From positions 1 through 64,000 of the forward strand of contig JAUJMQ010000010.1 of assembly GCA_030446775.1 (NCBI GenBank): a stretch of DNA of 64,000 nt. Reading direction: 5' to 3'. The DNA is from Egibacteraceae bacterium. GTDB lineage: Bacteria > Actinomycetota > Nitriliruptoria > Euzebyales > Egibacteraceae. Made by a program: the position numbers and the translations under genes. Of this stretch, positions 1 to 64,000 are shown one piece after another. Under the pieces are notes generated by a model. That model was given only the letters and a program-made list of their open reading frames with translations. It was not told the DNA's origin and searched no databases. Numbering within the stretch: position 1 is the first letter of the stretch; the number at the start of each line of letters is the position of its first letter.

Positions 1-78
1 CACACAGCGGTGACCAACCCTGCTTTCACAGGGCGTACGGTCCGCGGGCCGCCGGCGCGGCGGGAAGGGGGGACGGCG

Positions 79-1524
79 GTGGGTACCGGTGGCGAGCGGG
101 TCGCCCGCGCGCGCTACGACGCGGTCGTCGTGGGGGCGGGCCCCAACGGCCTGGCAGCCGCGATCACGCTGGCCAAGACCGGCCGCTCGGTGCTGCTCGT
201 CGAGTCCGCCGCCACCGTCGGCGGCGGCGCGCGGTCGGCGGAGCTCACGCTGCCCGGCTTCGTGCACGACGTCTGCTCGGCGGCGCATCCGATGGTGCTG
301 GCGTCGCCGTTCTTCGCGCGGCTCGGTCTGGATCGCGACGGGCTGGAGCTCGTGCAGCCACCCGCGCCGCTGGCGCATCCGTTCGACGACGGTACCGCCG
401 CGGTCCTGGAGCGCGATCCTGCCGCGATGGCGACGCTGGGCGTCGACGCGGCGGCGTGGCGGTCGCTGTTCGCGCCGCTGGTCGCCGACGCCGACAAGCT
501 CGTGCGGTCCTTCCTCGGGCCACCGCCGATCCCGCCGCGCCACCCGCTCACGATGGCACGGTTCGGCGTGTCCGCCGTGCGCTCCGTCGCCCGGCTGGCG
601 ACCAGCCGCTTCGCCGGCGCGCGGGCGCGGGCGCTGCTGGCCGGTATCGGCGCGCACGCGATCCTGCCGCTGACCGCTCCCGCGACCGCGGGGTTCGGCC
701 TGCTCCTGGGCACGCTCGGTCACGCCTACGGCTGGCCGGTGGTGCGGGGTGGCTCCCAGCAGCTGTCCGACGCGCTGGCCAAGCGCTTCGCCGATCTCGG
801 TGGCGAGGTCGTCACCGGGTGGCACGTCGGCTCGCTCGACGAGCTTCCGCCGAGCGGCGCCGTGGTCCTCGACGTCACGCCACGCCAGCTGCTGGCGATG
901 GCGGGGCGGCGGCTTCCCTCCGGCTACCGGCGGCGGCTGTCGCGCTTCCGCTACGGACCGGGAGTGTTCAAGGTCGACTGGGCGCTGGACGGTCCCGTGC
1001 CGTGGACGGCCGAGGGCTGCTCCCGGGCCGGCACCGTGCACCTGGGCGGGACGCTGCCCGAGCTGGTCGCGTCCGAGGCGGCGGTGGCCGCCGGCCGGGC
1101 GCCGGCGCGGCCCTTCGTGCTGGCCGTGCAGGCGAGCCGCTTCGACCCCACCCGCGCGCCGGCGGGCAGCCACACCCTGTGGGGGTACTGCCACGTCCCC
1201 AACGGCTGCGACATCGACATGACGGACGCGATCGAGCGGCAGGTGGAGCGGTTCGCGCCCGGGTTCTCCGACCGGGTCCTGGCGCGCTCGGCCATGGGCC
1301 CGGCGGCGATGGAGGCCCACGACGGCAACTACGTCGGCCGCGACATCAACGGCGGCATGTCCGACCTGCGCCAGCTGTTCTCCCGCCCGACGCCGCGCTG
1401 GCCGCCGTACACGACCCCCGACCGGCGCCTGTATCTGTGCTCGTCGTCCACGCCGCCGGGCGGCGGCGTCCACGGCATGTGCGGGGTCGGTGCCGCCCGC
1501 GCGGCGCTGCGCCGGGTGCTGTAG
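79..1524 (+). CDS. FAD-dependent phytoene dehydrogenase-like oxidoreductase
   Basis: The protein (481 aa from the GTG at 79) opens with a Rossmann FAD motif (VVVGAGPNGLAAAITLA, about residues 13-30) and the following ERxxxxGG-type segment (VESAATVGGGARS). It ends with a GMCGVGAARAALRR segment like the FAD-binding C-terminus of CrtI/phytoene dehydrogenase-like enzymes. The GTG at 79 is preferred over an upstream GTG at 10 because a purine-rich ribosome site (GAAGGGGGGA) lies just before it and the extra N-terminus is low complexity. Members of this family oxidise polyprenoid or retinoid-like substrates, but many have no known substrate. It is not part of the crtE-crtI-crtB run at 13.8-17.5 kb, so a carotenoid role is only possible. 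It converges on metF. Confidence 0.85.
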   Translation: MGTGGERVARARYDAVVVGAGPNGLAAAITLAKTGRSVLLVESAATVGGGARSAELTLPGFVHDVCSAAHPMVLASPFFARLGLDRDGLELVQPPAPLAHPFDDGTAAVLERDPAAMATLGVDAAAWRSLFAPLVADADKLVRSFLGPPPIPPRHPLTMARFGVSAVRSVARLATSRFAGARARALLAGIGAHAILPLTAPATAGFGLLLGTLGHAYGWPVVRGGSQQLSDALAKRFADLGGEVVTGWHVGSLDELPPSGAVVLDVTPRQLLAMAGRRLPSGYRRRLSRFRYGPGVFKVDWALDGPVPWTAEGCSRAGTVHLGGTLPELVASEAAVAAGRAPARPFVLAVQASRFDPTRAPAGSHTLWGYCHVPNGCDIDMTDAIERQVERFAPGFSDRVLARSAMGPAAMEAHDGNYVGRDINGGMSDLRQLFSRPTPRWPPYTTPDRRLYLCSSSTPPGGGVHGMCGVGAARAALRRVL

Positions 1525-1548
1525 CCGGGCCCGCGCCCGCGTGTGTCG

Positions 1549-2430
1549 CTACGTGGGGTCGGGACGCAGCCGGGCGTAGATCTCACGCGTCGCCGTCGAG
1601 CGGTTGAGTGTGTAGAAGTGGATGCCGGGCGCACCGCCGGCGAGCAGCTCGGTGCACAGGTCGACGGCCACCTCCACACCGATTGCGCGCACGGCCGCCT
1701 CGTCGGCGGCGACGGCGCGCAGCCGCCGGGCGAGGTCGTCGGGGAAGCGGGCCCCCGACAGCGCCGCGAAGCGCTCGATCTGAGCGACGTTCGTCACGGG
1801 CATGACCCCCGGGATGATCGGCACGGCGCAGCCGAGGCCGGCGGCGGCGTCGACGAGACGGAAGTAGTCGTCGGCCCGGAAGAAGAACTGGGTGATCGCG
1901 AAGTCGGCTCCGGCGGCGCACTTCTGCGCGAGGTACTTCACGTCCGTGTCGCGGTCCGGTGACGCCGGATGTCCCTCGGGGAACGCGGCGACCCCGACGC
2001 AGAAGTCCCCCTCCTCGTGCAGCAGCCTCACGAGGTCATCGGCGTGCTCGACGCCGCCGGGGGTTGCCGTCCACGGGGCGGTCGGCCCCTCGGGCATGTC
2101 GCCGCGCAACGCCAGCACGTTGCGGATCCCGGCCTCGGCGAAGTCGCGGGCGACCGACCGCAGCTCGTCGCGGGTGGCGCCCACACAGGTCAGGTGCGCG
2201 ACGACGGTCAGCGACGTCTCTGCCGCGAGGCGCTTGACGACCCGCAGGGTGCGGTCGCGCGTGGAGCCCCCCGCCCCGTAGGTGACGTCGACGAACGTCG
2301 GGCGCAGCGGCTCGAGGTCGCGCACCGCCTCGAACAGGACCCGCTCCCCCGCGTCGGTCTTGGGCGGGAAGAACTCAAAGGAGAACGACGGCCGGGCGGC
2401 CAACAGCAGCGTGCGGACGTCGGCGCTCAT
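1549..2430 (-). CDS. metF: 5,10-methylenetetrahydrofolate reductase
   Basis: This cytosolic flavoenzyme reduces methylenetetrahydrofolate to 5-methyltetrahydrofolate, the methyl donor for methionine synthesis. The 293-aa length fits the bacterial family. The N-terminal FEFFPPK motif carries the conserved catalytic Glu (about residue 19). A DVTYGAGGSTRDRTL segment follows at about residues 44-58, then a HLTCVGATRDEL strand and an ALRGD motif. The ATG at 2430 was chosen because the reading frame upstream of it has no family similarity. It stands alone, with the DUF6458-like gene upstream on the same strand. No SAM riboswitch was seen in the 90 bases upstream. Confidence 0.95.
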   Translation of the reverse strand: MSADVRTLLLAARPSFSFEFFPPKTDAGERVLFEAVRDLEPLRPTFVDVTYGAGGSTRDRTLRVVKRLAAETSLTVVAHLTCVGATRDELRSVARDFAEAGIRNVLALRGDMPEGPTAPWTATPGGVEHADDLVRLLHEEGDFCVGVAAFPEGHPASPDRDTDVKYLAQKCAAGADFAITQFFFRADDYFRLVDAAAGLGCAVPIIPGVMPVTNVAQIERFAALSGARFPDDLARRLRAVAADEAAVRAIGVEVAVDLCTELLAGGAPGIHFYTLNRSTATREIYARLRPDPT

Positions 2431-2521
2431 CGACGGATGCGCGGCCTGCGGCGGCCCAGGCCCCCCGGCCCTGGCTTGCGGTCTACCACGTCGCGGGCCC
2501 CGCGCGGGGCGCCCCGGCGGT

Positions 2522-2752
2522 CTAGTAGACGTCGCGGTCGCGCTCGACGTAGCGCTCGCGCGCCGGCACGTCGCGCTCGACGTAGCGGTCACGCCGGGAG
2601 CTGAGCGCAACCGTCAGGATCGCCCCGACGAGCCCGCCGAGCATGAGGATGTAGCCGATCACCTGGATGTCGACCCCGGCGACCTGGAAGTCGACCGCGA
2701 AGGCGAGGATCGCGCCGATGACGATGAGGGCGATGCTTGCACCGAGGGTCAT
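2522..2752 (-). CDS. DUF6458-like small membrane protein
   Basis: A 76-aa protein with two predicted membrane helices (about residues 4-22 and 30-50), separated by a short VAGVDIQVIG turn. A charged, Tyr/Arg/Asp-rich cytoplasmic tail repeats RYVERD twice. The pattern (MTLGASIALIVIGAILAFAV start, GYILMLGGLVG second helix) matches small actinobacterial proteins annotated DUF6458, whose function is unknown. The start is the ATG at 2752. The gene stands between metF and ilvC with no overlap on either side. Confidence 0.75.
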   Translation of the reverse strand: MTLGASIALIVIGAILAFAVDFQVAGVDIQVIGYILMLGGLVGAILTVALSSRRDRYVERDVPARERYVERDRDVY

Positions 2753-2883
2753 CTCAGCTCCCGGGTCCGTCGGTCGCGGCACCGTCGCGCCGCCCCCCAA
2801 CGGTACTCCAAGCGACCGTCGCGACACCGCAGGGCGTGGACCGTTGCAGGCCCGGCTTCGGGCTGCGGCCGGTCCGCCGGCGG

Positions 2884-3900
2884 TCAGTGCTCGGTGGGCT
2901 CGGGCAGCCAGCTCATCATCGACCGCAGGCGGCGGCCGACCGTCTCGATCGCGTGACCGGACTGGCGGCGCCGGGCGGCGTTGAACGCCGGGCGTCCGGC
3001 CTGGTTCTCCAGGATCCACTCGCGCGCGAAGGTGCCGTCCTGCACCCGCGTCAGCGTCTCGCGCATCCGCTGCTTGACGCCCTCGTCGACCACCACCGGG
3101 CCGCTGGCGTAGTCGCCGTACTCGGCGGTGTCCGAGACGGAGTGGCGCATCCGCTCGAAGCCGCCCTCGTAGAGCAGGTCGACGATGAGCTTGAGCTCGT
3201 GGAGGCACTCGAAGTAGGCCACCTCGGGCTGGTAGCCCGCCTCGGTCAACGTCTCGAAGCCCTTCTGCACCAGGCTGGAGACGCCACCGCACAGCACGGC
3301 CTGCTCGCCGAACAGGTCGGTCTCGGTCTCCTCGGCGAACGTCGTCTCGAGCACGCCGGCGCGCGTCGCGCCGATGCCCTTGGCGTAGGCCAGGGTGACG
3401 TCGCGGGCGGTACCGGACCGGTCGGCGTGGACGGCGAACAGGGCCGGCACGCCCGTCCCCTCGGTGTAGGTCCGCCGCACGAGGTGTCCCGGGCCCTTGG
3501 GCGCCACCATGCACACGTCCACGCCGGGGGGCGGCGTGATCTGGCCGTAGTGGATGTTGAAGCCGTGGGCGAACAGCAGCGCGTTGCCGTCGACGAGGCC
3601 CGGCTCGATCTCGCCGCGGTACACCGACGCCTGCGACGTGTCGGGCAGCAGGACCATGACGACGTCGGCACGCTTGACGGCCTCGGCGGTCTCCAGGACC
3701 TCCAGGCCGGCGGCCTCGGCGTCTGCGGCGCTGCGCGACCCGGCGTAGAGCCCGACGACCACCGCGGCGCCGGACTCCGCGAGGTTGCGCGCGTGTGCGT
3801 GCCCCTGCGAGCCGTAGCCCAGCACCGCCACGGTGCGCCCGGCCAGCGCCTCCAGCGAGGCGTCGTCGTCGTAGTACATCCGGGCGTGTGGTGCGGCCAT
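2884..3900 (-). CDS. ilvC: ketol-acid reductoisomerase (NADP+)
   Basis: Second enzyme of valine and isoleucine synthesis. It isomerises and reduces acetolactate or acetohydroxybutyrate with NADPH and Mg2+. The 338-aa length is that of class I enzymes. Near the N-terminus is the nucleotide motif [15 protein letters not shown]. The [15 protein letters not shown] segment, the [12 protein letters not shown] metal-binding helix and the [19 protein letters not shown] helix of the knotted C-domain are all present. The ATG directly abuts the stop codon of the ilvB-ilvN frame, so the three functions form one transcription unit controlled by the leader attenuator at about 6.3-6.5 kb. Confidence 0.97.
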
Positions 3901-4425
3901 CTACGCGCCCCTCTCCAGGCGCAGCCCGCGCCCGTCGGTGATGCTGCGTGCTCCCCGGCCCACGGCGATCATCCCCGAGCGGACGAGCTCGCGGATCCCG
4001 TAGGGCTCCAGCAGCCGCACGAGCGCGGCGAGCTTCTCCGGCGATCCTGTCACCTCGAGGGTGAGGGTCTCGGTGTCCACGTCGACGACGTTCGCCCGGA
4101 AGACGCTCGCGACCTCGATGACCTGCGAGCGCGTGCCGGCGGCGGCGCCGACCTTGATCAGTTGCAGCTCGCGCTCGACGGCGGTGTCGCGCTCGAGCTC
4201 GACGATCTTCAGGACGTGGACGAGCTTGTTGAGCTGCTTGGTGACCTGCTCGAGCGGCGCGGCGGCCGCGTCGACGACGATCGTCATCCGCGACACCCCG
4301 GCGACCTCGGTCGGCCCGACGGCGAGCGACTCGATGTTGAAGCCGCGTCGGCTGAACAGCCCGGCAACCCGGGCCAGCACGCCCGGACGGTCCTCGACGA
4401 GCACCGACACCGTGTGGGTCGCCAT
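3901..4425 (-). other. ilvN: IlvN (acetolactate synthase regulatory subunit) region with its own internal start
   Basis: This marks the part of the ilvB frame that corresponds to a complete small subunit. It contains ACT-domain residues ([20 protein letters not shown]) that bind valine for feedback inhibition, followed by the ACT-like C-terminal half (LELQLIKV-like segment, [16 protein letters not shown]). The ATG at 4425 is preceded at 8-9 nt by AGGGAGGGG. The ribosome site has therefore been kept even though the frame upstream is open. That supports a second, separately translated product from the same message. Confidence 0.6.
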
Positions 4426-6288
4426 CGCAGATCCCCTCCCTTCGACCTGTTGTCTGGGCGCCGGCGCCGTCGCGCCGGGCGCACCCTGGACCGCGTCGCC
4501 CTCGTGCATCGAGGCGGGCAGCGCGGCGCCGCCCGGCTCGCCGCTGCCGCCGGGCACCCCGGCGGCGGCCTTGGCGTACCACTCCTGGGCCGACTCGACG
4601 ATCTCGTCGTTGCTCGCGCCGGCGGGGACCATCGGAAAGACCTTCTCGGTGACGTCGACGCGGAAGTCGACCACCACGGGGACGTCGCCGACGGCGAACG
4701 CCTTGTCCAGGGTCGACTCGACGTCCTCCGGCCGCTCGCAGCGCAGGCCGGCGCAGCCGAAGGCGTCGGCGAGCTTGACGAGGTCGGGGACCTCCCAGCC
4801 CAGGTCCACCGACGACCACCGGCCGCCGTAGAACAGCTCCTGCCACTGGCGCACCATCCCGAGGGCGCCGTTGTTGATGACGCAGAACACGACGGGGACG
4901 TGCTCGGTCCGCGCTGTGGCGAGCTCCTGGAGCGTCATCTGGAACGAGCCGTCACCGTCGATCGCGACGACGGTGTCGTCGGGCCGGCCGATCTTGGCCC
5001 CGATCGCGGCCGGCACGCAGAAGCCCATGGTCCCCAGGCCTCCGGAGTTGATCCAGCTGCGGGGACGCTCGTAGGCGATGTGCTGCGCGGCCCACATCTG
5101 GTGCTGCCCGACGCCGGTCACCACGATCCCGTCGCCGGGCAGCCGCTGACCGATCGCGCGGATGACCGTCTGGGGCTTCAGCGGCCCGTCGAGCTGCTGG
5201 TCGACCCGCAGCGGGTGCGCTCGCCGCCATTCGTCGAGCGTCGCCCACCACGGTGAGAGGTCCGCCGGCGTCTCGCCGGCCGCCAGCAGCTCACTGACGG
5301 CTGCCACGAGCTGCTCGCCGACCTCCCGGCAGTCACCGACGATGGGCACGTCGACGGCGCGGTGCTTGCCGATCTCCGCCGGGTCGATGTCGACGTGGAC
5401 GATGCGCGCCCCGGGGGCGAAGGCGGACAGCTTGCCCGTCACCCGGTCGTCGAAGCGGGCGCCCAAGGCGAGGAGGAGGTCGCTGCGCTGCAGCGCGGTG
5501 ACGGCCGTCCAGTGCCCGTGCATGCCCGGCATCCCCAGGTGCTGCGGATGGCTGTCGGGGAACGCGCCCCGCGCGGTCAGCGTGGTCACGACCGGCAGCC
5601 GCAGCATCTCGGCGAGGCGGCGGAGAGGATCGTGCGCCGCGGCGCGGATCGTGCCGCCGCCGACGTAGAGGACGGGCCGCCTCGCGGCCAGCAGTGAGCG
5701 CGCCGCCTCCCGCACCATCTTCGGGTGGCCGCGCAGGGTCGGCCGGTAGCCCGGCAGCGTCAGACGGTCCGGCCAGCGGAACGGGCACCGCTGCGTCAAG
5801 ACGTCCTTGGGGATGTCGACGAGCACCGGGCCCGGGCGACCGGTCGCCGCGATGTGGAACGCCTCTTTGATCGCACCGGGGATGCGTCCGGCATCGGTGA
5901 CCATCTCGTTGTGCTTGGTCACCGGCATGGTGATGCCGGTGATGTCGGCCTCCTGGAACGCGTCGCCCCCGACGGCGCCCGTGGGCACCTGCCCGGTGAT
6001 CGCGACGAGCGGCACGGAGTCGCAGTGCGCGTCGGCGAGAGCGGTGACGAGGTTCGTCGCCCCCGGACCCGAGGTGGCGAGCACCACCCCCACCCGGCCG
6101 GTGGCGTGGGCGTAGCCCTCCGCCATGTGCCCGGCGCCCTGCTCGTGGCGCGCCAGGACGTGGCGGACCGGGCTGTCGAGCAGCGGATCGTAGGCCGGGA
6201 GGATCGCGCCTCCCGGATGGCCGAAGATCACCTCGACGCCCTCGGTCTCCAGGGACCTGATGACGGCCTGCGCTCCGGTGATGTCCAT
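3901..6288 (-). CDS. ilvB: acetolactate synthase, large and small subunits in one reading frame
   Basis: Residues 1 to about 590 are the ThDP-dependent catalytic subunit. [15 protein letters not shown] and the [14 protein letters not shown] helix carry the activating Glu, and the ThDP site runs [12 protein letters not shown] to [11 protein letters not shown]. After a Gly/Ala/Pro-rich linker of about 40 residues, the regulatory subunit begins at [17 protein letters not shown] (an ACT domain) and continues for 174 aa. No stop codon separates them. A good ribosome site (GAAGGGAGGGG) precedes the internal ATG at 4425, so free IlvN could also be made. The enzyme forms acetolactate for valine and leucine or acetohydroxybutyrate for isoleucine. 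ilvC follows directly. Fusion of the two subunits is unusual; a lost stop codon or a sequence error between them is the alternative. Confidence 0.93.
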
Positions 6289-6305
6289 GCGGTCCGGCCT
6301 CTCGT

Positions 6306-6342
6306 AGAAGGAGAAGACCTCCGGCCGGCCGGCGGGAGGTCT
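6306..6342 (-). terminator. ilvB leader attenuator terminator
   Basis: On the minus strand an 8-bp stem (AGACCTCC / GGAGGTCT, 6342-6335 and 6322-6315) with a GC-rich 12-nt loop is followed by a pyrimidine-rich tail TCTCCTTCT. It lies between the leader peptide stop codon and ilvB. The 3' arm can alternatively pair with an upstream CTCCGG (6360-6355) or GACCTC just after the leader stop. This is the mutually exclusive pairing expected of transcription attenuation. Confidence 0.7.
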
Positions 6343-6363
6343 GCGCCTGGGGGACCGGAGAGG

Positions 6364-6447
6364 TCAGGCCAGGCGCTGGCCGACGCATACGCACAAACGC
6401 ACGGAGACGGACGAGGGCGTCCGCTGGGCGCTCGGCGTGGTCGTCAT
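6364..6447 (-). CDS. ilv operon leader peptide (27 aa)
   Basis: A 27-residue ORF sits just upstream of ilvB. Its second half (SVSVRLCVCVGQRLA) packs four Val and two Leu codons into about 14 codons. This is the regulatory-codon arrangement of branched-chain amino-acid attenuators. Stalling at these codons when charged tRNA is scarce would free an antiterminator from the hairpin at 6315-6342. There is no Shine-Dalgarno site. The candidate promoter places the transcript start at or next to the ATG, so leaderless translation is likely. No protein function is expected beyond regulation. Confidence 0.7.
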   Translation of the reverse strand: MTTTPSAQRTPSSVSVRLCVCVGQRLA

Positions 6448-6455
6448 CACCGGCC

Positions 6456-6485
6456 AGTGTTGGCACACCGACGTCGCGGTGTCAA
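6456..6485 (-). promoter_or_regulatory. candidate sigma-70-type promoter of the ilv operon
   Basis: On the minus strand a perfect TTGACA (6485-6480) is followed after 18 nt by AACACT (6461-6456). A start 7-9 nt further on falls at the leader-peptide ATG (6447) or the G before it. This would make the leader message leaderless. The -35 is exact; the -10 is a weak match. Confidence 0.5.
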
Positions 6486-6699
6486 TCGCCGAGGCACCCA
6501 CCGAGCGCGGAAAAAGAGGCGCGGGAAGGTTACGGTGGCCGATAGGTCGGGAACAACAGATCTCACCTCGAGGCACCATGCGGGGGGCGGGTTCCCGCCC
6601 CCTCCCCCCGCAGACGGTGTCCCCTCTGTGTGTCATCGTGGGCGTCAATCGTGGCGGCCGGACGGCGTCGTGTGGTGGCGGGAGGCCGCCGGCTCGAGG

Positions 6700-7386
6700 T
6701 CAGCGCACGAGGCCGTGACGCATCGCGATCACGACGGCCTGCACCCGATCGGTGGCCTTGAGCTTGGCGTAGAGCTTCGACAGATGGCTCTTCACCGTCT
6801 CGTCTCCCAGCCCGAGGGTTTCGGCGATCTCCCGGGTGGACTTGCCGGTGGCGAGCTGCTCGAGCACCTCCTGCTCGCGCTTGCTCAGCTGGTCGAGCCC
6901 GGCGTGCATCGCCAGCGGTCCCACCCGCTCCAGGAACGGTCGCGTCACGTCGGGGTGCAGGAAACCCTTGCCCGAGGCGACGGCACGGACCGCCTGCACC
7001 AGCTCCTCGCGCCGCACGTTCTTCGGCAGGTAGCCCGCCACGCCGGCGGCCACCGCGCGCGTGACCGTGTCGTGGTCGGTGAACATCGTGAGCGCCACCG
7101 TCTGTGTGGCCAGCCCCCGGACGCCGATCTCACGGACCGCGGCCAGCCCGTCCATGCCGATGAGGTTGACGTCGACGAGGGCGACCTGCGGCTGGTGCTC
7201 CTCGACGGAGGCGACGAGGTCCTCACCGGAGGTGACGATCTCCACGACCTCCATGTCGTCCTCGAACGACAGCATCGTGGCGACTCCGTCGGCGACGACG
7301 CCGTGGTCCTCGGCGATGACGATGTGGATCAGGCCGGCGTCCGCAGCGGCCGCCGGACCGGTCGGGGCGGTACGCACATCGCTCAC
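6700..7386 (-). CDS. NarL/LuxR-family response regulator
   Basis: The 228-aa protein has an N-terminal receiver domain (about residues 19-140) with acidic residues E26 and D27, phosphoacceptor D72 in ALVDVNL, and conserved K near YLPKNV. A linker follows, then a LuxR-type helix-turn-helix (about residues 160-225: LSKREQEVLEQLATGKSTREIAETLGL, then KSHLSKLYAKL). It is the DNA-binding partner of the histidine kinase encoded immediately upstream, whose stop codon overlaps this GTG start by 4 nt. The pair may read the NKSGW peptide array further upstream, by gene order only. Confidence 0.93.
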   Translation of the reverse strand: MSDVRTAPTGPAAAADAGLIHIVIAEDHGVVADGVATMLSFEDDMEVVEIVTSGEDLVASVEEHQPQVALVDVNLIGMDGLAAVREIGVRGLATQTVALTMFTDHDTVTRAVAAGVAGYLPKNVRREELVQAVRAVASGKGFLHPDVTRPFLERVGPLAMHAGLDQLSKREQEVLEQLATGKSTREIAETLGLGDETVKSHLSKLYAKLKATDRVQAVVIAMRHGLVR

Positions 7387-9053
7387 AGCGGCACCTCCAC
7401 CCGCACGCTCGTCCCCGTCCCCGGCGCGCTTTCCACCGTGAAGGTACCCCTCGCGAGCTCGGTGCGCTGCGCCATCAGGGCAAGTCCGTGGTGCCCCGGC
7501 GGCACCGTGGCGGGATCGAACCCGCAGCCGTCGTCGGTCACCTCGACCTGGAGCGCCTCGCCGACCACCCGCAGCTCCACGGTCACGTGTTCCGCACGCG
7601 CGTGGCGGGCGATGTTCGTGAGGCATCCGCGGACGAGCTCGAGGGCCATGATCTCGACCGCCAGCGGCAGCTGCGGCATCGGATCGGGGGCTCGCAGGTC
7701 GTTGCCCACGCGGGCGTTGACCCGCAGCTCCTCCAGGGACTCCCGCAGCGCGGGAAGCAGGCCGCCAGGTACGACGATCTGCCGGCGCAGTGCCTCCAGC
7801 ACGTCGCGCAGGTGGCGGATTCCGCCGTTGACGGCCTCGCGGGTAGCGCCCGCCAGCCGGTCGGCACGTTGGGGGTCGCCGCCGCCTAACGCCGAGCGCA
7901 CGTTGTCGGCCTGGATCTCGGCCGCTGCGAGGAAGGGCAGCACCTCGTCGTGGATGGCCAGCGCGATGCGGCTGCGCTCGCGGGTGCCCTCTTCCAGGAT
8001 CCGGCCCGACAGCGCCACCCGCGCGCGCTGGCCTTCGGCCACCTCGGTCTCCAGGACGACGCGCTGCAGCGCCATCCCGAGCAGACCCGCGGCCGCCTCG
8101 ATCACGGCCAGCGTGGGGCCAGGCACCTCGGGGGGCACCCCGATGGCCGCCGGCTCGGCCCCCGGCACCTTCACGACGAGCAGCTCCGCGCTGACCATCC
8201 CCGACAGCGAGAACTCCACGGGCCCGGTCTCCAGCAGCTCCCCGAGGGCGGCGGCGCCTGTCGTCGCCACCTCGTCGGCGCGCCGCGACGACAGCAGCGC
8301 CGTGCCGAGTCGGTTGAGGTTCTCCAGCTCCTCCACCTGCGCCGCGAGCTCCTCGGCCCGGTCCTCCGCCACCCGCGCCGACCGCAGCGCGCTGTAGCCG
8401 AGGTAGCCCGGAGCGGCCAGGAGCAGAGGCGCCCACACCCCGATGACCTCGTAGCCGAGCACGATCGCCAACGCGAGGAGTGCAACGAGGCCGTAGTCGA
8501 CGACGAATCGCGGGAAAGGCGCCGCGATGTCACGAGCCGCTCTTCCGAAGCCGAGGCGTCCTCGCAGGTTCAGCCAGAAGGTGACGGCGATGGTGTTGAC
8601 CGCGTTGTGCACCAAGACCGCCGCCAGCGTCGTCCAGACCGGCCCGAACGGCAGACCCTGGGCGACGATCGCCGCCGCGTAGGCGGACAGGGCGATCTGC
8701 GAGCGATTGAACAGGATCGCCCACGCCGAGGTCCCTCCGCGGAACTCCCGCTCGTTGGTGAAGCCGGCGAAGTTGACGATCAGCGCGAGCGGAGGCGGCA
8801 GGACAACGGACGCGGCCACGGACACGGATGCACCGATGCCGGCGTCGATGTCGTATTTCGGCAGGACCGGGATGGTCAGCAGGTTGGCCGCCATGAGGCA
8901 GGCGGTCCACACGAGCAACTCGATCCAGCGGCCCGGCAAAGCGCCGAAGGATCCGGGAAGAGCAACCAGACACAACCCCGCGAGTCCGAGGACGTATCCG
9001 CGCAGGGCGAGCGACGTCCCGGCGATGCGTCGCTCCGTCTTGCCGTCCGTCAA
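7383..9053 (-). CDS. membrane histidine kinase (NarL-type DHp domain)
   Basis: The N-terminal half holds about seven hydrophobic helices without a large extracellular domain (about residues 15-220). A short coiled-coil (RAEELAAQVEELENLNRLG) and a GAF-like region follow. A HisKA_3-type helix carries the phosphoacceptor His in RIALAIHDEVLPF, and an ATPase domain has N-box NIARHARA, the DDGCGFDP G1 box and GHHGLALM. The start is taken as the TTG at 9053 because AGGAGG lies 6 nt before it; a GTG at 9086 lacks such a site. It is translationally coupled to the response regulator. A sensor made only of membrane helices fits membrane-embedded or small-ligand sensing. The micro-ORF array ends about 90 nt upstream on the same strand. 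Confidence 0.9.
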   Translation of the reverse strand: MTDGKTERRIAGTSLALRGYVLGLAGLCLVALPGSFGALPGRWIELLVWTACLMAANLLTIPVLPKYDIDAGIGASVSVAASVVLPPPLALIVNFAGFTNEREFRGGTSAWAILFNRSQIALSAYAAAIVAQGLPFGPVWTTLAAVLVHNAVNTIAVTFWLNLRGRLGFGRAARDIAAPFPRFVVDYGLVALLALAIVLGYEVIGVWAPLLLAAPGYLGYSALRSARVAEDRAEELAAQVEELENLNRLGTALLSSRRADEVATTGAAALGELLETGPVEFSLSGMVSAELLVVKVPGAEPAAIGVPPEVPGPTLAVIEAAAGLLGMALQRVVLETEVAEGQRARVALSGRILEEGTRERSRIALAIHDEVLPFLAAAEIQADNVRSALGGGDPQRADRLAGATREAVNGGIRHLRDVLEALRRQIVVPGGLLPALRESLEELRVNARVGNDLRAPDPMPQLPLAVEIMALELVRGCLTNIARHARAEHVTVELRVVGEALQVEVTDDGCGFDPATVPPGHHGLALMAQRTELARGTFTVESAPGTGTSVRVEVPL

Positions 9054-9140
9054 CTCCAGCCTCCTCGACCGCGCCTCGCGCGACACGCGGCGGCGCGACT
9101 AGTGCGGCCACCGCGCGTGCGAAAGCCGCGGTCAGCCAGC

Positions 9141-9423
9141 CTACCAGCCGCTCTTGTTCGCCATCACGCTCACCACCCGCTCTTGTTGCACCGGGCCGAG
9201 GCCGACAGCCAGCCGCTCTTGTTCGCCATCACGCTCACCACCCGCTCTTGTTGCACCGGGCCGAGCCGACAGCCAACCGCTCTTGTTCGCCATCACGCTC
9301 ACCACCCGCTCTTGTTGCACCGGGCCGAAGCCGACAGCCAACCGCTCTTGTTCGCCATCACGCTCACCACCCGCTCTTGTTGCACCGGGCCGAAGCCGAC
9401 AGCCAACCGCTCTTGTTCGCCAT
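9141..9423 (-). repeat. 65-nt tandem repeat encoding chained NKSGW micro-ORFs
   Basis: There are about four and a half copies of a 65-nt unit (one copy is 64 nt), and each contains the 11-mer CCGCTCTTGTT twice. Read on the minus strand, a unit is ATG, 19 codons and TGA (MANKSGWLSASARCNKSGW), then GCGTG, then the next ATG. The micro-ORFs lie at 9364-9423, 9299-9358, 9170-9229 and 9141-9164 (MANKSGW then TAG). The 64-nt copy lets the ORF starting at 9293 run to 9141. Each stop is 5 nt from the next start. The array follows directly after the peptide gene at 9429-9518, which ends in NRSGW. Whether the units are translated is unproven. Confidence 0.8.
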
Positions 9424-9428
9424 CACGC

Positions 9429-9518
9429 TCACCACCCGCTCCGGTTCGCGGCGCCGGCGCTCATGAGCGCGGCGATGGCGGTCAACATGGAAAGCACGCG
9501 CGGGGAGAACTTGTGCAT
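9429..9518 (-). CDS. short signal-peptide-like protein ending in NRSGW (29 aa)
   Basis: The ATG at 9518 has a strong ribosome site (GGAGGT, 7-8 nt upstream). The protein has a positively charged start (MHKFSPR), a hydrophobic core (VLSMLTAIAALMSA), small residues GAA and the end NRSGW. It therefore looks like a signal peptide whose cleavage after GAA or AGA would leave a penta- or hexapeptide. The same pentapeptide (NKSGW) recurs nine times in the repeat that begins 5 nt after its stop codon. It lies upstream of, and on the same strand as, the kinase/regulator pair, so a secreted signal-peptide precursor is a reasonable guess. It is not recognised from any known family. Confidence 0.5.
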   Translation of the reverse strand: MHKFSPRVLSMLTAIAALMSAGAANRSGW

Positions 9519-9741
9519 GGGAGCTACCTCCAAGGGTGAATACAGCAGGTCGCTCATGGGCCGTCGTACGGCGTCGCGACCGGAAAGAGTGAGCGGGGTG
9601 CAGGGGCCTCGCTCGATCGGATTGTGACATAGCATCCTAACCACGAAAAGTCGACCAGGCCAGCCTGTCTGACTCTGTGTGATCGCAAGATCGACGGAGA
9701 GCAATAGCGCGCTCGCCGCTCGCGTGATATAGGGGCTCGCC

Positions 9742-10116
9742 GTGTCGACTGGCACACTGGCCGTAGTGGGCTCTTATGAATATTTGACGCTGCTGTGCGC
9801 CTGTCTCGTCGTCACCGCGCCGCTGGAGTTGTGGCTCGGCGTGCGGGTCTACCGCCAGGCACTGCGGCTGGGGCTCTCCCTCGGCTGCATGGGCGCAGTC
9901 TTCGTCGGGTGGGATCTGCTGGGCGCCCGCCTCGGGCACTGGGCCTACAACCCGCAGGCCGTCACCGGACTGCGCCTGCTCGGCCTGCCCCTGGAGGAGT
10001 ACCTGTTCTTCGCCGTCGTGCCGCTGTGCGCGATCCTCGCGTACGAAGCGGTCCGGCTCACGCTCGACGGCGTCTCGGCGTGGCTTCGGGCCAGGCGCCC
10101 GGGACGCCGGGCATGA
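9742..10116 (+). CDS. crtYc: lycopene cyclase subunit, CrtYc type
   Basis: A small membrane protein (124 aa) with three hydrophobic helices and the diagnostic PLEEYLFF motif at about residues 86-93. This matches the first subunit of heterodimeric actinobacterial lycopene cyclases, which close beta- or epsilon-rings on lycopene. The GTG at 9742 is the longest start; a GTG at 9766 (GSYEYLTLL) would better match family N-termini. The TGA overlaps an ATG that opens a chain of micro-ORFs leading to the second subunit gene, crtYd. Confidence 0.85.
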   Translation: MSTGTLAVVGSYEYLTLLCACLVVTAPLELWLGVRVYRQALRLGLSLGCMGAVFVGWDLLGARLGHWAYNPQAVTGLRLLGLPLEEYLFFAVVPLCAILAYEAVRLTLDGVSAWLRARRPGRRA

Positions 10117-10257
10117 GCCGCCCGGCGCTTGAGGTGCAGGCGTAGGCCACCGGTGCTTGAGGTGCCAGCGTGAGCCGCCCGGCGTTTGAGGTGCGGGCGT
10201 GAGCCGCCCGGCGCTTGAGGTGCAGGCAGGCCGCCCGGTGCTTGAGGTGCCAGCGTG
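10113..10257 (+). repeat. 28-29-nt tandem repeat of overlapping micro-ORFs between crtYc and crtYd
   Basis: Five imperfect units of the form GTGAGCCGCCCGGCGCTTG plus AGGTGC(A/C)(G/A)GC fill the gap between the two cyclase genes. They create a relay of stop/start overlaps. The crtYc TGA overlaps an ATG (MSRPALEVQA, ends 10145). A GTG at 10170 gives MSRPAFEVRA and ends at 10202. Its TGA overlaps a GTG at 10199 (MSRPALEVQAGRPVLEVPA), whose stop overlaps the crtYd GTG at 10255. Because the unit is not a multiple of three, the frame rotates along the array. Confidence 0.8.
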
Positions 10258-10595
10258 AGGTTCGGCTACACGGTGTTCTGCCTTGTGGCCCTGGGGTTGA
10301 CCTTCGGCCTGGAGCGGATCCTGCGCACCGGGATCTTGCGGGACCGTCGCTTCTGGATCGCGATGGCGATCGTCGGCTTCTTCCAGCTCGTCGTCGACGG
10401 CTGGCTGACGTGCCGGCCGGTGGTGACCTACGACGAGCGTCAGTTCAGTGGGGTGCGCCTGGGCTGCCCCGACGTCACTGGTTCCGGGCGGGGGGCATGC
10501 CGCTGGAGGACCTGCTGTTCGGGTTCGCGATGATCACCCAGGGGCTGATGTGGTGGGTGTGGTGGGGACGGCGGCTGGGCGCGGACGTCGACTGA
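10255..10595 (+). pseudogene. crtYd: lycopene cyclase subunit, CrtYd type, with a single frameshift
   Basis: The first part (from GTG 10255, MRFGYTVFCLVALG to YDERQFSGVRLG) and the second part in another frame (PLEDLLFGFAMITQ, ending WWVWWGRRLGADVD at 10595) together make one CrtYd-like membrane protein with its P-x-E-D motif. The two halves are out of frame by one base, apparently a deletion between about 10455 and 10500. As sequenced, the first frame ends at 10533 without the motif. It may be a true pseudogene or a sequence error; the adjacent fni gene shows the same kind of defect. It would form a heterodimer with CrtYc. Confidence 0.75.
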
Positions 10596-10617
10596 GGGCC
10601 TGTGCCCGGTCAGCGAC

Positions 10618-10660
10618 GTGTGCGTGTGAACCGACCCGTGGCGGTGTCTGGGACGCACAC
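10618..10660. terminator. inverted repeat between convergent crtYd and fni
   Basis: GTGTGCGT (10618-10625) and ACGCACAC (10653-10660) form an 8-bp perfect stem with a long loop in the gap between two convergent genes. It could end transcription in either direction, but there is no T-run. Confidence 0.35.
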
Positions 10661-10680
10661 GCCGGCAGGGCGACCTCCGG

Positions 10681-11705
10681 TCAGGCGAGCAGCTGTGGAC
10701 CGAGGTCGTGGCAGCGGGTCGCGCCGGCGGCCCAGGCGGCGATGCGCAGCTGCTCGGTGAGAACGCCGACCGCCTGCGCCGCCGCGTCGACGCCCTGCGC
10801 CCCCGCCGCCAGCAGTCCCCGAGCCACGCCCGCGATGTCGGCTCCCAGGCACAAACCTTCAACGCGTCGACGCCGTGGCGCAGCCCACCCGACCCGATGA
10901 GCACGACGGCTGCGGCACCGGCGGTGTCCAACGCCGCGCGGGCATCGCGCACGGCCGTGGCAGTCGGCAGTCCCCAGTCCGCGAACGCCAGCGCCACGGC
11001 ACCGGCGCGGTCGTCACGCAGCCCCTCGACGCGCGCCCAGTTCGTGCCGCCCGCCCCGGCCACGTCGACGCCGGCCACGCCCGCCGCCACGACGGCGGTG
11101 ACGTCCCGCGGCGACAGGCCGAAGCCGACCTCCTTGACGACCACGGGCACCGGCAGCGCGTCGCACAGCTCGGCGATCCGCTCCACCAACCCGCCGAACG
11201 TCGTGTCACCGCCCGGCTGCACCGCCTCCTGCACGGCGTTGCAGTGCAGGACGAGCGCGTCGGCCTCGCAGGCCTCGACCAGCCGCCGGCAGTCGTCGGC
11301 GGCGTAGGAGCGCAGCTGGACCGCGCCGAGGTTGGCGAGCAGCAGCACGTCCGGCGCCACGTCGCGGACCCGGAAGCTGGACAGGTCGCCACCCTCGAGC
11401 ACGACCCGGCCCGACCCGAGCCCCACGGCGACCCCGTGGCGCTGCGCCGCGGCGGCCAGTGCCCGGTTGACCGGTCCGGCCTCGCTGACCCCGCCCGTCA
11501 TGCAGGACACGAGCAGCGGCGCGCGCAGGTGACGCCCCCAGCACTCGAGTCCGAGGTCGACGTCCGCGAGGTCGGTCTCGGGCAGCGCCCGCGGCACGAC
11601 GGAGATCTCGTCCAGCCCGGTGCGCAGGGTCGCGAAGCCGACGTCGCCCTCCAGCGACAGCCGCAGGTGGTCGCGCTTGCGCCGCTCGGCGTCGCCGGCG
11701 GTCAC
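10681..11705 (-). pseudogene. fni: type 2 isopentenyl-diphosphate delta-isomerase, with a single frameshift
   Basis: An FMN-dependent enzyme interconverting IPP and DMAPP. From the GTG at 11705 the frame shows RKRDHLRL, the SCMTGG motif, VGLGSGR, PVVVKEVGFGLS and VDVAGAGGTNWARVE. After GGLRHGVDALK (about 10855) the frame is lost. The expected C-terminus (LCLGADIAGVARGLL to DLGPQLLA and TGA at 10681) continues in another frame, which implies one missing base. It therefore reads as a pseudogene, but the intact C-terminus in the neighbouring frame makes a sequence error likely. It is transcribed divergently from dxs, and both serve isoprenoid precursor supply for the carotenoid genes nearby. Confidence 0.8.
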
Positions 11706-11918
11706 CAGCCCACCCCGCCCCGGGCAGGCGGCTCCGGCACGGCAGCTGCGAGCGGCATGCGTCTCTCCTGCTGCCCGCGACGGGACCCGGGCGGGCTGGC
11801 GGGACCGGACCCGGACTGTAGCCCGGCCCGCTGCCGGACCGCCGTACACGCCTCGCGATGGCCGCCACCCCGCAGCGGGCGGTACGTTGGGCCGAACGCC
11901 GACCTCCAGGACGCGCCG

Positions 11919-13796
11919 ATGCTGCTGGACTCGATCGACTCCCCCGCGGACCTCCGCGCGCTGACCAGCGCCCAGCTCGCGACCCTCGCCGAGGAGGTCC
12001 GCACCTTCATCGTCGCCGCGGTCGCCCGCGGCGGCGGCCACCTGGGGTCCAACCTCGGCGTCGTCGAGCTGACGTTCGCGGTGCACCGCGTCTTCGACTC
12101 GCCGCGCGACGCGATCCTGTGGGACACCGGTCACCAGGCCTACGTCCACAAGATCATCACGGGTCGCCGGGACGACTTCGCGCGGCTCAAGCAGGCCGAC
12201 GGCCTGTCCGGGTACCCGTCGCGGGCCGAGTCCGAGCACGACTGGGTCGAGAACAGCCACGCCTCGACGATCCTGAGCTACGCGCACGGCCTCGCCACGG
12301 CCGACGAGGCGCTCGGCCGCCGGCGCAACGTCGTCGCGATCATCGGCGACGGCGCGATGACCGGCGGCATGGCCTACGAGGCGCTGAACAACCTGGGCCA
12401 CAGCGGGCGCCGCGTCGTCATCGTCCTCAACGACAACGGGCGCTCCTACGCCCCGACGGTGTCGCGTCTGGGTGAGAGCCTGTCGATGCTGCGGCTGTCG
12501 CCCTCCTACGTGTCGGCCAGCCGCCGCTGGGAGCGTCGGGCGCGCCGGCTGCCGGGCCCCCTCGGCGGGATCACCCGCTCGTGGATGCGGGGCACCAAGG
12601 CGGCCCTGCGGGAGGCGTTCGAGGAGCCGCCGACGTTCTTCGAGGCCCTCGGCGTCCGCTACAGCGGCCCGATAGACGGCCACGACGTCGCGACCGTGGA
12701 GGAGGCGCTGCGCCGCGCCGCGACCTACGACGGGCCGGTCGTGGTCCACGTCATGACCCAGAAGGGGCGCGGCTACGGCCCCGCGGAGCTCGACGTCGAG
12801 AAGTGCCTCCACGACGTCTCCGCCTTCGATCCCGTCACCGGCCTGTCCCCCGCGACGGACGGCCCGCCCAGCTACACGCAGGTGTTCAGCGACGCGATGA
12901 TGCGCCTGGCCGACGAGCATCCCGAGGTCGTGGCGATCACCGCGGCGATGCCCGGGTCGACCGGCCTGCTGCCGCTGCAGGAGCGGCATCCCGGGCGTGT
13001 CCTCGACATGGGCATCGCCGAGCAGCACGCCGTCACCGCGGCTGCGGGCATGGCGATGGGCGGGCTGCGCCCCGTCGTCACGGTCTACTCGACGTTCTTC
13101 ACGCGCGCCTTCGACCAGGCGAACCTCGACGTCGGCCTGCACGGCCAGCCGGTCGTGTTCGCGCTGGACCGGGCCGGCATCACCGGTGACGACGGCGCCT
13201 CCCACCACGGCGTGCTCGACATGGCGCTGTGCCTGAAGGTCCCCGGGATGACCGTCTTCGCGCCGTCGTCGGCGCAGGAGCTCGAGCTCATGCTCGCCGA
13301 GGCGCTCACCCTCGACGGTCCCGCGGCGGTCCGGTTCCCGAAGGGTCCGGCGCGCGAGGTCGGGCCCGACGCGGTCGGCGCGGGGCTGTCGGCGCGCAGG
13401 GTCCGCGGCGGCACGGACGTCTGCTTCCTCGCCGTCGGCCGCATGCTCGCCGCGGTCGAGGACGCCGCCGCCCAGCTCGGCGAGGATGGGGTGTCGGCCA
13501 CCGTGTGGGACGCGCGGGTCGTCAAGCCGCTCGACCCCGCGATGATCGCCGACGCCGCGGCCCACCCCCTCGTCGTCACCGTCGAGGACGGCACCCGCAT
13601 CGGCGGCGCCGGGGCCGCCATGGCCGACGCGATCGCGGCGCTGGACGAGACGCGCGCGGCCCCCCGCGTGCTGCCGCTGGGCACGCCCGACGCCTACATC
13701 CCGCAGGGCAAGCCCGCCCGGGTCCTCACCGACCTCGGCCTGGACGCCACCGGCATCACCGCCGCGACCCGCAAGGCCCTCGTCCCGCCCCGCTAG
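11919..13796 (+). CDS. dxs: 1-deoxy-D-xylulose-5-phosphate synthase
   Basis: First and rate-limiting enzyme of the MEP isoprenoid pathway. It condenses pyruvate and glyceraldehyde 3-phosphate with ThDP. The 625-aa protein has GGGHLGSNLGVVELT, the ThDP motif GDGAMTGGMAYEALNNLG, LNDNGRSYAPTVSRL, the DMGIAEQHAVT catalytic Glu segment and DRAGITGDDGASHHG. The ATG at 11919 starts the family-typical sequence MLLDSIDSPADLRAL; the open frame upstream of it is non-homologous. A 213-bp divergent intergenic region separates it from fni. It converges on crtB, with a shared hairpin between. Confidence 0.96.
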   Translation: MLLDSIDSPADLRALTSAQLATLAEEVRTFIVAAVARGGGHLGSNLGVVELTFAVHRVFDSPRDAILWDTGHQAYVHKIITGRRDDFARLKQADGLSGYPSRAESEHDWVENSHASTILSYAHGLATADEALGRRRNVVAIIGDGAMTGGMAYEALNNLGHSGRRVVIVLNDNGRSYAPTVSRLGESLSMLRLSPSYVSASRRWERRARRLPGPLGGITRSWMRGTKAALREAFEEPPTFFEALGVRYSGPIDGHDVATVEEALRRAATYDGPVVVHVMTQKGRGYGPAELDVEKCLHDVSAFDPVTGLSPATDGPPSYTQVFSDAMMRLADEHPEVVAITAAMPGSTGLLPLQERHPGRVLDMGIAEQHAVTAAAGMAMGGLRPVVTVYSTFFTRAFDQANLDVGLHGQPVVFALDRAGITGDDGASHHGVLDMALCLKVPGMTVFAPSSAQELELMLAEALTLDGPAAVRFPKGPAREVGPDAVGAGLSARRVRGGTDVCFLAVGRMLAAVEDAAAQLGEDGVSATVWDARVVKPLDPAMIADAAAHPLVVTVEDGTRIGGAGAAMADAIAALDETRAAPRVLPLGTPDAYIPQGKPARVLTDLGLDATGITAATRKALVPPR

Positions 13797-13813
13797 CCCG
13801 CCCCACCCGGGGG

Positions 13814-13854
13814 TGCCGTGGATTGCCTACCGAATCGGTGGTGGATCCACGGCA
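13814..13854. terminator. inverted repeat between convergent dxs and crtB
   Basis: TGCCGTGGAT (13814-13823) pairs perfectly with ATCCACGGCA (13845-13854) around a 21-nt loop. It begins 17 nt after the dxs stop and overlaps the last codons of crtB. It is placed as a bidirectional terminator, although no T-tract follows on either strand. Confidence 0.5.
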
Positions 13855-14819
13855 GCGCGGGTGGGGTGGAGCACCTCGCGGACCGCGACCGCGACCCTGC
13901 GGGGCCCCGGCACGGCGGCCCGGACCGCGAAGACCTGATAGTCGGCGGCCTCGATCGCGTCGAGGATCCCCGCGTAGAGCCGGTGGGCGATGCGGACGCA
14001 CGTCCGGCTCGACGGGGCGAGCATCGCCCAGCCGGCCTCGGCGCGCCGGTACAGCGCCCGCGTCCGGTCGATCTCGAAGGCGAGCAGCCGCCGCATCCCC
14101 GGCGTGACCCGCCTGGCGGCGAAGTCCTCCTCGCCCACGCCGAAGCGGTCGAGATCCTCGCTCGGCAGGTAGATCCGGCCGCGGTCGTAGTCCTCGGCGA
14201 CGTCGCGCAAAAAGTTCGTGAGCTGGAACGCGACGCCGAGGTCCATCGCCCGACCCCGTGCCCCCGGGGTCACCGGCTCCAGCACCGGCAGCATCATCGT
14301 GCCGATGACCGCTGCCGACCCGTGCACGTAGACCGCCAGGTCCGCGAACGTCTCGTAGCGGGCGACGGTGAGGTCCATCGCCATCGACCGCAGGAACGCC
14401 CGCAGGTCGTCGTGGTCGATGCCCAGCTCGCGAACGGTGTGCAGGACGGCCGGCAGGACCGGGTCGTCGGTGACGCCGGTCTCCAGCGACGTCAGGAACG
14501 ACGCCGACCACGACTCCAGCGCCTCCCGGCGCTGCAGCGGGCTCCACGACAGCTCCAGGTGGTCGACGAGGTCGTCGGCGTAGCGGGCGAACCCGTACAG
14601 CGCGTGCACGTGCCGGCGCTTGCGCGCCGGCAGGAAGCGGGTCGCGAAGTAGTAGGTCCGGCCGTGCGCGGCGTTCAGCCGCCGGCACAGCTCGTAGCTC
14701 GTGGCGAGGTCGACGGGTGCCGCGCCGCGGCGGGCGAGCCCCTCGTCGACGATCCGCGTGGACGGCGCCGGGTGTGCATAGCCCCCAGCTCCCCGACCGG
14801 GCGGCCCCGCCCGGCTCAC
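13827..14819 (-). CDS. crtB: phytoene synthase
   Basis: Joins two geranylgeranyl diphosphates head to head into phytoene. The two Asp-rich Mg2+-binding motifs are clear: ARYADDLVD near residue 80 and NFLRDVAEDYDRGRIYLP in the second half. The 330-aa length fits, with a slightly long N-terminus. The GTG at 14819 overlaps the crtI stop codon by 4 nt and has no competing in-frame start nearby, so translational coupling in the order crtE-crtI-crtB is very likely. It is a soluble or membrane-associated enzyme. It converges on dxs. Confidence 0.94.
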   Translation of the reverse strand: MSRAGPPGRGAGGYAHPAPSTRIVDEGLARRGAAPVDLATSYELCRRLNAAHGRTYYFATRFLPARKRRHVHALYGFARYADDLVDHLELSWSPLQRREALESWSASFLTSLETGVTDDPVLPAVLHTVRELGIDHDDLRAFLRSMAMDLTVARYETFADLAVYVHGSAAVIGTMMLPVLEPVTPGARGRAMDLGVAFQLTNFLRDVAEDYDRGRIYLPSEDLDRFGVGEEDFAARRVTPGMRRLLAFEIDRTRALYRRAEAGWAMLAPSSRTCVRIAHRLYAGILDAIEAADYQVFAVRAAVPGPRRVAVAVREVLHPTRAAVDPPPIR

Positions 14820-16336
14820 GTGCGCGCTCCGACCGGCGACGGCAGGCCCAGCATCCCGGTGACCCGCTGCGCGGCGAGCTTGCCCGACACGAGCACCATC
14901 GGCACGCCGACGCCGGGGGTGGTCCCCGACCCTGCGAACACGACGCCCGCGACCTTGGGCGCGACGTTGGCCGGACGGAACGGCCCCGTCTGGGCGAAGG
15001 AGTGGGACGCCGCGAACGGCGTGCCCGCCGCCATCCCCTGACGGGCCCAGTCCTGCGGCGTGACCACCTCGCTGACGGCGACGGTCGCGGACACGTCGCC
15101 GTAGCCGGCCGCGCTCAGCCGCCGCAGCGCCGCGTCGAGCTCGCGGGGTGCCTGCGCGTCCCAGTTCAGCATGCTGCCGCGCAGGTTGGGTGTGGGCAGC
15201 AGGTAGAAGCCCACCGTTCCCCCGTCGGGGGCCATCGCCGGCTCGCTGACCGTCGGCACGGTCAGGAACCACGACGGGTCGCGCTGCAGCCGTCCGGCGA
15301 GGATGTCGTCGAAGGACTCGGCGTAGTCCTGCGCGAAGTGGATGTTGTGGTGCGCCGCCCCGGCGAGCCGGGCCCGCAGCCCGAGATGGACCACGACGCA
15401 CGAGGGCGAGTAGCGCAGCCGGCGGACTCGCCGTGGGGTCGTCTCCTCGGGCAGCAGGTCGCGGTAGGCGACCGGCAGGTCGGGGTTGAGCACGACGGCG
15501 TCGCATCCGAAGCGCTCGCCGCCCGCCGCGCGGACGGCGACGGCCCGCCCCCCGACGACCTCCACCCGCTCGACCGGCGTGGACAGGCGCAGGTCGACGC
15601 CGGCGCGCACCGCGAGGTCGGCCAGCCCGCGGCTGACCGCGTGGATGCCCCCGTCCGGGAAGTAGACCCCGGCGATCGCGTCCATGTAGGCGATGACGGC
15701 GTACACGCCGAGCGCCTCGTAGGGGCTCATGCCGGCGTACATCGCCTGAAAGGTGAACAGCCGCACCATGCGCCAGTCGGTCAGGAACGACGACACGAGC
15801 GGCATCATCCTGCGGAACCCACCGAGGCGGGCGAGGCGCGCGATCCGCACGGGACGGGCGAGATCGACAGGCGAGTCGAAGTTGGTGTCGATGAAGCCGT
15901 CGTACTCGGCCTCGTACAGCGCCTTCAGGTGCGCGGCGAAGCGCACGAACCGTGACGCCTCGGCGGGACCGCACACGTCGCGGACCTCGGCCTGCATGGC
16001 CTCGACACTGCCGCGGATCCGCAGCACCGAGCCGTCGTGGAACACCGCGCGGTAGGCCGGGTCGAGCCGGCGCAGGGTCAACGCGTCCGCCATCGACTCA
16101 CCGGCCAGCGCGTAGAGCTCGGCCACGAGCGCCGGCATCGTCAGGACGGACGGCCCGGTGTCGAACTCGAAGCCGTCCCGGCTCAGGCGTCCCGCCCGCC
16201 CGCCCGGCCGGTCCGCGCGCTCGAGCACGGTGACCGCGACCCCTGCGGTCGCCAGGCGGATCGCCGCGGCCAGCCCGCCCAGACCCGCGCCGACGACCAC
16301 GACCCGGCGGGCGCCGGGACCGGCGACGGCGCTCAC
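14816..16336 (-). CDS. crtI: phytoene desaturase
   Basis: A 506-aa FAD-dependent desaturase converting phytoene to lycopene (or neurosporene). The N-terminal dinucleotide site is VVVVGAGLGGLAAAIRLA and is followed by LERADRPGGRAG. The C-terminal family signature runs VVFAGSGTTPGVGVPMVLVSGKLAAQRV. The GTG at 16336 overlaps the crtE stop, and its own stop overlaps the crtB start. It lies in the middle of the carotenoid run whose product feeds the CrtYc/CrtYd cyclase about 5 kb away. Confidence 0.95.
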   Translation of the reverse strand: MSAVAGPGARRVVVVGAGLGGLAAAIRLATAGVAVTVLERADRPGGRAGRLSRDGFEFDTGPSVLTMPALVAELYALAGESMADALTLRRLDPAYRAVFHDGSVLRIRGSVEAMQAEVRDVCGPAEASRFVRFAAHLKALYEAEYDGFIDTNFDSPVDLARPVRIARLARLGGFRRMMPLVSSFLTDWRMVRLFTFQAMYAGMSPYEALGVYAVIAYMDAIAGVYFPDGGIHAVSRGLADLAVRAGVDLRLSTPVERVEVVGGRAVAVRAAGGERFGCDAVVLNPDLPVAYRDLLPEETTPRRVRRLRYSPSCVVVHLGLRARLAGAAHHNIHFAQDYAESFDDILAGRLQRDPSWFLTVPTVSEPAMAPDGGTVGFYLLPTPNLRGSMLNWDAQAPRELDAALRRLSAAGYGDVSATVAVSEVVTPQDWARQGMAAGTPFAASHSFAQTGPFRPANVAPKVAGVVFAGSGTTPGVGVPMVLVSGKLAAQRVTGMLGLPSPVGART

Positions 16337-17541
16337 ACCGAGCGGAACGCGGCCAGGTCGGCCAGCTCGGACAGCGCCGCCCGCGCCGGCTCCGGCAGCC
16401 GGCCCGCCGCCCGGCAGGCGGTTTCCTGCTGCCCGGCCAGCATCCGCTCGACGGCGTCGAGCGCCCCGCACGACACGATCGCCTCTCGCGCGCGGTCGGC
16501 GCCTGCCTCGTCGAGGTCGGGGTTGCCCAGCGCCGCGCCGACCACCGCCCGCACCTCGCGGGTGCCCAGCTGCAACGCGCGCAGGACCAGCACGGTCCGC
16601 TTGCCGCCCCGCAGGTCCTCCAGCGCCCCCTTGCCGGTCACGGCGGGGTCGCCGAACAGCCCGAGGATGTCGTCGCGGAGCTGGAAGGCGAGGCCGACCG
16701 CGTCGCCGTAGGCGCACAGCGCCTGATCCAGCAGCGGGTCGGTGCCGACGATGGCGGCACCCAGCTGCAGCGGCCGCGTGACCGTGTAGCGCCCCGACTT
16801 GAGCAACGCGACCCGCCGGGCGTCGACCTCCGTCGCGGTCGTCAGGCCGGCCAGACGCAGGTCGAGGTACTGCCCGGCCATCACCTCCACGCGCAGCGCC
16901 CCGAACACGCGCCGCGCGCGCTCGATGGCGTCGGGCGGCAGGTCGGCCTCGTCGAGCAGCTGGTCGGCCCACACGAACGCGAGGTCGCCGGCGAGGATCG
17001 CCCCGCCGACCCCGAACCAGCCGGCGTCGCCGCTCAGCCCCTCCGCGCCGTGGGTGCCCGCGAGCGACACGTGGGCGGCGGGGCGGCCGCGCCGCTCGGC
17101 GGAGCGGTCCATGACGTCGTCGTGGATGAGCGCGAAGGTGTGCAGCAGCTGGACCGCGGCGGCGGGCACGGTGACGCCATCGTCGTGCGGCGCCCCGGTC
17201 GCGCGGTGACCCCAGTAGACGAACGCGGGCCGCAGGCCCTTGCCGCCGGTCGCGACGAGATCGGCGACCGCCGCGCCCACGGGCCGCAGCGCCGGGTCGA
17301 GCTGCTCGAGCTCGGCCACCCGTTCGGCGAGGAACCCGGTCAGCAGCCGGTCGACGGGCCCGACGACGTCGTCGAGGACCCACAGCCCGTCAGCGCCGCG
17401 ACCGAGGTCGCTGTCGCGGCCTCGCCCAAGGTCCGGGGCGGCGGCCAGGTCGGAGGAAGTCGTCGAGCCCAGCGTCGTGCCCCTGTCGCGGTCGGCGCGC
17501 CCCGCACCTCCACAGCGCGGCGCAGGCCACCCTACCGTCAC
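16333..17541 (-). CDS. crtE: polyprenyl (geranylgeranyl) diphosphate synthase
   Basis: An all-helical prenyltransferase elongating allylic diphosphates with IPP, presumably making GGPP for CrtB. The first Asp-rich motif is IHDDVMDRS and the second is QLRDDILGLFGD. The GGKGLRP segment and KSGRYTVTRPLQLG are also present. The 402-aa length includes an extra N-terminus of about 45 low-complexity residues. The only in-frame start there is the GTG at 17541, which overlaps the gatB stop by 4 nt, so carotenoid synthesis is translationally coupled to gatCAB. GGPP versus another chain length is inferred from context. Confidence 0.9.
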   Translation of the reverse strand: MTVGWPAPRCGGAGRADRDRGTTLGSTTSSDLAAAPDLGRGRDSDLGRGADGLWVLDDVVGPVDRLLTGFLAERVAELEQLDPALRPVGAAVADLVATGGKGLRPAFVYWGHRATGAPHDDGVTVPAAAVQLLHTFALIHDDVMDRSAERRGRPAAHVSLAGTHGAEGLSGDAGWFGVGGAILAGDLAFVWADQLLDEADLPPDAIERARRVFGALRVEVMAGQYLDLRLAGLTTATEVDARRVALLKSGRYTVTRPLQLGAAIVGTDPLLDQALCAYGDAVGLAFQLRDDILGLFGDPAVTGKGALEDLRGGKRTVLVLRALQLGTREVRAVVGAALGNPDLDEAGADRAREAIVSCGALDAVERMLAGQQETACRAAGRLPEPARAALSELADLAAFRSV

Positions 17542-19064
17542 CCGTCGGGAGCGGTCAGCCGCCCGGTGAGCAGTTCGTTGACCAGTGCGGGGTTGGCTTG
17601 CCCCTTCGTCGCCTTCATGACCGCGCCGACGAGCGCGCCGACGGCCTTGCGGTTGCCGTCGCGGACGCGCTGCGCCGCGGCGGGGTCGGCGGCGATCGCC
17701 GCGTCGACGGCGCGTTCGAGCTCCCCGGTGTCGGAGATCTGTGCCAGGCCGCGGGCCGCGGCGACCTCGCGCGGCGGCCCCTCGCCGGCGAGGACCCTGT
17801 CGAGGACCTGGCGTGCGAGCTTCTTGCTCAGCGTCTGGTCGGCGACGAGCGCGGTCAGCTCGGCGAGGTGCGACGCGGTCAACGGCGCGGCGGCCGGTTC
17901 CACGCCCCGCTCGTTGGCCCAGGCGGTGACCTCGTTGGTCAGCCAGTTCGCGGCCTCGGCGGCCGGCGCGCCCGCGGCCACGGCCTCGTCCAACAGCGGC
18001 GCCAGCCCAGCGCCGACGACGCCGGCGGCCTGCTGCCCGGACAACCCCAGGGACTCGACAAGGCGCGCCCGGCGGGCGGCCGGCAGCTGTGGCAGCGACG
18101 CGCGGAGCTCGTCGACCCATGCGGGGTCCGGCTGCACCGGCACGAGGTCGGGGTCTGGGAAGTAGCGGTAGTCCTCGGTCGTCTCCTTCACCCGCAACGT
18201 CGAGGTCGTGCCCGTCGCCTCGTTCCAGTGCCGGGTCTCCTGCACCACCGGCTCGCCGCGGGTGAGCAGGTCGGTCTGGCGGGCGATCTCGTAGGTGATC
18301 GCCCGGCCGAGGGAGCGCACCGAGTTCATGTTCTTGACCTCGGCGCGGGTGCCGAACACGGTGTGGCCGACCGGGCGCAGCGAGACGTTGGCGTCGCAGC
18401 GCATCGACCCCTCCTCCAGCTTCGCGTCGCTGATCCCGAGCGCGAGCACGATGGCGCGAAGCTCCGTCAGGTAGGCCTGCGCCTCGGTCGCGGTGCGGAT
18501 GTCCGGCTCGGACACCACCTCCAGAAGCGGGATGCCGGCGCGGTTGTAATCGACCAGGCTGTAGTCCGCATCCGAAATCCTCGTCACGCGCAGACCCTCA
18601 GCAGGGTCGACGCCCACGCCCGACGTCGTGTCAAGGACATGAAGGGACTTGCCGGTGTCCTCCTCCATGTGCACCCGGGTGATGCCCACGCGGCGCTCGC
18701 CGGCGTCGGTCGCGACGGTCAGCTCCCCGCCGAGGCAGATCGGGACGTCGTACTGGGAGATCTGGTAGTTCTTCGGCATGTCGGGATAGAAGTAGTTCTT
18801 GCGGTGGAACTGGCTCGACGGCGCGATCTGGCAGCCCAGCGCCAGGCCGAGCCGGATCGCGTACTCGACTGCGCGGCGGTTGACCACCGGCAGGGTCCCC
18901 GGCTGGCCGAGGCACACCGGGCACGTGCGCGTGTTGGGTTCGCCGCCGAAGTCGATCGCGCACGAGCAGAACATCTTCGTCCGCGTGGCGAGCTGGACGT
19001 GGATCTCCAGGCCGATCACCGCCTCGAAGCGGGTCGCCTGTTCCAGGGCCGTCGTGGTGCTCAC
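17538..19064 (-). CDS. gatB: Asp/Glu-tRNA amidotransferase subunit B
   Basis: The tRNA-binding and kinase subunit of GatCAB, which amidates mischarged Glu-tRNAGln or Asp-tRNAAsn. The 508-aa protein has the N-terminal [12 protein letters not shown] signature, the Cys-containing [20 protein letters not shown] zinc-site segment, [10 protein letters not shown], and a C-terminal YqeY-like tail ([30 protein letters not shown]). The GTG at 19064 overlaps the gatA stop and its TGA overlaps the crtE start. Confidence 0.97.
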
Positions 19065-20548
19065 GCCGCCACCTCCGTCAGGGAGTTCGGGCCCCGGGGG
19101 GCCGGGTCGAAGCCGAGGTCGCTCTCCAGCGCCCGCGCGACCCGCAGCATGACGGGCTCGCACAGGACGGGCGCCATGATCTGCAGCCCGACCGGCAGGC
19201 CGTCGTCATCCAGGCCCACGGGAAGCGACATCGCGGGCGACCCGGCCAGGCTCGACGGGATCGTGAAGACGTCGTTGAGGTACATCGCCAGCGGGTCGGA
19301 GACCTTGTCGCCGAGCCTGAACGCGGTCGTCGGCGCCGTCGGGCTGACCAGCACGTCGCAGCGCTCGTGCGCCGCGGCGAAGTCACGCAGGATGAGGGTG
19401 CGCACCCGCTGCGCCTGCGCGTAGTAGGCGTCGTAGTAGCCGGCCGACAACGCGTACGTGCCGATCATGATCCGGCGCTTGACCTCGGCGCCGAACCCGG
19501 CCTCGCGGGTCGCCGCCATCATCGCCTCGGCGGTCGAGCCGTCGCAGCGCAGCCCGTAGCGGACCCCGTCGTAGCGCGACAGGTTCGACGAGCACTCGCT
19601 GGGAGCGATGAGGTAGTAGGCGCTGACCCCGTACACCGCGTGCGGCAGGCTCACCTCGACGACGTCCGCGCCGAGCTCGGCCAGCCGGTCGATCGCCTCG
19701 GTGACGCGGGCCTTGACCCCCGCCTGGAGCCCGTCGGTCCCGAGGAACTCGCGCACGACGCCGACGCGCAGCCCGTCGACTCCTGCCTCCAGGGTGCCGC
19801 GCAGACCGGGCAGGGCCTCGGGGATCGAGGTCGAGTCCAGCGGGTCGTGGCCGCTCATCGCCTCCAGCAGCCAGGCGGCGTCGGTCACCGTCCGCGCGAT
19901 CGGGCCGGCCTGGTCGAGCGACGAGGCGAACGCGATGAGCCCGTAGCGGCTGACGGTCCCGTAGGTCGGCTTCACGCCGACGAGCCCGGTGAACGCGGCG
20001 GGCTGGCGGATCGAGCCACCGGTGTCGGTGCCGATCGCCAGGGGCACGTGGCCGGCGGCGACCGCGGCGACCGAGCCGCCCGACGAGCCACCGGGCACGC
20101 GCTCGAGGTCCCACGGGTTGCGGGTCGGGAAGAACGCCGAGTTCTCGCACGACGACCCCATCGCGAACTCGTCCATGTTGGTCTTGCCGACGACGATCGC
20201 GTCCGCCTCGCGCAGGCGCCGCACGACGGTCGCGTCGTAGGGGGGGCGGTAGGACTCGAGGATCTTCGAGCCGCAGGTGGTCTCGATCCCCCGGGTCGCC
20301 AGGACGTCCTTGAGCGCCAGGGGGACGCCGGCGAGCGTCCCGGTCGGCTCCCCGGCGGTGATCCGGCGGTCCACGTCGGCCGCGTGGGCGAGCGCCTGCT
20401 CGCCGGTGACGCGCAGGAACGCCGACAGGTGACCGTCGCTGGCGGCGATGTGGTCGAGGTGGGCCTGCACCACCTCGACCGCCGACACCTCGCGCCTCTC
20501 CAGCAGCTGGCGCAGGCCCATCGCGCTGTGCCGGGTCAGCGGGGTCAT
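19061..20548 (-). CDS. gatA: Asp/Glu-tRNA amidotransferase subunit A
   Basis: The glutaminase subunit of GatCAB. The amidase signature [20 protein letters not shown] contains the nucleophilic Ser of the Ser-cisSer-Lys triad; the Lys lies in [11 protein letters not shown]. The length of 495 aa is normal. The ATG at 20548 overlaps the gatC TGA by 4 nt, and its own stop overlaps gatB. Order C-A-B is the common actinobacterial order. Confidence 0.97.
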
Positions 20549-20841
20549 ACGGGCTCCCCGATGATGCGTGGCACCGAGAAGCGGCCGTCCTGGGCCGCCG
20601 GTGCGGCCGCGACCGCCTCGGCGGGCGGCAGGGACGGGCGTGGCTCGTCGTCGCGCCAGACGTTGCGCAGTGGATAGGGGTGGCTCGTGGGCGGCACGTT
20701 CGCGGTCGCGACCTCACCGACCTTCTCGGCGTAGGCCAGGATGTCGGACAGCTGGCCGCGCAGCGCCTGGACCTCGTCGTCGGTCAAGGCCAGCCGGGCC
20801 AGCCGCGCGACATGGCGGACGTCGTCTGTGCTCAGGGACAC
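20545..20841 (-). CDS. gatC: Asp/Glu-tRNA amidotransferase subunit C
   Basis: A 98-aa stabilising subunit that wraps around GatA and GatB. The start ([19 protein letters not shown]) and the middle ([37 protein letters not shown]) are typical of the family. It is the first gene of the gatCAB-crtEIB run and begins with GTG at 20841. ligA lies 129 nt upstream on the same strand. Confidence 0.95.
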
Positions 20842-20970
20842 GGGGGGCGCTCCGGTGCTCGATATCGGATGAGATCGACCGCGGCCGACCGAGGTCGACG
20901 CTACCGCGCCGCCGCGGGGACGGGCGAGCCGGCGGCGGCGCCGGCCGCGCGTCGCCGGACCGGCAGGCGT

Positions 20971-23070
<2,100 letters not shown>

Positions 23071-23077
23071 TCAGTTT

Positions 23078-23132
23078 GGGTTCGCTCCCTGCCGAGAACC
23101 CTGGTGCTACGAACCCGTGGAGACCCCCCACG
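23078..23132 (+). promoter_or_regulatory. structured leader with two mutually exclusive hairpins
   Basis: GGGTTCG (23078-23084) can pair either with GAACCC (23096-23101) or with CGAACCC (23110-23116), and the second choice excludes the first. A further CGTGG...CCACG hairpin (23116-23132) lies just before the small ORF at 23151. No known riboswitch class was recognised. Confidence 0.3.
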
Positions 23133-23150
23133 ACCTGTAAAGGCCAACCG

Positions 23151-23309
23151 ATGGCGCCGATGCTGATGGTCCTGCTGGTCACCGCCGTGATCCTCGTGCT
23201 GCTGGCGCAGACGGCCGCGAGCCTCGCACCGGTCCGCGTCCGCCGCCGCCCGACCCGGGCCGAGCTCGCGGAGGCGTGCCGCGCCGAGCGGGAGGCCGAC
23301 CGCCTCTAG
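23151..23309 (+). CDS. small single-helix membrane protein, unknown function
   Basis: A 52-aa ORF with one hydrophobic helix (LMVLLVTAVILVLLAQTAA) and a basic/acidic tail (RVRRRPTRAELAEACRAEREADRL). The start is the ATG at 23151. It has only a weak AAAGG ribosome site but a structured leader upstream. Its stop overlaps the convergent mnmA stop by 4 nt. Codon usage is GC-rich like its neighbours. Not recognised; the signal-anchor pattern suggests an inner-membrane peptide. Confidence 0.45.
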   Translation: MAPMLMVLLVTAVILVLLAQTAASLAPVRVRRRPTRAELAEACRAEREADRL

Positions 23310-24481
23310 TCCGCGGCCCCACCGGTGTATGCGCTGCCGGCGCCGGCCCGCGTACCGGTGGGCCCTTCGGTCGCGGCGGCCGTCCCTCCGCCGAGACACT
23401 CCTCGCCGTCGTAGAAGACCACCGCCTGGCCGGTGGCGACCCCGACCGGCCGGCCCCGGGAGAACTCGACGCGCCAGGTCGACGCGTCGATGCTCGGTGC
23501 CGCATCGCACGGCAGTGCCTCGCCGCGGTAGCGCAGCTGCGCCGAGACCGGGCCCGACGGCGGCGAGCCGGCGATCCAGCGGACCCCGGTGACCGTGACC
23601 GCCGCGGTCTCGAGATGCTCGCGGGGGCCGACGAACACGGTGTCGCCCGCGATGCCGGTCACGTACAGCGGCGCGCCGGAGCCGGCCAGGCCCAGCCCGC
23701 GGCGCTGGCCCACCGTGAAGCGGTAGGCGCCGTCGTGGGTGCCGACCGCGGTCCCGTCGGGTCCGACGAACGCGCCGGGCCTGGCGCCGAGCCGGGGACG
23801 CAGGAACGACCCCAGATCGCCGGAGGGGATGAAGCACACGTCGGAGCTGTCGGGCTTGGCGGCGGTGAGCAGGCCGCGCTCGGCCGCCTGCGCGCGCAGG
23901 TCGGCCTTGCGGTGCTCGCCGACCGGCCAGCGGGTGGCCGCGAGCTGGTCCTGGGTGGCCATGTAGAGCACGTAGGTCTGGTCCTTGCCGCGGTCGGCGG
24001 CCCGCCACAGGTGCGTGGCGCCGTCGCCCCCCACCCGCAGGCGGACGTGGTGACCGGTGGCGAGGGCGTCGAAGCCGAGCGCCCGCGCGCGTGCCAGCAG
24101 CGCGCTGTACTTCACCCGCTCGTTGCAGCGGATGCACGGGTTGGGGGTGCGCCCGGCGGCGTACTCCGCGACGAAGTCGTCGACGACCCGCTCGTTGAAC
24201 GCCGCGGAGAAGTCCCACACCACGAACGGGATGCCGAGGCGGTCGGCGACCCGCCGGGCGTCACGGGCGTCGTCAAGGGTGCAGCAGCCCTTGCCCCCGA
24301 GCCCGCCGGCGCCTGAGGCCTGAGCAGGCCCCGACGGCGTGTCGGCCATCTTCAGGTGGACGCCGGTGACGTCGTGGCCCTCGTCGACGAGCAGGGCCGC
24401 CGCCATCGACGAGTCGACGCCACCCGACATCGCCACGAGCACGCGGCTTCGGCTCCCGGCGCCCGGCTCCATCGGCGTCAT
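23306..24481 (-). CDS. mnmA: tRNA-specific 2-thiouridylase MnmA
   Basis: Adds sulfur at U34 of Lys, Glu and Gln tRNAs. The 391-aa protein has the PP-loop (VLVAMSGGVDSSMAA), the catalytic Cys of TPNPCIRCNERVKYSAL and the second Cys in SSDVCFIPSGD. The start is the ATG at 24481 (an ATG at 24472 is possible). The cysteine desulfurase gene ends 3 nt upstream; it supplies the persulfide sulfur, so the two genes act in one pathway. Confidence 0.95.
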   Translation of the reverse strand: MTPMEPGAGSRSRVLVAMSGGVDSSMAAALLVDEGHDVTGVHLKMADTPSGPAQASGAGGLGGKGCCTLDDARDARRVADRLGIPFVVWDFSAAFNERVVDDFVAEYAAGRTPNPCIRCNERVKYSALLARARALGFDALATGHHVRLRVGGDGATHLWRAADRGKDQTYVLYMATQDQLAATRWPVGEHRKADLRAQAAERGLLTAAKPDSSDVCFIPSGDLGSFLRPRLGARPGAFVGPDGTAVGTHDGAYRFTVGQRRGLGLAGSGAPLYVTGIAGDTVFVGPREHLETAAVTVTGVRWIAGSPPSGPVSAQLRYRGEALPCDAAPSIDASTWRVEFSRGRPVGVATGQAVVFYDGEECLGGGTAAATEGPTGTRAGAGSAYTGGAAD

Positions 24482-24483
24482 CC

Positions 24484-25638
24484 CTACAGGTAGCCGCCGC
24501 CGGCCGCACGCAGCGAGTCGACGGCGTCGGTGAACACCGCGACGGCGGCGTCGACGTCGGTGGCGGTCGTGGAGCGCCCGCAGGTGAAGCGCAGGTGCGC
24601 CCGGTCGGGCGGGGCGCCGATGGCCGTGAGGACGTGGCTGGGAGCGGCCGCGCCGGACTGGCACGCCGAGCCCGCCGACGCGGCGACGCCGGCCATGTCG
24701 AGCGCGAACAGCAGCGCCTCGCCGTCGCAGCCCGCCACCGAGACGTGGACGTTGTGCGGCAGGCGCCGGTGCGCGTCGCCGTTGAGGCCGACCCCCTCGA
24801 CGGCGAGCAGCCCGGCGGTGAGCCGTTCGCGCAGCGCGCACAGCCGCGGGACCTCGGTGGCCATGGTGCGGCAGGTCAGCTCGGCGGCGGCCCCGCAGCC
24901 GACGATCCCGGGGGTGTTCAGCGTGCCGGACCGCACGCCGCGCTCCTGTCCACCGCCGTGCAGCACCGGCTGCGCGCCGAGGTGGCGGCGCAGCATCAGC
25001 ACGCCGACCCCCTTGGGGCCACTGATCTTGTGCGCCGACAGCGCGAGCGCCCCGATGCCCCAGGCGTCGCAGTCCAGGCGCACCCGACCGAAGGCCTGCA
25101 CGGCGTCGGTGTGCAGCGGCACTCCGCGCTCGCGCAGGGCGGGACCGATGACGTCGAGGGGCTGGACGGTACCGATCTCGTTGTTGGCCGCCATCACGCT
25201 GACCAGGACGGTGTCGGGCCGGACGGCATCGAGCAGCCGGTCGGGGTCCACCACACCGTCCCGCTCGGGCGGCACGACTGTGAGGTCGAAGCCCTGGTGC
25301 TCGGCCAGCCACGCGGCGGAGTCTCCGACGGCGTGGTGCTCCAACCCGGTGGTGACGAGGTGGGCGCCCCGGCCGGCCTCCCGGGCCGTCCAGGCCATGC
25401 CCTTGACCGCGGCGTTGTCCGACTCCGTGCCGCCGCTGGTGAACAGGACCTCCAGGGGGGTGACGCCCAGCGCGGCGGCGACCTGCTCGCGCGACTGCTC
25501 GACGCCGGCGCGGGCGGCGCGCCCGCGGGCGTGCGACGACGACGGGTTGCCGTGCTCGGCCTCGAGGTAGGGCCGCATCGCGGCCAGGACCTCACCGGCC
25601 AGCGGGGTGGTCGCCGCGTGGTCGAGGTAGATCGTCAT
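24484..25638 (-). CDS. cysteine desulfurase (IscS/NifS family)
   Basis: A PLP enzyme taking sulfur from cysteine as a persulfide. The 384-aa protein begins YLDHAATTPL and has HGNPSSSHARG, the PLP Lys in LSAHKISGPKGVGVL and the sulfur-carrying Cys in SAGSACQSGAAAPSHVL. It is encoded 2 nt upstream of mnmA on the same strand, the usual actinobacterial pairing for tRNA thiolation. It may also serve Fe-S assembly. Confidence 0.95.
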   Translation of the reverse strand: MTIYLDHAATTPLAGEVLAAMRPYLEAEHGNPSSSHARGRAARAGVEQSREQVAAALGVTPLEVLFTSGGTESDNAAVKGMAWTAREAGRGAHLVTTGLEHHAVGDSAAWLAEHQGFDLTVVPPERDGVVDPDRLLDAVRPDTVLVSVMAANNEIGTVQPLDVIGPALRERGVPLHTDAVQAFGRVRLDCDAWGIGALALSAHKISGPKGVGVLMLRRHLGAQPVLHGGGQERGVRSGTLNTPGIVGCGAAAELTCRTMATEVPRLCALRERLTAGLLAVEGVGLNGDAHRRLPHNVHVSVAGCDGEALLFALDMAGVAASAGSACQSGAAAPSHVLTAIGAPPDRAHLRFTCGRSTTATDVDAAVAVFTDAVDSLRAAGGGYL

Positions 25639-25760
25639 CGCCCTGACGGTACCGCGCCATCAGGCGTTCACGACAGGCGTGGAACCTCTCGACATGTTCG
25701 GGCGTCTGCACTCAGTACAGACCCGCGGTGGGACGGACACGGGCGCGCGAGGGGACCGAC

Positions 25761-26021
25761 GTGAGGACGATGCGCGACACCGCTGACCGTTGCACCGGAC
25801 GCGCTCTCGGGCTCGCGCTCGCCCCTGGGCTCGCCCCGGCCGCCGCCGTCGCCGACCTCGTGGACCTGGCCGGCGCCGACCCGACGGCGCTGGAGATCGC
25901 TGCGGCGCGGTTTCGGGCCTGCCTGCGCGACACGCCGTCCAGCGAGTGGGCGCGGACGGCGCTCGACCTGTGCGAGGAGGCGCTGTCCCAGCCGCTGCCC
26001 GCCAACTCGGCGACGGCCTGA
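25761..26021 (+). CDS. hypothetical small protein
   Basis: An 86-aa ORF (GTG at 25761, with GAGGGGAC 5 nt before it). It is Ala/Leu-rich and likely helical (AADLVDLAGADPTALEIAAARFRACL, then TALDLCEEALSQPL), with no signal peptide. It does not match any family I recognise. It faces the cysteine desulfurase gene divergently and converges on the transpeptidase gene. It could be a non-coding open frame in GC-rich DNA, but the ribosome site and helical periodicity favour coding. Confidence 0.45.
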   Translation: MRTMRDTADRCTGRALGLALAPGLAPAAAVADLVDLAGADPTALEIAAARFRACLRDTPSSEWARTALDLCEEALSQPLPANSATA

Positions 26022-26123
26022 CCACCCGGGCGCGGTCCCGCGCAAGGACGCACCTCAAACGCCGGGGGGCACGCCGGGCGGACAGACGCCAGGACGTCCA
26101 ACGACTCCCTTGGGAGACAGATC

Positions 26124-27800
26124 TCAGTAGGTGCCGACCCGCTCGCCGACGAACACCTTCGGCCACAGGAAGTCCTGGTTGCCGTCGTAGGTCCGGGAGC
26201 AGCCGTGGCTGGCCGGGTAGGTCGGGATCGACGGGTAGCCGTGGATCGCGTACCCCCGGTGGAAGAAGATCCCCTTGTAGATGCCGTTGGCCTGCCGGTA
26301 GCTGCGCTTCTCGTAGACGGTGAAGTTGCCGCGGATGGTCGGCGTCGACGCCTTGCCGGTCGAGGTGTGGATGTGGTGGGCGACCCGGCCGTCCTCGACG
26401 AGCAGGATCAGCTGCCGCGCGATGTCGATCTCGATGTGGGTCCGCCCCAGCCGGGGCCGCCGCACCGGGCGGCGCGGCGCGTCCAGCAGCCGGTTCCACT
26501 CCGCCTCGCCGAACCGGCCGTTGGCGCGGCGACCGGCGACCTTCTCGAACGCGTACACCGCCCAGATGCTGAACCGGTCACGGTGCCCGTCGACCCGCCC
26601 CATGACGTAGCCCTGCCGGCGCAGCTCTCGCTCGATGCAGTACCACGGCCGGTAGCGGCCGCGGGCTGCCTGGCAGCGGGGCATCCGGCCGACGTCGCCG
26701 CGGTCGCCGAACACGCTCAACACCGCCGGGGCGTCGCGGTCCAGCCAGACGGCCGTCCGGTGCGACAGCTCCCGTCGTTTGGTGACGAGCAACGTGCCGC
26801 CCCGCCGCGAGCCGGCGAAGACCCCTGCCGTCAGCGCCGCGGTGCCCGACGCGCGCCCCACCAGCACGGGTCGCCCGTCGAGGCCGAGCCTGCGGGCGCG
26901 GCGAGCCACGGCGGCCGCGGTGCCGGCAGGATCAGAGCCGGCCAGGCGGCGCACCGAGGGAAGTCCCCGCACGAGGGGACCGGGAACCCGGGAGGCCGGC
27001 CCGACGACGTCGGTGGTGCTGGCGCCGAGCCGCTGCACCCGGCGCCGCAGCGTGGAGCGATGCCCCGGCCTGGTCAGCAGCACCGGGTGGGTGGTGCCGG
27101 CGGCCAGCGCCGCGACACCCTTGCCGTGGTCGAGCCGCACGCCGCTGGTGACGATGACACGCCGCGCGTCGGCGCCGAGCTCCACGGCCCTCGTCGCGAC
27201 CGCGAAGGAGGTCCGGTAGCGGTCCCCGCTCCCGAGCCGCTCGACGCGGGCGATCCGGCCGATCGCCGCGGCCGCGCGCCCCCGCGTCAGCCTGCCGACG
27301 ACGTAGACCCTGCGCAGCGGTGTGGCGGCCGACCGCAGCCGCCGCAGCTCACGGGCGGTGTGCCTGGACAACCGGTCGGGCCGGGTGAGCAGCACCGGAC
27401 CGCCGCCGGCACCGGCCAGAGTCGACGCGCTCAGCACGTCGGCATGGCTTGCGACCTGCACGACGACGGCGGCCCCAGCGCCGCGCTTCCAGCCCTTGCG
27501 GCTGATCCGGGCGGCGGCGGCGTCGGCGGCGCCGGCACCGAGGTACTCCATGGAAGGCCGCCGCCAGCGGCGCTGGTTCAGCCGCAGGTCCACCGTAGGC
27601 TGCGCCATGGCCGCGTAGGCGGCGGGAGCCGGTTCCGTGGGGTCGGGCAGGGGGGTCCCCTCGCCGGGAGCCGGCGGATCGACGCGGTCGGGCGGTCCGG
27701 ACGCCGCCTGACCGGACGCCGCCTGCGCGGGCCCCACCACCAGCAGCCAGATCAGCAGCGCCGCGAGTCCCGCCACCCGCGCCCGACAAGGTCCCGTCAC
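26124..27800 (-). CDS. secreted cell-wall-binding L,D-transpeptidase
   Basis: A 558-aa exported protein. After the signal peptide (VAGLAALLIWLLVVGPAQAA) come repeats of the cell-wall-binding 2 type (VLLTRPDRLSRHTARELRRL, then RVYVVGRL; again VLLTRPGHRSTLRRRVQRLG and TLLVTKRRELSHRTAVWL). Next is a peptidoglycan-binding-like helical part (YCIERELRRQGYVMGRVDG) and a C-terminal YkuD domain with the catalytic motif HGYPSIPTYPASHGCSR. It would make 3-3 cross-links or attach proteins in the wall. The GTG at 27800 follows GGAGGAC closely. Joining CWB2 repeats and YkuD in one chain is less usual. It stands alone. Confidence 0.88.
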   Translation of the reverse strand: MTGPCRARVAGLAALLIWLLVVGPAQAASGQAASGPPDRVDPPAPGEGTPLPDPTEPAPAAYAAMAQPTVDLRLNQRRWRRPSMEYLGAGAADAAAARISRKGWKRGAGAAVVVQVASHADVLSASTLAGAGGGPVLLTRPDRLSRHTARELRRLRSAATPLRRVYVVGRLTRGRAAAAIGRIARVERLGSGDRYRTSFAVATRAVELGADARRVIVTSGVRLDHGKGVAALAAGTTHPVLLTRPGHRSTLRRRVQRLGASTTDVVGPASRVPGPLVRGLPSVRRLAGSDPAGTAAAVARRARRLGLDGRPVLVGRASGTAALTAGVFAGSRRGGTLLVTKRRELSHRTAVWLDRDAPAVLSVFGDRGDVGRMPRCQAARGRYRPWYCIERELRRQGYVMGRVDGHRDRFSIWAVYAFEKVAGRRANGRFGEAEWNRLLDAPRRPVRRPRLGRTHIEIDIARQLILLVEDGRVAHHIHTSTGKASTPTIRGNFTVYEKRSYRQANGIYKGIFFHRGYAIHGYPSIPTYPASHGCSRTYDGNQDFLWPKVFVGERVGTY

Positions 27801-27991
27801 CACGTCCTCCGTTCGTCCCGCACCCTGCCGCCACCCGGCGGTCCGCACGTCCTGACGTCGAGCGGCGCGACGGAGTTGCGTCGCCCTGCACAGCAGTGTG
27901 GAGTTTTTCGCCCATCCCCTCAATGGCTGGCCCACATGGGCCAGCCGCAGCCACGCCGGGGGCGCGGCCCGAGCGGCGGCCGTTGCCCGAG

Positions 27992-28963
27992 CTACCGCCG
28001 GCGTTCGAGCTCCTCCACCAGAGGCGGGATCACCTTGTGAAGATCCCCGACCACCGCCAGGTCGGCGATCGCGAAGATGGGCGCCTCCGGGTCCTTGTTG
28101 ATCGCGACGATCGTCTGGGCGGTCTGCATCCCCGCACGGTGCTGGATCGCGCCGGAGATGCCGGCGCCCACGTACAGCTGCGGCGCGACGGTCTTGCCGG
28201 TCTGGCCGATCTGGTGCTGGTGGGGGTACCAGCCGGCGTCGGTTGCGGCCCGCGAGGCACCGACCGCGCCCCCGAGCGCGTCGGCCAGCCGCTCGAGGAG
28301 CGCGAACCCTCGGCGTCGCCGAGCCCGCGGCCGCCGGCGACGATCGTGGCCGCCTCGGTCATCTCGGGCCGGCCGCCGGCGGCCTGCTCCACGACGTCGA
28401 CGACCCGGGCGCGGCGGGCGCTGTCGTCCAACGTCACGTCGAGGGTGGTGACGTCGACATCTCCGCCGCCGCCCTCCTGTGCCGAGAAGGCGTTGGCCTT
28501 CACCCCGATGAACTGGGGCCTGCCGCTGCGGACGTGGCAGCGCGACGTCATCTCGCCGCCGAAGATGGCCTTCGTCGCGATCATCGTCGCGCCGTCGAGC
28601 TGCAGGTCGACGGCGTCGGTGACGACGCCGGCCTGCAGGCGCACCGCCGCCCGGGCGACGACGTCGGACGTGAACGGGTCCGACGCGTACAGCAGGACCG
28701 GCGCGCCGGACTGCTCGAGCGCCGCCACGAGCGCGGCGACGCGCGGCTCGGTGGCGTAGGCGTCGGCGTCGGCGCTGTCCCACACGAACGCCTTGGTGAC
28801 GCCGTAGGCCCCGAGGGCGCTCGGCGGCCGCGGCTGCGCCCTCGCCGAAGATGGCGGCGTGCACCGCCCCGTCGCCGCGCTCGCGGGCGGCCGTCAGGAT
28901 CTGGTTGGTGACCTTCTTGGGGGTCCCGGCGTCGTGCTCGACCAAGACGAGGATGTCGGTCAT
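27992..28963 (-). pseudogene. etfA: electron transfer flavoprotein alpha subunit, two compensating frameshifts
   Basis: Carries electrons from acyl-CoA and other dehydrogenases to the quinone pool with EtfB. The start ([24 protein letters not shown] 28963) is in one frame. The middle ([17 protein letters not shown] to VAGGRGLGD) is in a second frame, with the shift at about 28826. The FAD-binding C-terminus ([52 protein letters not shown]) returns to the first frame after about 28308. One inserted and one missing base restore the frame. All conserved blocks are present, so sequence errors are more likely than decay. Confidence 0.8.
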
Positions 28964-28973
28964 CGCGGGCTCC

Positions 28974-29760
28974 TCAGACGAGCTTCTTGGCGGCCAAAAA
29001 GTCGGCGATCGCCTTCGCGCCGACCGTCCCCGATCCGTCGTCGGTGACCTTCTCGCCCGCGTCCTTGGGGGTCGCGGGGTCGCCTCGACGACCTGCGTCC
29101 ACGACCCCGCGAGCCCGACCTCGTCGGGCGCCAGGCCGACGGCGGCGAGGTCGCGGGTCTCCAGCGGCTTCTTCTTGGCCGCCATGATCCCCTTGAACGA
29201 CGGGTAGCGCGGCTCATTGATCGCCTCGACGACCGACACGACCGCCGGCATCTGGGCCTCGACGACGACGTGCCCGGTCGCGGTCTCGCGTTGCGCCGTC
29301 AGCGTCGACCCGTCGATGTCGAGCTTGCGCACGTAGGTCAGCGCGGGAGGTCCAGGTACTCGGCGAGCATCGCCGGGACCAGGGTCGTCCGGGCGTCCGA
29401 CGACTGGTTGCCCATGAGGATGAGGTCGAACTGCTCGCCGCGCAGGGCCGCGGCGAGGACCCGTGCAGTCGCGGCGGCGTCGGAGCCCGAGATCGCCGGG
29501 TCGCTGACCTGGATCGCGCCGTCCAGCCCGTAGGACAACGCCTTGCGGACGGTCGTCTGGGCCTGGTCGGGCCCCATGCACAGCACGATGACCTCCGCCT
29601 CGCCGCGCTCCTTGATGCGCATCGCCTCCTCGATCGACCACTCGTCGTTGGCGTTGAGGATGGCCTCGCCGCTGTCCCGGTCCAAGGTGTGGTCGTCCGG
29701 GTCGACCCGCTTGGTGGCCGCCGTGTCGGGCACACGCTTGACGGGGCAGATGATGCGCAC
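28974..29760 (-). pseudogene. etfB: electron transfer flavoprotein beta subunit, two apparent frameshifts
   Basis: Partner of EtfA, binding AMP. From the GTG at 29760 (AAAGGA ribosome site upstream) the frame reads [20 protein letters not shown], then [16 protein letters not shown] and [28 protein letters not shown]. At about 29345 one base is missing and the sequence continues [20 protein letters not shown] to [20 protein letters not shown]. At about 29080 a second base is missing before the tail [15 protein letters not shown] (stop 28974). The etfB-etfA order and 10-nt spacing are normal. It is probably functional if these are sequence errors. Confidence 0.78.
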
Positions 29761-30193
29761 GGCTCGGTGTCCTTTGCTGGGGGGCGGACGTGGGCCGCCG
29801 CAGGTCGCCCGCACGGCGGCGGGCCGCCACGCGCGGGACCGGCCGCCTCGGCGTGACCCGACGCTCCAGCCTAACTGCCAGCAGTCCCTGACCCGAACGC
29901 CGGGCGGGATGTCGGGCCCGATCCGCCGGCTGCCGCCGACCGCGCCCGGCCGGCGTCCCGGCCGCTGGCGCCGACACCGGCGCGGACGGTAGCGTCTGTC
30001 CCGGCCCCACCGCCGGCAGCGGGGACACAGCCCGGACTCGTGCCGCGGGAGGCCCGACGATGGCGGAGGCGACGGCAGCGACGGCACCCCTTTCCGCGCG
30101 CCCCTGGCGGCTGCGCGGCGCCGTGTGGCGAGCGCACCCGCCGCGGCCGCTGCCCGGGTCGGGTGTCGGCGAGGGCGTCGGCGGGTCCAGGCC
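29761..30193. other. intergenic region between divergent etfB and the receiver-reductase gene
   Basis: About 430 bp of GC-rich sequence without a supported gene. It must hold the promoters of the divergent etfBA and 30194-33162 units, but no clear -35/-10 pair, operator or RNA structure stood out. Confidence 0.5.
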
Positions 30194-31846
30194 ATGACCT
30201 CCGGCCGACCGGTCCTGTTCGCCGTCGACGACGAGCCGGGCGTGCTGGCCGCCGTCGAGCACGACCTGCGACGCCGCTACGGCGAGGAGCTGCGGGTCAT
30301 GGGTGCCCAGTCCGGGCCGGTGGCGCTGGACGCGCTGCGCCGGCTTCGGGCACGCGGCGACGCCGTCGCGCTGCTGCTCGTCGACCAGCGGATGCCCGAG
30401 ATGAGCGGCGTGGAGCTGCTGGCCGAGGCCAAGACCCTGTTTCCCGACGGCAAGCGTGTCCTGCTGACCGCGTACGCCGACACCGCCGCCGCGATCCGGG
30501 CGATCAACGAGGTCCGGCTCGATCACTACCTGCTCAAGCCGTGGGATCCTCCCGAGCACCGGCTCTACCCTGTGCTGGACGACTTGCTGGAGGACTGGTG
30601 GGCCGCGTACCGCCCGCCCTTCGACGGCGTCCGCATCGTGGGCCTGCGCTGGTCGCGAGCCTCGCACGACGTCCGCGAGTTCCTCGGCCGCAACCTGGTT
30701 CCCTACCAGTGGCTGGACCTCGACGGCGACGAGGAGGCGCGACGCCTGCTCGACGCGACCGGACGGGACGCGTCGGTCCTGCCGGTCGTCGTCTACGGCG
30801 ACGGGACGTCCCAGGCGCGACCGAGCCACGCGGCGATCGCCGAGCGGGTGGGCCTGCGGACGCACGCGTCGCTGCCGTTCTACGACCTGGTCATCGTCGG
30901 TGCCGGCCCGGCCGGGTTGGCCGCCGCCGTCTACGGGGCGTCCGAGGGGCTGCGCACCGTGATCGTCGAGCAGCTCGCAGCGGGCGGCCAGGCGGTCACC
31001 AGCAGCCGGATCGAGAACTACCTGGGCTTCCCGTCAGGTCTGTCCGGTGAGGAGCTCACCCGGCGGGCGGTCGCCCAGGCGACGCGCTTCGGGGCGGAGC
31101 TGCTGCTGTGCGAGGCGACCGGGTTGCGCCTGGAGGACGGCTACCGGATCGTGACCTTGTCGGACGGAACCCAGCTCAACGCATCGGCGCTGCTGATCGC
31201 CACCGGCGTGGACGTCCGCCCCCTGCCCGCCGCCGGCGCGGACCGCCTGGTCGGGGCGGGCCTGTACTACAGCGCCGCCCCGGCCGACGCGCTCGCGCAC
31301 CGCGGCGACGACGTGTTCGTCGTCGGTGCGGGCAACTCCGCCGGTCAGGCGGCGCTGTTCCTGGCCGGCTACGCCGCATCGGTGACGGTGCTCGTCCGCC
31401 GGGCGACGCTGGCCGACAAGATGTCGCACTACCTGATCGCGCAGATCGAAGCGGCGCCCAACGTCTCCGTGCGCTACCGGACGACGGTCGAGGCGGTCCG
31501 TGGGGACGCGCACCTGGAGGGGCTCCGGCTTGCCGGGCCTGACGGCGCGGTCCAGGAGTGCGCCGCCGGTGCGCTGTTCGTCTTCGCCGGTATGGCGCCG
31601 CGCACCGACTGGGTCGCGGGGGTCGTGGAGCGCGACGCCGCCGGGTTCATCCTTGCCGGCCCCGATGTCACGAAGGGGCGGGGCGGATGGCGCGGTGACA
31701 CCGCGCCACTGCCACTGGAGACGAGCGTGCCCGGGATCTTCGTCGCCGGAGACGTCCGTGCCGGCTCGATCAAGCGTGTCGCCGGATCCGTCGGCGAGGG
31801 AGCGATGGCGGTGCGCTTCGTCCACGATCGTCTCGGCCGGCCGTGA
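30194..31846 (+). CDS. receiver domain-thioredoxin reductase-like fusion protein
   Basis: A 550-aa protein. Residues 7-125 are a response-regulator receiver (D12, D13, phosphoacceptor D64 in [12 protein letters not shown] in YLLKPWD). Residues about 140-225 resemble a glutaredoxin/thioredoxin-like spacer ([17 protein letters not shown]). From about 230 a two-dinucleotide-domain reductase follows ([59 protein letters not shown]). The usual redox-active CxxC of thioredoxin reductase is replaced around YYSAAPADA, so it cannot act as a classical disulfide reductase. The start is the ATG at 30194. The next gene overlaps by 4 nt. It is probably a phosphorylation-gated NAD(P)H:flavin enzyme; substrate unknown. 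Confidence 0.88.
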
Positions 31847-33162
31847 CCGAGGTCGCCGAGCAGCTGCGGGGTCTGCCGCTGCTGGCCGGGCTGGGCGACG
31901 AGGCGCTGCAACGCCTCGCCGCCTCGGCCGTGGAGGTGGTGGTCGAAGCCGGCGAGGAGGTGCTGACCGCCGGCGAGCGTCCCGAGGGGCTCTACGTCGT
32001 CGTCGCCGGGCGCTACGAGGTGCGCCGCCCCTCGGGCGCGCGCGACGTCGCCGTCGGGGTGATCGGCCCCGGGGAGGTGCTCGGCGAGATGGCGCTGCTC
32101 GCCGGCACCGAGCGCTCCGCGACCGTGGTGGCGCTCGACCGCGGGCGGCTGCTGCGCATCGACGCCCGGGTGCTCGACGAGCTGCTGGCCGACCGCGCGA
32201 CGGTCCGCGCGATCCTGCGGACCGTGCTGTCGCGCCTGCACGAACGCGAGGCGCTGCTCGTGGAGAGCGCGAAGCTGGCCGCCCTCGGGCGGTTCACCGC
32301 CGGCGTCGTGCACAACCTGAACAACCCGGCGGCGGCGGTGCTGCGCAGCGCCGGGCAGATCGTGGAGGTCGTCGACGAACTCGACCTGCCCGCCGTGGCG
32401 CTCGGGTCGCCGGCGCCGCTGGATCCGCTGGAGCGCAGCGAACGCGAGGAGCGCCTGCGCGCGTGGCTCGAGACCTACGGCGTGCCGCGGGCGTGGCAGG
32501 TGGCGCGCGGGCTGGTCGAGCAGGGGTGGGATTCAGCCCGCGCCGAGGATCTGGTGGCCGACGCCGGCGCCGCGCAGGCGGTCGCGACGCTTCGCGAGGT
32601 GGCGCGCGCCGGCACGCTGCGGCGCCTGGCGGAGCAAGCGTCGACGGCGGCGGCGCGGATCTCCCAGATCGTCGACTCGGTCCGGGGCTACGTGCGCCTG
32701 GACTCCGCCCCCGTCGGCGAGGTGGACGTCAACGCCGCGCTGGACGCGACGCTCGTCGTCGTGCGGCCGGAACCCGGCATCCGGCTGGTCCGCGACTACG
32801 CCACCTCCCTGCCGGGAGTCGAGGGGTACGCGGCCGAGCTGAACCAGGTGTGGACCAACCTCATCGACAACGCCCTGCAGGCGATGGGCGAGGCCGGCGA
32901 GCTGACGCTGCGGACACGGCCGGCCGGCGACGGCGTCGTCGTGGAGGTGATCGACACCGGCCCCGGGATCGACGAGCGCGTCCGCGGCCGGCTGTTCGAG
33001 GCGTTCTCGACGACCAAGCCCGAGGGGCGCGGGACCGGGCTGGGCCTGTACACCGTCTACAACACCGTCGTCGAGCGTCACGGCGGCGCGGTCCAGGTGG
33101 AGTCGAGGCCGGGAAGGACGTGCTTCCGGGTGCGGTTGGCGGGGCGGCTGCGGCGGGACTGA
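31843..33162 (+). CDS. cyclic-nucleotide-binding-domain histidine kinase
   Basis: A 439-aa soluble protein. The N-terminal cNMP-binding beta-barrel (about residues 10-125: GEEVLTAGERPEGLYVVVAGRYEV, GEVLGEMALLAGTERSAT) is followed by a DHp helix with the His in FTAGVVHNLNNPAAAV. A helical insert and an ATPase domain come next (NQVWTNLIDNALQAM, VIDTGPGIDE, STTKPEGRGTGLGLYTV). The GTG start overlaps the TGA of the receiver-reductase, so the kinase is its likely phosphodonor. The pair resembles redox-signalling modules seen in other high-GC bacteria. Confidence 0.88.
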   Translation: MTEVAEQLRGLPLLAGLGDEALQRLAASAVEVVVEAGEEVLTAGERPEGLYVVVAGRYEVRRPSGARDVAVGVIGPGEVLGEMALLAGTERSATVVALDRGRLLRIDARVLDELLADRATVRAILRTVLSRLHEREALLVESAKLAALGRFTAGVVHNLNNPAAAVLRSAGQIVEVVDELDLPAVALGSPAPLDPLERSEREERLRAWLETYGVPRAWQVARGLVEQGWDSARAEDLVADAGAAQAVATLREVARAGTLRRLAEQASTAAARISQIVDSVRGYVRLDSAPVGEVDVNAALDATLVVVRPEPGIRLVRDYATSLPGVEGYAAELNQVWTNLIDNALQAMGEAGELTLRTRPAGDGVVVEVIDTGPGIDERVRGRLFEAFSTTKPEGRGTGLGLYTVYNTVVERHGGAVQVESRPGRTCFRVRLAGRLRRD

Positions 33163-33311
33163 TCGAGGCTGACCGGCGAATCGTCTGCCGGCAGCTCGCG
33201 GCCACGTCGAAGTCGGCGGTCGGGCTACCTGACCTCCCACCGGCTGTCCATTGTGCGTGGATGCAGAGGCGGGCCGCGGGGCCCCGCCTCCCTGGTCGAG
33301 GGTCAGACTGC

Positions 33312-36300
33312 TCAGCGCAGACCGATGTTGACGTAGTAGACCTGCCCGTCATCGAGCTTGACGCCGATCCGCCAGTAGTAGCTCGCCTGGTTCTTGGCCG
33401 TACCCCAGTTGTGGATGTACTGCTGGCTCGTGCTGTCCCAGCGGTACGACGCGCCGCTCGTGGCCGGGTCGCTGTAGACGTTCTCGTCAGAGCGACCGCA
33501 GTCGCGCTGCCCTTCGCGGGCTGAGCCACTCGGGAGCCGCGCCAGGCCTGCACTACCTGCTGTTCGCGTCCTTGAGCTGGAACTTCGCCGGCGACGGTGC
33601 TTGCTGCCTTGAAGGTGCTGTGGACGTTCCGACCTGGTGGGCCGTGTCGTTGATGGGCTGCAGGAAGCCGCCCCAGGCATAGATGACCTTGTACGTGCCG
33701 GTCGTCGTCTCAACGTTGCCGGTCTTATTTGGTCGCCGTCGCGGTGTAGGTGAAGCCGCCCACGCCGTTGGCGTTGCCGCCCGCGACGGTGACCTTGCAC
33801 CCGTCCGCGTTGACGCCGGACGTGGCGTCCGTCGCCGAGCAGTCGACTTCAGCCCTCGCCGAGCGTGTAGCTCGCCTTCGCGCCATTGACTGTGATGACC
33901 GGCTTGCGCTGTCGATGTTGACACCGGTCAGGGTCAACTTGCCGCCGGGCTTTGTCGACCGCAGTCCCCTCCGCCTTCTGGCCGGACCCGTCGCCGCTGA
34001 GCACGACGTCGTAGGCAGGTGGCGACACCGGAGAGGGTGTCACCGCAGGTGAACCCGACGGTCACCGGCCTGGTGTACCAGTCGTTCGCACCCACCGTGC
34101 CGCTCTTGACCGACGCGCTGATGGTCGGGGCGGTCTTGTCCAGCTTGACCGTGACCGAGTCTGTGCCCGTGTTGCCGGCGAGGTCCTTCGCCGAGCCAGC
34201 GACCTGGCCGGTCGCGGAGGTCTCCTGGCTGACCGTGACGTCCGGGGTGATGGACGCGACGTCGACACCGGAGCCCCCGTCGTCGTCCGTGGCAGGAACT
34301 TGACGATCGTCGTGACGTTGTTCCAGCCGTAGCCGTTCGCCTTCGGGTTGATCGTATTCGTCACGCTCGGGGCGATGTTGTCGTACTTCAGCGACACGCC
34401 TCCCTTCGGCTCGGCGTTTCCGGCGGCGTTGTCCACGGCGTGGTACCCGACGGTCGCCGTGCCACTTGGCCGCCAGCGGGAACAAGCACTGGCTGCCAGC
34501 GGACGGCCTTCTCCTGACCACCATTGACGACGTAGCGGATCTCCTTGACGCCCGACAGGCCAGCCTGGTCGGAGGCGGTCAGGGTGACCGTCGCCGTTCG
34601 ACCGCGGCACCAGCCGTTGCCGCCGTCGCACTTTGTTGTTCGGTGCTGGTCTGCGGCGCCTTGCTGTCGATGTTGATGCCGGTGACCGTCGCCGAGTTGG
34701 CGTTACCGGCCATGTCGGTCGTCGTGCCCTTGGCGCTCTGGGTTCGCGCCGTCCTCGTCGAGGACCACGTCGCTCGGCTTGTCCTGATCCCCGACAGCGA
34801 GTCGGTCGCCGTGAAGCGGACTCGACTGCGCTGTTGAACCAGCCGGTGGCGTTGGCGCTGCGCGCGGTGCCGTCCTCGTTCACCGTCGCGCCGCTGATGC
34901 TGGGAGCAGTGCGGTCGATCCTGATGCCGCTGACCGAGCCGTCGCCGACGTTGCCGGCCTTGTCCCTGATGCTGACCGGGCCAGCGCCGAGGTTGCTGCC
35001 CTCGCCTGTGACCGTGCTGTTCGCAGGCTGCGTCGCCAGGTCGATGCCGGACAAGAGGTCCTGGCCGGTCCACTTGATGTCGATGTTGCCCTTGTACCAG
35101 CCGGCCGCGTTGGGAGCGGTGGTCGCGCCGCCGGTGACCAGGGTCGGCTTGGTCTTGTCGATCTTGACGGGGCCATACTCGGTGCTGCTCTTGTTGCCGG
35201 CCACGTCGACCGCGTCGCCTTGGACCATCTGGCCCGCGGCGAGGGTCTCGTTCACCAGCTTCGCGGTCGCCATGCAACCGGCGACCCCGTTGATGCCGGA
35301 GTCGGCGTCGGTGCAGGTGAACGTCACGTCGACGTCGGTGTTGTTCCAGCCGAAGTCGTTCTGGTCGGGGACTGGCTGCCGTTGATCGTCGGCGCGATCG
35401 TGTCGACCTTCAGCTCAAAGTTCCGCTTTGCCTCCGCGCTGTTTGCCGAGGTCCTCGCCCCAGTAGGTGACCGTGTGCTTGCCGGTGGAGAGGTCCGCGG
35501 TGAACGGCTCGCCGTAGGTCTGACGTCACCAGCGCGTCGATCCTGTAGTAGGTCGCGCGATCCCCGAGTGCGCGTCGTCCGCGTCGAAGGCGAACGGGAT
35601 GCCGCTGGTCACGAACCAGCCGCTGTCCGGTGAGATCGGGTTGACGACCTTCGTAGGGCGCCGTCTTGTCGATCTTGATGGTGAGCGGCGCACCGGCGAC
35701 CTCGACGTTGCCGGCCTTGTCCTTGCTCCAGAAGGTGATACCATGCTCCCTCGATGCCGAAGGAGAACGCGCCGCTGTAGGTCTGCGCGGCTCCGTTGTC
35801 GACGTTGTAGTACGTCGCCGCGACACCCGAGAGGTTGTCGCTGCCGGTCAGGGTGACCCGCACGGCGCCGCCGTACCAGCCGTTCTGCGGCGAGCCCGAG
35901 ACCGAGCCCGTGGTCGCCGGCCGAGTCCGGTCGATCTGGATGCCGGAGACGGTCTTGGTCGCCGCGTTGCCGGCCACGTCGGCGCAGGTGGCCGTCGACG
36001 AGAGGTTCGAGCCCTCGCCCGTCACCGTGTCGTCGTCGGGCTGGGCGGCCGGGCCCGACAGGGTGTCGGTGCAGGACCAGTCGACTCGAACGTCCCCGGT
36101 GTGCCAGCCGTCGGGAAGGTGCCGGTCAGCACGGGAGGCGTGGAACAGCGTTGATCCCGTTGACGGTGACGCCGGCTGAGCCGTCGAGGGCGTCCGTGGC
36201 GCTTCCGGTCGCGGACTGGTTCCTGCCCTCGCCGAGAACCGTGTCGCCGGACTTGCTCGCCACACCGGAGCGGTCGTCGGTCGCGGTGAAGGAGACCGTG

Positions 36301-37996
36301 ACGTCGTCGTTGTACCAGCCTGCGGCGTTCATGGTGCCGGACACCGAGGCGCCGACCGTCGGGTCGGTCTTGTCGATGTTGACGGAGGCGCTGTCGGTCG
36401 CGGAGTTGCCGGCACCGTCGGTGGCCGTCCCGGTCACGGAGTGGCTGCCCGGCCGACTTCGTGACGGGCGAGGTGCAGCCGGCGACGCCGGAGCCGCCCT
36501 GATCGGTGCAGGCGAACGTGACGGTCACGTCCGAGTTGGTCCACGCGCCGTTCTTGTAGCTGAGCGGCGTGAAGGAGTGCCCGATCTCCGGTGCGGTCCG
36601 GTCGATCTTGATGGTGGCGCTCTTGGCCACCTCGACGTTTCCGGCGCCGTCGACGCTCCAGTAGGTCACCGCGTGGGTGCCCTCGTCGGACAGCGAGAAC
36701 GGAGAGCCCGTCTGCGCCGGACCACCGTTCACCGTGTACTTCGTCGCCGCGACGTTGGACAGGTTGTCGGACGCCGACAGGCCGACGTTGACGGTGCCGT
36801 TGACCCAGCCGCTCGACGTGCCGCTGATGCCGTCGCCTACGCTGCCCATCGATCTTGACGGCGGGGCTGCTGGTGGCCGTCGTCTCCAGGCCGGCACCGT
36901 TCTTCACCGAGGTCGTGCCGGTCAGGCTGGTGCCCTCACCGGTGATCTTGGTGTCGGCCGGTGGCGTGGGGATGCCGGACTCGTCGGTCGCGATCCACTT
37001 CACCGTGACGTCGCTCGTGTACCAGCCGTTGGTGCTGTCGTGGGTTGGGTCGCTTGTCGCGCCCGACAGGGTGGGCGGCGTGGTGTCGACGTTCTTCACC
37101 TCGACGCTGAGCGTCTTGGCGTTGCCCGCGACGTCGGTCGCGGTGCCGGTGACCGTGCCGTTGCCGCTGATGGTCTTGGAGTTCGACGGTGGGTTCGTGC
37201 CGTCGGCGACGCAGGACGCGATGCCGGAGCCCTGGGTCCCGCCGTCGTCACAGGTGAACGTCACGGTGGGGTGCCCAGGTCGCCGACGTCTGCGTCGCGG
37301 TGATGCCCGGGTCCGCCTTGTCCAGCCACACGTTCACGGTGCCCTGGCCGACGTTGGGCGTGCCGAGGCGGTCGGAGGCCTGCTGGCTGACGGTCTCCTT
37401 CGTGAAGTTGGCGGTGTAGGTCTGCGAGGCGAACGGGTTGGTGGACGCGGACCCGGAACCGGCGTCGGTCGCGGACCACGCCACAGTGAGGTTGTCCTTG
37501 TTCCAGCCGGCGGCGTTCGCGGCCGGCGACTTGGCGGCGGTCACGCTTGGACCGGTGTTGTCGACCGTGTACGACGCTTGGGTCGACCCGGACTGGCCGC
37601 TGCACCTTGGCGTTGAAGTTCGGTGACGCGGCCACGGCGAACGCCTGGGCACCATCACCCGCGGGCGCGGTCGTCGTGAACGTCCAGTTCGTCTTGGGGG
37701 TGCTCGACGTCTGGCGGGCAAGGGTGGCCGCTCCCGTCACCGCAGTGACGCACCTGGTGTCGTTGGTCGTCACCACGGCGAGCGTCAGCGCGGCGCCCTG
37801 CTTCGTACAGCGTCCCGCCAACCGACACGGTGCCGGTGTCGCCGCCAAACGCCGCCGAGGTCACGGAGGCCGCGTAGGCTGGCGCCATCGGCAGGAGCTG
37901 GGAGACCAGCGTGAGCGCGAGCAGCAGGCGCGCGAGCATGCCGAAGCGGCTCTCGAGGCAGCGCGGTGGGAAGGGCGGGGTTGCGGAGCGGGCCAT
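33312..37996 (-). pseudogene. large secreted Ig-like-repeat PxKF-domain protein, broken by many frameshifts
   Basis: The ATG at 37996 has an excellent ribosome site (AGGAGGAACC) and a signal peptide (MLARLLLALTLVSQLLPMAPAYAA). About nine beta-sandwich repeats follow, each with the blocks NAAGWYNDDVTVSFTATD, SGVA, GEGxN and AGNxAT...IDKTAPTI. The end carries the PxKF-type module (AKFQLKDAN) and YRWDSTSQQYIHNW, KNQASYYWRIGVKL and VYYVNIGLR before the stop at 33312. At least twelve frame changes interrupt it. Known relatives are surface or secreted proteins of actinomycetes. Either the gene is decayed or the repetitive region was poorly sequenced. The intact start, intact end and conserved repeats favour the latter. 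Confidence 0.75.
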
Positions 37997-38112
37997 GGTT
38001 CCTCCTGGAGTGCCCAGCGGACGCAGTCGGCGCGCTGGTGACACTCTGTGAGGATGGGGCTCAGAATCATCCGCATCATCCGCAGTTCTGATGAAAGGGG
38101 TGTTGAGTCCTC

Positions 38113-38290
38113 TCAACGCCCCCTCGGCAAGGCGACCGCCGCGGCGCGTCGGTCACCCGGAGCTTGCGGAGCAGCGCCGAGACGTGCGTCCGGACGGTGA
38201 CCGGAGCCACGTACAGGCGCTATGCCAGTTGGGCGGTGGTCAAGCCCTCACGGAGGCCGTCGAGCAAGGCACGGGCGGTGAGCCGTCGGT
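38113..38290 (-). pseudogene. remnant of a LuxR-type DNA-binding domain
   Basis: On the minus strand one frame reads LTARALLDGLREGLTTAQLA, then a TAG, then RLYVAPVTVRTHVSALLRKL and RVTDRRAA before TGA at 38113. This is a recognisable LuxR helix-turn-helix, with an in-frame stop in the turn and a shortened first helix. Nothing upstream encodes a receiver or effector domain. It lies just upstream of the PxKF gene and may be the relic of its regulator. Confidence 0.6.
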
Positions 38291-38408
38291 GTGCAGTTCA
38301 GCCTCGCCTGCCGGGACGGCGCTCGTGTCCTCTCCCTTCACGCCGCCCCGCGGAGTCCGGTGGAGGAGCGGGGTCCTCTGCGGCGGGATCCCGCTCCCTC
38401 GCCGGAGC

Positions 38409-39188
38409 TCACCGCCGCGTAAACGACGCCTTTCCCGGCCCGTTCTCCACGAACGAATCCATCCCGATCCGGCGGTCCTCGGTCGCGAAGCAGGCGGTGA
38501 ACAACGTCGTCTCCAGGCGCAGGGCGCTGTCGAGATCCATCTCGGCGCCCTCGTCGATGGCCTTCTTCGCCATGCGCAGGGCGTACGGTCCGGCGGCGTA
38601 GCGCCGGGCCGCGTCCACCGCGCGGTCGTAGACCTCGTCACAGGGGTGGACCTGGTCGACCAGCCCCATCTGCAGGCACGCGGCGGCGTCGTACATGCCA
38701 CCGCCGTAGACAATCTCCTTGGCCTTCTGCGTCCCGACGAGCCGGGGAAGGCGCTGGGTCCCGCCGGCGCCGGGGATCACCCCGAGCAGGATCTCGGGCT
38801 GCCCGAGCGTGGCGTCGTCCGCGGCGAAGCGGAAGTCCGCGGTCAGGGCGAGCTCGCACCCGCCGCCGAGCGCGTAGCCATTGACCGCGGCGATCGTGAC
38901 CTTCGGGATCCTCGCGAGCGCGGCGAAGGCCTCCTGCAGCCGCCCCCCGGAGGCGAAGAACTGCTGGAAGTCCATGTCGCGCATCTCTTTGATGTCCGCC
39001 CCGGCGGCGAACATCCTCGGCCCGCCCCACAGCACGACGGCGCCGACGCCGTCGTCGAGGGTGACCTGGCGCGCCGCCTCGTGCAGCTCGCCCCAGATCT
39101 GGGTGTTGAGCGCATTCATCCTGGGGCGGTCCAGCCGCACCGTCGCGACTCCGTCCGAGTCGGTGGTGACGGACACGAACTCGGCCAC
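38409..39188 (-). CDS. enoyl-CoA hydratase/isomerase
   Basis: A 259-aa crotonase-fold protein. Oxyanion-hole segments are [10 protein letters not shown] and [18 protein letters not shown]. The second catalytic Glu is probably in the [22 protein letters not shown] segment, followed by the AKEIVYGG and A-trimer helix motifs. The GTG at 39188 follows GGAGGAGC. It hydrates trans-2-enoyl-CoA in beta-oxidation or a related route. It stands alone, away from the second enoyl-CoA hydratase at 44.4 kb, and matches the housekeeping short-chain type better than that one. Confidence 0.92.
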
Positions 39189-39294
39189 GCGCTCCTCCAG
39201 GTGTGTCGGTGCCCGCCTCGCTGCTCAATCATCATCCCCGACCGCGCTCGCAGGCGAGGCGCCGGCGCAGCCCTGACCTGCGCCCGCCGGGGCG

Positions 39295-39474
39295 TCAGGC
39301 GCCGCGGCGCCTGGCGGCGTCATCGGTCCGCCGCGAGGCCAGCGCCGCCAGCGCCGACCGCTGACCCCTGGTGATGCGAAGAGTGTTTCGCTCACGGGCC
39401 GCGGCGCGGCGCAGCGCCGAGTCGGCCTGCTTGACAGTCGCGGCGGCCACCATCGGCCTGGGGTGGTCGGACAT
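39295..39474 (-). CDS. small basic hypothetical protein (59 aa)
   Basis: ATG at 39474 with GGAG seven nt upstream. The protein begins MSDHPRPMVAAATVKQADSA and continues as a basic, helical, Ala/Arg-rich chain (LRRAAARERNTLRI, then RSALAALASRRTDDAARRRG). No membrane helix. It could be a small nucleic-acid-binding or regulatory protein, but nothing identifies it. It sits between the enoyl-CoA hydratase and the GAF-like membrane protein, all on the minus strand. Confidence 0.45.
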   Translation of the reverse strand: MSDHPRPMVAAATVKQADSALRRAAARERNTLRITRGQRSALAALASRRTDDAARRRGA

Positions 39475-39520
39475 CTGATCTCCAACGAGAGGGAGCCCAA
39501 GGGTACCCCCGGCGCGCGCA

Positions 39521-40198
39521 TCAGTCGCTCGTCAGCTGCAGGACGTCGATGAGGACCCGCGCGACGACATCGGCGAGCTCGGCGTGGCGGTCCTTGCCCG
39601 CGGGCGACACCAGGACGCCGTCGTCGACCTCGCTGGATCCGGTGAGCACCGCGATGACCTCGTTGCGGACGGAGCGCACCGGCATGGCGGCGACGACCTG
39701 CAGCCGCCGGTAGCGCTCCTGCTGCTCGGGCGACAGGCCGAACGTCTCGTCGGACACGGCCTGGCCCCGGGCGACCTCGTACTCCCCGGTGGACCAGGCT
39801 CGGCCCGTCACCCCAACGCCCGGCGGCCAGGTCGCGAGCAGCTGCGGGGAGGTCGACTCATAGCTCGGCAGCAGCCGCTCGGCGTCCTCGTCGTACAGGT
39901 AGAGCCGGAAGCCGTAGTGCTCCGGGAGCCCGGTCCGGGTCAGCAGCGCCTCGATCAGGCGGGCACCGGCGAGCTCGCGCTGCAGAGAGCGGCGCTCCAG
40001 CGGAGGCCCGAGGAGCTCGTCGAGCTGCTGGGCCTGGCGGGCGCTGCCGTGCACGAGCAGCAGCGCGCCGGGGACCCAGACGAGCGCCACGACGACCCGC
40101 GCAGCCAGCGGGGCGCGTGACAGGTCGGGAAAGAGCGTGAACGCGATCGGCAGGGCGGCGAGCACCGCGCCGAGCGTCCGCTGCGCCACCCGCGACAC
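39521..40198 (-). CDS. membrane protein with cytoplasmic GAF-like domain
   Basis: A 225-aa protein. Two closely spaced helices (LGAVLAALPIAFTLFP and AARVVVALVWVPGALLLVHG) are followed by a coiled linker (ARQAQQLDELLGPPLERRSLQ) and a GAF-like domain (YGFRLYLYDEDAERLLPSYE, WPPGVGVTGRAWSTGE, VVAAMPVRSVRNEVIAVLTGSS). The GTG at 40198 has GGAAGGAGGA 5-6 nt upstream. No output domain is present, so it is probably a sensor accessory or an orphan sensor. Actinobacteria carry similar unnamed proteins. Confidence 0.7.
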   Translation of the reverse strand: MSRVAQRTLGAVLAALPIAFTLFPDLSRAPLAARVVVALVWVPGALLLVHGSARQAQQLDELLGPPLERRSLQRELAGARLIEALLTRTGLPEHYGFRLYLYDEDAERLLPSYESTSPQLLATWPPGVGVTGRAWSTGEYEVARGQAVSDETFGLSPEQQERYRRLQVVAAMPVRSVRNEVIAVLTGSSEVDDGVLVSPAGKDRHAELADVVARVLIDVLQLTSD

Positions 40199-41014
40199 GC
40201 CGCCGTCCTCCTTCCCATCCGCAGGGGCTGGCGGTCGTGGTCGTGAGGTAACCAGCCCTCGGCTATCAGCCTGACATGGACGTCGTTCGGCTGAACCTTT
40301 GCCCGTGCCGTCCCGCCAACGCCGAGGGGCACACCGCCGACCCCGAACCCCTTCGTCAGGGTCTCTCAACTCCGTTGATGCCATGAAGGGACGGGACCTC
40401 CGCTCCCCTCCGCTTCCGTTGACGGTCGAGTCGCGGAGACTCGTGGTTGTCAGGTCCACTGACCATCGCGAGGAGGAACGCCCCGATGGCATCGGACGCG
40501 CAGGCCCCGAGCACGTCGACCGCCCAGTACAGCCGTAGGTCGCCTGCCACGACCCCCGGTCCGACCCGGCCCACCACGTGCAGCGCGGCCACATGACCAA
40601 GCAGGCTCCCGGCTGGTGCGCTGGGCCGCGGTGGAGGGCGTCCAACGCTGCCCGTCCACGTCAAGCTGCGCGCCGACCGCGACCGCATCGCGCGGCGGCG
40701 GCGGTGACCGGGGATGGTCGCGTCTGGGCTTCGAGTTACCTCGGCTCGTGGGCGGTCCACTCGCCCGGGGTGCTGAAGAACACCCAGGTGCCGTCGACAC
40801 CGGTCTCGTCCACTCCCGGCTGGTTGTAGTCGCAGACCCCGGACGGGAAGACGTCCAGCAGCGAGCGCGGACATCGCTACAGCAGGGTCTTGCTTACCCG
40901 ACCCGCCGGCATGATCACGGCCTGGAGGCATCCGCCGCGGCAGGGGCCTACGGACCCACCGGTATGTTCGCTGACGAGAGGGCGCGACGCCGGATGTGCT
41001 TCCGTGCTGTCGCG
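40199..41014. other. gene-poor region with remnants
   Basis: About 800 bp with no intact gene. It holds a DUF6351-like C-terminal fragment at 40736-40872. One minus-strand stretch at about 40480-40660 reads like a hydrophobic segment (LLGHVAALHVVGRVGPGVV), but it has no start, no domain and no continuing frame. The region looks like decayed coding DNA at the edge of the catabolic island. Confidence 0.5.
40736..40872 (-). pseudogene. C-terminal fragment resembling a DUF6351 protein
   Basis: One minus-strand frame reads SLLDVFPSGVCDYNQPGVD followed by TGVDGTWVFFSTPGEWTAHEPR and TAA at 40736. The FPxGVCDYxxPGV block resembles the C-terminus of secreted DUF6351 (tannase/esterase-like) proteins. 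Upstream the similarity ends abruptly, so only the last 45 or so residues remain. Identification is from memory of the motif and is tentative. Confidence 0.4.
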
Positions 41015-41037
41015 AGTGGTTCAGTGGTCTAGCCACT
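41015..41037 (+). promoter_or_regulatory. candidate GntR operator, site 1 (upstream of the lactate-type permease)
   Basis: Matches the shared pattern GTGGNTSANTGGYCNNNCCA, with core TGGTCTAGCCA. Three AGTGG blocks and one CCACT occur together here. It lies about 180 nt upstream of the permease start. It aligns with sites at 50.9, 58.1 and 60.4 kb. Confidence 0.55.
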
Positions 41038-41113
41038 AAGTGGCAACGCTAGACCTGGGGAAGCGGCTGTCAAGGGAGCGGGCCAGCCTCAGGATGAGGC
41101 ACGAGACGGGGGT

Positions 41114-41165
41114 GTGGCCCGGTGGCGGGCTTGCTACCGGGCCACGAGGGCCCGTGATGCGGGCC
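41114..41165 (+). promoter_or_regulatory. two consecutive hairpins in the permease 5' region
   Basis: GTGGCCCGGT / ACCGGGCCAC (41114-41123 and 41136-41145) is a perfect 10-bp stem. It is followed by GGCCCG / CGGGCC (41149-41154 and 41160-41165). They end about 50 nt before the GTG start and could act as a terminator of upstream transcription or as a leader structure. Confidence 0.45.
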
Positions 41166-41217
41166 TAGCCCCAGCGGTCAGCCGTTCGTTGCGTCAGCCT
41201 TGTTACCCTCCCGCGCC

Positions 41218-42747
41218 GTGACAGCCCAGTTGTTCGCCACGCTCGCCGCCGCGGTCCCGCTCATCGTGCTCGGCTTGCTCGTGCTCCGGTCGGGCGTCCC
41301 ATTGGGCGTCAGTGCGTGGGGGATCGCGGGCGTCGCCGCCGTCCTCGCCTTGACCGTGTTCTCCCTGCCGCCCGAATGGCTGCTGCTCGCCGTGGCAAAG
41401 GGTGCTTGGACAGGGATCTGGATCCTCTTGCTCGTCATCCCCGCGCTCTTGCTGTTCCAGGTCGCCGAGTCCTCGACCGCTCTGGCGCGCCTCACCGACG
41501 AGCTCGGAAGCACCGCTCCAACCCCGGCACGCCGCCTCCTGCTCCTCGGATGGGTCTTCCCGTCGTTCCTGCAGGGCGTGGCGGGGTTCGGCACGCCTGT
41601 CGTCATGGCCGCGCCGATGCTGGCACGCAGCGGCGTGCCGCCCGTGGCCGCCGTCGCCGCCGTCCTCGTCGGGTACCACTGGTCGGTGACGTTTGGTTCG
41701 ATGGGTTCGTCGTTCTTCGTCGCAGCGGCGACGGCGCAGCTGACCGGCGCCGAGCTCGCGGCGTTCGCGGTGCGCAGCGCGCTGCTGCTGGCCGTTCATG
41801 GGCTCGCGGCTGGCCTGCTGCTCCTGCGTCGCGTCCCTGGCAGCTGGACCGGGGTGCTGCCGCAGGCCTTGACAATCGCCGCGGTGATGGGCGTCACGCT
41901 CGTCGCGACGGTCGCGGTGCAGCCGGCGCTGGGGTCGACAGCGGCGGGCCTGGCTGGCCTGTGCGCCGCCTTCGTGCTGCTCCCGACGGACGAGTCCTCG
42001 CACGCGTGGCGCCCGCTTTTGCTGGCGGCAGCGCCGTACCTGCTGCTGACCGGGCTGGTCGTCGTGGCGTTCGGAGTCCCGGTCGTGCGCGACATCGTCG
42101 AGCAAGTCCCCGCCGTCGCACCGTCGTTCCCCAGGACCGAAGCGGCGTTCGGCCACGTCAACCCCGCCGTCGACGCGCTGCAGCCGTTCCGGCCGCTGCT
42201 CCACGCCGGTGTCTACCTCGTGATCGCCGCAGGGTTCGCGGCCCTGCTGTACCGCCGCGTCGGGTGGTGGCCCGCAGGTACCGGCGCGGCGATCCGCACG
42301 TCGTGGCGCACCCGGTCGGCCACAGTCGCGACGTCGCTGCTCGGCTTGACCGTTCTTGCCTCCGTCATGGTCGACGCCGGGATGATCGAGGTGCTCGCGC
42401 AGGCCCTCAGCGCGGCGCTCGGCGTCGTGTACATCGCGGTCGCCCCGGCCGTCGGGGCGCTCGGGACGATCCTCACCGGCAGCACGACGGCCTCCAATGC
42501 GCTGCTCGCCCCGCTGCAGGCGGCGGCTGCCGTGCGGCTGGACGTCGCGGAGACGGCCCTGCTTGCCGGGCAGACCGTCGGCGGCAACGTCGGCAACGCG
42601 TGGACGCCGATCAACGCCGTGGTGGCCGCCGCCGCCGCGGGCGCCGCCGGGCAGGAGGGCGCCATCCTGCGCAGCGCGGCTCCCGACGTCGCGCTCCTGC
42701 TGCTTCTCGCCGTGGTCGGAACGATCGCGCTCGCCCTCTTCGGCTGA
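41218..42747 (+). CDS. L-lactate permease family (LctP) transporter
   Basis: A membrane protein of 509 aa with about 12-13 hydrophobic helices and the LctP-family blocks FLQGVAGFGTPVVMAAPML, VGYHWSVTFGSMGSSF and SNALLAPLQAAAA, plus TVGGNVGNAWTPINAVVA. Relatives import lactate, glycolate or similar small hydroxy acids with protons. The GTG at 41218 is taken over a TTG at 41200. Neither has a Shine-Dalgarno site. A candidate GntR operator and two hairpins precede it. It converges on the UGSC selenoprotein gene and may bring in the substrate of the surrounding catabolic genes. Confidence 0.88.
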   Translation: MTAQLFATLAAAVPLIVLGLLVLRSGVPLGVSAWGIAGVAAVLALTVFSLPPEWLLLAVAKGAWTGIWILLLVIPALLLFQVAESSTALARLTDELGSTAPTPARRLLLLGWVFPSFLQGVAGFGTPVVMAAPMLARSGVPPVAAVAAVLVGYHWSVTFGSMGSSFFVAAATAQLTGAELAAFAVRSALLLAVHGLAAGLLLLRRVPGSWTGVLPQALTIAAVMGVTLVATVAVQPALGSTAAGLAGLCAAFVLLPTDESSHAWRPLLLAAAPYLLLTGLVVVAFGVPVVRDIVEQVPAVAPSFPRTEAAFGHVNPAVDALQPFRPLLHAGVYLVIAAGFAALLYRRVGWWPAGTGAAIRTSWRTRSATVATSLLGLTVLASVMVDAGMIEVLAQALSAALGVVYIAVAPAVGALGTILTGSTTASNALLAPLQAAAAVRLDVAETALLAGQTVGGNVGNAWTPINAVVAAAAAGAAGQEGAILRSAAPDVALLLLLAVVGTIALALFG

Positions 42748-42874
42748 TCAGCTCCGCTCGACGAGGTCGACGGCGCACGCGACGTCGCCGCAGTCCGCGT
42801 CGAGGACCGCGACGCCGCGCTGGACCGCCTCCGCCTCGGGGGGACGTCTGCCCACCAGGACGGCCGCGATGCCT

Positions 42875-43372
42875 TCAGCGGCGCGGGGAGGCGACCGACG
42901 CGACCGCGGAGCGATCGAGCGCGGCAATCGGATGCGGGACCCAGACCGGCTCGTACTCGCTCATGCCCAGGATCGGCAACTGCTCGGCGACGCTTTGCAC
43001 GAAGGCGGTCGTCACGAGGAAGGCCGTGGGGATTCCGGCTGCTTCGAGCCGGGCGACGTCGTGCAGACCGCACGACACACACGAGCCTCAATCGCCGACG
43101 GCGGTCACCACCGCGTCGCTGGACGCCGCGAGCTCCGAGAGGTTCTGTGCGGTCGCGGGCCGCGAGAAGATCCGCTTCTCGAGCAGCGCCCCCGCGACGG
43201 CCCCCTCCGGTGCGAGCTCCGCGGCGACCATCTCGAGCAGGACGTTGGCGTTGCCCTTGCGGTTGTCCAGCAGGCCGAGCCGGCAGCCGGAAAGGTCCGT
43301 GCGCCGCGGCGCGAGCGTCAGCGCGTCGGCATCGCGCGCGTCGACCGGCGAGACGAGTGTGAGACGGTTCAT
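42875..43372 (-). CDS. UGSC-family selenoprotein (UGA at 43088-43090 read as selenocysteine)
   Basis: The frame starting at the ATG 43372 meets UGA as codon 95 and stays open to 42875. The sequence around it is AVVTAVGD-U-GSCVSCGLHDV, the motif that names the UGSC family. A bacterial SECIS-like hairpin begins 11 nt after the UGA (see 43058-43076). Without readthrough the protein would lose the motif and half its domain. The ATG overlaps the stop of the upstream GLPVVPP-motif protein gene. After PHPIAAL the frame ends early at 42875. A one-base shift at about 42885 would continue with AAEGIAAVLVG to a stop at 42748, so the true C-terminus may be longer. A thiol/selenol redox role is likely; the substrate is unknown. 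Confidence 0.85.
43058..43076 (-). promoter_or_regulatory. bacterial SECIS element
   Basis: In the mRNA, 11 nt after the UGA, a perfect 7-bp stem GUCGUGC / GCACGAC closes the loop GGUCU. The loop and the 11-nt spacing equal those of the E. coli fdhF SECIS as I recall it. The bulged U of fdhF is absent. Confidence 0.8.
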
Positions 43373-44430
43373 CAGCGGGCTCCTTGCGGGTCGAACGGAA
43401 GTGTGCTGGTGCGCGTGCCCCATCCGGGAATCACGAGCGAGTGCCGGCCGGCGCCCCCGGCCACGAAGACCTTGATGTCGTCGGGGGTGCGCGCCGCCGG
43501 CACGAGGGCGTCGGGGTCGTCACGTCGCACCCACCGCGCCCAGAAGTTGCGTTGGATGTCCCCGCCATACATCCCGCCGATCCGCAAGCGGCGCACGGGC
43601 AGCCGCGCGCGTTCATGCAGGTACTGCTGGACGTGCCGGCGCTCCCACCCGTGGTCGGCCACGATCCGCGCGTGCTCGATGCCGAGCACGACGACGTAGT
43701 CGCTGGCCAGGTACATGTTGTTATTGCCGAGCGTCGCCATCGTGTCCGCGACGGTGTCGAGCAGCGCCCATGGGTCGTTGGAACCGTGGTTGTTGACATT
43801 GTGGGGGGCTTCCGCGGCGAACACCGTGACCGCGCTCTCCTCGGGCCGCAAACCCGCGCTCGTGTGGAACGCCGGGAAGGGCGACTCCTCCTCGTTCTCT
43901 GCGAGGCAGTAGGTGAACTTCCCTGGGTGCCCAAAGGTCGCTTTATCCATGCCGGCGGGACGCGCACCGCCCAGGTTCGTCAGGACGAGGCGGACCGCAC
44001 GGCCGATTGTCGCGTTCGCCCGGTACCCCTGCCCCAGGCAGTTGTGGCCGCCGTTGATGTCGAGCAGGCGGCGCACGGGCCCGTTGAAGACGAGCAGCGG
44101 CGTCGCCACGTGCGTCGTGCACTGGACGCCGTGGAGTCCGACGCGCTCGTCGAGGAGCGCCTCGACGGCGGCGATGACGGCCGGCAGGTATTCCGGCAGG
44201 CACCCGGCCATGACGGCGTTCGCGGCGATCCGCTCGACGGTCGCGCGGCCCCACGCCGGCGGAATCTCGCCGACGAGCTCGTCGGGAGCGCGTCCGGAGG
44301 CCGCGACGTGCCGCTCGACGAGCTCGGGCAGCGGTGGAACGACGGGCAGTCCGTCGCTCCAGCCCTCGTCATAGCACAGCTCCATCGCGTCGAGCAGGGT
44401 CTCGACGTCATCGCGTTCGGCCGTGCTCAT
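43372..44430 (-). CDS. UGSC-associated protein of unknown function (GLPVVPP motif)
   Basis: A 352-aa soluble protein starting MSTAERDDVETLL, with the block ELCYDEGWSDGLPVVPPLP near residue 20. Later blocks include MAGCLPEYLPAVIAAVEAL, CTTHVATPLLVFNGPVRR, NCLGQGYRANATIGRAVRLV and AEAPHNVNNHGSNDPWALL. Proteins of this type are commonly found next to UGSC-family proteins, and no reaction has been assigned that I know of. The ATG at 44430 has GGGAGGGA upstream and overlaps the enoyl-CoA hydratase stop. Its own stop overlaps the selenoprotein start. The strict coupling suggests a two-component enzyme with the UGSC protein. Confidence 0.75.
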   Translation of the reverse strand: MSTAERDDVETLLDAMELCYDEGWSDGLPVVPPLPELVERHVAASGRAPDELVGEIPPAWGRATVERIAANAVMAGCLPEYLPAVIAAVEALLDERVGLHGVQCTTHVATPLLVFNGPVRRLLDINGGHNCLGQGYRANATIGRAVRLVLTNLGGARPAGMDKATFGHPGKFTYCLAENEEESPFPAFHTSAGLRPEESAVTVFAAEAPHNVNNHGSNDPWALLDTVADTMATLGNNNMYLASDYVVVLGIEHARIVADHGWERRHVQQYLHERARLPVRRLRIGGMYGGDIQRNFWARWVRRDDPDALVPAARTPDDIKVFVAGGAGRHSLVIPGWGTRTSTLPFDPQGAR

Positions 44431-45218
44431 CGTCCCTCCCACACCGGTGCGCGCCGTTCGAAGTACGCGCGCTCCGCCTCCCGATGGTCGCGCGTCTCCC
44501 ACAGGCGTGCGAACAGCGCCGCCTGGGCCTGGACGTCGTCGCCGAGGGCCAGCGCCTCCTTCACCCCCCGCACGGCGAGCGGCGCGTTGGCGCTGATCTC
44601 GCCCGCCAGCCGGTGCGCTGCGGCGGATGCCTCTCCAGGCGCGACGACAAGGTCGGCGAGTCCGGTTCGCTCGGCCTCTTCTGCGGTGATGGACGCCGCC
44701 GTCGCCATGATCCGCACCGCGCGCGAGCGCCCGACGGTCCGGACGAGCCGTTCAGCCCCGCCCCATCCGGGCACCACTCCCAGGCGTGCCTGCGGGAGGC
44801 TGAGCTGCACCTGTTCCTCGATGACGCGCAGGTCGCAGGCGAGGGCGAGCTCCAGACCCCCGCCCAGCGCCGTGCCGTTGATGGCTGCGATGGTGATCGC
44901 CGGCAGGTCCTCCAGCCGCGACAGCATCCGCTGCATCAGCAGCGATGTCTCGCGTGCCGCCGCCCCCGTGTCCAGCGCCCGGTAGTCCTTGAGGTCCCCG
45001 CCCGTGCAGAAGAACCGAGTGCCGGCCGAGGTCACGACGAGGGCGAGCAGCGACGGGTCGTCGCTCAAGCGGCGCAGTGCGTCGTCGAGCGCACGCCCTG
45101 TCGCGCGGTCGATCGCGTTGCCCGCGTGCTCGCGATCGACGACGAGGCTGGCGACGGCCTCGTCGCGTTCGAGGCGGAAGCCGGCGGCTCCGTCGACGGT
45201 CGGCGCTGCCGCCGTCAC
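44427..45218 (-). CDS. enoyl-CoA hydratase/isomerase family protein
   Basis: A 263-aa crotonase-fold protein: TRFFCTGGDLKDY and INGTALGGGLELALACDLRV form the oxyanion hole, followed by LSLPQARLGVVPGWGGAERLV. The first expected acidic residue is not in the usual place, so hydratase activity is not certain. Isomerase, hydrolase or decarboxylase are options in this superfamily. The GTG at 45218 overlaps the maleate-isomerase-like gene, and its stop overlaps the GLPVVPP-motif gene. Confidence 0.88.
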   Translation of the reverse strand: MTAAAPTVDGAAGFRLERDEAVASLVVDREHAGNAIDRATGRALDDALRRLSDDPSLLALVVTSAGTRFFCTGGDLKDYRALDTGAAARETSLLMQRMLSRLEDLPAITIAAINGTALGGGLELALACDLRVIEEQVQLSLPQARLGVVPGWGGAERLVRTVGRSRAVRIMATAASITAEEAERTGLADLVVAPGEASAAAHRLAGEISANAPLAVRGVKEALALGDDVQAQAALFARLWETRDHREAERAYFERRAPVWEGR

Positions 45219-45979
45219 GCGGCGATCCGTCCCGCTCCCGACAGCAGGCGCCCCGCGTTGGGCACCACCGGCTCCAGGTGGAGAACGTCGAGGATCCGAC
45301 GGACCGTCGCGGTCCCGGCGGTCACGACGGGCAGCCCCACCTCGTCCTCGACGACCTGGACCGCCGACAGCGACGGCATCTGCACGCACGCGGACAGGAC
45401 GAGCGCGTCGGCGCCCGACAGGTCCATCCCGCGCACGATCCCAGGCAGCTCGTGTGGGTTGAGGCAGCCGACCTCGAGGTTGTCGGACACCTCTAGGCTC
45501 ACCGACTCGGTCACCTCGACGCCCTCGGCTTCGATGTAGTCGACGACGAGCTTGGTGAGCGGCTTCATATAGGGCGCGACGACGGCGACGCGTCGCGCAC
45601 CCATCTCCTGGCACGCCTCGACGAGGGCGCCGGCGCTGGACACGACGGGAGCCTTCGCGCCATTCTCGGCGGCGACGCGCTCGAGGCGCTCCTGGGATTC
45701 GCGGTGGTAGCCGTGCCCCTGCGCCATGATCGCGACGAGGCAGGCGTACGCCATCACGTCGACGTGGGCGTCTGAAAGCTCGGCGGCGCAGCGGTCGCTG
45801 TCGCGGTCCATCCTCGCCAGCTCGTCGGCGGTCACCTGTTGCATCCGCATCCGGCTGGAGTGGAACGTGAACCGCTCCTGGCGGATCTCCTCACGGCGGT
45901 GCAGCATCCCTGGGATCTCGGTCTCCATCGTGACGTTGCTGCTCGGGACGATCAGTCCGACGCGGTACGGGGTTGGCAT
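45215..45979 (-). CDS. maleate cis-trans isomerase / Asp-Glu racemase superfamily protein
   Basis: A 254-aa protein with two candidate catalytic Cys: one in DVMAYACLVAIMAQG (about residue 80) and one in LVLSACVQMPSLS (about residue 196). It also has the N-terminal GLIVPSSNVTMETEIP strand and VVSSAGALVEACQEMGARRVAVVAPYM. These fit maleate isomerases and arylmalonate decarboxylases, which act on dicarboxylic acids by Cys-based chemistry. The ATG at 45979 follows AAGGAGTG. It is the first enzyme gene after livF, 22 nt away. The dicarboxylate link suggests the imported substrate is an organic acid. Confidence 0.85.
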   Translation of the reverse strand: MPTPYRVGLIVPSSNVTMETEIPGMLHRREEIRQERFTFHSSRMRMQQVTADELARMDRDSDRCAAELSDAHVDVMAYACLVAIMAQGHGYHRESQERLERVAAENGAKAPVVSSAGALVEACQEMGARRVAVVAPYMKPLTKLVVDYIEAEGVEVTESVSLEVSDNLEVGCLNPHELPGIVRGMDLSGADALVLSACVQMPSLSAVQVVEDEVGLPVVTAGTATVRRILDVLHLEPVVPNAGRLLSGAGRIAA

Positions 45980-46001
45980 GGTCACTCCTTCCGACGTGCG
46001 C

Positions 46002-46712
46002 TCAGATGCCGAGGTAGGCAGCGCGAATGCTCTCGTCGGCCAGCAACTCGCTCGCCGGCCCGTACTGTGCGATCGCTCCCGTCTCGATGACGTACCCACG
46101 ATCGGCCGTCTCCAGTGCCTTCTTCAGGTTCTGCTCCACGAGCAGGATCGTCAGCCCCTCGTCGCGCAGGCGCTGGACGTTGGCGAAGACCTGCTGGACC
46201 AGGATCGGTGCCAGGCCGAGGCTCGGCTCGTCGAACATGAGCAGACGGGGCTTGCTCATGAGCGCGCGCCCGATGGCGCACATCTGCTGCTCCCCGCCCG
46301 ACATGGTGCCGGCGAGCTGGCGGCGGCGCTCGGCCAGGCGTGGGAACAGCGTGTAGACGTACCGCAGAGTCGCGACACGGTCCTTGCGCGCGCGAGGGCT
46401 GAACGCGCCGAGCTCCAGGTTCTCCTCGACGGTCATCTGCGGCCACAGCTCGCGTCCCTCCGGGACGAGGGCGATGCCCATGCCGGGTCGCTCGCCGGCG
46501 GGAACCCCCTTCAACGAGGTGCCCTCGAAGGCGACCTCCCCCTTCGCCAGCGGCCGGATGCCGGCGATCGCGCGCAGGGTCGTCGTCTTGCCTGCACCGT
46601 TGGACCCGACGATCGTGACGATCTCGCCCTGCTCGACGGTCAGGCTCACTCCGAACAGCGCCTGCGCGTCCCCGTAGAAGACCTCGATGTCCTGCACCTC
46701 GAGAACGCTCAC
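46002..46712 (-). CDS. livF: branched-chain amino-acid-type ABC transporter ATPase LivF
   Basis: A 236-aa ATPase: Walker A GSNGAGKTT, Q-loop in IALVPEGRELWPQMTVEENL, signature TMSGGEQQM, Walker B PRLLMFDEPSLGLAP and H-region VEQNLKKAL. The RELWPQMT variant is typical of LivF. The GTG at 46712 overlaps the livG stop. It powers the HAAT-family importer encoded upstream. Substrates of such systems include amides, organic acids and aromatic acids as well as Leu/Ile/Val. Confidence 0.93.
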   Translation of the reverse strand: MSVLEVQDIEVFYGDAQALFGVSLTVEQGEIVTIVGSNGAGKTTTLRAIAGIRPLAKGEVAFEGTSLKGVPAGERPGMGIALVPEGRELWPQMTVEENLELGAFSPRARKDRVATLRYVYTLFPRLAERRRQLAGTMSGGEQQMCAIGRALMSKPRLLMFDEPSLGLAPILVQQVFANVQRLRDEGLTILLVEQNLKKALETADRGYVIETGAIAQYGPASELLADESIRAAYLGI

Positions 46713-47473
46713 GCCTGCTCCTGCTCGGGCGCGGGGACCGCGACCTCTTCCTTGCCGAGGTAGGCCTCGATGACCTGCGGGTCGTTGGCGACCTCGGCCG
46801 GCGATCCCTCGGCGATCTTCTCCCCGTGGTCGAGGACCATCACGCGGTCGGACACGCCCATGACCGCGGGCATCACGTGCTCGATCATGATGATCGACAC
46901 GCCGCGGTCGCGGATCTCGCGGATCAGTCCGACGAGCATCTGCGCCTCGGCCGGGTTGAGCCCGGCGATGACCTCGTCGAGCAGGAGCACGCGCGGCTGC
47001 GTCGCGAGCGCGCGCGCCAGCTCGACGCGCTTGCGCCCGGCCAGCGTCAGCGAACCCGGCAGCCCGTGCGCGCGAGGCGTCAGACGCACGAACTCCAACA
47101 ACTCGTCGGTTTCCTCCGCGTCGTTGTGTCCGCGCCGCTGCGACAGCTTCGTCCCGTAGTACCTGCCGACCAGGACGTTCTCCCGGACCGTCAGGTTCGT
47201 GAACGGGCGCACGATCTGATGCGTTCGGCAAATGCCCTTGCGCACGGCGTGGTGCGGCGGGTGGCCACTGATCACCTCGCCGTCGAGCAGGATCTCGCCC
47301 GCGGTCGGCGGAATCGACGAAGCCGCCACACTGAACAGTGTCGTCTTGCCGGCGCCGTTGGGGCCGATCAGCCCCAGGATCTCCCCCTCGTCGAGGTGGA
47401 AGTCCACGTCGTCGACGGCCTTGAGCCCTCCGAAGTGCCTGCTGACCCCACGTCCTTCAAGCAGCGCCGTCAT
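46709..47473 (-). CDS. livG: branched-chain amino-acid-type ABC transporter ATPase LivG
   Basis: A 254-aa ATPase: Walker A GPNGAGKTTLF, the LivG-type ICRTHQIVRPFTNLTVRENV segment, signature LTLAGRKRVELARAL (a variant of LSGGQ, with AGRKR as often in LivG), Walker B RVLLLDEVIAGLNPAE, and IEHVMPAVMGVSDRVMVLDHG. It ends in an acidic PAPEQEQA tail. The ATG overlaps the livM stop and its stop overlaps livF. Confidence 0.93.
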   Translation of the reverse strand: MTALLEGRGVSRHFGGLKAVDDVDFHLDEGEILGLIGPNGAGKTTLFSVAASSIPPTAGEILLDGEVISGHPPHHAVRKGICRTHQIVRPFTNLTVRENVLVGRYYGTKLSQRRGHNDAEETDELLEFVRLTPRAHGLPGSLTLAGRKRVELARALATQPRVLLLDEVIAGLNPAEAQMLVGLIREIRDRGVSIIMIEHVMPAVMGVSDRVMVLDHGEKIAEGSPAEVANDPQVIEAYLGKEEVAVPAPEQEQA

Positions 47474-48546
47474 GTCTTCTCCTCCACCATGCCCGGTGCC
47501 TCCTCCTCCTCCTGCTCCGAGGTCACGGCAGGGCCCGCGGCTGCGGATGATCCGACGCCACCGCCGGCGACCGGCCCCCGCGGCCGGTAGCCGGCGCCGC
47601 GCGCGATCCGCAGGATCAGTCCCGACAAGCCGAGCGGCTCGAAGAGGATGATCAGGATGATCAGGCCGCCGTACAGGCCGAGGTACAGCTCTGGGTACGA
47701 GGCGATGAGGAACTCCTGGAGGATCACAAAGATCACCGCGCCCAGCACCGGCCCGAGGATCGTGCCGATCCCGCCGATGACGGTCATGAGAACGAAAGAG
47801 ATCGAGCGTTGAAAGCCGAACATGTCGCCCGGCTCGATGAAGGAGAAGTACGACGCGTAGAACGCCCCGGCGATCCCGACGACCGTCCCCGACAGGAAGA
47901 GCATGAGGTCCTGGTGGTGCGTCGCGTTCACCCCGACGTCGCCGGCAGCCTCGACGTCGGACTTGATCGCGAGCAACCCGAGCCCGATGCGCGACTTGCG
48001 CAGGTAGTACGAGACGGCAACGGCGGCCGCCATGAAGTACAGGCCGTACCAGTACAGCGAGTACTTGTCGACCCCGCCCTGGATCGGCAGCGAGACCCCC
48101 GACGCGCCACCCGTGAACGGCTCCCAGTACGTCATGATCAGCCGGGTCGCCTCCCCGACTCCGATCGTCGCGATCGCGAAGTAGGGGCCACGCAAGCGCA
48201 ACGTGGGATGGCCCCACAGCAGGGCGAACACCCCGGCGACGAGCCCGCCGACGATCCAGCCCACGAAGAAGGGCATGCCGGTCGCAAGAAGAATCCGCGC
48301 CGACACGAACCCGCCGACGCCGAACATCGCCGCGTGGCCGAAGCTGATCTGCCCGACGTACCCGCCGACCCAGTTCCAGGCCAGGGCCCCGGAGACGAAC
48401 ATGAACGTCAGGCCCATGAGATTGTGCAGGTACGCGCCGGCTCCGAGGACGAAGGGTGCGAGGTACAGCGCGGCGAACCCGACGACGAACGTCACGAGCG
48501 CCCACGGGGGAAGCCACTGCGGCAGCCGCTGCCGCAGCGTGCTCAC
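47470..48546 (-). CDS. livM: branched-chain amino-acid-type ABC transporter permease LivM
   Basis: A 358-aa permease with about nine membrane helices and family blocks WVGGYVGQISFGHAAMFGVGG, LRLRGPYFAIATIGVGE and the EAA-like SDVEAAGDVGVN. The C-terminus is an extra acidic tail (SEQEEEEAPGMVEEKT) that is not in the membrane. The GTG at 48546 overlaps the livH stop; its stop overlaps livG. Confidence 0.93.
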   Translation of the reverse strand: MSTLRQRLPQWLPPWALVTFVVGFAALYLAPFVLGAGAYLHNLMGLTFMFVSGALAWNWVGGYVGQISFGHAAMFGVGGFVSARILLATGMPFFVGWIVGGLVAGVFALLWGHPTLRLRGPYFAIATIGVGEATRLIMTYWEPFTGGASGVSLPIQGGVDKYSLYWYGLYFMAAAVAVSYYLRKSRIGLGLLAIKSDVEAAGDVGVNATHHQDLMLFLSGTVVGIAGAFYASYFSFIEPGDMFGFQRSISFVLMTVIGGIGTILGPVLGAVIFVILQEFLIASYPELYLGLYGGLIILIILFEPLGLSGLILRIARGAGYRPRGPVAGGGVGSSAAAGPAVTSEQEEEEAPGMVEEKT

Positions 48547-49418
48547 GACAGGACCTTCTGCCCGAACAGCCCGCCAGGGCGGAACACCAGGACGAGCACC
48601 AGCAGCACGAAACCGACCGCCGCGGTGAGGAACGACGGCAGGACGAGGATCGAGAAGACCTCCACCGTCGCCAGCACGAAGGCACCCAGGGCGATCCCGA
48701 CGACGCTGCCGAGTCCCCCCAGCACCACGATGACAAAGCTCTTGAGCAGCTCGACGGCGCCGGCGCCGGGGTTGAAGGCGAACAGCGTCGACAGCAGGAG
48801 GCCGGCCAGACCGGCGAGCGCCGTTCCGATCGCGAACGTGAGCGTGTAGATGCGCTCGACGTCGATGCCGACGAGGGTGCAGCTGTCCGGGTTCTGCGCC
48901 ACGGCACGGATCGCCTTCCCGACGTAGGTGCGCGTGAGCAGCACGTGGAGGACCGCAAGCGTCAGCAGCCCGATGACGAAGACGACGAGGCGGTTGAGCG
49001 GGACGATGACGCCGAGGAGAGACAATCCCCGCGTGGAGTACGACGTCCGGATCGCCTGGTCGTTGCCGCTGAACAGCAGGTAGGCGACGTTCTGCATGAC
49101 CAACCACACGCCGAACAGCAGCAGCAGCGACTGCACGCCGCCGGCGGCGCCGCGCGGCAGGAAGCGGACCAGTCCCTTGTACAGGCCGACGCCGAACAGG
49201 AACGCCAGCGGCACCACGATCGGGATCGACAGGTACGGGTCCATCCCGAAGCGGGTGAACAGCACCCACGTCGTGTACGCGCCGGCCATGATCACACCGC
49301 CGTGCGCGAGGTTGACGATCCGCAGGACCCCATAGATCAGGCCGAGGCCGAAGGCCATCGCGGCGTACAGCCCGGCCAGCAGGACTGCGGAGACGACTAG
49401 GGACAGGAACTGGTCCAC
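48543..49418 (-). CDS. livH: branched-chain amino-acid-type ABC transporter permease LivH
   Basis: A 291-aa permease with about eight helices. Characteristic blocks are FGLGLIYGVLRIVNLAHGG, YVGKAIRAVAQNPDSCTLVGID (EAA loop) and VVLGGLGSVVGIALGAFVLA. The start is the GTG at 49418 (MDQFLSLVV), 10 nt after the binding-protein stop, with GGGGCGG ahead. It forms the membrane pore with LivM. Confidence 0.93.
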   Translation of the reverse strand: MDQFLSLVVSAVLLAGLYAAMAFGLGLIYGVLRIVNLAHGGVIMAGAYTTWVLFTRFGMDPYLSIPIVVPLAFLFGVGLYKGLVRFLPRGAAGGVQSLLLLFGVWLVMQNVAYLLFSGNDQAIRTSYSTRGLSLLGVIVPLNRLVVFVIGLLTLAVLHVLLTRTYVGKAIRAVAQNPDSCTLVGIDVERIYTLTFAIGTALAGLAGLLLSTLFAFNPGAGAVELLKSFVIVVLGGLGSVVGIALGAFVLATVEVFSILVLPSFLTAAVGFVLLVLVLVFRPGGLFGQKVLS

Positions 49419-49428
49419 GGCCGCCCCG

Positions 49429-50724
49429 TCAGGCCTGGTCGCAGTTCGGGTTCGGGGCCACGCCTTCGCCCGTGGCCGTGTCCTCGGGGTAGATGATCGG
49501 CGACTCGCCTTCCGGCATGTTCTGCTGGACGACGAACGGGTACTGCGCCTGGAACCCGCTTTCCTCGGGGAACGTCAGGCTGCCGCCGGGCAGCAGTGAC
49601 TCCATCTCGAGGTTCGCCAGCGCGTCGCGGACGGCCTCGGGCTCCACCGACCCGGCGTTCTGGATCGCCGTGAACAGGGCACGCGCGGCCTCGTAGCTGA
49701 CCGCGTGGTACCACTCCGGCTCCTTGTCGTACTTCGCCGTGAACGCGTCAACGAACTCCTTGTTGATGCCCTCGTCGCCGAGTTGCGCGTTCCACCACAC
49801 CGCGGACAGGATGTAGGAGACGGCCTCCTCGCCCAGTGCGTCGCGCGCGTCGGGCTCGGGTCCACGCGCGCCATAGGTGATGACGTCGTGGCACAGGCCG
49901 GCCGTCGTGTACTGGCGCTGCATCGTGATGTAGTCGGGCAGGTGCGCGTCGACCATGAACAGGTCGGCGCCTGACGCCTTGACCTCACTGAGCAGCGCGG
50001 AAAAGTCGCGGCCGTTGAGCTCGAACGACTCGTCCATGACGATCTCGTAGTCGCCCTCGCTGGCCTCGACGAATTCGGTGATGCCCTTCTGGAAGTCCTT
50101 GCCGTGCGAGGTGTTCTCCCACACCACGGCGATCTTCGCGGGTTTCGGGAGGTTGCCCGCCTCCTGCTGCTCTTCGATCCATTCCATCTCGGTCTCGGCG
50201 AGCAGCTCGATCGGCGCGAGGTTGCCGAAGATCCACTGGTAACCACGCTCGTAGATGCTCGTCGCCGCGCCGCCGCCATTGACGTACGGTATCTGGTTCT
50301 GCTCCGCGGCCGTGCTCTGCGCCTCCACGAGTGAGGTCGAGTACGTCCCGAGCAGGGCGTTGACATTGTCCTGGGTGATCAGCCGCTCGGCGAGGCTTAC
50401 CGCCGTCGCCTGGTTGGTGGTGTCGTCCAGGAGCTCGAGTTGGACCGGGACGGTCTGGTCGCCGACCTGCAGGCCGCCGTCTTCGTTCTCGAGCTCGAAC
50501 GCGAGCTCGTAGCCCTCCCTGTAGAACCCGCCGATGCGCGACTCCTCCCCCGTCAACGGAAGCGTCGCGCCGATCACGATCTCGCCGGGCAGGTTGGCGG
50601 CGCCGTCGCCTTCGCTGCCGGCGGCGGCTGGCTCTTCTGGCCCCTGTCCGGGGGCGCAGGCGGAGAGCAGCAGCAGGGCCAGCACGGCCAAGACGTGCCG
50701 TTTCCTCGTCAGATGGTTGCGCAC
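49429..50724 (-). CDS. livK: ABC transporter substrate-binding lipoprotein (amino-acid/amide type)
   Basis: A 431-aa type-I periplasmic-binding protein anchored as a lipoprotein: lipobox LLSAC after a hydrophobic stretch (VLAVLALLL), then EIVIGATLPLTGEESRIGG, LINQ-like ERLITQDNVNALLGTYSTS and WIFGNLAPIELLAET. The GTG at 50724 follows GAGAGGA. It is the first gene of the nine-gene run. A candidate GntR operator overlaps its promoter region. The ligand cannot be told from sequence. Confidence 0.92.
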   Translation of the reverse strand: MRNHLTRKRHVLAVLALLLLSACAPGQGPEEPAAAGSEGDGAANLPGEIVIGATLPLTGEESRIGGFYREGYELAFELENEDGGLQVGDQTVPVQLELLDDTTNQATAVSLAERLITQDNVNALLGTYSTSLVEAQSTAAEQNQIPYVNGGGAATSIYERGYQWIFGNLAPIELLAETEMEWIEEQQEAGNLPKPAKIAVVWENTSHGKDFQKGITEFVEASEGDYEIVMDESFELNGRDFSALLSEVKASGADLFMVDAHLPDYITMQRQYTTAGLCHDVITYGARGPEPDARDALGEEAVSYILSAVWWNAQLGDEGINKEFVDAFTAKYDKEPEWYHAVSYEAARALFTAIQNAGSVEPEAVRDALANLEMESLLPGGSLTFPEESGFQAQYPFVVQQNMPEGESPIIYPEDTATGEGVAPNPNCDQA

Positions 50725-51119
50725 GAGCCTGATCCTCTCACTCGGTGAAAATGGACTGGGGGACGCCCGGTGGCTGCCGCACTGAGAGTAAGGGTGCGCC
50801 GGGATGGCGGGTGCGTACACGATGAGCATGGCGCTGTCCCTTTGCAACCACTTGTTTGTCGGGGTTGTCGCCTCGTCTCCGCGACGTCTCGCGACGTGGA
50901 CTGACCAGTCAACCACTCCTGCCCGCAGCAGTCGTCCGTTTGCCCGAAAATCATCGGTGGGCGGCTGCCGCGAGCGTCCCTCGACGGGCTGGACGGCCCC
51001 GAGTGCGTGAGGCGGCGGCGGCGGCGGCTCCTGCGATGGGCGCTCGAGGCCGCGTGGGCCCCGTTGACGTAGGCTCGCCTCGTTGTCCGACGAGCGCACG
51101 CGACGTACTGGAGGCGCCC
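50725..51119. other. divergent control region of the liv operon and the GntR operon
   Basis: About 395 bp without a gene. It contains operator site 2 (50895-50917). No exact -35/-10 pair was found for either direction; TTGACT on the minus strand lies inside the operator itself. Confidence 0.5.
50895..50917 (-). promoter_or_regulatory. candidate GntR operator, site 2 (liv/gntR divergent region)
   Basis: Fits GTGGNTSANTGGYCNNNCCA with core TGGTCAGTCCA. It is about 170 nt upstream of livK and 200 nt upstream of the GntR gene, so it could serve both, including autoregulation. Confidence 0.6.
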
Positions 51120-51866
51120 ATGTCCACCGCCGGCGTCGCCGGCTCCGACGGGAGCAGCTTCGGACCGGTGCGCCCGCTGGCGCGCCCCCGGTTGTACGAG
51201 CGGCTCACAGAGCGGCTGCTCGAGCTGGTCGAGGAACGCAGGCTGGCTCCGGGCGACCGCCTGCCTCCGGAACGTGTGCTGTCAGAAGGGTTGCAGGTCA
51301 GCCGGGCGTCCCTGCGCCAGGCAATCGTGGCGCTGGAGGTACAGGGGCTGGTCGAGGTCCGCCACGGCGACGGGATCTACCTGTGCCGCCCGGCGACAAC
51401 GCCGGCAAGCCTGGCTGAGCTCCTCGAGCGGAAGCAGCGCCTGCCGGAGGTCCTCGAGGCACGAGAGGTGCTCGAAGTCAAGATCGCCGAGCTCGCGGCG
51501 CAGCGACGCACCGGCGATGACGTGGAGGCGATGGCTCGTGGCCTGGAGCACATGAGCACCGCCATAGCGGCGGGTGACCTCGGCGCGGATGCGGATGCAG
51601 AGTTCCATCGCGCCGTCACCCTCGCGGCGCACAACGCCGTGCTGGCCCAGCTCATGGAGTTCCTCGATGAAGCCGTCCACGAGACCCGCCTGGAATCGCT
51701 GTCCCAGCCTGGACGCCCGCCGCTGTCGCTGGCCGGCCACGAGCAGATCGCGCAGTCGATCGGCGACGGCGACCCCCTCGCGGCGGGCGAAGCGATGCGC
51801 GCGCACTTGAAGGTGGTCGCCGACGTCCGTCTGTTGAATTGGGATCCGGAAGGGGCACCTGATTGA
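51120..51866 (+). CDS. GntR-family regulator, FCD (FadR) subfamily
   Basis: A 248-aa repressor or activator. The winged helix-turn-helix is at about residues 20-85 (LYERLTERLLELVEERRLAPGDRLPPERVLSEGLQVSRASLRQAI, then LEVQGLVEVRHGDGIYL). The FCD effector domain follows (EVLEARE, then EFHRAVTLAAHNAVL, with the metal-binding His probably in AGHEQIAQSI and MRAHL). Such domains bind carboxylic acids, often with Zn2+. The ATG at 51120 follows GGAGGCG. It heads an operon with SDR, HAD, VOC and CoA-transferase. The four operator-like sites (41.0, 50.9, 58.1, 60.4 kb) fit a FadR-subfamily protein. Confidence 0.92.
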   Translation: MSTAGVAGSDGSSFGPVRPLARPRLYERLTERLLELVEERRLAPGDRLPPERVLSEGLQVSRASLRQAIVALEVQGLVEVRHGDGIYLCRPATTPASLAELLERKQRLPEVLEAREVLEVKIAELAAQRRTGDDVEAMARGLEHMSTAIAAGDLGADADAEFHRAVTLAAHNAVLAQLMEFLDEAVHETRLESLSQPGRPPLSLAGHEQIAQSIGDGDPLAAGEAMRAHLKVVADVRLLNWDPEGAPD

Positions 51867-52600
51867 TCGACCTGGGCTTGGACGGGTGGCGCGTCCTGGT
51901 TACCGGCGCCACGAGCGGCATCGGGCGGGCGGTGTGCACGCTGCTCGCGGGCGAGGGCGCGCACGTCGCCGCGGTCGGGCGCAGCGCCGCGGGCGACCAC
52001 CCCTCCGGCGTCGCCTGCACGATCGTGCGGGACCTGACCGATGACGGCGCACCCAAGGGTGCGGTCGAGGAGGCGGTCGCCCGCCTCGGTGGCCTCGACG
52101 CCGTCGTGTGGGCGGCTGGTAGTGCCGTTCCGGGCCCCTTCGCCGACGCCGGAGAGTCCGCCTGGGACCGCGGCCTCCGGCTCAACCTCCTCGCCGTCAC
52201 GCAGCTGCTCCGGGGCGCGCTCCCGCATCTGCGCCAGCGACCCGGGCGCATCGTCGTGCTGACCGCCCTGTCCGCCGCCGAGCCGCCCGCGTCGCAGTCG
52301 GTCTCCAACGCAGCGAAGGCGGCCCTCGCCGCCGCCGCGAAGACGCTCAGCCGCGAGGTCGCCGCCGACGGCATACTGGTGAACTGCATCGCGCCCGGCC
52401 GCGTCCGCAGCCGCCAGCTCGACACGGCCTTTCCGAGCGACGAGGTGCGCACGGCGTTCTCCAGGCGCCACATCCCCCTCGGCCGGTTCGGAACCCCCGA
52501 GGAGGTCGCGCTGTTCGCCGTGCTCCTGGTGAGCCCTCGCAACACGTACGTGACTGGACAGACGCTGGCGGTGGACGGCGGTATGGCGGTCAGCATGTGA
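51863..52600 (+). CDS. short-chain dehydrogenase/reductase
   Basis: A 245-aa Rossmann oxidoreductase with cofactor motif VTGATSGIGRAV. The catalytic region is atypical: VVLTALSAAEPPASQSVSNAAKAALA has Ser residues and a Lys, but the usual Tyr of YxxxK is replaced by S (SVSNAAK). It ends with the NTYVTGQTLAVDGGMAV signature. The TTG at 51863 overlaps the regulator stop and has AAGGGG upstream. The missing Tyr may change or abolish dehydrogenase activity. Confidence 0.85.
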   Translation: MIDLGLDGWRVLVTGATSGIGRAVCTLLAGEGAHVAAVGRSAAGDHPSGVACTIVRDLTDDGAPKGAVEEAVARLGGLDAVVWAAGSAVPGPFADAGESAWDRGLRLNLLAVTQLLRGALPHLRQRPGRIVVLTALSAAEPPASQSVSNAAKAALAAAAKTLSREVAADGILVNCIAPGRVRSRQLDTAFPSDEVRTAFSRRHIPLGRFGTPEEVALFAVLLVSPRNTYVTGQTLAVDGGMAVSM

Positions 52601-53283
52601 ACCTGCGGCCCCGAGTGGTCACGTTCGACGTGTTCAGTGCGCTCATCGACAGCCGGTCGGGCTGGACATCGGCGTTCACGGAGCTGGCGCTCGCGCCGGG
52701 ATGCGGGGTCGATGCGGCGCAGCTGTACCGGCGGTGGGACGACGCGAACAAGTCCCTGCAGCGGGCGTCGGGGGACGCGTACGTCCCCTACGTGCAGCTC
52801 AGCGCGCAGGCGCTGCGCCAGGCGTACGCCGAGGTCGGCCTGCATGGCGACCCCGCCGCCGACAACGGCCGGCTGCTGGAGACGATGGCGCGGTGGCCGC
52901 TGTACGACGACGTGCGCGACGCACTCACAGCGATCGGCGCTCGGCACGAGATCGCCCTGTTGTCCAACATCGATGACCACCTGCTCGCCACGACGCAGGC
53001 CGCCGCGCTGTGCCCCGTCGCAGTCACCTCGCAGCAGGCGGGCTGCTACAAGCCGCATCCCGGGATCTACCGCTACGCCGAACAGCAGCTCGGCCAGCCG
53101 CTGCTGCACGTTCCCGCGTCCGCCCGTGACGTGCGCGGCGCGCTCGAGGCCGGCATCGCCGTCGTCCGCGTGCGCCGCCCGGGCCACACCGTGGACCCTG
53201 CGGCACCGGCTGCGAGCCAGGAGATCGACGACCTCGGGCAACTCGCCGAGCTGTTGGGCCACGACGTCATGGAAGAAGGATGA
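52597..53283 (+). CDS. HAD-superfamily hydrolase (2-haloacid dehalogenase-like)
   Basis: A 228-aa HAD protein. The nucleophile Asp is in VVTFDVFSALID, motif II is LLSNIDDH, and motif III Lys is in GCYKPHPGIYRYAEQQL. The third motif is shortened (LHVPASARDVRGALEAGI), where the acidic pair is hard to see. The form resembles type II 2-haloacid dehalogenases, which also have a DVFxTL-type start, but phosphatase activity is equally possible. It overlaps both neighbours in the operon. Confidence 0.82.
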   Translation: MNLRPRVVTFDVFSALIDSRSGWTSAFTELALAPGCGVDAAQLYRRWDDANKSLQRASGDAYVPYVQLSAQALRQAYAEVGLHGDPAADNGRLLETMARWPLYDDVRDALTAIGARHEIALLSNIDDHLLATTQAAALCPVAVTSQQAGCYKPHPGIYRYAEQQLGQPLLHVPASARDVRGALEAGIAVVRVRRPGHTVDPAAPAASQEIDDLGQLAELLGHDVMEEG

Positions 53284-54158
53284 TGACACCACTGGAGATC
53301 GACCACGTCGAGATCGCCGCGCGTGACACCGCCGCGATGACCCAGCTGCTCGTCGAGGCCTTCGCTGCCGTCGAGCAGCAACCCGGACGGCTGCTGCTCG
53401 GGATGACACCGCTGCAGCTGCACGAGGGCGGCTCGCGCCGGGCCCTGTCGAGCTTGGGTCTGCGCACCGACGATCTCGACGGGCTGCGGCGACGTCTCCG
53501 CGACGCGCAGGTCGCATTCGACGACGAGGACGTCGCCGCCGGGTCCGGGCGCGCGATCCGCCTGCGACCCCAGGACTGGGGAGGCGTCCCGCTCATCATC
53601 GGCGCGTGGCCGCACGAGAACCGCCTGCCGACGTCCGCCGACGACAACGTCCTCGGCGTGGACCACGTCGGTGTCGCCTCAACCGACAATGCGGCCGCCG
53701 AGCGTCGCTTCTGCGATCTCCTCGGTCTGCCCGTCGAGAGCCGACAGACCGACACGGAGACCCTCCTGCGCGTCGAGCAGTTCACCAGCGACAGCTACGG
53801 TGTCCGCGTCGCGACGAGCCAGCTGGGACAGACGGGACTGCGGGTGCTCTTCGTCTCGCTCGGCGAGACCGACCTCGAGCTGCTGCAGGATCTGTCGAGC
53901 GCCGCCGGCGAGGGCGAGCACTCGTCGTCGACGGCCGGCGACACGACCGCGATCTCGCGCTACATCGAGCGGTCGGGGCCGGGGCTGCACCACCTCGCGC
54001 TGCGCGTGCGTGACATCGAGGCCGCGCTGCTGGGCGCGAAGCGGGCGGGGGCGACGCTCCTCGACGAGGTGGGCCGCCCCGGATCCCGCCGCGCCCAGAT
54101 CGCGTTTTTGGATCCGCGCTCCACCGCTCGGATCCTGTTCCACTTCGTGCAGCGGTAG
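53280..54158 (+). CDS. VOC-family protein with two tandem domains
   Basis: A 292-aa protein made of two vicinal-oxygen-chelate modules: IDHVEIAARDTAAMTQLLV starts the first and VLGVDHVGVASTDNAAAERRF the second. Metal-ligand candidates are the two DHV His residues, an E at LELLQD and the His pair in GLHHLALRVRDIEAAL. It resembles methylmalonyl-CoA epimerase or hydroxyphenylpyruvate-dioxygenase-like folds. The ATG-ATG start overlaps the HAD gene. The role is probably isomerisation or dioxygenation of the operon's substrate. Confidence 0.8.
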   Translation: MMTPLEIDHVEIAARDTAAMTQLLVEAFAAVEQQPGRLLLGMTPLQLHEGGSRRALSSLGLRTDDLDGLRRRLRDAQVAFDDEDVAAGSGRAIRLRPQDWGGVPLIIGAWPHENRLPTSADDNVLGVDHVGVASTDNAAAERRFCDLLGLPVESRQTDTETLLRVEQFTSDSYGVRVATSQLGQTGLRVLFVSLGETDLELLQDLSSAAGEGEHSSSTAGDTTAISRYIERSGPGLHHLALRVRDIEAALLGAKRAGATLLDEVGRPGSRRAQIAFLDPRSTARILFHFVQR

Positions 54159-54167
54159 GTGGCAGGC

Positions 54168-55361
54168 ATGGAAGCCCCCGCGTCGGTGCTGTCCGACGTC
54201 CGCGTTCTGGACCTCACCCAGTTTCTCGCCGGTGCCACCTGCGCGATGCTGCTCGCCGACCTCGGCGCCGACGTGGTGAAGGTCGAGCGACCTGGCGGCG
54301 GCGACGCGTACCGCCGCGCGGGCCCACCGTTCGTCGGCGACGATAGCGTCCCGTTCCTCACGGCGAACCGCAACAAGCGAAGCCTCGCCGTCGACCTGTC
54401 GCATCCCGCCGGCGCGGAGGTGCGCGAGCGGTTGCTGGACTGGTGCGACGTCGCCGTCGTGTCCCTGCGCCCGGCGGCCGCGCGCCGCCTGGGCATAGGC
54501 GCCGACCAGGTGACCGCGTCGCGCCCCGCGCTGGTCTACTGCTCGGTGTCCGGCTTCGGCCTCGACGGGCCGCTCGCCGACGCGGGATCGGTCGACCTGA
54601 TCACCCAGGCCAACAGCGGCTTGATGAGCGTGACGGGGACAGCCGACGGGGAGCCGATGCGCATGGGCGTGCCGATCACCGACTACGGGACGGGAATGTT
54701 CGCGGCCCTCGCGATCGTCGCCGCGCTACGCGAGCGCGAGCGCAGCGGCCGCGGAGCCGTCCTCGACGCGAACCTGTTCGGCACCGCCGCGTGGTGGGGT
54801 GCCATCCCGCTGCTGCACTACCAGGTCACCGGGTCCACGCAGCCGCGCACCGGCAACATCCATCCACACATCGCTCCCTACCAGCTCGTGGCGACCGCCG
54901 ACGGCTCTGTGGTGATCAGCGCGCCGAACGAACCGGCGTGGCGGCGGCTGTGCGAGGCCATCGCCGCGCCGGAGCTCAGCGTTGATCCTCGCTTCTCCTC
55001 CAACGCGCAGCGACGCGAGCACGTCAACGAGCTCAACGCCGCGCTGGAGGAGCGGTTCCGGCGGGCGACCACGCGGGAATGGGTCGCGCGGCTTTCGTCG
55101 CACGACGTCGCGTGCGGGCCAGTGCACTCCCACGCGGACGTCCTCGCGGATCCGGACTGGCGCTGGCATCTGCAGCTGCTGCACTACACCGACCACGGCC
55201 GCGAAATCGCGCTACCGGCGTTGCCGGTGCGGTGGAACCGCAAGGTCGCGCCCGCCCGGCGTCCCGCTCCGGAGCTCGGCGCGGACAACGACGAGGTTCT
55301 GTCCGATCTCGGCTTCGGCGACGCCGACGTCCGGCGCCTTCGCGGCGATGGGGTCGTGTAG
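54168..55361 (+). CDS. CaiB/BaiF-family (class III) CoA-transferase, copy 1
   Basis: About 397 aa. Family start VRVLDLTQFLAGATCAMLLADLGADVVKVERPGGGD; the catalytic Asp is expected near VDLITQANSGLMSVTG. HPHIAPYQLVATADGSVVIS and CGPVHSHADVLADP follow. It moves CoA between an acyl-CoA and a carboxylic acid. The ATG at 54168 has AGGTGG upstream (a GTG at 54159 is alternative). It is the last gene of the GntR operon and converges on the carboxyltransferase. A second, different CoA-transferase is encoded at 56.9 kb. Confidence 0.9.
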   Translation: MEAPASVLSDVRVLDLTQFLAGATCAMLLADLGADVVKVERPGGGDAYRRAGPPFVGDDSVPFLTANRNKRSLAVDLSHPAGAEVRERLLDWCDVAVVSLRPAAARRLGIGADQVTASRPALVYCSVSGFGLDGPLADAGSVDLITQANSGLMSVTGTADGEPMRMGVPITDYGTGMFAALAIVAALRERERSGRGAVLDANLFGTAAWWGAIPLLHYQVTGSTQPRTGNIHPHIAPYQLVATADGSVVISAPNEPAWRRLCEAIAAPELSVDPRFSSNAQRREHVNELNAALEERFRRATTREWVARLSSHDVACGPVHSHADVLADPDWRWHLQLLHYTDHGREIALPALPVRWNRKVAPARRPAPELGADNDEVLSDLGFGDADVRRLRGDGVV

Positions 55362-55365
55362 CTCG

Positions 55366-56877
55366 CTAGCGCGTCGCGCCCGGCGCGTCACCAATCCGCC
55401 GCAGCCGCGACTGGCGCGAAGCGACGAGCTCGGCTCCCCCCCGGCCGGCGAGGCTGCCGAGCTCGGCCGCGACGGCCGCGCCGACGCGCTCGACGAGGTG
55501 CGCCGCGTCGGAGCCGGCGACGACCTGGTCCACGATGCCGCGCCGCTGCAGCTGTGAGGCCGTGATGGCCTGCATCGCCGCTAGACGGGGGGCCTCGTCG
55601 GCCGTGCGGAACAGGATGGCGGCGGCACCCTCGGGCGCGATCGGCGCGAGCCATGCGTCCTGCGCGGCCAGCGTGCGATCTGCGGGCAGCAACGCGATCG
55701 CGCCGCCGCCAGACCCCTCACCGAGCAGCACCGAGACCGTCGGGACGGGCAGCTGGCTCAAGGTCATCAGGCAGCGGCCGATCTCCCGGGTGAGCCCGCC
55801 CTCCTCTGACCGCGCGTTCGCCTGCGCGCCCTGCGTGTCGATCACGGTCACGAGCGGCAGGCCCAGCTCGCCTGCGAGCTCCATGCCGCGCCGCGCCTTG
55901 CGGTAGCCCTCCGCACTGAGGCTCGCACCCCGGTGCGGTGGACGACGGTCGGCGGAGATGACGACGGCCGGCACCCCGGCGAAGCGGCACAGGCCCACCA
56001 GGCAGCCCTTGTCGTCGCCCCCGGCCCCGTCGCCCGTCAGGAAGGTCATGTCGCTCGCCCACCGCGCGAAGAGCTCGCGGACGCCTGGCCGCTCCGAGGC
56101 GCGTGTCGCCTCAACGCATGCCCACGCCGGCGGCTCGCCGACGGCGACGTCGGCCGCGACGACTGCCGGCCAAGGGGCCGGGGGCGTGGCCACGACTGCC
56201 AGCACGCGCGCGACGCGCTCGGCGACCTGCTCGGGCGCGACGACGTCATCGACGACGCCGTGGACGTGCAGATGCTCGGCCCGCATCACGCTCCGTGGGA
56301 AGGGCTCGCCGGTCAGCAGCTCGACGACTCGTGGGCCGGTGAGCCCCATGAGCGCCCCGGGCTCGGCGAAGGTCACCGTGCCCAGGGCGCCCCAGGAGGC
56401 GAGCACGCCGCCGAGTGTCGGGTCGCGCAGGTAGGAGACGTAGCAGCCAGCGGCGGACCGGAACTCGGCGACGGCCGCCGCGATCTTGGCCATCTGCACG
56501 AAGGCCGGTGTCCCTTCCTGCATCCGGGTGCCTGCAGACCGGGGCAACGCGACGATGGGGAGCGAGAGCGTCCGGGCCCGCTCGAAGGCGCGCGTCACAC
56601 GTTCGCTGGCGGCGACGCCCTGGGTGCCCGCGAGGAAGGCGAACGCGCCAGCCACGACCACGACGTCGTGCCCGCGACAGGTCGCCCGGCCGGTGACGAC
56701 CGCCTCGGTCGTCCGCGCGTCGGCGCGCGCGCGAACGAGGCGGTCGCTGTAGGCGACCGTGTCGAGGAAGCCCAGCGGATCGGCGGAGACGACATCCTCG
56801 TCCCACGGCTGGAACGATCCCTCGTCCGCGACGAGCGCGACGAGCGCGGCGGCAGCGGTCATCGCCGTCACGCTCAA
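55366..56877 (-). CDS. acyl-CoA carboxyltransferase-like protein (beta and alpha domains in one chain)
   Basis: A 503-aa carboxyltransferase. The first half resembles AccD (SAGTRMQEGTPAFVQMAKIA, FAEPGALMGLTGPRVVELL) and the second AccA (LPLVTVIDTQGAQANARSEE, LLGEGSGGGAIALLPADR, IAPEGAAAILF, LQRRGIVDQVV). It has no zinc-finger Cys set, and no biotin carboxylase or biotin protein is in the window. It may use an unlinked biotin partner, or act as a biotin-independent decarboxylase. The TTG at 56877 overlaps the CoA-transferase stop; GTG 56871 and ATG 56862 are alternatives. Confidence 0.82.
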   Translation of the reverse strand: MSVTAMTAAAALVALVADEGSFQPWDEDVVSADPLGFLDTVAYSDRLVRARADARTTEAVVTGRATCRGHDVVVVAGAFAFLAGTQGVAASERVTRAFERARTLSLPIVALPRSAGTRMQEGTPAFVQMAKIAAAVAEFRSAAGCYVSYLRDPTLGGVLASWGALGTVTFAEPGALMGLTGPRVVELLTGEPFPRSVMRAEHLHVHGVVDDVVAPEQVAERVARVLAVVATPPAPWPAVVAADVAVGEPPAWACVEATRASERPGVRELFARWASDMTFLTGDGAGGDDKGCLVGLCRFAGVPAVVISADRRPPHRGASLSAEGYRKARRGMELAGELGLPLVTVIDTQGAQANARSEEGGLTREIGRCLMTLSQLPVPTVSVLLGEGSGGGAIALLPADRTLAAQDAWLAPIAPEGAAAILFRTADEAPRLAAMQAITASQLQRRGIVDQVVAGSDAAHLVERVGAAVAAELGSLAGRGGAELVASRQSRLRRIGDAPGATR

Positions 56878-58016
56878 ACTTCGTCGTTGTGCTGCCCCAG
56901 CGTCGGCGGTGGCAGCGGAGGATCGGGCCGGGAGCGGCTGTAGGACAGGGGAGAGCCGGGAAGGCCGATCGATCCGAGGGTCGCATGATCGACCTCGCCA
57001 ACAAGCCCGAGGTGGGCGACCTGCGCGCTGCCGTACACCTCATCTAGCGAGCGCACGCGGCCGGCCGGCACGCCGGCTTCGTCCAGCCGCCGCATCCACT
57101 CGTCGACGCTGCCGGCGGCGAGTTGGGGCCGCATCGCGGCCTCGAGCTCGTCCACCCGCTGGACGCGTCCGCTGTTGGTGGCGAAGCGCTGGTCGGCGGG
57201 GTCGATGTCCACGAGCGGGGCGAAGCGCTGCCATAGTCCCTCGGAGCCGACGGCGATGTTGATCGTCCCGTCGGCGCACTCGTAGGCACCGTACGGCGCG
57301 ATCGTCGGGTGCCGATTGCCGCTGAGCGCCGGAACCTCGCCGGCCAGCAGCCAGCGCGTCCCCTGGAAAGTGTGGATCGCGACCATGCCACCCAGCAGCG
57401 ACGTCCGCACCCACTGGCCGCGTCCGCTGCGCGTGCGCTCGTGCAGCGCGGCAACCACGCCGAACGCTCCGAACATGCCGGCAAGGATGTCGGCGATCGG
57501 CACGCCGACCTTCGTCGGCGGGCCGTCCAGCGGCCCTGTCAAGCTCATCAACCCCCCTTCGCCCTGCACGATCTGGTCGAAGCCGGGGCGGTGGCCGTCC
57601 GCACCTCCCTCACCGAAGCCCGTGATCGACAGCACGACCAGGCGCGGGTTGAACTGGGCGATCTCCTGCTCGCCGAGGCCGAGCTTCTCCATGACGCCCG
57701 GGCGGAAGTTCTCCACAAGCACGTCGCTGTCGCGGATCAGCGCACGTAGCCGATCGAGGTCGCGCTTGGCCTTCAGATCGAGCTCAACCGAGCGCTTCCC
57801 ACGGTTCACCGACAAGAAGTACGCCGACTCGCGCTGTCCGACGCCACCGTCGGGTTCGACGAACGGCGGTCCCCACCCACGCGTGTCATCACCGCTGCCA
57901 GGCCGCTCCACTTTGATGACGTCCGCCCCGGCGTCCGCGAGCATCATCGTCGCATAGGGGCCCGCGAGGGCGCGGGTCAGGTCGACCACGCGCACACCGC
58001 TCAACGGACCGCTCAT
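56874..58016 (-). CDS. CaiB/BaiF-family (class III) CoA-transferase, copy 2
   Basis: A 380-aa protein: VRVVDLTRALAGPYATMMLADAGADVIKVERPGSGDDTRGWG, catalytic Asp in HRPGFDQIVQGEGGLMSLTG, then HPTIAPYGAYECADGTINIA. It is closer to the succinyl- or formyl-CoA:carboxylate transferases than copy 1. The ATG at 58016 follows GGAGGGCACG. A candidate GntR operator (core TGGTCTGACCA) lies 69 nt upstream. It is coupled to the carboxyltransferase. Together they would activate an acid to its CoA ester and (de)carboxylate it. Confidence 0.92.
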   Translation of the reverse strand: MSGPLSGVRVVDLTRALAGPYATMMLADAGADVIKVERPGSGDDTRGWGPPFVEPDGGVGQRESAYFLSVNRGKRSVELDLKAKRDLDRLRALIRDSDVLVENFRPGVMEKLGLGEQEIAQFNPRLVVLSITGFGEGGADGHRPGFDQIVQGEGGLMSLTGPLDGPPTKVGVPIADILAGMFGAFGVVAALHERTRSGRGQWVRTSLLGGMVAIHTFQGTRWLLAGEVPALSGNRHPTIAPYGAYECADGTINIAVGSEGLWQRFAPLVDIDPADQRFATNSGRVQRVDELEAAMRPQLAAGSVDEWMRRLDEAGVPAGRVRSLDEVYGSAQVAHLGLVGEVDHATLGSIGLPGSPLSYSRSRPDPPLPPPTLGQHNDEV

Positions 58017-58084
58017 CGTGCCCTCCGCGCTCCCGGGGAGCACGCTTGCCGCGCATTACGGTAGCCGTCGCTCATGCAGCTCCT

Positions 58085-58107
58085 CGTGGTCAGACCAATC
58101 ATCCACG
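58085..58107 (-). promoter_or_regulatory. candidate GntR operator, site 3 (upstream of CoA-transferase 2)
   Basis: Fits GTGGNTSANTGGYCNNNCCA. Its core TGGTCTGACCA is a perfect palindrome around one base and equals the E. coli FadR consensus TGGTCNGACCA as I know it. It lies 69 nt upstream of the ATG at 58016. Confidence 0.65.
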
Positions 58108-58320
58108 CTTGAGGCCCGAACCACAACACAGCTGGCGCTCGATGAACGTGGCCGCGCGGCCTGGCGTAGCGGCGACCACCTCCCCGAGGCCGTTGAACCG
58201 ACGCGGAGGTTTGGCGACCCGCGCCGCGATCCACGCGTCGTCCTGTGCTTGATGCGCCCGATCCCCGTACGGCTGTCGGCCGGCGGTTCACTTGAACGGC
58301 CCGCCGGCAGCCGTGATGCC
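58108..58320. other. intergenic region
   Basis: About 210 bp between the operator and the secreted hydrolase, both on the minus strand. No gene or clear hairpin was seen. Confidence 0.5.
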
Positions 58321-60342
58321 TTACTCGATGCCGAGGTCCAGGGCCTCAGCCTCCGCGACCATGGCTGCCGCGTCCTCCGGCAGCAGATACCCGTGCCGGA
58401 CCAGCCGGTCCGCCGCCCGGTCGAAATCAAGGACGTAGTCCGCCTTGCTCCGGTAGCGCTCCTCCACTGAGAGGCGGGGGTCGCCGGACGCCAGCCGCTC
58501 CTCGCGCGTGCGGGGGAAGGGGATGTAGGAGCCGCTCGACCTGCACATCTCCCCCTCGGCGTGCCCCGGTGCCCGCAGGTTCCAGCCCGTGTACGTCGCG
58601 ATCGGCACCTCCACGGCCGGGAGCCGGATGCCGGCCACCGAGTTGCCGTCGCGGTCCACCTTCGGGACGAGAACCCCGTACATGCCCCCCTCGGCCGGCG
58701 GCTGCTTCGTGTAGTCCGTGACACGGAGGTAGTTGAATAGCCCGTTGTAGGTCACGCCCGGGATCTTCGGGAAGCCGGTGCTGGCCCGATACGACCGCAC
58801 CAGCGTCCCGGCGTCGGCGGAGCCGTACCGGCTCTCGGGGGGCGTCCACCCCTCGGTGACCCAGTCGTCGAGCTGGAGGAGGAGCGACCGGACCACGGCT
58901 CTGCTCCCCAGCGGGGTGTTCACCTGCTGGCAGATTCCGGGACTGGGCTCCGCGGGGACGATAGTGTTCGCCCCGCCATGGGGCGTGCCGGCGACCATGT
59001 AGAGGCGCACGTTACGGGGCACATGGAGGTCCCTGGGCCCGCGGGGCCGGCCGTTCGTCCGCACCAGGGAGCCCCGGGCCCCCCAGATCTCGTACTCGCC
59101 GTCCACGTGCATGATCTTGGGGCAGGTCCGCGAGGCCCGGCACTTTGCGAGTATCCCGTCCACGCTACCCGTGAGGGGGTCGCGGCTGATTCCGTAGGCG
59201 AAGGGGAACTGGTCGCCCCGCTGCAGATGCTCCTCGTGCTGCTTCGACCAGCGCCCGGGCTGCGCGAACTCGTAGTTGACCCAGGTCTTTCGGGAGCCGG
59301 CGATGATGGGCATGGCCCCCTGGAAGATCCGGCGCCCTTGCAGGTCCTCGTTGAAGCCCTGGTACAAAAAGTCCCGCAGGTACCGGCCGCTCTGCGAGAT
59401 CCCCATCGCGATCGCATGCTGGACGGCGTCCCGTCCCAGCGGGTTGGGCATGCCGGCGCCGTCCTCGTCGTCGAACCGGAGGAATGACGTCACGTCCCGT
59501 GTGGCGGCGAAGCCGATCCCGGCGACGATAGGGTCCCTGGCCGGGTAGATGAACTCGAAGATCGCGCCGGAGTCGTAGGGGGCGCCCGGATGCGTGACCT
59601 CGATCTCCCGCTCGTTGAGGTATCGCCAGCTCGTGACCGGAACACGCGGGTCCCGTTCCCTCTCGCGCACGGTGAGTGTCGCCCGGGTCGGGTCCAGGGT
59701 GGCCGCCGGATAGGTCAGGGTCCCGACCCAGGTGCCGGTGCCCTGGTCGACGAACTCATCCCGGTTGAGTCCCACGATGGGCTCGCCGTCGTTCGTGGCG
59801 ATGGGGAGGGATGCAATCAGGTTCTCCCCGTCGCGGGGGATGTCGCCCTGCCAGCCGCTCCAGACGTGGGTGAAGCCTTGCTCGTATGTGAGCGACGTAT
59901 CGCCATTGACGAAGCCCGGGATCAGCGGACGACCGCGATTCACGACCTCGTATAGAAGAGTCCCGTTCCCCTTGGTCGCGTCCAGCGGTTTGTGGATCTC
60001 GACGTCCACACGGTACTCGACGTTTCCGTCCGCATTGCGTGGCGCCTTGTCGAGGTTGACGATCCCGGCGTTAGCCGGATCGTCGGGGTCCAACTCTCCC
60101 AGCGCATAACCTCTCAGGCGTTCGTACGGACCGACGTAGCCGAAGGCCTGACCCGCATTCAGCTCCGACCGCGACTCGATCACCAGCTCCACAGAGCCCG
60201 ACCCCGCTCGGCTGTCTCCGGCGTGGGCACCGGTATCTGGCGCTGCGCGCACGGGCAGTGGTATCCCGACCAGGAGGGCAAGGGCCGGCGCCAACAGCCA
60301 CCCCAGGTGTGCCCGAGGCTTTCCCACAGAGAAGCACGTCAT
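58321..60342 (-). CDS. secreted alpha/beta-hydrolase-domain (Abhydrolase_10-like) protein
   Basis: A 673-aa exported hydrolase. The signal peptide is LLAPALALLVGIPLPVRAAP. It is followed by GQAFGYVGPYERLRGYALGE, a beta-sheet part (VDVEIHKPLDATKGNGTLLY) and the nucleophile region AIAMGISQSGRYLRDFLYQG. Later blocks are PHGGANTIVP (possible His), SYIPFPRTREERLASGDPR and YVLDFDRAADRLV. These match the alpha/beta hydrolase domain proteins of Pfam Abhydrolase_10; substrates are unknown. The ATG at 60342 has AAGGAGGAG ahead. A GntR operator-like site is 42 nt upstream. It may release the acid that the island imports. Confidence 0.85.
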   Translation of the reverse strand: MTCFSVGKPRAHLGWLLAPALALLVGIPLPVRAAPDTGAHAGDSRAGSGSVELVIESRSELNAGQAFGYVGPYERLRGYALGELDPDDPANAGIVNLDKAPRNADGNVEYRVDVEIHKPLDATKGNGTLLYEVVNRGRPLIPGFVNGDTSLTYEQGFTHVWSGWQGDIPRDGENLIASLPIATNDGEPIVGLNRDEFVDQGTGTWVGTLTYPAATLDPTRATLTVRERERDPRVPVTSWRYLNEREIEVTHPGAPYDSGAIFEFIYPARDPIVAGIGFAATRDVTSFLRFDDEDGAGMPNPLGRDAVQHAIAMGISQSGRYLRDFLYQGFNEDLQGRRIFQGAMPIIAGSRKTWVNYEFAQPGRWSKQHEEHLQRGDQFPFAYGISRDPLTGSVDGILAKCRASRTCPKIMHVDGEYEIWGARGSLVRTNGRPRGPRDLHVPRNVRLYMVAGTPHGGANTIVPAEPSPGICQQVNTPLGSRAVVRSLLLQLDDWVTEGWTPPESRYGSADAGTLVRSYRASTGFPKIPGVTYNGLFNYLRVTDYTKQPPAEGGMYGVLVPKVDRDGNSVAGIRLPAVEVPIATYTGWNLRAPGHAEGEMCRSSGSYIPFPRTREERLASGDPRLSVEERYRSKADYVLDFDRAADRLVRHGYLLPEDAAAMVAEAEALDLGIE

Positions 60343-60383
60343 CGGACTCCTCCTTCGCGAACATCGCAGCCGGAGCCATCCGC

Positions 60384-60404
60384 TGGTTAGGCCACTGAGC
60401 CACT
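60384..60404 (-). promoter_or_regulatory. candidate GntR operator, site 4 (upstream of the secreted hydrolase)
   Basis: Fits GTGGNTSANTGGYCNNNCCA with core TGGCCTAACCA, 42 nt upstream of the ATG at 60342. The tandem AGTGGCTCAGTGG matches site 1 (AGTGGTTCAGTGG) at 12 of 13 bases. Confidence 0.55.
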
Positions 60405-61101
60405 GAGACGCCACAGAGTCAGCCTTCCTCAGCTACCGTGTCAAGAGCGGACGGCAAGCGGCGGCAGCAGACCGTCAAGGCGGGAGAGTGGGCGGCCTCC
60501 CTTGAAGGTGGCGGAACGCCGGTCCTCTCGAGCGTCCAGCGACGGGATCACCTGCACCGCTACGCTGATACAGATTTCCACACCGATGGGCCGAGCACGG
60601 CAGGCGCCAGGAGCGCGCACGGGCCGCCCCAGCCGGCAGCCGTGTAGCCGTGCTCGTCAACCAGCAGGCCCGCCGCCAGCGACCCCAGGCCGACTCCGAT
60701 GGCGTTGGACGTGTAGAGGACGCCGATCAGGCCACCGAGCTGCTCCAGCCCCAACCGCTCGGCCACGACCCCCGGGAGCAACGCCAGGCCGTGTCGACCT
60801 GCCAGGCGAGGTGGTATAGGCCGACCGTCGCCCGGCTTGCGACGCGCCAGCGGCGGCGCGGATCTCGAACGGGCCGAGGAGGGCCACGAGAAGGAGGTCG
60901 GTTGGTGGCCCCGCCTGGGAGCAGCGCACGGCGGCTCGGGGGCCGGATCCGGCTACGCCGTGCCTCGCGCGAGCTGCGGGAGCTCCTTTTCCTCGCGGGG
61001 TTGGTGTCGAAGGTGCAGGGGGTGCTGCGGCAGTGGACGCCCTTGCCGAATGGTCGACTGTAGGAGCGGCTGCGACAGCTCCGGGCCGCCGGCTCCTGTG
61101 G
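60405..61101. other. gene-poor region between the hydrolase and vapC
   Basis: About 700 bp without an intact gene. It contains the MFS-like fragment at 60560-60800. The remainder (60820-61100) has open frames on the plus strand, but no start with a ribosome site and no recognised domain. Confidence 0.5.
60560..60800 (-). pseudogene. C-terminal remnant of an MFS-type transporter
   Basis: One minus-strand frame gives LPGVVAERLGLEQLGGLIGVLY and SNAIGVGLGSLAAGLLVDEHGYTAAGW, a helix pair with the G-rich pattern of a major-facilitator C-terminal half. It has no start or preceding helices, and the frame breaks upstream at about 60800. Confidence 0.5.
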
Positions 61102-61497
61102 TCAGCTGGCCACCTGCAGGGCCGTGTGCTCGGCGAGTTGGTCGAAGTCGCGGTCCCGATGCAGAACCGGGATCTGCTCGCGCACGGCCACCGCGGCGAT
61201 GAGGCAGTCGGTAAGGTTGCGGATGGTCGCTCCACGCGACCGGGAGCGCCGGAAGATCTGCGCTGCTGTCTCGTAGTCGCTCAGGCCGTGGACAGCGAGC
61301 AGCTCGTGGCGGGCGAGCAGGCGCTGCAGGCTGGCGGCACGCTCCTCGTCGCGGGCGCCGGCGAGGATCTCCATCACCACCACCTCGGTGGTGCACAGCG
61401 GTGCCTCGTCGTCGAGGAGCGTGCGCATGCGCAGGTGGACCGGTGATCCCGTCGCTCGCAGGAACTCCACCCAGGCGGAGGTGTCGACGAGGATCAC
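61102..61497 (-). CDS. vapC: VapC-family PIN-domain ribonuclease toxin
   Basis: A 131-aa PIN domain: [16 protein letters not shown] with the first Asp, [13 protein letters not shown] with the Glu, [30 protein letters not shown] with the last three acidic residues. These four acidic positions bind Mg2+ for RNA cleavage. The GTG at 61497 overlaps the antitoxin stop. The pair is a standard type II toxin-antitoxin module. Confidence 0.92.
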
Positions 61498-61702
61498 ACC
61501 GTGTCCACGTCGTCTGGTCGCAGGTCGTCCAGACTGGCCTCCCAGCCGGATCCCTCCATGGCGAGCGCTTCTCCCGGCTCATGTGCCCGCCGGCGACCCG
61601 CCGCAGGGCGAAGTCCACCGCCGACTTCTTCGTCGCGAGGCCGTAGCGGCGCATGACCCGCGCCAGGAGCTCGTCGTCGATGTCGATGTTCGTTCGACTC
61701 AC
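61494..61702 (-). pseudogene. vapB: VapB-family antitoxin with a single frameshift
   Basis: The GTG at 61702 starts [35 protein letters not shown], a ribbon-helix-helix antitoxin N-terminus. After GGHMSRE (about 61578) the frame shifts by one missing base, and the C-terminus [23 protein letters not shown] ends at 61494, overlapping vapC. As read, the first frame is not the right antitoxin end. An intact toxin beside a broken antitoxin would be costly, so a sequence error is likely. Confidence 0.75.
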
Positions 61703-61761
61703 CCGGCGACAATACACCTCCGTGTGCCTGTAGGTGTATGGGGGCGGCCATGACGGCCCGG

Positions 61762-62553
61762 TCAGTCGCTGGCGAGGCGGTCCAGGCCCTCGGGGATGTC
61801 GGCAAGCCCGGCGAGGACGTCGGCGGCGACGAGGTCACGGGCGAGCAGGTCGACGACGATCGGTGGGAGGGCCGGCGCCTCGCAGCGGACCCGGCCCGGG
61901 GCGGTCAGCAGGTCGGCGAAGCCGCCCAGGAGGACTTCGGTCGGACCTGTCAAGGTCAAGGTGAGCATGAGCTCGCGCAGGCCGCCGCGCACGACGTCGG
62001 CCTGCGTCACGGCGAGCGCCAGGTCGTCGACGTACAGCGGCGAGTGGGTCGCCTCCGCCGCGTCGGGCGGAAGCGAGCCGGCCGCCAGTGCTGCGGTGAG
62101 CCGGTCGTGCCGGCCGTAGGTGAGCGAGCGGCGGATGACCACGGCCTCCAGCGGCACCTCGGCGAGCAGCGACTCGGCCTCGGCCAGCGCCTGCAGGTAG
62201 GCGTTGCCGCCGGGTTCGGTGACCCCCACGTGGGATGCGAACACGATCCGGCGGCAGCCCGCGCCGATCGCCGCTGACACGACGGTGGCGGTGTCGTCGA
62301 GCAGGTCGCCGGGGGCCGTCATGGGACCGGTGCCGACGTGCACGACGCTGTGGACCTGCTCCAGGGCGGTCTCCAGGTGCCCCTCGTCGTCCAGCGACCC
62401 GCGTGCGACCTTGCAGCCGGCGGCCCGCAGCGCCTCCGCGGCGGCGCTGTCGCGGTAGTCGACGAACGCGCGCACCTCCCCGCCGGTGCGCAGCAGCCGA
62501 CGCACGGACGCGCGGCCCTCCGCGGTCTCGGCGCCGGTCACCAGGACGGGCAC
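61762..62553 (-). CDS. NmrA-like NAD(P)-binding protein
   Basis: A 263-aa atypical short-chain dehydrogenase. Cofactor motif [19 protein letters not shown] (the GxxGxxG is altered), then [40 protein letters not shown] and an altered active-site region ([15 protein letters not shown]). The [12 protein letters not shown] block is typical of NmrA/extended SDR proteins. The GTG at 62553 has AGGAG six nt upstream. The role may be redox sensing rather than catalysis. Confidence 0.8.
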
Positions 62554-62763
62554 GGCGGCTCCTGTCTGCGAGGTCGAACCGGCCCGGACGCTACGCCATG
62601 GTGCGACCGGCGGGCGGCGCACACCGCGCGGCGGACGCTGCGAGGATCCGATCGGTCGACCACCTCGAGGAGCGTTGCGCGATGAAGACGTCCGCGAAGC
62701 TGGCCGCCGGCGGCGCAGGGAGACGCCGGCCGCGCTCATTGGGAGCTGGAGGATGAGACCGGC

Positions 62764-63318
62764 GTGCTGACGTTGTTCCACGACTACACCAGCCCGGCGT
62801 CGGCGATCGCCGTGGTCCGGGTGCAGCGGCTGGCCGACGAGGGGCTGCCGGTGGAGTTCGTGGGCTTCGACGCGCTGGGCGTGGACGTGGCGCTGCCACC
62901 GTCGCTGGACGTCCTGGCCGCCGTGGGGGACCTGGCCACCGTGGCCGCCGCCGAGGGGGTTGTCCTGCGGCGGCCGCGCATGCTGCCGCCGACCGCCCTC
63001 GCGCACCTGGCCGGAGAGCTGGCCGAGCGCCGTGGCCTCGGGGCGTCGTGGCGCCAGACCTGCTACCGGGCCGTGTGGACCGACGGGGCCGACATCGCCG
63101 ACCGGGACGTGCTCGCTGCGCTGGGGACCGCCGCCGGGCTGGACCCCGGCGAGCTCGCCTCCGTCCTGGCCGACCGCAGGCTGCTCGCCGAGGCGCGACG
63201 TCGCACCGGAGCCCACCGCCGGGAGGGCGTCGGTGGTGTCCCCACGATCCTCGCGTCGCGGACGCTCGTCCCCGGCCTGCTCGACGACGCCGACCTGCGG
63301 GCCCTGGCCGCCTACTGA
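62764..63318 (+). CDS. DsbA-family (thioredoxin-fold) protein without a CxxC motif
   Basis: A 184-aa protein with the DsbA/2-hydroxychromene-2-carboxylate isomerase-like pattern: LTLFHDYTSPASAIAVVRVQRL, later WRQTCYRAVWTDGADIADRDVLAAL and VGGVPTILASRTLVPGL (cis-Pro). The first active-site segment is YTSPAS, so no CxxC. It is probably a FrnE or isomerase-like relative rather than a disulfide oxidase. The GTG at 62764 is divergent from the NmrA-like gene with 210 bp between. Confidence 0.75.
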   Translation: MLTLFHDYTSPASAIAVVRVQRLADEGLPVEFVGFDALGVDVALPPSLDVLAAVGDLATVAAAEGVVLRRPRMLPPTALAHLAGELAERRGLGASWRQTCYRAVWTDGADIADRDVLAALGTAAGLDPGELASVLADRRLLAEARRRTGAHRREGVGGVPTILASRTLVPGLLDDADLRALAAY

Positions 63319-63395
63319 CACGCGGCGGCGCCCGGGCGCCGGCGGGTCCGACGGCCGAGGGTCGTGTCGGATCCGCTCGTTAGGCTGGCCGGATC

Positions 63396-64000
63396 ATGGA
63401 TGTGCTCGCCGACCGCTACGAGCTCGGTGCCCCGTTGGGCGCCGGCGGCATGGCCACCGTCGTCGCCGGCCACGACCGGCTGCTGGACCGGGCCGTGGCG
63501 GTCAAGCTCATGCGGACCGACCTGTCGGGCGACCCCTCGGTCCGTGAGCGGTTCCTGCGCGAGGCCCGATCGGCCGCCAAGTTCAGCCACCCGAACGCGG
63601 TCGCCGTGTACGACACGGGTGTCGAGGGGCGCCGCCCGTGGATCGTCATGGAGCTCGTCGACGGCCCCACGCTCGCCGACCGGCTCGCCGACGGCCCGCT
63701 TGATCCCGACGAGGCCGCCGCGATCGCCGACGCCGTGCTCGGCGCGCTGGCCGCCGCGCACCGCACGGGGCTCGTGCACCGCGACGTCAAGCCCGCCAAC
63801 ATCCTCCTGCCCGCCGACGGGGGCGTGAAGCTCACCGACTTCGGGATCGCCAAGAGCGTGCGCGAGGCCGGTGCCGGGATCACCGCCACGGGGCAGGTCA
63901 TCGGCACCGCCTCCTACCTCGCCCCCGAGCAGGTCGACGGCCGCGCCGCGACGCCCGCCTCGGACGTCTACGCGATGGGGGTCGTGCTCTACGAGTTGCT
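63396..64000 (+). CDS. Ser/Thr protein kinase, N-terminal part (runs off the window)
   Basis: The kinase catalytic domain starts at the ATG 63396: glycine loop LGAPLGAGGMATVVAG, ATP Lys in RAVAVKLMR, catalytic loop HRDVKPANILL, DFG motif in LTDFGIAKS, and GTASYLAPEQ plus ASDVYAMGVVLYEL at the edge. It is a PknB-like bacterial Hanks kinase. The C-terminal part, which normally has a membrane helix and sensor domains, lies beyond the window. Confidence 0.95.
   Translation, partial: MDVLADRYELGAPLGAGGMATVVAGHDRLLDRAVAVKLMRTDLSGDPSVRERFLREARSAAKFSHPNAVAVYDTGVEGRRPWIVMELVDGPTLADRLADGPLDPDEAAAIADAVLGALAAAHRTGLVHRDVKPANILLPADGGVKLTDFGIAKSVREAGAGITATGQVIGTASYLAPEQVDGRAATPASDVYAMGVVLYEL

Follow-up and report, generated by a model that had tools for sequence, protein, structure and literature searches.

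We describe a locus in an actinobacterial genome in which a gene for a 29-residue peptide, followed by a tandem array of micro-ORFs, lies upstream of a membrane histidine kinase and its response regulator. We propose that this locus is probably a peptide signalling module, in which a short linear peptide is sensed by the adjacent membrane receptor. Judged from the sequences compared here, the pairing of peptide and sensor genes is well supported; we infer that the peptide is released and bound by the sensor.

Layout of the locus

The window (the whole stretch of DNA analysed, 64,000 nucleotides) is one of the 78 contigs of a 2.4-Mb genome that is about 60% complete. All genes of the locus lie on the minus strand, in the order 29-residue ORF, 65-nt array, membrane histidine kinase, NarL regulator. 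The features are:

9526..9531, minus strand: ribosome-binding site GGAGGT of the 29-residue ORF (from sequence)
9429..9518, minus strand: peptide gene of 29 residues with a signal-peptide-like leader, MHKFSPRVLSMLTAIAALMSAGAANRSGW-stop, from ATG 9518 to TGA 9429; kinase-adjacent homologues are 43-64% identical
9144..9441, minus strand: tandem array coding NKSGW blocks (TRF: period 65, 4.6 copies, 98% matches, score 568)
9364..9423, minus strand: micro-ORF A, MANKSGWLSASARCNKSGW-stop, 20 codons including the stop (ORF reading)
9299..9358, minus strand: micro-ORF B, product identical to A (ORF reading)
9141..9293, minus strand: micro-ORF C, begins MANKSGW, frame shifted by the 64-nt unit, continues to the final NKSGW-TAG (ORF reading)
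9170..9229, minus strand: micro-ORF D, product identical to A and B (ORF reading)
9141..9164, minus strand: micro-ORF E, MANKSGW with TAG stop, 7 residues, last partial unit (ORF reading)
7383..9086, minus strand: sensor histidine kinase with polytopic N-terminal domain, HisKA_3 and HATPase_c (Pfam)
8301..9017, minus strand: proposed receptor: MASE9-like sensor domain within the kinase, with a predicted ECF S-component fold (profile and model)
6700..7383, minus strand: NarL/LuxR-type response regulator, Response_reg and GerE (Pfam)

The 29-residue ORF (9518-9429, behind GGAGGT at 9531-9526) is as an earlier note on this DNA had described it, signal-peptide-like, ending in NRSGW and equipped with a strong ribosome site. 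It is the founding member of the micro-ORF chain. The same note had rightly counted nine NKSGW blocks after the NRSGW, and the membrane histidine kinase and regulator that it placed next door are borne out by Pfam matches to HisKA_3, HATPase_c, Response_reg and GerE. Its description of every 65-nt unit as a complete 20-codon ORF applies to three of the four full units, in which this ORF is intact. The third unit is 64 nt long; with one base lost, its second NKSGW falls out of frame, so that ORF C, which starts at ATG 9293, continues in E's frame and terminates only at the TAG at 9141. Micro-ORF E is leaderless and resembles the MKLAKSGW, MKLTKSGW and MKRASKSAW of relatives.

The array micro-ORFs are separated by gaps of 5 nt. 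The Gly-Trp-stop of each unit is GGTGGTGA, a near-RBS sequence about 8 nt before the next ATG, and GGTGGTGA of the preceding unit may thus serve as the Shine-Dalgarno (SD) sequence of the next micro-ORF. The kinase ORF opens at GTG 9086, only 54 nt past the last micro-ORF stop; the distance of about 90 nt given earlier is right if translation starts at the alternative TTG 9053, which is preceded by GGAGG. A promoter scan of 8950-9800 returned no sigma-70-like site, and the sole terminator-like site in that interval (8991-8976) lies within the kinase gene.

Two further observations concern the surroundings. A second slippage-type array (10114-10259; 29-nt unit, about five copies, most with a TGA/GTGA motif) sits where the lycopene cyclase halves crtYc and crtYd meet, 0.7 kb from the NKSGW array. 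On the minus strand, 3901-6288 is one 795-aa open frame that combines the large and small subunit domains of acetolactate synthase (TPP enzyme and ACT/ALS_ss_C); ilvB relatives are also found near the kinase in L042, L045, L046 and L050.

Peptide genes beside related sensors

A first search for relatives with the bare 29-mer as query matched 19 of 199 genomes. Nine of these matches (G000 included) adjoin a kinase; the other ten, with E-values of 0.15-0.83, were left out as chance matches. Searching for the kinase instead yielded 19 places in 16 of 61 genomes, the window's own included, one of which (L035) is cut by a contig end. An upstream micro-ORF ending in [KR]xxW-stop is present at 17 of the 18 readable kinases, the window among them, and absent at L034 (G018) alone. 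The earlier note had named relatives that keep the kinase and lack a peptide gene as evidence against a signal; the outcome was the opposite. Counting only ORFs with a clear SD sequence and at most 500 nt upstream, 16 of the 18 kinases have one (the SD at L030 is weak), compared with none of 18 when the opposite strand is read and 0.025 of 18 on average in 40 dinucleotide shuffles.

The tails at the 17 loci are RSGW (window), KSAW, KSGW, KSAW, RTTW, KSVW, RQLW, KTAW, RSAW, RHIW, RMHW, KSMW, KAGW, KQAW, KMVW, RTGW and KSHW. The first micro-ORF stops at TAG in 12 and TAA in four, with TGA in the window alone; the 17 adjoining kinase genes all stop at TGA. A further relative, L040, has the peptide gene and a second copy of it. 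In G016, each of three kinase paralogues has its own tail (RTTW, KMVW and SKSHW), and different receptors in one genome are here paired with different tails. At L047, L048 and L051, kinase paralogues with a peptide of their own, no relative of the response regulator of the window was found within 6 kb.

As in the window, the module lies beside carotenoid or isoprenoid genes (crt, idi, dxs) at eight of 14 named loci. Such neighbours are absent at L047, L048, L049, L051 and L052, and L046 is cut off on that side. The carotenoid genes would be likely targets, in this one clade only. ACTAGT palindromes occur upstream of the peptide gene at six of the 17 close loci (L023, L025, L026, L029, L032 and L033) and number zero in the kinase and downstream part of those loci. 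They were set aside as a possible regulator site, being absent from the window and lying in upstream DNA that differs in composition.

Beyond the close relatives, a sensor-domain profile of 17 rows (A2) matched 27 of the 66 genomes searched within the class. Among 396 genomes sampled across the phylum it matched 108, with 148 sensor matches in that set. Many of these distant sensors have upstream peptides with a basic start, about 15 hydrophobic residues, a 'GA' or similar small pair and a short tail rich in Trp, Phe or Tyr and in Arg or Lys (for example ...GATWRY, ...GAGWKPY, ...GAGWRW, ...GGAHWKG and ...STVRW). The same 396 genomes were searched with a peptide profile of 27 positions (A3), built from 37 seeds found beside sensors, and 77 of them contributed 118 matches. 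Of these 118, 86 are no more than 2.5 kb from one of the 148 sensor matches, for which chance would provide roughly 0.1; the seeds inflate this figure, but at least 49 of 81 remain when all 37 are taken out, a number far in excess of about 0.1. All but one of the 86 are upstream of the sensor, 64 on the same strand and 21 on the opposite one. Of the 32 peptide matches away from known sensors, 31 were fetched, and 13 of these have a weaker sensor ORF directly downstream.

Conversely, among the 110 distant sensor copies for which 600 nt or more of upstream sequence exists, 68 have a profile peptide within 1.5 kb. Some sensors that lack a profile peptide of their own are the first of a tandem pair sharing one peptide, some are weak homologues and some are real absences; G018 (L034/L074) and several weak homologues have no upstream peptide. 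In a small control of five genomes, both of the peptide-profile matches lay inside long open frames. An earlier and cruder spatial test, now superseded by the profile test, had given 50 of 113 cases on the same strand and 9 of 113 on the opposite strand, against 0-3 of 113 in shuffles; some of the nine may belong to the divergent peptides described next.

In 22 loci rows the peptide and the sensor gene are on different strands, with the peptide in the gap ahead of the sensor gene; 21 of these show no overlap. Tandem sensor genes with an opposite-strand ...GGAHWK-like peptide in the gap occur at L098, L103, L104, L105, L112, L114, L118, L124, L133, L140-L142 and L144. Many loci have 2-4 peptide copies; L101, L106, L107 and L116 have four peptide genes upstream of the sensor, with alternating ...GAGWKPY and ...GARWKPN types.

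The pairing extends to a second phylum. In Chloroflexota, a broader sensor profile (A4) has matches in 56 of 201 genomes, and 13 of the 30 sensor loci listed have an upstream peptide by a profile that contains no sequence of that phylum, among them ...GGASFKGW and, in two copies, ...GADSRWA. The suggestion of 'a peptide signal and its receptor' in the earlier note thus stands strongly as a pairing of genes, given 17 of 18 readable kinase loci, other outputs, another phylum and recurrent copy gain.

Constraint on the tail and nature of the sensor domain

Some micro-ORFs are just 6-8 codons long. Leaderless peptides occur alone (MRKAGW, MRSRTGW, MKRGKQAW and, twice, MRRGRSAW), each with its own AAGGAGGTGA-like site, or as second copies (MKRASKSAW in G005, MKLAKSGW in G020 and MKLTKSGW in L040), whose tails match those of the main copies (AKSGW with AKSGW, TKSGW with TKSGW). 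This suggests that the tail is the part that is kept. The second copies stand behind different spacers, indicating that copies of the tail end have been gained outside the window too; the comparison of copy number and pentapeptides in relatives that had been called for thus found a retained [KR]xxW-stop tail and extra copies that arose separately in several lineages. In G020, a third copy of the tail is not directly preceded by an ATG/GTG start, which shows that some copies are not kept usable. The hydrophobic leader is missing at six of the 17 close loci (L024, L028, L032, L033, L036 and L037), and Sec export therefore cannot be general.

Divergent copies within a locus allow silent and replacement changes to be compared. 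Most differences are silent: across 22 codons, comparisons among the three copies at L149 show 8-13 silent changes against 1-3 replacements (13 silent and one replacement in one comparison). None of the replacements falls in the last six codons, as holds for the STVRW/SAVRW-type loci. At L171 the tail is constant and replacements fall at position -7 or farther from the end, while the copies at L122 differ at -4 (H or Q). Copies at several further loci are identical and uninformative on selection. As far as the sequences go, the tail is thus conserved at the protein level. Among 150 distinct peptides, the last seven residues include a basic one in 145, an aromatic one in 130 and an acidic one in 7. 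The 52 peptides that end in Trp use TAG or TAA in 49 cases, compared with 59 of the other 98. This bias suggests that the exact C-terminus matters; a stop codon less prone to readthrough would be of consequence if a free C-terminal Trp were recognised.

Ten sensor proteins were scanned for output domains. Three are HisKA_3 kinases, six carry HD_5 (HD-GYP type) and one is a GGDEF-EAL protein (L107). The latter has four upstream peptide genes, which fall into two kinds and approach the sensor to within about 0.7 kb. One sensor domain thus appears with three kinds of output, which suggests that the peptide goes with the sensor domain and not with any one output.

Against MASE9 (PF20972) the window kinase scores 20.6 bits, below the Pfam cut-off of 24.3. 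Eight of ten related sensor proteins show partial matches, six above the cut-off (24.5-37.0) and two below, and two have no match. We know of no ligand for MASE9. The control genomes of Thermotoga maritima and Thermus composti also contain MASE9 matches above the cut-off.

An AlphaFold model of the A2 sensor domain (pLDDT 87.3, pTM 0.80) predicts a six-helix fold. Compared with solved structures it comes closest to the S-component FolT (Z 16.0, rmsd 2.9 over 158 residues), followed by a transition-metal transporter (Z 15.8), RibU and the biotin S-component (about 12) and ThiT (about 11). ECF S/M components overall reach Z of about 9-16, and the next group, the apolipoprotein N-acyltransferases (Lnt), 6.5-9.8; Foldseek alone gave E 0.016. 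The sensor domain is thus predicted to have an ECF S-component fold, which by itself shows no function. Its likeness to FolT, RibU, ThiT and CbiM is one of predicted fold: unlike these ECF components it is fused to signalling outputs, and a sequence search of the domain against solved chains found no match. S-components hold small ligands (vitamins) in a membrane pocket, and such a pocket would suit a peptide of 4-6 residues. Since these ligands are vitamins, that of the sensor could also be a metabolite.

Proposed mechanism, rival explanations and known systems

In our model, the active part of the peptide, the product of a very small gene, would be the last 4-6 residues (A-N-[K/R]-S-G-W in the window, the C-terminal Trp being free). 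Most commonly, a leader that is basic and hydrophobic and finishes with the 'GA' motif would bring the tail to the membrane or through it, to be freed there by a cut of the signal-peptidase type; at leaderless loci, the peptide may be exported by another route or act inside the cell. The S-component-like membrane sensor domain encoded by the neighbouring gene would recognise the tail, and binding would alter the fused output, which here is the HisKA_3 kinase acting on the NarL-type regulator and elsewhere an HD-GYP or GGDEF-EAL enzyme. The tandem array would add further copies of the end that codes for the tail, each beginning at a start codon of its own and using the Gly-Trp-stop before it as ribosome site, and we propose that the dose of peptide rises with the copies. 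Translation of the array, cleavage, release and binding, and an action from cell to cell rather than within the cell, are all presumed in this model.

The main rival is that the peptide is a small membrane subunit, or a modulator of the sensor within the cell, that is never released, and that the real ligand may be a metabolite in the S-component-like pocket. Small membrane proteins that tune histidine kinases are known, and a hydrophobic segment in most peptides, the strict adjacency of peptide and sensor genes and the vitamin-binding S-component fold of the sensor would all be in keeping with it, as would the leaderless forms, which require no export if the peptide acts within the cell. However, leaderless peptides of 6-8 residues are too short to span a membrane, conservation lies in the tail and not in the hydrophobic segment, and recurrent copy gain and receptor-specific tails fit a ligand better, so that we consider this role unlikely. 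We find it highly improbable that the peptide is a RiPP precursor, a modified natural product rather than a linear signal: a conserved core of Trp and Lys/Arg behind a leader-like part would fit, but leaderless forms of 6-8 residues exist, and the neighbours identified at the window and the 14 named loci, with the window genes as probes, are only carotenoid, isoprenoid, ilv and two-component genes. A short ORF with a strong SD just upstream of a sensor gene, with a conserved C-terminus beside the stop and a bias in the stop codon, could further be read as a cis-acting leader peptide that governs the sensor gene by attenuation or by ribosome arrest at the Trp-stop. The 22 opposite-strand loci rows and the 2-4 copies at many loci make this very unlikely, and the tails vary among relatives, many of them not ending in Trp. 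An attenuator or riboswitch was likewise set aside in view of the opposite-strand loci and of the window at 8900-10400, which has no notable Rfam match (one chance hit lies far below the gathering score).

A different question is whether the array is mere replication slippage of the tail of the peptide gene, with the founding gene in use and the extra ORFs idle. We regard this as a real, if lesser, possibility. The units are 98% uniform, the 64-nt unit breaks the frame, a second slippage-type array (10114-10259) lies 0.7 kb away and the third copy in G020 without a start speaks for disuse of copies. On the other hand, the final unit and all but one of the four full units retain start, frame and stop, and separate extra copies in G005, G020, L040 and G012 keep start and frame and match the main tail. 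With regard to the indels that the earlier note had named as a test, one unit is out of frame and the other full units and the partial one are in frame. Its 'slippage-grown repeat' is partly borne out by the uniformity of the units and the single frame-breaking base loss; the expansion, of a slippage type, multiplied the part that codes for the conserved tail. A signal and slippage are not mutually exclusive for the array: its uniformity points to a recent expansion, and what expanded is the signal-coding end.

Taken together, we favour a peptide signal, and the pairing of a small peptide with a kinase is in itself a known kind of system. ComX-ComP-ComA, the quorum sensing system of Bacillus, resembles the window in that it encodes side by side a small linear peptide in which a Trp is key, a polytopic kinase of the HisKA_3 type and a regulator of the NarL/LuxR type. 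Homology to ComX was rejected: five peptides, the window's included, matched neither ComX nor any other Pfam/NCBIfam model at E up to 5. Unlike in the ComX system, no ComQ-like gene adjoins the peptide gene of the window, which is flanked by the kinase and crtYc; the closest PF00348 polyprenyl synthase found (open frame 16333-18120) is about 7 kb off in the carotenoid cluster. The signal here moreover appears to be the last 4-6 residues, and c-di-GMP enzymes are among the outputs of the sensor. Streptococcal XIP/SHP and the enterococcal sex pheromones are likewise short linear peptides, cut from small precursors or signal peptides; their receptors are cytosolic regulators, whereas the proposed receptor here is a membrane sensor domain.

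In the open-access PMC literature we found no paper on such peptides, and as far as searched, neither the peptide family nor its S-component-like receptor nor a direct coupling to c-di-GMP enzymes has been described. The passages considered of a 2022 review of c-di-GMP sensing list MASE1, also a membrane-associated sensor, with domains that have no discernible purpose, and do not contain the word 'pheromone' (PMC8846402).

Most of the peptide genes are shorter than about 32 codons, and the five tested have no family model; such genes are thus easily missed by annotation. If the peptides are signals, they provide a ligand hypothesis, open to test with synthetic peptides 4-6 residues long, for a membrane sensor domain found on kinases and c-di-GMP enzymes. 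We hold it an even call whether they form a cross-phylum family, in Actinomycetota and Chloroflexota, of aromatic/basic pheromones of 4-6 residues, whose S-component-fold receptors, carried on kinases, HD-GYP or GGDEF-EAL proteins, would connect them to a two-component pathway or to c-di-GMP turnover.

Follow-up and report, generated by a model that had tools for sequence, protein, structure and literature searches.

A UGSC-family gene with an in-frame UGA, a covarying SECIS hairpin and a regular partner gene in an Egibacteraceae genome

A 64,000-nucleotide stretch of contig JAUJMQ010000010.1 from an Egibacteraceae bacterium (referred to here as the window) very probably encodes, on its minus strand from 43372 to 42875, a selenocysteine-containing member of the UGSC protein family. 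The frame opens at ATG 43372, meets UGA at codon 95, runs on for 70 sense codons and stops at the TGA at 42877-42875; selenocysteine (Sec) would be inserted at codon 95 in place of termination. Translation of the minus strand therefore bears out the frame originally predicted, with its UGA inside GD-U-GSCVSCG. The wider context of the UGA is VGD-U-GSCVSCGLHD. Residues 93-98, GDUGSC, carry the family motif [GA]D-U-G-S/A-C, and in an alignment of UGSC members D94, C95 (the Sec position), G96 and C98 are invariant. The UGSC profile PF24696 matches the product with 146.3 bits against a cut-off of 25, and the as-assembled sequence scores 119.7-120.6 bits against a cut-off of 125 with NF041046, UGSC family (seleno)protein. 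As this curated NCBI model covers UGSC (seleno)proteins, the original prediction went too far in claiming that an ordinary annotation would split the gene or miss it. Coordinates are collected in Table 1.

UGSC-containing proteins were described by Zhang and Gladyshev in 2008 from GOS metagenomes (PMC2398784); with 255 of them in GOS, UGSC is one of the commoner selenoprotein families in aquatic metagenomes. In 2026 a review (PMC13188914) still lists UGSC among selenoproteins with largely uncharacterised functions. Published work thus already covers the family, the Sec and the fusion to another domain, and the gene in the window is a further member. It shares with the known family (PF24696/NF041046) a full-length match, the UGSC motif, the position of Sec and the partner or fusion domain, and differs in having a frame break near the C-terminus and a tail of about 30 residues that has no counterpart. 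What the present analysis adds is the statistics of association with the partner and the link to GrdB.

Table 1. Features of the UGSC locus in the window
Feature	Coordinates	Strand	Basis or remarks
UGSC-family selenoprotein gene, as assembled	42875..43372	-	165 residues, Sec95; PF24696 1.3e-42, NF041046 1e-34
In-frame UGA, codon 95, read as selenocysteine (predicted)	43088..43090	-	25/25 class matches; Cys codon in 4 phylum homologs
SECIS hairpin, 7-bp stem and loop GGTCT	43058..43076	-	covariation; absent from Cys homologs; fdhF-like 18-nt UGA-to-loop spacing
C-terminal extension to stop 42748-42750, after a probable frame break at about 42878-42898	42748..42898	-	phase switch, profile gains
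Partner protein gene, 352 aa	43372..44430	-	no Pfam/NCBIfam model; directly upstream of UGSC; fused in L044, L048, L049, L050
Enoyl-CoA hydratase/isomerase family gene	44427..45200	-	PF00378 4.4e-49; stop overlaps partner start (ATGA)
Arylmalonate decarboxylase/EutA-type gene	45215..46099	-	PF17645 5.3e-18; TIGR02990 1.3e-23
Branched-chain-amino-acid-type ABC importer: 2 ATPases, 2 permeases, binding protein	46002..51099	-	same strand; likely same operon

A hairpin begins 11 nt past the UGA, with arms GTCGTGC (43076-43070) and GCACGAC (43064-43058) enclosing the loop GGTCT (43069-43065). The stem is a perfect, continuous 7 bp and the loop lies 18 nt from the UGA, as had been claimed. A hairpin just 3′ of the UGA with a G early in its loop, as found here, has the form of a bacterial SECIS element. 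The E. coli fdhF SECIS has the same GGUCU loop, the same following GCAC and the same 18-nt spacing, but its stem contains a bulged U that is absent from the window's hairpin; most relatives have the loop AGUNU rather than GGUCU. SelB carrying Sec-tRNA(Sec) would bind the hairpin directly after codon 95. Hairpin strength was rejected as stand-alone evidence. The folding z-score is -0.8 (-0.4 for E. coli fdhF), and the exact geometry, found at one of the 1146 UGA triplets in the window, is expected 0.32 times by chance; a relaxed geometry gives 11 matches. An Rfam search of the window gave no match. The original prediction held that motif, readthrough and hairpin agree independently. The comparison described below supports their agreement, but "independently" was an overstatement, because the hairpin alone would be expected about 0.3 times per window. 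Since a hairpin in a single sequence is only modest evidence, the case for an encoded Sec must rest on comparison.

Among 66 genomes of the class, 14 contain a UGSC match above cut-off, with 25 matches in total including the window's gene. Every one of the 25 has exactly one in-frame UGA, at the same codon, and UGSC homologs run on for about 75-90 codons beyond it. In close pairs the codons after the UGA gave dN 0 and dS 0.21 (L032/L033), 0.04 and 0.38 (L041/L042), and 0.11 and 0.44 (L034/L037); by this measure they are under purifying selection. Across the 25 sequences 92.9% of stem cells are paired, and the stem covariation score is 0.218 compared with 0.086 in shuffles, none of 500 shuffles reaching the observed value. 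Pairing is destroyed when the hairpin arms are slid against each other in the alignment. Compensatory changes were seen from C-G to G-C in five sequences and from G-C to A-U in two. The C-G to G-C change affects the loop-closing pair and converts a TGC codon (Cys) to TGG (Trp), with the opposite arm altered to match. At the level of aligned sequences, hairpin conservation far exceeds chance once relatives are compared.

In the wider phylum, 13 homologs with UGA keep 6 or 7 of the 7 stem pairs, whereas all four homologs with a Cys codon keep only 1-4. The alignment of Sec and Cys homologs, which the original prediction had proposed, thus separates Sec homologs with a covarying hairpin from Cys homologs lacking it, a comparison that serves as a clean, naturally occurring control for a bacterial SECIS. 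The same prediction had named three outcomes as refuting it; what was found instead is that the sel genes are present, the homologs continue and the hairpin is conserved. Translation past the UGA in the UGSC family is supported as well as computation allows. Several UGSC copies, split and fused, occur in two genomes, G057 (L025, L043, L046, L049, L050) and contig C21 of G045 (L031, L044, L047); the three copies in G045 are grouped within 10 kb. A search of viral contigs found no relative.

The source genome is a 2.4 Mb draft, 59.8% complete. The proposed search for selA, selB, selC and selD found all four, with selB broken as assembled. The tRNA-Sec scores 69 bits and has the anticodon UCA, selA and selB are adjacent on contig C5, and selD (L021:1501-2529) has an in-frame UGA of its own, in FSHGAG-U-ACK, so that SelD is itself a predicted selenoprotein. 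Of the 14 class genomes with UGSC, 13 have selA; the exception is 71% complete. The assembled selB (L063:3741-5637, corresponding to G000:C5:88740-90636) changes frame near L063:4815, and its P-loop reads GHVDRGQAP, without the lysine of the GHVDHGKS found in 13 relatives. Most selB differences, such as the P-loop changes of H to R and K to Q, raise G+C. Because of this, and because the UGSC gene of this draft is frame-broken as well, we lean towards consensus error rather than decay as the explanation; if the damage is real, Sec insertion in the source organism could be impaired. We infer that Sec is inserted in the organism's own cells.

The original prediction placed a one-base shift near 42885 and extended the C-terminus to 42748. 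The shift itself is supported by the sequence. In three-phase G+C the coding signal passes into the following frame around 42,890, and reading across the break raises the score of a family profile built without the window sequence from 170.0 to 175.6 bits (+5.6), this leave-one-out profile then reaching position 185 of 189. With NF041046 the score rises to 125.5 bits, just above the cut-off, covering positions 2-146 of 147. The extension is a different matter, as only the first 12-15 or so residues past the break have counterparts in the family; the last 30 or so, up to 42748, have a coding-like composition and no counterpart in homologs. An LctP/L-lactate permease family gene (41200-42747, plus strand) converges on the UGSC gene, its stop abutting the end of the extended frame.

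Directly upstream of UGSC lies the partner gene, whose stop overlaps the UGSC start in TGATG, the A of ATG 43372 being common to both. At the class loci, relatives of the partner are either directly upstream of UGSC or fused to the C-terminus of UGSC. The partner is adjacent or fused in all 14 class genomes with UGSC and present in just one of the other 52. It also adjoins UGSC homologs of the Cys type. One contig (G020:C272), in a genome with no detected UGSC, carries four partner matches. The 2008 paper reports fusion of UGSC to a domain termed 'Unknown_1' (PMC2398784), which is probably the partner described here. Searches with Pfam and NCBIfam matched no model to the partner, it bears no resemblance to the Grd and Prd subunit models, and PDB sequence searches with UGSC and the partner gave no useful match. 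Its predicted structure has a pLDDT of 37, and none of the profile, PDB and structure-prediction attempts gave a recognisable fold or function. The UGSC product and this co-translated upstream protein may form a two-part unit.

The same-strand genes further upstream suggest catabolism of an imported small molecule, and the ABC importer is likely to belong to the same operon as the UGSC gene. Neighbours at other UGSC loci are mixed (importer, amidohydrolase, P450, SDR, hydantoinase), and no constant neighbour besides the partner was found across them.

UGSC members were compared with models of the GrdB type (TIGR01917, NF040794, NF040795, TIGR04483) and with Pfam PF07355 (GRDB). TIGR01917, glycine reductase selenoprotein B, was matched by 12 of 15 members (best 1.4e-7) and the sarcosine GrdF model by 11 of 15; matches fall on the GrdB, GrdF, GrdH and PrdB models. 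None of the 15 matched PF07355, and the TIGR01917 score of 20 bits is far from the membership cut-off of 602. Alignment of the UGSC and GRDB profiles with hhalign gave an E-value of 1.4e-4 and a probability of 52%, with similarity over about 50 residues around Sec, and all seven GRDB proteins scored above reversed controls. Like UGSC, GrdB, GrdF, GrdH and PrdB (component B of the glycine, sarcosine, betaine and D-proline reductases) have Sec after a strand, and the alignable 50 or so residues share U-G-[ST]-x-x-x-C followed by an ExAGIPTA-like stretch. Around Sec, Actinomycetota GRDB proteins read ILTST-U-GTGTRCGSTLAKELERAGIPTALL and UGSC reads VTAVGD-U-GSCVSCGLHDVARLEAAGIPTAFL. In contrast to the GrdB-type proteins, UGSC is a stand-alone protein of about 170 aa. 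On these sequence comparisons it is likely to be related to the Sec module of GrdB without belonging to GRDB; in the UGSC literature, as far as it was examined, this link is not stated. Seven Actinomycetota ORFs of the GRDB family (L086-L092) all end at a UGA that precedes GTGTR[CS], and the reading frame carries on past it. They are GrdB/PrdB-type proteins with Sec, and one (L091) comes from the source organism's own family.

The predicted UGSC fold is Rossmann-like, with repeated beta-alpha units and Sec following core strand three, at low confidence (pLDDT 62); a Foldseek search of the PDB with this model gave no significant match. In such an alpha/beta domain Sec95 would stand at the start of a helix. 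Its selenolate would act as nucleophile and reduce a small organic substrate to which the partner binds, while Cys98 of the UxxC motif would be the resolving residue. In this it would resemble the Sec module of GrdB-type reductases. We infer these roles for Cys98 and the partner by analogy. A selenolate-dependent reductase is proposed because of the known role of the Sec in GrdB and PrdB, and a mechanism of this kind, with UGSC acting together with the partner, is a reasonable possibility, although we stop short of calling it probable.

UGSC might instead be a thioredoxin-like thiol/selenol oxidoreductase, a general redox protein with Sec inserted just the same. The UxxC motif fits such a role, and a thioredoxin-like fold was proposed for UGSC in 2008 (PMC2398784). 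We consider this unlikely, as the arrangement in the low-confidence model, with its beta-alpha repeat and Sec after the third core strand, is not that of thioredoxin, and the sequence matches lead to GrdB, GrdF, GrdH and PrdB while the Pfam search of UGSC members found no thioredoxin family.

Two further explanations concern the UGA and its decoding. That it is a genuine stop, or was introduced in assembly, leaving two ORFs or a pseudogene, might be argued from the second frame break in the gene, the damaged selB and a hairpin geometry that chance could supply. This is highly improbable, and at the level of the family already refuted, given the UGA kept in 24 other class loci, the purifying selection downstream of it and the covarying hairpin. 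Somewhat more credible, though still unlikely, is that Sec is encoded in a lineage that is losing Sec decoding, with selB and UGSC decaying in the source genome. The frame breaks in both genes and the missing P-loop lysine would be explained in this way; against it, selA, selC and selD appear intact, the neighbouring genes are open, the G+C-raising differences in selB fit consensus error in a GC-rich draft, and the genome is only 60% complete.

We return to a Sec-dependent reductase as the preferred reading of UGSC function. More tentatively than the selenolate mechanism itself, we propose that UGSC and its partner are the two subunits of a substrate reductase that depends on Sec and descends from the Sec module of GrdB; this reductase would stand apart from the Grd and Prd complexes and serve uptake-linked catabolism in Actinomycetota. 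The near-perfect association with the partner, together with the link to GrdB, allows UGSC, so far an orphan redox protein, to be treated as part of a two-component reductase, a hypothesis open to test.
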